Source of the DNA: a virus
Direction: 5' to 3' (one strand)
Length of the DNA stretch: 20,016 nucleotides
IMG/VR virus record: IMGVR_UViG_3300033151_000994
Coordinates: 1 to 20,016 of that record
Shown: positions 1 through 20,016 of the stretch, in pieces
How the letters are laid out: each line of letters begins with the position of its first letter
How positions within the stretch are numbered: the first letter of the stretch is position 1
Program-made: the position numbers and the translations under genes
Notes under the pieces: model-generated
The model's input: only the letters and a program-made list of their open reading frames with translations
Database searches by the model: none
Told to the model about the DNA's origin: nothing

Positions 1-55
1 CAGGTTTCGATGAAAATAGTATAACTTGCAGTAAATGCTGTAATATAATTAGGCA

Positions 56-117
56 ATATAACCAGTCGCTGGACTCTGACGGCAAACTGCGCCGCAGGTC
101 AGCTTAATTCGTTAGGA
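56..117. other. attC-like imperfect hairpin (possible integron cassette site remnant)
   Basis: The outer boxes are ATATAAC (56-62) and GTTAGGA (111-117), each one base away from the integron consensus RYYYAAC and GTTRRRY. Between them, GCTG+AC (68-71, 73-74) pairs with GTCAGC (98-103), and CTG+CGGC (76-78, 80-83) pairs with GCCGCAG (91-97). G72, T75 and A79 bulge out, all on one arm, and a 7-nt loop (84-90) closes the stem. Spacers CAGTC and TTAATTC lie between outer and inner boxes. Box order, bulges on one side and about 60-bp length match attC architecture. No integrase or second attC is visible, so the call rests on folding alone. Confidence 0.4.
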
Positions 118-168
118 CCAAGGATGGTAGCCTTGTGTTTTTGATGAAAGGTCAGCAAAGTAATATTT

Positions 169-384
169 ATGCAAGCTAATAACAACCTTTTGCAGGGCCG
201 TGATGAGATAATGGCCTATGCAAAATTTACCAGCAAAAATCTTTTCTACGGCTTTGTCAAGCAGCACAAATTTCCTGCTAGAGTTATTGGCGGACGCTGG
301 TATGCCCACAAGGAAAACATAGATCAGTATTTTAAAGACATAACAAAAGGCGGCATGAGAGAAATCCCGGAAGTGGCGGAATGA
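169..384 (+). CDS. Small helix-turn-helix DNA-binding protein (excisionase/Nu1-like)
   Basis: A 71-aa basic protein. Residues about 10-56 resemble the winged HTH of the MerR/excisionase class: a first helix (RDEIMAYAKFTS), a recognition helix (LFYGFVKQHKF), then the typical wing FPARVIGGRWYAHKENIDQYF-like pattern. The domain begins before the internal ATG at 211, so the upstream ATG at 169 is preferred although its Shine-Dalgarno (GAAAGG, 146-151) is distant. The stop overlaps the next start as ATGA (381-384), so the two genes are translationally coupled. Such proteins serve as excisionases, small regulators or small terminase subunits (lambda Nu1 type). Position ahead of the head genes makes the last option attractive, but no large terminase follows. 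Function is unproven. Confidence 0.65.
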   Translation: MQANNNLLQGRDEIMAYAKFTSKNLFYGFVKQHKFPARVIGGRWYAHKENIDQYFKDITKGGMREIPEVAE

Positions 385-551
385 ATAATACTATTGAAGA
401 TATATTGGAAGCAGCGAAAAACCTGGCGGATTCGGAAGGACATCCTGATCCGGTTGCCAGGCTATACGCTGTACAAATGCGAATTGACATGATGATAGGC
501 AAAGAAATGTTAAGAATAAGAAGAAAACAATCCGATGCAGGGGGATATTAG
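381..551 (+). CDS. Hypothetical 56-aa protein
   Basis: ATG at 381 overlaps the stop of the HTH gene (ATGA), and the frame stays open to TAG at 549-551. The product starts MNNTIEDILEAAKNLADSEG and continues with a mostly helical, charged sequence containing RLYAVQMRIDMMIGKEM and a basic tail (RIRRKQ). There is no signal peptide or membrane segment. I do not recognise a family. The coupling to the upstream HTH gene and plausible amino-acid composition argue that it is real. Its 3' end lies just before the 11-bp repeat array. Confidence 0.55.
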   Translation: MNNTIEDILEAAKNLADSEGHPDPVARLYAVQMRIDMMIGKEMLRIRRKQSDAGGY

Positions 552-569
552 AGGCTGTCAAGAACTTTC

Positions 570-629
570 TTGTCCCTGAATTGTCCCTGAATTGTCCCTG
601 AATTGTCCCTGAATTGTCCCTGAATTGTC
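570..629. repeat. 11-bp direct repeat array, 5 copies plus partial
   Basis: TTGTCCCTGAA is repeated perfectly and without spacers at 570-580, 581-591, 592-602, 603-613 and 614-624, followed by a partial unit TTGTC (625-629). It lies in non-coding DNA between the 56-aa gene and the neck gene. An 11-bp period is not a multiple of three, so it is not a coding repeat, and it places each copy on nearly the same helix face. It could be a protein-binding array (operator, or terminase pac/cos-type site) or simple slippage. Nothing in the sequence decides between them. Confidence 0.9.
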
Positions 630-647
630 TTTTTGCCGTTTTTTTTT

Positions 648-701
648 AAAACCCCATGTTATTGTGTAGTTAAAAATAATTACTACCATACATGGGGTTT
701 T
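648..701 (+). promoter_or_regulatory. Terminator-like hairpin that sequesters the neck-gene Shine-Dalgarno
   Basis: AAAACCCCATGT (648-659) is perfectly complementary to ACATGGGGTTTT (690-701). A second stem, GTAGT (666-670) with ACTAC (682-686), lies inside the loop. The right arm runs into six T residues (698-703) directly before ATG 704, which is the form of an intrinsic terminator. The only Shine-Dalgarno candidate for that ATG (GGGG, 694-697, spacing 6) is inside the stem. It may therefore end leftover transcription ahead of the late operon, block translation of the neck gene, or both. Confidence 0.6.
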
Positions 702-703
702 TT

Positions 704-922
704 ATGTCAGGAATCACCCTCGAACAAGCCGAATCAAAACTAACCGCCTGGATGGCTGCGGACGATGCAGTCGCAAGCGGTCAATCCTATTCTGTCAGCG
801 GCAGATCATTAACCCGTGCCGATGCTGCGGAAATCCGTGACAACATAATTTTTTGGGACAAACAGGTCAAGCGTCTCACCCGTGGCGGCATACGTGTTAC
901 CGGAGGAACGCCTACAGGATGA
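704..922 (+). CDS. Small neck/head protein in gpW position, DUF6148-like
   Basis: A 72-aa protein starting MSGITLEQAESKLTAWMAAD, with a central GQSYSVSGRSLTRADAAEIR and ending in a basic GGIRV segment. This pattern matches small phage proteins of the DUF6148 type that sit directly before the portal, the slot of lambda gpW, which joins head and tail. The family assignment is from memory of the motif. The ATG at 704 is preferred over ATG 692: it has a GGGG at the right distance and gives the conserved MxGITLxQA start. The stop overlaps the portal start (ATGA, 919-922). The start region is embedded in the hairpin at 648-701. Confidence 0.8.
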   Translation: MSGITLEQAESKLTAWMAADDAVASGQSYSVSGRSLTRADAAEIRDNIIFWDKQVKRLTRGGIRVTGGTPTG

Positions 923-2532
923 AGGAAGTCATCTCAAAACCCAGAATGCCTAAAGTCAAACCAAACCTGATTGATCAGGTTATAACCTATTTTAGCCCTG
1001 TCAAAGCTGCCAGGCGTTTACATGCACGTACCATGATGGCAATTGCCGGCGGATATACCGGTGCCTCAAAAACACGGCGAGGATTAAAAGAATGGATCAC
1101 CCGCAAACATGATGCTGATGCAGACATTTTGCCCGACCTCCCTGATCTTCGCAATCGTTCACGCGATCTTATTCGTAACAATGCGCTTGCCGCCGGTGCG
1201 ATAAAGACAAAAGTCACAAATGTTGTCGGTACCGGCCTTAAACTTCACTCACGGATTGATAGAAGTGTCCTGAATTTTTCCGACAAGCAGGCAGATGCAT
1301 GGGAGGCCAAAACAGAACGGGAATGGTGCTTGTTCTGGGAATCAAAAGATTGCGACATCACTCGCACTATGACAGGCAACGCTATTGTACGGCTGGTTTA
1401 CAGACAGGCCAAGGAAAACGGTGACGTGTTTATTTTGTTGCCCCGCAAAAAACGTAAACACGTGCCCTATGATCTCAGGTTGCAGGTAATTGAAGCAGAT
1501 AGAATATGCAACACGTCATATGCAGCCGATACAGCAACCATGGCCGGCGGAGTTGAAACAGACAAATCCGGCGCACCAATACGATATCACATAATGAAAA
1601 GCCATCCAGGGACAATCAAAACTCCCCTGAAAATGAAATGGGATACTATCCTAGCCTTTGGCCAGAATCTTGGCTTGCGAAATGTAATACATTTATTTGC
1701 AATTGACAGACCTGGACAAAGCAGAGGGGTACCTGACCTGGCTGCTGTAATTGAGCCCTTGAAGCAACTGGGCCGCTATACCGATGCAGAGCTTATGGCC
1801 GCCGTTGTAAGTGGCATGTTTACGGTGTTCGTCGAATCGGAATCAGGTGATCCAACATTTGATCTATCCGACACATCAGATGAAACAGGATCAGCAACAA
1901 CCGATGATGATTACAAGCTCGCAAACGGAGCTATCGTTGGCCTTGCACCAGGCGAAAAAATACACGATTCCAACCCAGGCAGGCCAAATTCTACTTTTGA
2001 CCCGTTTACAATGTCTATCCTGCGACAAATAGGTGTTGCTCTGGAGCTTCCATTCGAGATTCTCATCAAACATTTTACAGCTTCATACAGTGCAGCAAGG
2101 GCCGCCCTACTCGAAGCCTGGAAATATTTTCTTTCAGAGCGGCAGTGGCTGATTGATAATTTTTGTCGGGAAATTTACAAAGTCTGGATGTATGAAGCAG
2201 TAATCAATGGCCGTATCGCAGCCCCTGGCTTTTTGTCTGATCCAATGATGCGAAAAGCATATCTCGATTCAGAGTGGGTAGGCCCTGCGAAAGGCCAGAT
2301 CGACGAACTGAAAGAAATTAAAGCTGCGGAATTAAGGGTGAATATCGGTACATCTAACCTATCCATAGAAGCCGCTGAAATGGGTAGGGACTGGGAAAAG
2401 GTGCACCCGCAGAGTGTGAAAGAATACAATGCCCGTGAAAAAGACGGCTTATTGTCGGTAGAGAAAAAAAGAGAAGAGAGACTAATACAGGGTAAACAAG
2501 AAAGCATAGAGGATGATGATGAGAATAATTGA
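919..2532 (+). CDS. Phage portal protein (lambda gpB-like family)
   Basis: A 537-aa protein when started at the ATG that overlaps the previous stop; an upstream in-frame ATG (853) would only add residues overlapping the neck gene. It follows the lambda-type portal pattern: an N-terminal RDLIRNNALAAGAIKTKVTN segment, the VVGTGLKL motif, a central IHLFAIDRPGQSRGVPDLA motif, and the C-terminal ALELPFEILIKHFTASYSAARAAL segment typical of this family. The portal is the dodecameric ring at one capsid vertex through which DNA is packaged and ejected and on which capsid assembly starts. The acidic tail (SIEDDDENN) overlaps the protease start by several codons. Length is in the usual range, with no sign of damage. 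Confidence 0.93.
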   Translation: MKEVISKPRMPKVKPNLIDQVITYFSPVKAARRLHARTMMAIAGGYTGASKTRRGLKEWITRKHDADADILPDLPDLRNRSRDLIRNNALAAGAIKTKVTNVVGTGLKLHSRIDRSVLNFSDKQADAWEAKTEREWCLFWESKDCDITRTMTGNAIVRLVYRQAKENGDVFILLPRKKRKHVPYDLRLQVIEADRICNTSYAADTATMAGGVETDKSGAPIRYHIMKSHPGTIKTPLKMKWDTILAFGQNLGLRNVIHLFAIDRPGQSRGVPDLAAVIEPLKQLGRYTDAELMAAVVSGMFTVFVESESGDPTFDLSDTSDETGSATTDDDYKLANGAIVGLAPGEKIHDSNPGRPNSTFDPFTMSILRQIGVALELPFEILIKHFTASYSAARAALLEAWKYFLSERQWLIDNFCREIYKVWMYEAVINGRIAAPGFLSDPMMRKAYLDSEWVGPAKGQIDELKEIKAAELRVNIGTSNLSIEAAEMGRDWEKVHPQSVKEYNAREKDGLLSVEKKREERLIQGKQESIEDDDENN

Positions 2533-3424
2533 TGTACTAACCAGTCCCTGGGCGATTATGCCCGAAAAGCTGTTTGAGATTCAGCAGATTTACCGAACTC
2601 ATTTGCGCGGAGACAAAATAGACATCAAAGCCATTGAGGCCCAAATCGGCAGGCCCCTGAAAAACGAAAAACCTTCTTACCAGGTATTAGGCGACAAAGC
2701 GATTATTCCAATCCACGGAGTAATCGCAAAAAAGATGAATTTGTTTTCCAAAATTTCAGGCGGAGTTTCTACCCAATTGGTTGGTAAGGACATACAGAAC
2801 GCCATGGATAATCCTGAAATAACCGGCATCTTGCTGGATATTGATTCACCCGGCGGAACAGTTGAAGGAACGCAAGAGCTTGCAGACATTATCTTTGACG
2901 GGCGTGATAAAAAGCCGATTATTGCATATTCAGATGGCATGGTTGCCAGTGCAGCATACTGGATAGGCTCGGCAGGGCATGAAATGTATGTGTCCGGTGA
3001 TACAGTGCATATCGGTTCTATCGGGGTTGTAGCCGGACACAGAGAATATTCGGAATATGAAAAGAAAGTCGGAATCAAAACAACAGAAATCTATGCCGGA
3101 AAATATAAACGCATTGCCTCACAGTATGCTCCGCTATCTAAAGAAGGAAAGCAGAGCATACAGGACCAGGTTGATTATTTGTATTCCATATTTGTTGAGC
3201 AAGTTGCAAAACATAAGGGTGTAAGCCCTGACACAGTGCTCAAAGATATGGCAGACGGCAGAATTTTCATAGGCAAACAGGCAATTAAAGCCGGTTTAGT
3301 GGATGGTGTTTCCACGTTTGACCAGGCTATAAACAGATTGTCGGCGTTACAATCTGAAATAGAAATGGAACGAGAGCTGTCAATATTAAACAGTTCGTTC
3401 AAAAAAGGAGAAAACAAATTATGA
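2519..3424 (+). CDS. S49-family capsid maturation protease (lambda gpC-like)
   Basis: About 301 aa. Numbering from the first ATG of three in a row (2513, 2516, 2519), residues 103-117 hold the S49 signature ITGILLDIDSPGGTV. The nucleophile is Ser146 in DGMVASAAYW, and the general base is most likely Lys199 in AGKYKR. This spacing of about 53 matches the Ser-Lys dyad of SppA peptidases. Such enzymes cleave scaffold and capsid N-termini during prohead maturation. The third ATG (2519) is chosen because AGAGG (2508-2512) is 6 nt upstream of it; all three are possible. The gene overlaps the portal end and is coupled to the next gene through ATGA (3421-3424). The C-terminal scaffold extension seen in some relatives is absent and seems to be supplied by the next gene. 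Confidence 0.92.
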   Translation: MRIIDVLTSPWAIMPEKLFEIQQIYRTHLRGDKIDIKAIEAQIGRPLKNEKPSYQVLGDKAIIPIHGVIAKKMNLFSKISGGVSTQLVGKDIQNAMDNPEITGILLDIDSPGGTVEGTQELADIIFDGRDKKPIIAYSDGMVASAAYWIGSAGHEMYVSGDTVHIGSIGVVAGHREYSEYEKKVGIKTTEIYAGKYKRIASQYAPLSKEGKQSIQDQVDYLYSIFVEQVAKHKGVSPDTVLKDMADGRIFIGKQAIKAGLVDGVSTFDQAINRLSALQSEIEMERELSILNSSFKKGENKL

Positions 3425-3891
3425 ACATGACAGAATTCAAAGCAAAATATCCTGATCTCTATCAAGCTATTTTCGACGAAGGCAAAACAGTTGGGCATGC
3501 CACAGGCCTGGCAGAAGGTGAAGCCTCTGGTCTCGAAAAAGGCATGATAAAAGTTCAGGACGAAGTACAAGAGGAGAGTGCCAAGGCCGAAAGAGAGCGC
3601 ATTCAATCTGTTGAAGCGCAATCCATGCCAGGCCATGAAGCGCTGATTCAGGACCTCAAGTTTGACGGCAAAACATCCGGCGAACAGGCAGCCGTTCAGA
3701 TTCTTCAGGCAGAAAAAGCTCTCAGAGTAAACATGCAGGCGCAGCTTGATGCGGATGGCATTGATTCGGTTGCACATGTACCATCTTCTGAGGTTAAGCC
3801 AAAAACAATGGCTCGGGCGGAATTTAATAAATTCACCCCTGCCGATCAAGCAGCGTATATCAAGGCTGGTTTTAAAGTAGTAGATAAATAA
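3421..3891 (+). CDS. Putative scaffold/capsid assembly protein
   Basis: A 156-aa, charged, mostly helical protein. Residues about 20-65 form a Glu/Lys-rich stretch (GLAEGEASGLEKG, ESAKAERERIQSVE) suited to a coiled coil. The next part, GHEALIQDLKFDGKTSGEQAAVQILQAE, resembles the C-terminal tails found fused to S49 phage proteases, which act as scaffold. Here it is a separate gene directly after the protease, with a good Shine-Dalgarno (AAAGGAG) inside the protease end, parallel to lambda Nu3 after C. It precedes the major capsid gene, the standard scaffold position. Role inferred from context and composition; no catalytic motif is seen. Confidence 0.75.
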   Translation: MNMTEFKAKYPDLYQAIFDEGKTVGHATGLAEGEASGLEKGMIKVQDEVQEESAKAERERIQSVEAQSMPGHEALIQDLKFDGKTSGEQAAVQILQAEKALRVNMQAQLDADGIDSVAHVPSSEVKPKTMARAEFNKFTPADQAAYIKAGFKVVDK

Positions 3892-3964
3892 TAGATAATA
3901 CATTCAGCTAATAGATAGCTGCTAATAGCTAAAATAAAGTTAAGCGAAAAAGGAGAACTGAAAA

Positions 3965-5098
3965 ATGGGAAATACCCTTACAGGTTTGTTTCAATACATA
4001 TACGATTCCGTAGATATAGTCAGCCGTGAAGCTGTAGGCATGATTCCATCTGTTTATATTAATACGGCTGCCGAGGAAGCAGCTAAAGATCAGGATATTG
4101 CATATGATATCGTACCTGATGCGACCGGCTATGATATTACGCCTGACAGCGCAGTTCCGGCACTTGATTCGACAACAGTAGCCCCCGGAACAATGTCTAT
4201 CAACAAAGTCCGCGGAGTAAAGTTTCACTGGACCGGTGAGGATGAAACCGCGATTGGCAGGGAAGCGAAAACCGGAATTCAAAACAACAAGTTCGCACAG
4301 GCCTTTCGTACCCTCACAAATGAAATGGAAAACGATCTTACCCTGCTTTATAAGTCTGCATCCAGAGCTTATGGTACTGCTGGTACAACTCCTTTTCCAA
4401 CTGCAGGTGATTTTTCCGATGCTGCAGAGGCCAGGAAAATCCTTGTGGACAACGGCGCGCCGGATTCGGAATTGAGACTTGTGATAAATACTACAGCAGG
4501 CGCAAAGATCAGAGGCAAGCAATCACAGGCACACATGGTGGCATCAGAAGATCCTCTCCGCCGCGGCATTTTGCTTGATATACACGGCATGCAGATCAGA
4601 GAATCCGCAAAAATCGCAAATCATACAAAAGGCACTGGTACTGGGTACCTGGTAAATGATGGTGATAACTATGCAGTCGGTGATACAGCGATCACTGTAG
4701 ATACCGGCTCGGGCACTATCCTGGCCGGTGATGTTATCACTGCGGTTGGCGATACCAATAAGTACATTAATGGGGCAGCCCTTTCAGGAGGGGATATAGT
4801 TCTTAACAACCCAGGTCTTTGTGCCACGCTTGCGGACGATGTTGCTCTTACTATCGGCAACAATTTTGCAGCCAATATGGCCTTTGCGCGTTCGGCAATT
4901 CATCTATTGACTCGTCTCCCGAAAATGCCGGAAGGCGGCGATGCGGCTGATGATATTATTGTCGTTCAAGATCCGGTAAGCGGCATATTCTTCCAGGTCG
5001 CTATGTATCGCGTCTATCGTGCAGTGCTGATTGAGGTTGCAGTTGCCTGGGGTGTTAAGGCAGCAAAAAGCGAGCATATTGCCGTATTGCTGGGATAG
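3965..5098 (+). CDS. Major capsid protein (P22 coat-like, HK97 fold)
   Basis: A 377-aa protein. The N-terminus (NTLTGLFQYIYDSVDIVSRE, then VGMIPSV) matches the start of P22-coat-family capsid proteins. Residues about 224-300 look like a small beta-rich insertion (YAVGDTAITVD, AGDVITAVGDTNKY, NNPG), a feature seen in relatives. The C-terminal part (FARSAIHLLTRLPKMPEGG) then returns to the core, ending in a hydrophobic strand. It would form the icosahedral shell around the scaffold. A strong Shine-Dalgarno (AAGGAG, about 8 nt upstream) and a 73-bp gap set it apart from the scaffold gene, fitting high expression. Family call is by motif memory and gene order. Confidence 0.87.
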   Translation: MGNTLTGLFQYIYDSVDIVSREAVGMIPSVYINTAAEEAAKDQDIAYDIVPDATGYDITPDSAVPALDSTTVAPGTMSINKVRGVKFHWTGEDETAIGREAKTGIQNNKFAQAFRTLTNEMENDLTLLYKSASRAYGTAGTTPFPTAGDFSDAAEARKILVDNGAPDSELRLVINTTAGAKIRGKQSQAHMVASEDPLRRGILLDIHGMQIRESAKIANHTKGTGTGYLVNDGDNYAVGDTAITVDTGSGTILAGDVITAVGDTNKYINGAALSGGDIVLNNPGLCATLADDVALTIGNNFAANMAFARSAIHLLTRLPKMPEGGDAADDIIVVQDPVSGIFFQVAMYRVYRAVLIEVAVAWGVKAAKSEHIAVLLG

Positions 5099-5124
5099 CA
5101 TCGGGACGGTTTTCCATACAGGGA

Positions 5125-5152
5125 TAGGGGGCACGATGCATCGTGCCCCCTA
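5125..5152. repeat. Perfect 28-bp palindrome, copy 1
   Basis: TAGGGGGCACGATG (5125-5138) is followed immediately by its exact reverse complement (5139-5152). It lies in the 80-bp gap after the major capsid gene. A second copy with one fewer G:C pair per arm is at 10517-10542. The transcript could fold into a very stable hairpin without a T-run, so transcript stabilisation or attenuation is more likely than intrinsic termination. Palindromes of the GTAGGGGC...GCCCCTAC style are common dispersed REP-like elements in environmental bacterial genomes (from memory). Confidence 0.9.
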
Positions 5153-5178
5153 CCTAATGACGATTTATTGGAGGCAAA

Positions 5179-5328
5179 ATGAATAAAAAAGATAAAAACT
5201 CAGCGGAAATAGAAACTATCCCCATGGTTAGAGAACTTAAACCAGGACAATCCGGGCCCGTGACGGCTGATGTGCATCCGAATGAAATTGATAACTGGAA
5301 ACATGCCGGATGGAGAATTGAGGAATAA
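5179..5328 (+). CDS. Small 49-aa phage head-tail region protein
   Basis: ATG at 5179 has a clear Shine-Dalgarno (GGAGG, 5170-5174), and the frame ends at TAA 5326-5328, three bases before the next ATG. The lysine-rich N-terminus (MNKKDKNS) is followed by PMVRELKPGQSGPV and a C-terminal DVHPNEIDNWKHAGWR. The HPxEIxNWxxAGW pattern occurs in many very small phage proteins found between capsid and connector genes. Their function is not established. Good translation signals and conserved position support a real gene. Confidence 0.75.
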   Translation: MNKKDKNSAEIETIPMVRELKPGQSGPVTADVHPNEIDNWKHAGWRIEE

Positions 5329-5331
5329 TCA

Positions 5332-5664
5332 ATGAGCTTAAAAACCGACATGCTTGCAGATCTTGACGATGTTTTTTTTAACACAAATGAATTTGCTGAA
5401 ACTGTCACATACACACCATATGGCGGGACTGCTGGTTCGATTGCAGCAATTCCTGAAGATATTGATCCATCAATAATGGACGTGCCGCCTGCAGGTGACA
5501 GTATGCTTTTAACAGTCAAAGTTTCAGATGTTCCAAATCCGCTGCGAGGCGATACGTTTTTGATCGGCACGGAAACCTGGCACCTGGTAAAAAACCTTGG
5601 CGGCGGGGCATACGCAAGGATTTGGAGCCTGGTAATCAGCAGATCTGGGAAAAGGAAAATTTAG
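5332..5664 (+). CDS. Head-tail joining protein (FII-like position)
   Basis: A 110-aa protein. The N-terminal part (DMLADLDDVFFNTNEFAETVTY) followed by beta-rich sequence and GDTFLIGTETWHLVKN matches the style of small head-tail stopper/attachment proteins in the lambda gpFII slot (F-xN-x-EFAE-x-V-T pattern near the N-terminus). These form a ring below the portal and connector and provide the tail docking face. It begins three bases after the preceding small gene and ends with TAG overlapping the GTG start of the next gene. The assignment is by pattern and order (capsid, small protein, FII, Z, U, V). Confidence 0.75.
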   Translation: MSLKTDMLADLDDVFFNTNEFAETVTYTPYGGTAGSIAAIPEDIDPSIMDVPPAGDSMLLTVKVSDVPNPLRGDTFLIGTETWHLVKNLGGGAYARIWSLVISRSGKRKI

Positions 5665-6290
5665 TGTTTTCACTCATCCTCAAAACCGGAAAAACCCTGG
5701 AAAAGTGGGGCGATGATCAATCAAAAAAGCTTCGCAAATCCATGTCCACAGCGCTTAAAAGAGAAGGTTTTCTGCTTTCAGGAGATCTGAAAAAAGAGAT
5801 CCGCAAGGGAACGCCCGGCGGCCAGTCTTATCCAGGGCTGTCATCAATTGCACGTCGAGGATTAAATGCAAAATTCAGCAATCGCAAACCATACACAGGC
5901 TTGGAAGGCAAGCGAGGCAAAATGCCAGGTGGAATGATTCCTATTCGTTATAATGCTGACATGTCCGGTAAAGACATGACGGTTGAAGTTGGGATGGTTG
6001 ATACAAAGAATGAAAAAATATCCTCTTCCTGGAAGCGGATATTTGAAAAACAGCAACGAGGTTTTTCTACCTCAATATCACAGTCACAGCGGGAATATCT
6101 TGCACGTAGAGGAGCCCTTGTTGCAAAACGATCCAGGTTCCGGAAACACTTTTTCTTACGCAAAGGCACAACAACCTTCAAAACCCCTGCACGTCCTGTC
6201 ATAGATCCGTTCTGGCAGAGATGGGAAGGAATATCAATGCAGAGACTGTCAGATAATTTTCACAAAAAAATGCGGGGAGAAAGAATTTGA
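5664..6290 (+). CDS. Minor tail / tail completion protein (gpZ or HK97 gp10-like)
   Basis: About 208 aa if started at the GTG overlapping the previous TAG (5662-5666). AAGGA lies about 7 nt upstream, making this a better start than ATG 5622, which lies inside the previous gene. The protein is very basic, with repeated Lys/Arg clusters (KRGKMPGG, RRGALVAKRSRFRKHF) and a C-terminal TPARPVIDPFWQ segment. RP-x-DP-type motifs near the end are usual in gpZ and HK97-gp10-like proteins, which finish the tail top before head joining. It is followed directly by the terminator gene. Function is inferred from order and motif. Confidence 0.72.
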   Translation: MFSLILKTGKTLEKWGDDQSKKLRKSMSTALKREGFLLSGDLKKEIRKGTPGGQSYPGLSSIARRGLNAKFSNRKPYTGLEGKRGKMPGGMIPIRYNADMSGKDMTVEVGMVDTKNEKISSSWKRIFEKQQRGFSTSISQSQREYLARRGALVAKRSRFRKHFFLRKGTTTFKTPARPVIDPFWQRWEGISMQRLSDNFHKKMRGERI

Positions 6291-6748
6291 AAGAACTTCT
6301 CACAGCAGTCAGAACGCATCTTAGAGACGATGTTGATCTCAGTTATATTGCAGATTCAAATATAATCATCACGCCTGATATTGATATAATACCGTTTACC
6401 ATTAATTTTCCGGCGCTTGCAATAAAAGACGGAGCTGTCAGACGTATCGGCCTAACAAATCTCGAATGGGAAGTACATTACACGGTTTATATCTGCATCC
6501 TGCAATTGCTGAAACCCAGCGATATATCAGTAATGGGTCAGGACTCTCCACGAACACACGGAGTCTTAGAGATATCAGATGATCTGCATGAGTCTTTGAA
6601 TGAGGAGTTATTAGACATTACAGGCATGGAAACGGCATTCCCGGGCGAACTTGAATCGCAGTCAGAAACAATCGGTTACGATGAAGATCTGGTTTTGCAG
6701 AGAAAGATAATATCATACGAATATCAAAAAACAGAAACAAGACCATAA
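6287..6748 (+). CDS. Tail terminator-like protein (gpU position)
   Basis: A 153-aa acidic protein with a TTG start that overlaps the previous TGA (6287-6290). GGGGAGA 7 nt upstream supports this start, and the sequence MKELLTAVRTHLRDDVDL fits the opening helix. The body alternates strands and helices (FPALAIKDG, LEWEVHYTVYICILQ) and ends in a polar tail (YEYQKTETRP). Between a Z-like gene and the tail tube, this is the slot of lambda gpU, the ring that stops tail-tube growth and binds the head. No strong family motif is recognised, so the call rests on position, size and fold style. Confidence 0.65.
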   Translation: MKELLTAVRTHLRDDVDLSYIADSNIIITPDIDIIPFTINFPALAIKDGAVRRIGLTNLEWEVHYTVYICILQLLKPSDISVMGQDSPRTHGVLEISDDLHESLNEELLDITGMETAFPGELESQSETIGYDEDLVLQRKIISYEYQKTETRP

Positions 6749-6767
6749 ATCGGTTTAAGGAGCAATT

Positions 6768-7775
6768 ATGACAATCGGACAAGGATTTACAGGCAGAATC
6801 GGAGTAATCAAAGAAGCTGTTTACGGGACTATACTTGAAGTGACTGAGGCGATACCGTTTGTTTCGGAATCATTTGGCGATACAATAGAGAACTATCCTG
6901 ATGAAGTTTTGCGAGGTTATGCAGGCCGCGGAACAAGCATCACCGGCAACAAACTTCATCCGTTTACTATCCCCAGTAAACTGACGTATCAGGATCTTGA
7001 TTTGCTGATTGCTATAGCGATGGGCGCAGCCGGTACCCCTCAAATTAACGGCACTTTGTATGACAACACGTATTCTCTTGCCGAAAGTCTTGATTATTCC
7101 CTTACTATGGCTGTGTACAAGGGAGTGGCGGTCTGGGAATACGCAGGCTGCAAGATCGACACAATGAAGATCAGCGGTGAAAGCAACAAGCCTCTTGATT
7201 TTGAATTCAGCGGGGCCGCCAAAGCCCTTGATATGGCATCGGCTACAAATACAACCAGTATACTGACAGCACTTACTGCCGAGGATGCTGTTTCAAAGAT
7301 AATGTTTACTGATCTGGAATTCAAGATTGCGGCCCAGGCTGATGTTTTGTCAGGCGAATCTGAATCAGGACTCAGTTCGTTTGAGCTGTCCCTGTCAAAC
7401 AACCTGGTATTAGATCAGTTTGATAACCGTGCAAATACAGTTTTAGAACCGGTGCGCAATGGATTTCGGGACGTTAAATTTAATTTTACGGTACCACGTT
7501 ACGAAGCAAACACCTACCATGCCTGGCATGCAGCGGATACAGCGCTTCACGCACAACTGAAGTTTACCAGAGGAAACTATCTTTTTGACATCCATATCCC
7601 TGATATAAAAATCGAAAAAACAGATGCACCAGTTAGCGGCCCGGGACTGATCAGTCAGAGCATTGAATGCACATGCTGTCTCGACATAGGAAATGATTCA
7701 ACCAGCTTTACGCCACTGACTGAAGAATTTGAGATCGATGTGACAAACGGACGCAGTGCATCACCGCTGGCATAA
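6768..7775 (+). CDS. Tail tube protein, paralogue 1
   Basis: A 335-aa beta-rich protein with a good Shine-Dalgarno (AAGGAG). Landmarks are an N-terminal AVYGT (18-22), IPFVSES (30-36), WEY (123-125), an SSFELSLSNNL block (203-213), VPRYE (242-246), and SGPG (290-293) near the end. The same landmarks recur in the same order in the gene at 8239-9303. They fit long siphoviral tail-tube proteins (Phage_tube-type), which stack as hexamers along the tape measure. It occupies the gpV position after the U-like gene. An unusual CTCC cluster lies at residues 301-304. The stop is four bases before the amidase start. Confidence 0.75.
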   Translation: MTIGQGFTGRIGVIKEAVYGTILEVTEAIPFVSESFGDTIENYPDEVLRGYAGRGTSITGNKLHPFTIPSKLTYQDLDLLIAIAMGAAGTPQINGTLYDNTYSLAESLDYSLTMAVYKGVAVWEYAGCKIDTMKISGESNKPLDFEFSGAAKALDMASATNTTSILTALTAEDAVSKIMFTDLEFKIAAQADVLSGESESGLSSFELSLSNNLVLDQFDNRANTVLEPVRNGFRDVKFNFTVPRYEANTYHAWHAADTALHAQLKFTRGNYLFDIHIPDIKIEKTDAPVSGPGLISQSIECTCCLDIGNDSTSFTPLTEEFEIDVTNGRSASPLA

Positions 7776-7778
7776 AAA

Positions 7779-8258
7779 ATGAGATTACTATCAGACATAA
7801 AAAAAATTATAGTACATTGCAGCGGCTCGGAATTCGGAGACGTGGCTCTGATTGACCGTTGGCACCGAGAGCGGGGCTGGAATGGTTGTGGCTATCACTA
7901 CATAATCTGTAATGGAGTCATTGCTCACGGCAATCAGTACGATCCTGAACATGACGGCATGATCCAGCAAGGCCGCAACCTATCTGTGATAGGCGCACAC
8001 TGCAAAGGTCATAACAGTGACAGCATAGGTATATGTTTGATAGGCAGACATAACTTTACAGCACAGCAGTTGTTGGTCGCTCTGCCTGATCTGCTTATTA
8101 TGTTTGGGGATCACGGCATCGGCATCAAAGCAGACGATATTTTTGGACACTGTGAGTTTAATCAAAACAAAACCTGCCCAAATATAGATCCAGTGCTGAT
8201 CAGGAATATGGTCAGAAGGTTCAGGGGAGTGAGGGGCGATGACCGGTATCGGCTATAA
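7779..8258 (+). CDS. N-acetylmuramoyl-L-alanine amidase (T7 lysozyme/PGRP type)
   Basis: A 159-aa zinc amidase that would cut the lactyl-Ala bond of peptidoglycan. Zinc ligands are His13 (IIVHCSGS), His124 (FGHCEF) and Cys133 (NKTCPN). Catalytic helpers are Tyr39 (GYHY) and Lys131, two residues before the ligand Cys, exactly as Tyr46, Lys128 and Cys130 are placed in T7 lysozyme. The IDRWHRERGW, IGAHCKGHN and SIGICLIG motifs are also present. It has no signal peptide or membrane segment, so it needs the holin for export. It lies between two tail-tube paralogues instead of next to the holin genes. The start has no clear Shine-Dalgarno and follows the tube stop by three bases, and its end overlaps the next gene by 20 bp. 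Endolysin is most likely; a tail-borne enzyme is possible. Confidence 0.93.
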   Translation: MRLLSDIKKIIVHCSGSEFGDVALIDRWHRERGWNGCGYHYIICNGVIAHGNQYDPEHDGMIQQGRNLSVIGAHCKGHNSDSIGICLIGRHNFTAQQLLVALPDLLIMFGDHGIGIKADDIFGHCEFNQNKTCPNIDPVLIRNMVRRFRGVRGDDRYRL

Positions 8259-9303
8259 GTCAAAATCAGCATGGCAAAAAGAAACAGGTAATTATGGTAC
8301 GCCAATTGCCTGTGGCGCTGATGCTCAGATCCCGCTGATATCCGAAACCCTTTCCCGTGAAATTGCGAAAGAGTTTGATAATATTATCATGGATGCAGCC
8401 GGATACGGAAGCAGCGATCTTCTCAGTAAATCAGTGTCAGGCGGGATAATAATCAACGCCGTGTACAGAGGCATTGAATCAATCCTTTGCAGTGCCCTGG
8501 GTTATTCAAACACAGCTACATCCCCGGCATTAATTGCAACCGGCGTATATAAACATACCCTTGAACTTGCCGAACACCTGCACGAAGAGCCCTCAAAGAT
8601 TCGTCGCGGGACACTGTGTATTGATAAAGCGGTCTCTATCTGGGAATACATTTCGACAATGGTCAATTTAATGACTATCAAGGGAAATTCAAAGGGCATC
8701 CGCATTGAGCTTGATCTCATTCCTTATAATCTTGATCGCTCTTCATCGACAAACACATCTTCAGCCTCCTGGACAATCCCGAATAGCGACTGGGGATCAG
8801 TGCTGTTCCAGGACATGGAGCTGTGGATTGACGATTATTCAGACTCGGCAGCTCTCACAGGTGCAGACGCCGTGGGCATATCGGAATTTGAAATCAGGCT
8901 TGATAATAATCTCAAAATTGAAAAAGACAGCCTGTCAGGACTCTATATTGCAGAGCCCAGGCGTCAAGGAAAGCGTCTAATTACAGGCTCATTCACTTTT
9001 CCACGATACGAAAGCGATGCGTTTCTTGACCATTTTGATGACCAGACAGCACAGATGGCTTTGCTGAAATTTGTCGGCTCTGAAATTGGATCAACCGGAT
9101 ATTACAACTCGCTATGGATCTGGCTGCCCACGCTCAAGTTCGACAATGTTTCTGCACTATTGAGCGGGCCGGGCATGCTAACAGTTACTCACGAATTTAC
9201 ATGCGAGTTACCGGCGGCAGCTCCATACGGTTTTCCATCACAGGCAAGCAAAGAACTATTGGTGCAGATACAAAACAATTTAAGTATAAATCCGATGGCA
9301 TAA
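8239..9303 (+). CDS. Tail tube-like protein, paralogue 2
   Basis: A 354-aa protein homologous over its whole length to the tube protein at 6768-7775. Matching landmarks are GNYGT (18-22), IPLISET (31-37), WEY (135-137), SEFEIRLDNNL (215-225), FPRYES (254-259) and LSGPG (308-312). The offset stays at 12 residues from WEY through PRYE, so it is an old duplication and not a chance resemblance. DNA identity is low, again pointing to an old event. It overlaps the amidase end by 20 bp in another frame. It may form part of the tube, a tail-tip ring, or a second tube subunit. The order tube, amidase, tube is unusual. Confidence 0.75.
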   Translation: MTGIGYKSKSAWQKETGNYGTPIACGADAQIPLISETLSREIAKEFDNIIMDAAGYGSSDLLSKSVSGGIIINAVYRGIESILCSALGYSNTATSPALIATGVYKHTLELAEHLHEEPSKIRRGTLCIDKAVSIWEYISTMVNLMTIKGNSKGIRIELDLIPYNLDRSSSTNTSSASWTIPNSDWGSVLFQDMELWIDDYSDSAALTGADAVGISEFEIRLDNNLKIEKDSLSGLYIAEPRRQGKRLITGSFTFPRYESDAFLDHFDDQTAQMALLKFVGSEIGSTGYYNSLWIWLPTLKFDNVSALLSGPGMLTVTHEFTCELPAAAPYGFPSQASKELLVQIQNNLSINPMA

Positions 9304-9319
9304 AAAAGGAGATAAACAA

Positions 9320-9865
9320 ATGAATAAGAAGATTTTTCCGCACTTACTAGGCTTCCCTGGCCATATGAGCGTCGCAGAAAAGAATAAAGACAAAGGCTTG
9401 TTGGGCTATGTGAAGGTTATACATCGAGACAAAGACGGCAACGTTATTTATGAAAATGCCGCTGCGCTGATTGATGCAGGTGAAGAGCATATGCTCAAGG
9501 GTTGGGTGCAGGGCGTTGCAACTTCAATTCCAAGCGGTTTCAAGGTCAATCTTGTCGAAGATGACACTATTCTTGAAACAGCTACCACATACACGGTCAT
9601 AACAGGTACCGGTTATGCCGAAGTGGCAGTGGCCCATGATGCTGTTGACTGGACAGCAGCTTTCGATGATCCTGACTGGAAAGTGACATCAAAAGATTGC
9701 GTATTTACTGCAACCGGAGCTGACTGGACAACGGCAGATATAGTTGTGCTCGAAGCAACCCTGAATTCAACTGATACATTGATCGCCTATGCTGATCTAT
9801 CGCAAGCCAGAACAGTAGGTAACGGTGAAAGCCTGACCGTATCTTTTATACTGAAACTATCATAG
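9320..9865 (+). CDS. Hypothetical virion-associated protein
   Basis: A 181-aa protein with a good Shine-Dalgarno (AAAAGGAG). The N-terminus carries HLLGFPGHMSVAEKN, then a strand pair VKVIHRDKDGNVIYEN of the kind found in phage structural proteins. The C-terminal half (VFTATGADWTTADIVVLEAT, ADLSQARTVGNGESLTVSFIL) is a beta-rich pattern common in phage decoration and fibre-associated proteins. I do not recognise a named family. It lies between the second tube gene and the chaperone gene, so a tail decoration or tube-associated role is plausible but inferred. Confidence 0.6.
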   Translation: MNKKIFPHLLGFPGHMSVAEKNKDKGLLGYVKVIHRDKDGNVIYENAAALIDAGEEHMLKGWVQGVATSIPSGFKVNLVEDDTILETATTYTVITGTGYAEVAVAHDAVDWTAAFDDPDWKVTSKDCVFTATGADWTTADIVVLEATLNSTDTLIAYADLSQARTVGNGESLTVSFILKLS

Positions 9866-9884
9866 ATAATGACGAAGGAGCGAC

Positions 9885-10214
9885 ATGCCCATACAGATTA
9901 TAGATAACGATGAAAAACTTACATACGAAATTGAAGGCTCAAAGATATTTTACAGGCGCATTACCACACTGAAGCGCGGGGTGATTGTAAAACGACACAC
10001 TAAACGCGGCAAAGCAGACTGGAATGCCATAACCGAGGAAATGTTGCGTTATATCATCACTGGCTGGAAAAATGTTCAAAAATCAGGAGAGGAAATAACA
10101 TTTGATCCGGATCTGATCACAGCGATCCCTGAAGATGTCCTCACCGAGATCCTGGAACTCGCCGGCGCACCATCACACGAATTGTCAGGATCCGAGGACA
10201 CGGAAAAAAACTAA
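9885..10214 (+). CDS. Tail assembly chaperone, short form (gpG-like)
   Basis: A 109-aa protein. The middle part (ITEEMLRYIITGWKNVQKSG, EITFDPDLITAIPEDVLTEI) matches tail assembly chaperones encoded upstream of tape measure genes. These coat the tape measure and recruit tube subunits. The gene ends at TAA 10212-10214, directly after a canonical slippery heptamer A_AAA_AAC (10205-10211). A -1 slip there continues into the frame at 10211-10519 and yields a 211-aa G-T fusion, as in lambda. Its translation start region is a 17-bp match to that of the tape measure gene (GACGAAGGAGCGACATG). Confidence 0.85.
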   Translation: MPIQIIDNDEKLTYEIEGSKIFYRRITTLKRGVIVKRHTKRGKADWNAITEEMLRYIITGWKNVQKSGEEITFDPDLITAIPEDVLTEILELAGAPSHELSGSEDTEKN

Positions 10215-10264
10215 AAGCATTCCTCGCGTGGAGCCTCACATATAAAATATCATGCGAGGGATGC
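10205..10264 (+). promoter_or_regulatory. Programmed -1 ribosomal frameshift signal
   Basis: The heptamer A AAA AAC occupies 10205-10211 in the zero frame of the short chaperone form, directly before its TAA. After a 5-nt spacer (TAAAA), GCATTCCTCGCG (10217-10228) pairs with TGCGAGGGATGC (10253-10264): 12 base pairs including two G-U, with a 24-nt loop. Slippery site, spacer length and stem match known -1 frameshift cassettes. The -1 frame is open only from 10133 and has no ATG, GTG or TTG before the slip point, so it needs frameshifting to be translated from the G start. Confidence 0.85.
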
Positions 10265-10519
10265 CGTAAAGACTACGAAGATGATGAAAGGCAGCCGCCA
10301 TGCGAGGAAAAAGGAAATTGTCCGATCAATGCCATAGAACTCTTACCGGAAAACCAGACCGCCCTGGATCTCTGGCACGACATAAAAGCATTCGGCTCCA
10401 GCCTGGTGTTCAAGTTGACAGATCTTGAACTCACAAAATTCGAGGCAGAGGAATTAATGCACAAACTCTCTATCATAGATAATATTGTAACCGAATTTCA
10501 GAACCAAAAGGATTCATAG
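10211..10519 (+). CDS. Frameshift extension of the tail chaperone (gpT-like part of G-T)
   Basis: A 102-codon open frame entered by -1 slippage at 10205-10211, ending TAG 10517-10519. It has no normal start codon of its own. The translation begins LKAFLAWSLTYKISCEGC and contains four cysteines (CEGC, PPCEE, GNCP) in a spacing that could bind a metal. It then has LLPENQTALDLWHDIKAF, a LLPEN-x-A-x-x-LW pattern found in small proteins at this place in other phages. The C-terminus is helical (ELTKFEAEELMHKLSIID). In lambda the T domain binds the tube protein while G binds the tape measure; the same division is inferred here. A start-codon-only gene search would miss it. Confidence 0.85.
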   Translation, partial: LKAFLAWSLTYKISCEGCRKDYEDDERQPPCEEKGNCPINAIELLPENQTALDLWHDIKAFGSSLVFKLTDLELTKFEAEELMHKLSIIDNIVTEFQNQKDS

Positions 10520-10542
10520 GGGCACGATGCATCGTGCCCCTA
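10517..10542. repeat. Perfect 26-bp palindrome, copy 2
   Basis: TAGGGGCACGATG (10517-10529) followed by its exact reverse complement (10530-10542). It is the same element as 5125-5152 except for one fewer G:C pair per arm. It begins at the TAG stop of the chaperone extension, so the stop codon is part of the palindrome, and lies upstream of the tape measure gene. As in copy 1, there is no T-run after it. Confidence 0.9.
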
Positions 10543-10580
10543 CCGTTAACCGATTTTAACCGTAGCGACGAAGGAGCGAC

Positions 10581-12674
10581 ATGTCCCTATCAATAGCCCT
10601 CGAAGTTAATGACAAAGGTTCCGTGGTTGTCAGAAAATTTTCCAGGGATACTGTCAATAGCGTAAAAAAAATGACCGACAAATCAATCGGTCACGTCAAG
10701 CGGTTATCTGCGAAATTCACAAAAGGTCTTGGCGGTGCCGTTAAAATGGTAGGCAAGGGCTTGCTGAGTCTCAAAACCATGGCCATGGGTGCGCTTGCGG
10801 GATGGGGCATTACAAAAGTCTTGACCGAGTTTGCAACCTTTGAATCTGCCCTTGCTGATATGGGCAAAGTCACGGATGAGAGCTTTGATTCAATACAGAA
10901 AAAGATCATGAAGCTACCTGCCAGCCTGGGCAGTTCCACAGAACTTGTCAGAGGATATTACCAGGTAATTTCCGCAGGCGTCAAAGGCGCGGCAAACCAA
11001 ATTAATGCCCTAACCACAGCCTCAAAGCTGGCCAAAACAGCCCATGCCGAACAAGGCACAGTAATTGTTGGCCTGTCATCTGTCATGGATGCATTTAAAA
11101 CATCATCAATAGGGGCAGCCGATGCAATGCAAACAATGGAAAAGACAGGCAAGACAACAGTGGGCGGCCTTATCCCTATCATAGGTGAAATTTCTTCATC
11201 ATCCGCAGCCCTGGGAATCAGCCTAGATGAAATGGGAGCTGCATTTGCTGCAGTTACACTCCAGAGTGGCGGCACTGAAAAGGCTGCAACCCAGTATAAG
11301 GCCGTGATGAACTCGCTTATAGCACCTACAAAAGACATGTCATTACTATTAAGCAAGTACGGCGGCATACAGGAAGCTATTAAGCAGGTCGGGTTTGGCG
11401 GAGTTATGCGCATGATTGCACAGGCCACAGGCGGCAATGCTGAAGCAACAAAAAAATTACTTGGCTCAACAGAGGCATATCTCGGCTTCCTAAGTGTTTC
11501 AGCAAATCAGATGCAAACTTACAACCAGAACCTGGAAGAGCAAAAAAACAAAACCGGTGCAGTGGACAAGGCGTGGAAAGATTATAAAAAAACCCTCAAT
11601 GCCATATGGGAGACATTTAAAAATACTGTTGGCAAGCAAGTAATTTTAATAGGCGAAAAACTGGCTCCAACGGTCAAGGATATGATCGAGAAAACTTCCA
11701 CCTGGCTGGAAAAAAACAGAGAGCTCATTACTATAAAGCTAAGCGACTGGATTCAAAGGGGCTTGGAAAAAATAAAATATCTGGTCGCAAAAATAAAAGA
11801 ATGGGAAAAGGCGAACGATCATATTATCAAGAGCATCAAGGCTATTATATCCTGTGTCAATTTCCTGATTAAAGCTTTTGTGGCGCTTGGAAAGAATATC
11901 GGCATTGTAGCAGCCCAGATTGTAGGCTTTTTTGAAAAAGCGTATAACAAAATAAGTGCATTTGTAACCAAGATTAAAAACCTTGTCGCTAAACCGATAA
12001 AAATAGTCACAGAATTTATTGGCAAAGGTTCAACAGCAAAGCCGTTATCCGACAAAATTTCCGAAATGTTAAAGCTCAGCACTGACTATAGTGCTGCTAT
12101 CAATAAACAAAAGACCACTGCGGTTACTGATTTTACGGGCGTAGGATCTGGCACCGGTGAAACGTCCATGTCTAATGCGATGCAGAGTATAGAGGACAAA
12201 TGGGCATCGACTGCAGCGAGTATTGAAAATATTGTACCTGCTTTAACCATTGACACATCTCCTTTAATTACTGCTATCGACAGCGTTGAAGCGCGTGTAA
12301 ACTCCTACATTTCTAATATTTTTAAAGTGATGGCCAAAACTGTATATTCCATACAATCTATAAACCCTGGGTCACCGGGAGCGGGGTTCGCTCAGCGCGC
12401 TATGAAAGAAGATATAAACGCATATCAATCGATGATTGATAAAAGACGGATTACTGCTGATATAGAAATTGGATTGTTGCGGCAGTATTATGGTGGAACA
12501 GGGCTCACGTCTTCAGGTTCATCACAAACAATTCATAATAATAATAATAATACTAAAATTGGAGATATACATCTGAATATTCCTGCAAGTACAAACCTGC
12601 AAAGCGCTCAAGATTGGCGTTATATTGTACGGGAAAAGATTATTCCTGAACTCAGATCTGTAAATTATGCCTAA
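10581..12674 (+). CDS. Tail tape measure protein
   Basis: A 697-aa protein. The N-terminal 50 residues are basic and helical, followed by a glycine- and alanine-rich hydrophobic stretch (about 58-82). Next comes the TP901/PhageMin_Tail core (EFATFESALADMGKVTDES, VRGYYQVISAGVKG, SAALGISLDEMGAAFA), then long helices with a hydrophobic segment around residues 415-455 (IIKSIKAIISCVNFLIKAFVAL). The C-terminus holds a run of five Asn encoded by repeated AAT. The tape measure fixes tail length and is ejected through the membrane; by the usual 0.15 nm per residue, the tail would be near 100 nm. The start has GAAGGAG 5 nt upstream. The stop overlaps the next start. Confidence 0.93.
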   Translation: MSLSIALEVNDKGSVVVRKFSRDTVNSVKKMTDKSIGHVKRLSAKFTKGLGGAVKMVGKGLLSLKTMAMGALAGWGITKVLTEFATFESALADMGKVTDESFDSIQKKIMKLPASLGSSTELVRGYYQVISAGVKGAANQINALTTASKLAKTAHAEQGTVIVGLSSVMDAFKTSSIGAADAMQTMEKTGKTTVGGLIPIIGEISSSSAALGISLDEMGAAFAAVTLQSGGTEKAATQYKAVMNSLIAPTKDMSLLLSKYGGIQEAIKQVGFGGVMRMIAQATGGNAEATKKLLGSTEAYLGFLSVSANQMQTYNQNLEEQKNKTGAVDKAWKDYKKTLNAIWETFKNTVGKQVILIGEKLAPTVKDMIEKTSTWLEKNRELITIKLSDWIQRGLEKIKYLVAKIKEWEKANDHIIKSIKAIISCVNFLIKAFVALGKNIGIVAAQIVGFFEKAYNKISAFVTKIKNLVAKPIKIVTEFIGKGSTAKPLSDKISEMLKLSTDYSAAINKQKTTAVTDFTGVGSGTGETSMSNAMQSIEDKWASTAASIENIVPALTIDTSPLITAIDSVEARVNSYISNIFKVMAKTVYSIQSINPGSPGAGFAQRAMKEDINAYQSMIDKRRITADIEIGLLRQYYGGTGLTSSGSSQTIHNNNNNTKIGDIHLNIPASTNLQSAQDWRYIVREKIIPELRSVNYA

Positions 12675-13035
12675 TATAATATTCACACAGGGAGTTAACA
12701 CTTTCACCTTCAGCAAAGGCCGCAGTTATCCGCTGAGCGACCCGTCGCAGGTGAACGTAGTAGTCGGGTACTCAGACGGCAAGCAGCTCTATGCATACGA
12801 CAAAGGCATACAAGAGCAACTTGTTAACCTGGTTTTTGATAGATTATCTCAAACCGATTTTGATAATTTTAATAATTGGCTGTTAAACATCGCTGTAGGC
12901 CCAAAGAATACTTTCACATACACGGATGAAGATTCTAATAATCATACGGTAAGATTGTTGGATACTATAAATCCATTAACAAACATAGCTGTTAGTTATT
13001 ATTCAGGAACAATACGGCTTAGGGAGGAGATATGA
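12667..13035 (+). CDS. Distal tail / minor tail protein
   Basis: A 122-aa beta-rich protein whose ATG overlaps the tape measure stop. It starts with FTQGVNTFTFSKGRSYPLSD and has GVxxFTYTD-like sequence (GPKNTFTYTDEDSNNHTVRLL) and a closing YYSGTIRLREEI strand. This is the pattern of small tail proteins encoded right after the tape measure (gpM slot or distal tail protein) that form the ring between tube and tip. No close family is certain. The stop overlaps the next gene start. Confidence 0.65.
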   Translation: MPNIIFTQGVNTFTFSKGRSYPLSDPSQVNVVVGYSDGKQLYAYDKGIQEQLVNLVFDRLSQTDFDNFNNWLLNIAVGPKNTFTYTDEDSNNHTVRLLDTINPLTNIAVSYYSGTIRLREEI

Positions 13036-13487
13036 GTGTAAGTTTTAGTTTTGCAGAGGAGTTAAAAAACGTAAAAATTCTTTTGGCTGGCCCGCCCTAT
13101 ATCTCTGAGGATTTATATACTCCTTTTACGGATACGCAAATTTTTGTATCAATTTTAGATCCTGGTCATCAAGGAATCACAAGTTACCTGGAATATTACA
13201 TTTCTACGGTTTTTGAAAACGTGGCATCTGCAACGAGCGATACTTTAACATATAAATGGCAATACAAACAATCAGGCGGGACGTGGACTGATTTGGCTAC
13301 GGGTTCGGCAGGCCCTTTAACGGGTGGGACGGAGATCTATAAAAAAGAGGCCGGAATATGCAATACAGCAATTACTTTACCGATAGAAGTCCGTTTAATA
13401 GTGTCGGCAACCGCAGGTCGATGGCAGGTGAAATTAGGTGGTTCAACGTATCCTGTTTATTTTCGAGCGGTAGGTTCAATTTCATAA
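13032..13487 (+). CDS. Hypothetical tail-tip region protein
   Basis: A 151-aa protein with a strong Shine-Dalgarno (GGGAGGAG) and an ATG overlapping the previous stop (ATGA). The N-terminal 35 residues are polar, then comes a beta-rich part (YLEYYISTVFENV, DTLTYKWQYKQSGGTWTDL, VRLIVSATAGRWQVKLGG) that looks like an immunoglobulin-like or carbohydrate-binding sandwich. I do not recognise the family. It lies inside the tail-tip cluster, so a tip or adhesion role is likely. Confidence 0.6.
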   Translation: MSVSFSFAEELKNVKILLAGPPYISEDLYTPFTDTQIFVSILDPGHQGITSYLEYYISTVFENVASATSDTLTYKWQYKQSGGTWTDLATGSAGPLTGGTEIYKKEAGICNTAITLPIEVRLIVSATAGRWQVKLGGSTYPVYFRAVGSIS

Positions 13488-13503
13488 ATTTAAATAAAAA
13501 AAC

Positions 13504-16158
13504 ATGCGATCTTTAAACGCAAATTTTATAACCGAAAAAAACAAACGAGGCTCAGCTCCTATAAATCTGCTGACGTTTAACTTTTCAACGCCTGCGTATT
13601 TGTCGGACAGAGACGTTACCCCGTCAGGGGGAAATTTGCACTCAGGACTGATAAAAGAATGGGGCTTTATTGACAGCTCCATAAAGCAGACACCTGGTTC
13701 CGGTGTATTAGGCTCAATCGAGATCTGTGATTTACAGCTTACAATTATCAACACAGAATCTACGCCATTTTCCGACAACTTCACATCCGCAGATCCACCG
13801 GAAAATATCACAGTAGAATTATACCAGTGGTTTGCCGGTCTGTTATATTCTGAAAAAGAGATTTTTTTTAAAGGCACGATAGCAAGCTCTTTGGTATGGG
13901 ATGAATACGAATGCCGCATCACAGTGCGCGGGATTTTTGCCAAATACAACAAGATGATAGGTGAAGATCTTGTCATAACCTTAGCCGATTATCCTCATGC
14001 AGATCCTGATGATATCGGGAAAATGTTAAGCCTGGCGTATGGACAGACAAAAAAAGTACCATTCAGGGCGCTGGACGCCGGCGGACTGACAACCTTGGCA
14101 GATGACATCACGGCTGCTATAACAACAATCAAATTAACAGATAGCTCAATACTGGATGCCACCGGTACCATAAAAATAGATGCGGAAGAAATTGCATATA
14201 CAGGCAACGCATCTAATGAGTTAACTGGCTGTACACGTGGTGCGAATGGGACTGTAGCAGTCGAGCACATAAACGGAGCGGCAGCATGGCAGGTACAATC
14301 CGAATATATATACGGCATGGGTTGTGCTGTAAAATCCATCAATACAACCTATGCCGCAGATGTGCGATGCCTGGCCGGATTTACTACATATACAGGCCAG
14401 ACCGGCAACGAACACGCGAGTTACCCTGGCAAAGCAATTATTGCGTTTGATGATCTGCCGGCACTTAAAAAAGAGGTAAGGCTTGATATAGAAGCTGAAA
14501 CCGATATTGCCAGAGATGCAACTAATCTACCCATAGGGCACGCGTTAGGCTGTAGGCACGATGGCGGGCTGCTTAATTATGATGATTCTACTACCATTAC
14601 ATTTACAGCCGCACCTAGCGGCACGTTGAGCGACATTTACGTTGAATATGATTTTGAATTCAGGCAGTTTGGTATGCCAACAGGCAATATGCATTTCTTC
14701 TTGGATGGTGTGTTGATTGCAGCATATAATGAAGACGATTCTCCTGCGTTTGTGCAATTTGTCAGTTCGATAGAAGTTAAAAAAGCATCATGGCCGACCA
14801 GCGCTACGAAGACAAAAACATGGCGGAGCGCAGATGGAACAGGGATTGCATTTGCGATTACAAAAGCAGTAGTAAATTGCAAAGCGACGGTAAGCGAACA
14901 AGATCAGCGCGGGAAGTTGACATCTTTGGCTGCAACCAATTTGCCGGTCGGTAAAATTACATCTGAAAGCGCCTGTGATACGAGCTCTACAATTATATTT
15001 CCATCTGCCCCACCTGGCAATTTATCTGATATTACGATTACGATATTGTGGGAGCGGAATATATGGGGAACCGCCAGGCTGCCTAGTACATATCGACGGT
15101 TAGAAATAGATGGAAAAGCAGTTGCCTGGGAAACAAATGGAGGGTCTGATTATGTGCAATTTCGTCCAAATACTATAAAAATAAAAAAATCGTCATGGCA
15201 AACATCTATTACCAAAACCCCGTCTTTTATATCCGGCTTCCGAGAGGGTGAAGGTTTTGTTATTACATCAGCAATACAATCCTGCTACACAGATCAATTT
15301 GATTCATCTATTTCAGGAAATTCGGTAGCAGATACGTTAATTGGTGCAGTAACCGCAGACATTGACGCAATCCAGGACGATGGCTCAGGCACATACACCG
15401 GCACACCGAATGCCCTAATCGAAAGGCCAGACCATGTGTTGAAACATCTATGGCAATCAGTTCTGAGCGCACCATCGGGTGATATTGACACCATCACATT
15501 TACATCCGCAGGCACATTCTACTCAACAAACGCATACAAGTTTGCCCTGGTCATCAGCTCCCCGATCCTGGCCGAAGATCTATTCATGAGTCTTGCCCTG
15601 CAATGCCGGTCCCGATTTTTTGTGAGTCCATATGGCAAGGCAAAGCTTATAGTCCGCCAACTATCACAAGCTAGCGGCCACAGCATTATAAAAAACGAAA
15701 TCAAGAAAGATTCAATGTCCATCCAGCGCAGCTCGACTGTCGATTTGTTAAATTTGTTTAACCTACACTACGATCTTGATCACAGTAAAGAAACGGACAA
15801 TCCTGAAGATTGTTTTGCGGTCAAACAATTCACAGATGCCACATCTATAACCAGATATGGTCAAAAAGAATGGAGGGGGACTAAAAACATGTTCCTTTTC
15901 GACGCCATTACCTCAGACGCAATGGCGCTGGATGTAGGAACGTTCCTCATGTCATACCATTCCGTCATCCGCAAGATGCCCCGCTTTGCAGTATTTCTTG
16001 ACAATATGGAAACAGAGCCCGGTGATATAATAGATATAACACACCCGCTTGACAGCATGAGCAGTTTTGTTTGTGAGGTATTGAAAATAAATCACAACCT
16101 GGGATCAGCCAGGCAGGAAGTAATCGATCATATTAAAATTACAGGAATTGAAAACTAA
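13504..16158 (+). CDS. Large tail-tip / central hub protein with internal duplication
   Basis: An 884-aa protein. Residues 1-160 resemble tail-tip hub starts. Residues about 205-260 carry a motif common in phage tip proteins (ILDATGTIKIDAEEIAYTG, GCTRGANGT). Two domains of about 120 residues are repeated in tandem at about 339-461 and 477-597; shared elements are ATNLPxG, the AAPSGTLSDI / APPGNLSDI block, the FVQF / YVQF block, KKASW / KKSSW and a closing AITKAV / VITSAI. The C-terminal part (NALIERPDHVLKHLW, DMSFLMSYH-like, EPGDIIDITHPL) is the usual hub/gpJ-type attachment region. It is the likely cell-contact hub of the tail. The start lacks a clear Shine-Dalgarno. Confidence 0.8.
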   Translation: MRSLNANFITEKNKRGSAPINLLTFNFSTPAYLSDRDVTPSGGNLHSGLIKEWGFIDSSIKQTPGSGVLGSIEICDLQLTIINTESTPFSDNFTSADPPENITVELYQWFAGLLYSEKEIFFKGTIASSLVWDEYECRITVRGIFAKYNKMIGEDLVITLADYPHADPDDIGKMLSLAYGQTKKVPFRALDAGGLTTLADDITAAITTIKLTDSSILDATGTIKIDAEEIAYTGNASNELTGCTRGANGTVAVEHINGAAAWQVQSEYIYGMGCAVKSINTTYAADVRCLAGFTTYTGQTGNEHASYPGKAIIAFDDLPALKKEVRLDIEAETDIARDATNLPIGHALGCRHDGGLLNYDDSTTITFTAAPSGTLSDIYVEYDFEFRQFGMPTGNMHFFLDGVLIAAYNEDDSPAFVQFVSSIEVKKASWPTSATKTKTWRSADGTGIAFAITKAVVNCKATVSEQDQRGKLTSLAATNLPVGKITSESACDTSSTIIFPSAPPGNLSDITITILWERNIWGTARLPSTYRRLEIDGKAVAWETNGGSDYVQFRPNTIKIKKSSWQTSITKTPSFISGFREGEGFVITSAIQSCYTDQFDSSISGNSVADTLIGAVTADIDAIQDDGSGTYTGTPNALIERPDHVLKHLWQSVLSAPSGDIDTITFTSAGTFYSTNAYKFALVISSPILAEDLFMSLALQCRSRFFVSPYGKAKLIVRQLSQASGHSIIKNEIKKDSMSIQRSSTVDLLNLFNLHYDLDHSKETDNPEDCFAVKQFTDATSITRYGQKEWRGTKNMFLFDAITSDAMALDVGTFLMSYHSVIRKMPRFAVFLDNMETEPGDIIDITHPLDSMSSFVCEVLKINHNLGSARQEVIDHIKITGIEN

Positions 16159-16170
16159 AGGAGATGTATA

Positions 16171-16638
16171 ATGGCAGCCGGAGATATACTTTTTAGCGGA
16201 TGGTCAAGCCTTGACACCTATATGAGCACAGATCTGAATGCTTTAGCGGATGGTGCCATAAATGTTGGGGCCGTAATTTTGGACAACACGACCAAAAAAC
16301 ATCATAATGTTGCGGCTGAACTGTACTTGAATACAGTTGATTTATCGGCTGAGGTGAGTCCAACAGTGGAGCTATACCTTGTGCCCTCAATAGATGCAAC
16401 TAACTACTGTGACACAGGTACAGATGCCTCAACAACCGATCTTCCCCCGGGGAGCGCTCATATAGGAACATTCGATATCCAAAAAACCAATGCAACCCAC
16501 CGAGCGGCAATTGTTTGTAAAGAATGTCTCCAGGAATTAAAATATACACCAGTTTTAAAAAACAAAACGGAGGCTGCCTTTGCGGCAACCGGCAATATTC
16601 TTAAAATCAAAACTAACTCCGATCAGGTAGCATCATAA
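16171..16638 (+). CDS. Hypothetical phage structural protein
   Basis: A 155-aa beta-rich protein with a strong Shine-Dalgarno (AAAGGAG). It has LYLNTVDLSAEVSPTVELYLVPSIDATNY, a VELYLVPSxDxxNY pattern seen in small proteins next to tail fibres in other phages, then GSAHIGTFDIQKTNATHRAA and a C-terminal ILKIKTNS strand. It may be a fibre partner or tip decoration. It ends one base before the ATG of the fibre gene, so the pair is co-translated. Confidence 0.6.
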   Translation: MAAGDILFSGWSSLDTYMSTDLNALADGAINVGAVILDNTTKKHHNVAAELYLNTVDLSAEVSPTVELYLVPSIDATNYCDTGTDASTTDLPPGSAHIGTFDIQKTNATHRAAIVCKECLQELKYTPVLKNKTEAAFAATGNILKIKTNSDQVAS

Positions 16639-18318
16639 ATGGCTTCACAGCAAAAAATACAGCGCTGGGGCTCTTTCCAGGATATCCAATATGCTGTTAA
16701 GAAGAATGCTGAGAAAATTTATAGAGTTAATCCAGATAGTATCGTGCTGGCAGTTCCATCCTTTTGGGGTTTGCCTGCGCTTGATTATTCTGGAAAAAGA
16801 AATAATGGAATTAACTCCCTCGCACAATACCAGGATGGGAGTCTTGATTTTGCAAACTCTGCTGCTAAAATAAATTTTGGGGAAGGCAATGGTGATTTCG
16901 ATTTCGGCAATGGGGAATTTAGTTGTTTTGTTCGTTTTAAGCGACATGCAATAAGCAATGTCTACGAAACGGTATTGTCGAAATGGGACGCCGGATTCCC
17001 ATCGAGTTATTGGCTGCGGATCGCGGATACAAATATTATCTATGTGGGCCATAGAACTGAGGCCGAAGGCAGATGGTACGTATGGAGTACCGGAACGATA
17101 GGGCTTGGTTGGCACAACATAGTAGTTCAAAGAAATTTGTCATCTGAACAATATGAAATTTACATAAACGGCGAACCGGATTTTTACGTCGAATCCGGTC
17201 AGATTAGCTATTCTGACGATTTCAGCAATAACGCCAACTTGGTTGTGGGCTGCGCAACAAGTGGCGCTGAAAATTTTAATGGTGCTATAGAAACTATATA
17301 TGTTTCTAGAGATGCTTTTCATAATGCTGACCAAATTGATAAAATTAATGAACAGCCTTTAGCTTTGTATCAGCGAGTAAGCAGGCCGATTTATTCTTTT
17401 CCGACAGTCGTCAACATAGATGAAACCAATAAGCTCATATCTATAATATCGACCGTATCAGCAACCGATTTCCAGGCCTACAAAGACCTGCAAAAGCTGA
17501 TTGAAATAGTTTCCACAATTCAGGGGTCTGACCTCCAGGCCTACAAAGACCTGCAAAAGCTGATTGAAATAGTTTCCACAATTCAGGGGTCTGACCTCCA
17601 GGCCTACAAAGACCTGCAAAAACTAATTGAAATTTCTTCTGTCATTACTGCATCAGATATTCAGGCATACAAAGAAACAGATAAACAAGTCTTTATTACC
17701 TCAACAATCTTGGCCACAGACATCCAGGGATTTATTGAAGATTTGCTTATCGCTATAACATCCACGGTCTCAGAAACAGACCTGCTTTCATACAATGAGC
17801 GAAACAGAACCATACCAATAGCTGCGACCATATCCGTTTCAAACCTCCAGACATATAAAGACATCGTAAACATACTGATCGCCTCAACCATCGCAGGCAC
17901 AGACGTTCAGGCATACAAAGATCTGAACCTGCAAATCCCTATCACCTCGACGATCTCATCCACAGACATCCAGGGATTTATAGAAAAACTGCTAATAGGC
18001 ATCACGACAACAGTCTCGGAAACAGACCTGCTGTCATACAATGAGCGAAATCGCACAATACCAATAGCGGCAACTATCTCAGTCGCTGGCATCCAGGCAT
18101 ACAAAGATGCCTTAAGCATACAGATAACATCTTCATTTACTGCATCTGACTTCCAGTTTTATGTAGATCAAGGGATTGTTTCCATAGTTTGCACGATCTC
18201 AGCATCCGATGCAATGTCCGGCCTTGCGTCAGCACATGTCAGGGTAGCATTTACAGTAGTTCCCAGGACAAAAGAATTTACAGTAGTTCCCAGGACAAAA
18301 GAATTTACAGTAGTTTAA
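16639..18318 (+). CDS. Tail fibre with LamG-like domain and tandem beta repeats
   Basis: A 559-aa protein. Residues about 34-245 look like a LamG/concanavalin jelly-roll (LDYSGKRNNGINS, FSCFVRFKRHA, WHNIVVQRN, YEIYINGEP, GAIETIYVSRDAF), a sugar-binding fold typical of receptor-binding proteins. A linker (LYQRVSRPIYSFPT) follows. From about 267 to 541 come about 13 units of 20-21 residues with the pattern I-x-I-x-S-T-I-x-x-x-D-x-Q-A-Y-K-D-L, likely forming a fibrous beta stem. The C-terminus is a 9-residue repeat (FTVVPRTKE) at least twice. It probably is the host-range fibre. The start abuts the previous stop with no clear Shine-Dalgarno, indicating coupling. Confidence 0.85.
   Translation: MASQQKIQRWGSFQDIQYAVKKNAEKIYRVNPDSIVLAVPSFWGLPALDYSGKRNNGINSLAQYQDGSLDFANSAAKINFGEGNGDFDFGNGEFSCFVRFKRHAISNVYETVLSKWDAGFPSSYWLRIADTNIIYVGHRTEAEGRWYVWSTGTIGLGWHNIVVQRNLSSEQYEIYINGEPDFYVESGQISYSDDFSNNANLVVGCATSGAENFNGAIETIYVSRDAFHNADQIDKINEQPLALYQRVSRPIYSFPTVVNIDETNKLISIISTVSATDFQAYKDLQKLIEIVSTIQGSDLQAYKDLQKLIEIVSTIQGSDLQAYKDLQKLIEISSVITASDIQAYKETDKQVFITSTILATDIQGFIEDLLIAITSTVSETDLLSYNERNRTIPIAATISVSNLQTYKDIVNILIASTIAGTDVQAYKDLNLQIPITSTISSTDIQGFIEKLLIGITTTVSETDLLSYNERNRTIPIAATISVAGIQAYKDALSIQITSSFTASDFQFYVDQGIVSIVCTISASDAMSGLASAHVRVAFTVVPRTKEFTVVPRTKEFTVV
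17471..17619 (+). repeat. 63-bp coding repeat, two identical copies plus partial
   Basis: Positions 17471-17533 and 17534-17596 are identical, and the third unit starts at 17597 and agrees until about 17620, then diverges. The 63-bp length equals one 21-residue unit of the fibre stem. Identity at synonymous sites shows a recent tandem duplication, whereas the other units of the fibre have diverged. Confidence 0.9.
18250..18315 (+). repeat. 27-bp tandem repeat at the 3' end of the fibre gene
   Basis: A 27-bp unit beginning TTTACAGTAGTTCCCAGG occurs at 18250-18276 and 18277-18303 without change, and its first 12 bases recur at 18304-18315 directly before the TAA TAA stops. The encoded unit is FTVVPRTKE. 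Because the length is a multiple of three, copy-number changes would keep the frame. Confidence 0.9.
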
Positions 18319-18347
18319 TAAATTAATGAAATGAAAGGCAGCTAAAA

Positions 18348-18668
18348 ATGGCGTTAAATGTAAATCCTGATGATGAATTCAAGATAGAAAAAGGTGAGGA
18401 TGTTGCATACAGATTAAACCTCAATCCTGAGCTGGACGGCGATACAATTGATACATATACGTTTGAAATATATAACGACAATGATGAAGAGGTAACATCT
18501 GATTTTGCAGGAGGCAGCGATGATGCCGCCGGATACATAACGTTCGGGGTTATTGCCTACGAAACAGGTGAATACACAATAAAAATATGGACAACATGCA
18601 ACGAAATGCTGCCAAACACCACAACTCCTAAGAAATTTCTGGTAAAACTGACAGTAACTGTTGAATGA
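18348..18668 (+). CDS. Hypothetical 106-aa phage protein (Ig-like style)
   Basis: An acidic, beta-rich protein beginning ALNVNPDDEFKIEKGEDVAYRL. It alternates strands (DTYTFEIYNDNDEEV, TGEYTIKIWTTCNEM) and ends KKFLVKLTVTVE, the general form of an immunoglobulin-like or fibronectin-like sandwich. AAAGG lies upstream. It lies between the fibre gene and the lysis genes, so an accessory fibre or adhesion role is possible. No family recognised. Confidence 0.6.
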   Translation: MALNVNPDDEFKIEKGEDVAYRLNLNPELDGDTIDTYTFEIYNDNDEEVTSDFAGGSDDAAGYITFGVIAYETGEYTIKIWTTCNEMLPNTTTPKKFLVKLTVTVE

Positions 18669-18687
18669 AAGGACGGGTGATATTGAT

Positions 18688-18948
18688 ATGGGACCTGAAA
18701 GAAGACTGAAAAGCGATGAAATTGAAAGGCGCTTAAATTCAATAGAAAACACAACAACAAATATATATAAAATCCTAAACGGCAACGGCAAGCCTGGCCT
18801 TGTTACAAAAGTGGCCCTGCATGAACAGCATTTCAAAAGCATACCATCGCCAAACAGCCTGCGCTTTCAGGCGTCAGTGGGCGGTGGAATCGTGATGGTA
18901 TTAAGCATGATCGGCTATGCTATAATACAAATTTTCAAGAGCAATTAA
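18688..18948 (+). CDS. XhlA-like membrane protein (lysis accessory)
   Basis: About 86 aa from ATG 18688. Upstream in-frame TTG 18661 lies inside the previous gene and is less likely. The N-terminal half is helical and charged (ERRLKSDEIERRLNSIENTTTNIY), suited to a coiled coil, and the C-terminal part is one membrane segment (VGGGIVMVLSMIGYAIIQIF) with a short basic tail. Amphipathic helix followed by a single C-terminal membrane helix is the layout of XhlA-type proteins, which work with a holin. It lies 13 bp before the holin gene. The family call is by layout only. Confidence 0.65.
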   Translation: MGPERRLKSDEIERRLNSIENTTTNIYKILNGNGKPGLVTKVALHEQHFKSIPSPNSLRFQASVGGGIVMVLSMIGYAIIQIFKSN

Positions 18949-18961
18949 AGGAAGATAAGAT

Positions 18962-19384
18962 ATGGCATTTTTTACAGGAATAAAAGCATTGTTTGCAGCT
19001 CCAAAGTCTATAGACAAAGCACTTGACATAGGTGATAAAATTACCACTGGAGTTATGTCCGGCCTTGATAAACTTTGGTATACAGACGAGGAAAAAGCTG
19101 ATGCAAGGCAAAAGGGTTCAGCCACTCTTCTAAAATTTTGGGAAGTTATAGCTAACGAAAACACAGAACAAAGCAAGGCCCGGCGAGAATTGGCCAAGAT
19201 GACGTTCAAGGTTTATTTCTTCCTCCTTCTGGCCGGCGTGACTGTGTATAGATTTGACGCAGAATATTCAAAATTCATATTTGAAGTCGCTGGTACCCTT
19301 ACAGGGCTCGTTATGGGAGTGGCCGCCATCTACTTTGGCCCACAGCAGATATCTAAAGTTTGGAAAAAAGATAAAAGACAATAA
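18962..19384 (+). CDS. Holin (GTA_holin_3TM-like)
   Basis: A 140-aa protein with a clear AAGGAAG Shine-Dalgarno. The N-terminus (FFTGIKALFAAPKSIDKALDIG) is amphipathic, followed by a charged helix (YTDEEKADARQKG). Two membrane segments follow: KVYFFLLLAGVTVYRF and FIFEVAGTLTGLVMGVAAIYFG, with a basic end (KVWKKDKRQ). Size and layout, with a soluble helix containing E/Q/R repeats and C-terminal membrane hairpin, resemble the holin family described for gene transfer agents and prophages. It would make inner-membrane lesions for the amidase to reach peptidoglycan. No endolysin is adjacent; the only one in the window is at 7779-8258. Confidence 0.7.
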   Translation: MAFFTGIKALFAAPKSIDKALDIGDKITTGVMSGLDKLWYTDEEKADARQKGSATLLKFWEVIANENTEQSKARRELAKMTFKVYFFLLLAGVTVYRFDAEYSKFIFEVAGTLTGLVMGVAAIYFGPQQISKVWKKDKRQ

Positions 19385-19471
19385 AAAACAGATCATTTTT
19401 TAAATTTGGCAAAATGGATTGTTGATTGCAATCTCATAATAATTTTGTTATTGATAGTTACAAAAGCTAAA

Positions 19472-19516
19472 ATCCGTCAACCATCCGTCAACTAAAACAA
19501 GGTCAATCAACTAAAA
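19472..19516. repeat. Short direct repeats near attachment site (possible integrase arm sites)
   Basis: ATCCGTCAACC (19472-19482) and ATCCGTCAACT (19483-19493) are adjacent 10/11 repeats, and TCAACTAAAA occurs at 19488-19497 and 19507-19516. They lie about 70-110 bp from the tRNA-derived core in AT-rich non-coding DNA of the prophage side, where tyrosine integrases usually have arm-type sites. The assignment is inferred from position and repetition. The surrounding stretch 19385-19584 holds no gene that I can support. Confidence 0.45.
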
Positions 19517-19584
19517 TATAGACAAACCCGAAAATAAAAAACTAACAATATTAAATAGTTATGTATTTTAAACCCATAGTACAA

Positions 19585-19632
<48 letters not shown>

Positions 19633-19650
19633 CAACCAATTCAGTACTTT

Positions 19651-19678
19651 AAAGCCGGGGGCATCTCCGGCTTTTTTT
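19651..19678 (+). terminator. Intrinsic terminator, probably that of the host tRNA-Pro gene
   Basis: AAAGCCGG (19651-19658) pairs with CCGGCTTT (19667-19674) around an 8-nt loop, and the right arm runs into a T tract (19672-19678). It begins 18 bases after the tRNA CCA end. Under the integration model this is the original downstream flank of the host tRNA gene. Confidence 0.85.
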
Positions 19679-19695
19679 GTAACGGGAAATATTTA

Positions 19696-19977
19696 ATGAA
19701 ATATTTAATGTCGGATAAACCTGATTTAAAAGATATAAACAGTGAGTTGTCCCCTGTAGATGAAATCATTGAGGAGATCATTTCTGAGTTGCCACTGAAA
19801 GAAAGAGTTGAAATTGCCAATATGAATAAAGAAAGAGTTGAAATACTTAAAAATATTTTCAATAAGTATGTTAGAGGAAAAACCGATACAGAAGCGGATG
19901 ACAGTGAATACACGGATATGATGAATAAGCTATGGTCAAAACTGCAAAAAACACACAGACTCAGAGTTGTTAAATAA
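19696..19977 (+). CDS. Hypothetical protein, probably host chromosomal
   Basis: A 93-aa product from ATG 19696 (or 89 aa from ATG 19708). The same frame stays open back through the tRNA fragment to 19561, but that part is an artefact. GGGA lies 8 nt before ATG 19696. The protein is very acidic in its first half (DLKDINSELSPVDEIIEEIISELP), then helical (LKERVEIANMNKERVEILKNIFNKYV), with a basic C-terminal end (KLQKTHRLRVVK). ERVEI occurs twice, 11 residues apart. No family recognised. It lies beyond the attachment site and the tRNA terminator, so it should belong to the host and not the phage. Confidence 0.65.
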   Translation: MKYLMSDKPDLKDINSELSPVDEIIEEIISELPLKERVEIANMNKERVEILKNIFNKYVRGKTDTEADDSEYTDMMNKLWSKLQKTHRLRVVK

Positions 19978-20016
19978 GCTTTTCAGGCACACGTCCCAGG
20001 CGAAGCAAACAAAATT

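Follow-up and report, generated by a model that had tools for sequence, protein, structure and literature searches.

A T7-lysozyme-type amidase gene between two tail-tube paralogues in the late operon of an uncultured phage

Gene content of the window

The window analysed here is the whole of IMG/VR record IMGVR_UViG_3300033151_000994, a stretch of 20,016 bases from an uncultured phage. A late phage operon fills it, with portal, S49 protease, capsid and neck genes preceding a first tail-tube gene (TUBE1), an amidase gene and a second tail-tube gene (TUBE2); an extra gene, the genes for a probable chaperone and the tape measure protein, tail-tip and fibre-like genes and the genes for two small membrane proteins follow. 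The features considered below are:

6768..7775, plus strand: TUBE1, tail-tube protein, the slow-evolving member of the pair (335 aa; PF18906, 8e-25; PHROG 290)
7779..8258, plus strand: T7-lysozyme-type N-acetylmuramoyl-L-alanine amidase, endolysin gene (159 aa; PF01510, 7.5e-10)
8217..8258, plus strand: junction, where the TUBE2 leader, its Shine-Dalgarno (SD) site (AGGGGAGTGAGGGG) and first codons also encode, in the other frame, the extra C-terminal residues of the amidase
8239..9303, plus strand: TUBE2, second tail-tube paralogue (354 aa; PF18906, 3.7e-7)
9320..9865, plus strand: extra gene, possible fibre-cassette protein, absent from this place in relatives
9885..10214, plus strand: probable tail assembly chaperone (weak PHROG 313 match, 0.019; conserved position after TUBE2)
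10581..12674, plus strand: tape measure protein (PHROG 23013, 7.6e-32; PF10145, 1.6e-17)
18661-18948 and 18962-19384, plus strand: two small membrane proteins (hydropathy-predicted membrane segments)

The three central open reading frames exist as the first-pass annotation had given them (6768-7775, 335 aa; 7779-8258, 159 aa; 8239-9303, 354 aa), and so do the 3-nt gap between TUBE1 and the amidase gene (7776-7778) and the 20-nt overlap of the amidase gene with TUBE2 (8239-8258). In the window as in its relatives, the tube genes are located between the tail terminator and the chaperone/tape measure genes, the roles of terminator and chaperone being partly positional. A loss of TerL from the window was considered and rejected: in one relative (L064) TerL lies immediately upstream of the HTH gene, so that the window merely begins downstream of TerL.

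Relatives have no gene corresponding to 9320-9865 between TUBE2 and the probable chaperone; homologues of it with 71–72% identity were found in L116/L117, in a fibre cassette and beside a homologue of the gene at 16639. The product of the latter (16639-18318) has an N-terminal LamG-like match followed by QAYKDLQKLIEIVSTIQGSD-type repeats. Neither of the two membrane proteins (18661-18948, 18962-19384) gave a Pfam match. TTGTCCCTGAA is repeated about five times in tandem within non-coding DNA at 572-630, upstream of the DUF6148 gene. In the window, ARAGORN called no tRNA and Rfam gave no match; a direct reading of the sequence at about 19594-19632, where ARAGORN calls none, points to what looks like the 3' portion of a tRNA gene with a CCA end, and hence to a likely attachment site of a prophage, beyond which host DNA would follow.

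The tail-tube pair and its age

TUBE1 and TUBE2 are true paralogues, as had been proposed for the genes at 6768 and 8239, with a similarity far above chance. BLASTP aligned the two over their whole length (E 2e-29, 29% identity across 355 columns), and a profile-profile comparison returned a probability of 100% (E = 6e-47). The four landmarks that the first-pass annotation had seen in both proteins (WEY, NNL, PRYE and SGPG) fall within blocks that the family alignments show to be conserved. A profile search against tube families, which had been suggested as a check, placed both proteins above the cut-off of Phage_tube_2 (PF18906; 27 bits), TUBE1 with a strong match spanning the whole profile (88.4 bits, 8e-25) and TUBE2 with 30.5 bits (3.7e-7), and PHROG 290 matched both. 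AlphaFold models of TUBE1 and TUBE2, computed from shallow alignments (5 and 6 sequences), had a pLDDT of about 30. Profile searching of the PDB returned no match for TUBE2 and only xylanase-type noise for TUBE1. No internal repeat within the tube was detected, as a half-against-half profile comparison gave no signal and a second comparison re-found only overlapping residues.

A first genome scan with TUBE1 as query identified no relatives, and when 50,697 records of described phages were searched by tblastn, neither tube had a match at E<=1e-5. TUBE1 orthologues of 60–73% identity were identified in 18+ IMG/VR contigs. Conservation was assessed in 18 such contigs (~15 distinct), all of them fragmentary records, that cover TUBE1 plus what follows. 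TUBE2 directly follows TUBE1 in 18/18, nearly always <=160 nt past the TUBE1 stop, and the probable chaperone gene comes directly after TUBE2. Two tubes are thus the rule in the clade of the window. Siphoviruses are usually regarded as one-tube-gene phages; this generalization, on which the first-pass annotation had relied, holds for the outgroup, where homologues were found single, but not for the window's clade.

The larger apparent distance between TUBE1 and TUBE2 in L036 and L037 is mostly an in-frame module inside TUBE1, as seen in L037, where TUBE1 (L037:8001-9188) carries ~65–80 additional residues ahead of its conserved C-terminus; the module is possibly a surface decoration domain. 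Three consecutive tube genes in the order TUBE2-TUBE1-TUBE2 are present at L031:6884-10133, both TUBE2 copies being sisters in the tree, and at L008:4013-5014 a stop codon lies within the TUBE1 frame, due to sequencing error or decay. The window TUBE2 is without a ~17-residue segment (AAGDGILAGSGYLAGD-like) that is present in nearly all TUBE2 orthologues. Two genome contigs that carry the same tail-tip genes (L055, L056) have a single 428-aa gene in the tube slot, with at most a weak relation to tail families.

A maximum-likelihood tree was calculated from 46 tubes, comprising 16 rows of TUBE1, 17 of TUBE2 and 13 of single tubes, the latter obtained from 395 genomes belonging to the same phylum as a Deltaproteobacteria MAG. 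Each of the three sets formed its own group at 100/100, and the duplication would therefore be older than the diversification of the clade; with the root placed between singles and pair, which is an assumption, the tree indicates one duplication before the clade spread. No second tube copy was found beside the single tubes within loci reaching ~1.5 kb on each side. At L117:992-2213, an unrelated phage carries a tandem pair of its own, made up of two paralogues that encode major tail proteins (PHROG 9522, PHROG 4574; BLASTP E 1e-8), and tandem tube duplication thus seems to recur.

The first-pass annotation had raised the possibility of a two-subunit tube. The data are compatible with it and make it more likely, given the great age of the pair and its retention in 18/18 contigs. 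A two-component tube would suit both the retention of the pair and the SD sites of TUBE1 and TUBE2, which are equally strong; judging from conservation, such a tube is probably what this phage has. The more specific reading, that in this uncultured siphovirus-like clade the tube consists of two (once three) obligate, anciently diverged paralogues and is heteromeric or segmented, is held tentatively, at just short of an even chance. Alternatively, TUBE1 alone would form the tube and TUBE2 would be an adaptor or specialised ring at one tube end, like the baseplate-tail connector of HFTV1. The weaker fit of TUBE2 to the tube family (3.7e-7 vs 8e-25 for TUBE1) and its own clade on a long stem would suit such a role, as would the HFTV1 connector ring between tube and hub, which is made of two homologous domains; however, TUBE2 occupies the tube slot, its SD equals that of TUBE1 in strength, and no independent sign of a low-copy role was found. 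We regard an adaptor role as unlikely rather than implausible.

The amidase gene and its junctions

The first-pass annotation had described the middle gene as a complete T7-lysozyme-type amidase with all zinc and catalytic residues, and profile and sequence comparisons agree, with peptidoglycan hydrolysis as its predicted activity. The protein matched Amidase_2 (PF01510, 7.5e-10; 39.7 bits vs a cut-off of 26), PHROG 822 (5.9e-27) and T7 lysozyme (3e-12). Residues H13, Y39, H124, K131 and C133, which from family knowledge we take to be the zinc-binding and catalytic positions, are all present and are invariant among the closest relatives. Pfam and PHROG profile searches detected no extra domain in the amidase and no fusion to a tail protein.

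The nearest amidases (L010, L011, L119 and L120; 52–64% identity) are encoded upstream of terminase genes by phages otherwise unrelated to the window phage, and those of L011, L119 and L120 also adjoin small putative membrane proteins; all four are ordinary endolysins of lysis-terminase cassettes. A tube of the TUBE1/TUBE2 family was present in 0/97 amidase loci. These two observations indicate that genes of this type are at home in lysis modules and that the one in the window was moved or captured. No PF01510 match was found in the records of the relatives, which are all fragments; where lysis genes of tandem-tube relatives are visible, they encode different enzymes and lie upstream of the terminase genes (L057, Amidase_3; L060, SLT lysozyme together with a 3TM holin). 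Since the window is cut just after TerL, another endolysin may be encoded upstream of its left edge.

None of the related contigs has an amidase between TUBE1 and TUBE2 (0/18), and the survey of relatives that had been proposed for the tube-amidase-tube order thus found it not to be conserved. Among the options put forward earlier, this result and the lysis-cassette setting of the nearest relatives favour a recombined endolysin. With no conservation of the gene order and no additional domain in the amidase, the option of an enzyme assembled with the tail is left without support. According to that option the amidase would be a virion-associated lysin that is built in along with the tube, in the lumen or on the surface of the latter, and that breaches the host wall on entry, and gene order would reflect assembly. 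The gene does form part of the tail operon, where its translation probably accompanies that of TUBE1, but the related contigs do without it, it is fused to no tail protein and its nearest counterparts sit in lysis cassettes, which renders a virion-associated lysin highly improbable.

The conserved C-terminus of TUBE1 and the N-terminus of TUBE2 are both intact. Strong SD sites (-8.0 to -8.8 kcal/mol) precede TUBE1, TUBE2 (-8.8 kcal/mol), the 9320 gene and the chaperone and tape measure genes, whereas the amidase start is without one (-1.5 kcal/mol vs a random median of -2.4). The final 11–14 residues of the amidase have no counterpart in its relatives and are encoded by the TUBE2 leader, SD and first codons in the other frame; the same extension might nevertheless be an original part of the protein in some relative not yet sampled. 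GC3 of the amidase gene (0.494) was the highest among the genes compared, a weak hint of insertion. An artefact of metagenome assembly, in which an amidase fragment was joined between the tube genes, would account for the order being confined to a single record, with no second contig of the same order found, but is less probable still, as neither tube ORF is damaged where it meets the amidase gene, the strong TUBE2 SD and a proper stop codon for the amidase are both preserved in the overlap, the GC content is uniform and so exact a join would be unlikely by chance.

Proposed history and comparison with known systems

The arrangement is best explained in two layers, an old and kept tube duplication and a recent insertion of an endolysin uninvolved in tail assembly, a reading that we consider probable. 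A tail-tube gene would have undergone an old tandem duplication that was kept in every related contig extending beyond TUBE1. Both tubes are most likely virion proteins that jointly build one long tail tube, in which the rings surrounding the tape measure may be mixed or segment-specific, with some division of labour between TUBE1 and TUBE2. A stand-alone, presumably cytosolic endolysin gene of the T7-lysozyme type would have been inserted recently, exactly at the TUBE1-TUBE2 junction and, among the records, in this phage only. We infer that its translation is coupled to TUBE1 by termination-reinitiation after the TUBE1 stop. The amidase would then be made with the late tail genes, take no part in tail assembly and wait in the cytoplasm, serving as the phage's endolysin by cutting the cell wall after a holin opens the inner membrane. 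The membrane proteins at 18661-19384 are perhaps candidate lysis partners of the amidase, and one of the two may be this holin. The insertion represents a clear gene gain in a late operon, with the frames of both neighbours kept and the joint still visible, and the old kept tube pair is a natural system in which to ask why two tube subunits would be needed in a tail, be it for alternating rings, distinct ends or length control.

Both window tubes resemble the PF18906/PHROG 290 tail proteins, but in genomes of the same phylum the homologues found were single genes, whereas the clade of the window has an ancient pair. Duplication of the tube fold within one tail is shared with the tail tube proteins of T5 (pb6) and P74-26; there, however, the copies are fused in one chain and form trimeric rings, while the window has separate genes without an internal repeat signal. 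The P74-26 protein is similar in length to the window tubes. Phage G has two neighbouring tail tube candidates, gp179 and gp180, as in the window pair (PMC8570332), but it is a contractile jumbo phage, unlike that of the window, and is likened to TUBE1/TUBE2 by description only. Two tube proteins in one siphovirus tail are also found in SPP1 (gp17.1 and gp17.1*; PMC9022992), where they derive from one gene with a frameshift extension and not from paralogous genes. T7 lysozyme and related amidases (PF01510, PHROG 822) are, like the window amidase, stand-alone catalytic domains of ~150 residues, from which the latter differs in its place between tube genes and in the longer C-terminus derived from the TUBE2 leader. 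In the literature searched, no ancient, always-kept pair of separate tube genes was found for a siphovirus-like clade, and no heteromeric or segmented tube of paralogues was described for isolated phages with long non-contractile tails. The insertion of a stand-alone endolysin gene into a late operon is ordinary phage mosaicism, and tube duplication has precedents in T5, P74-26, phage G, SPP1 and the unrelated pair of L117; the novelty lies in a tube pair that has been kept for so long.
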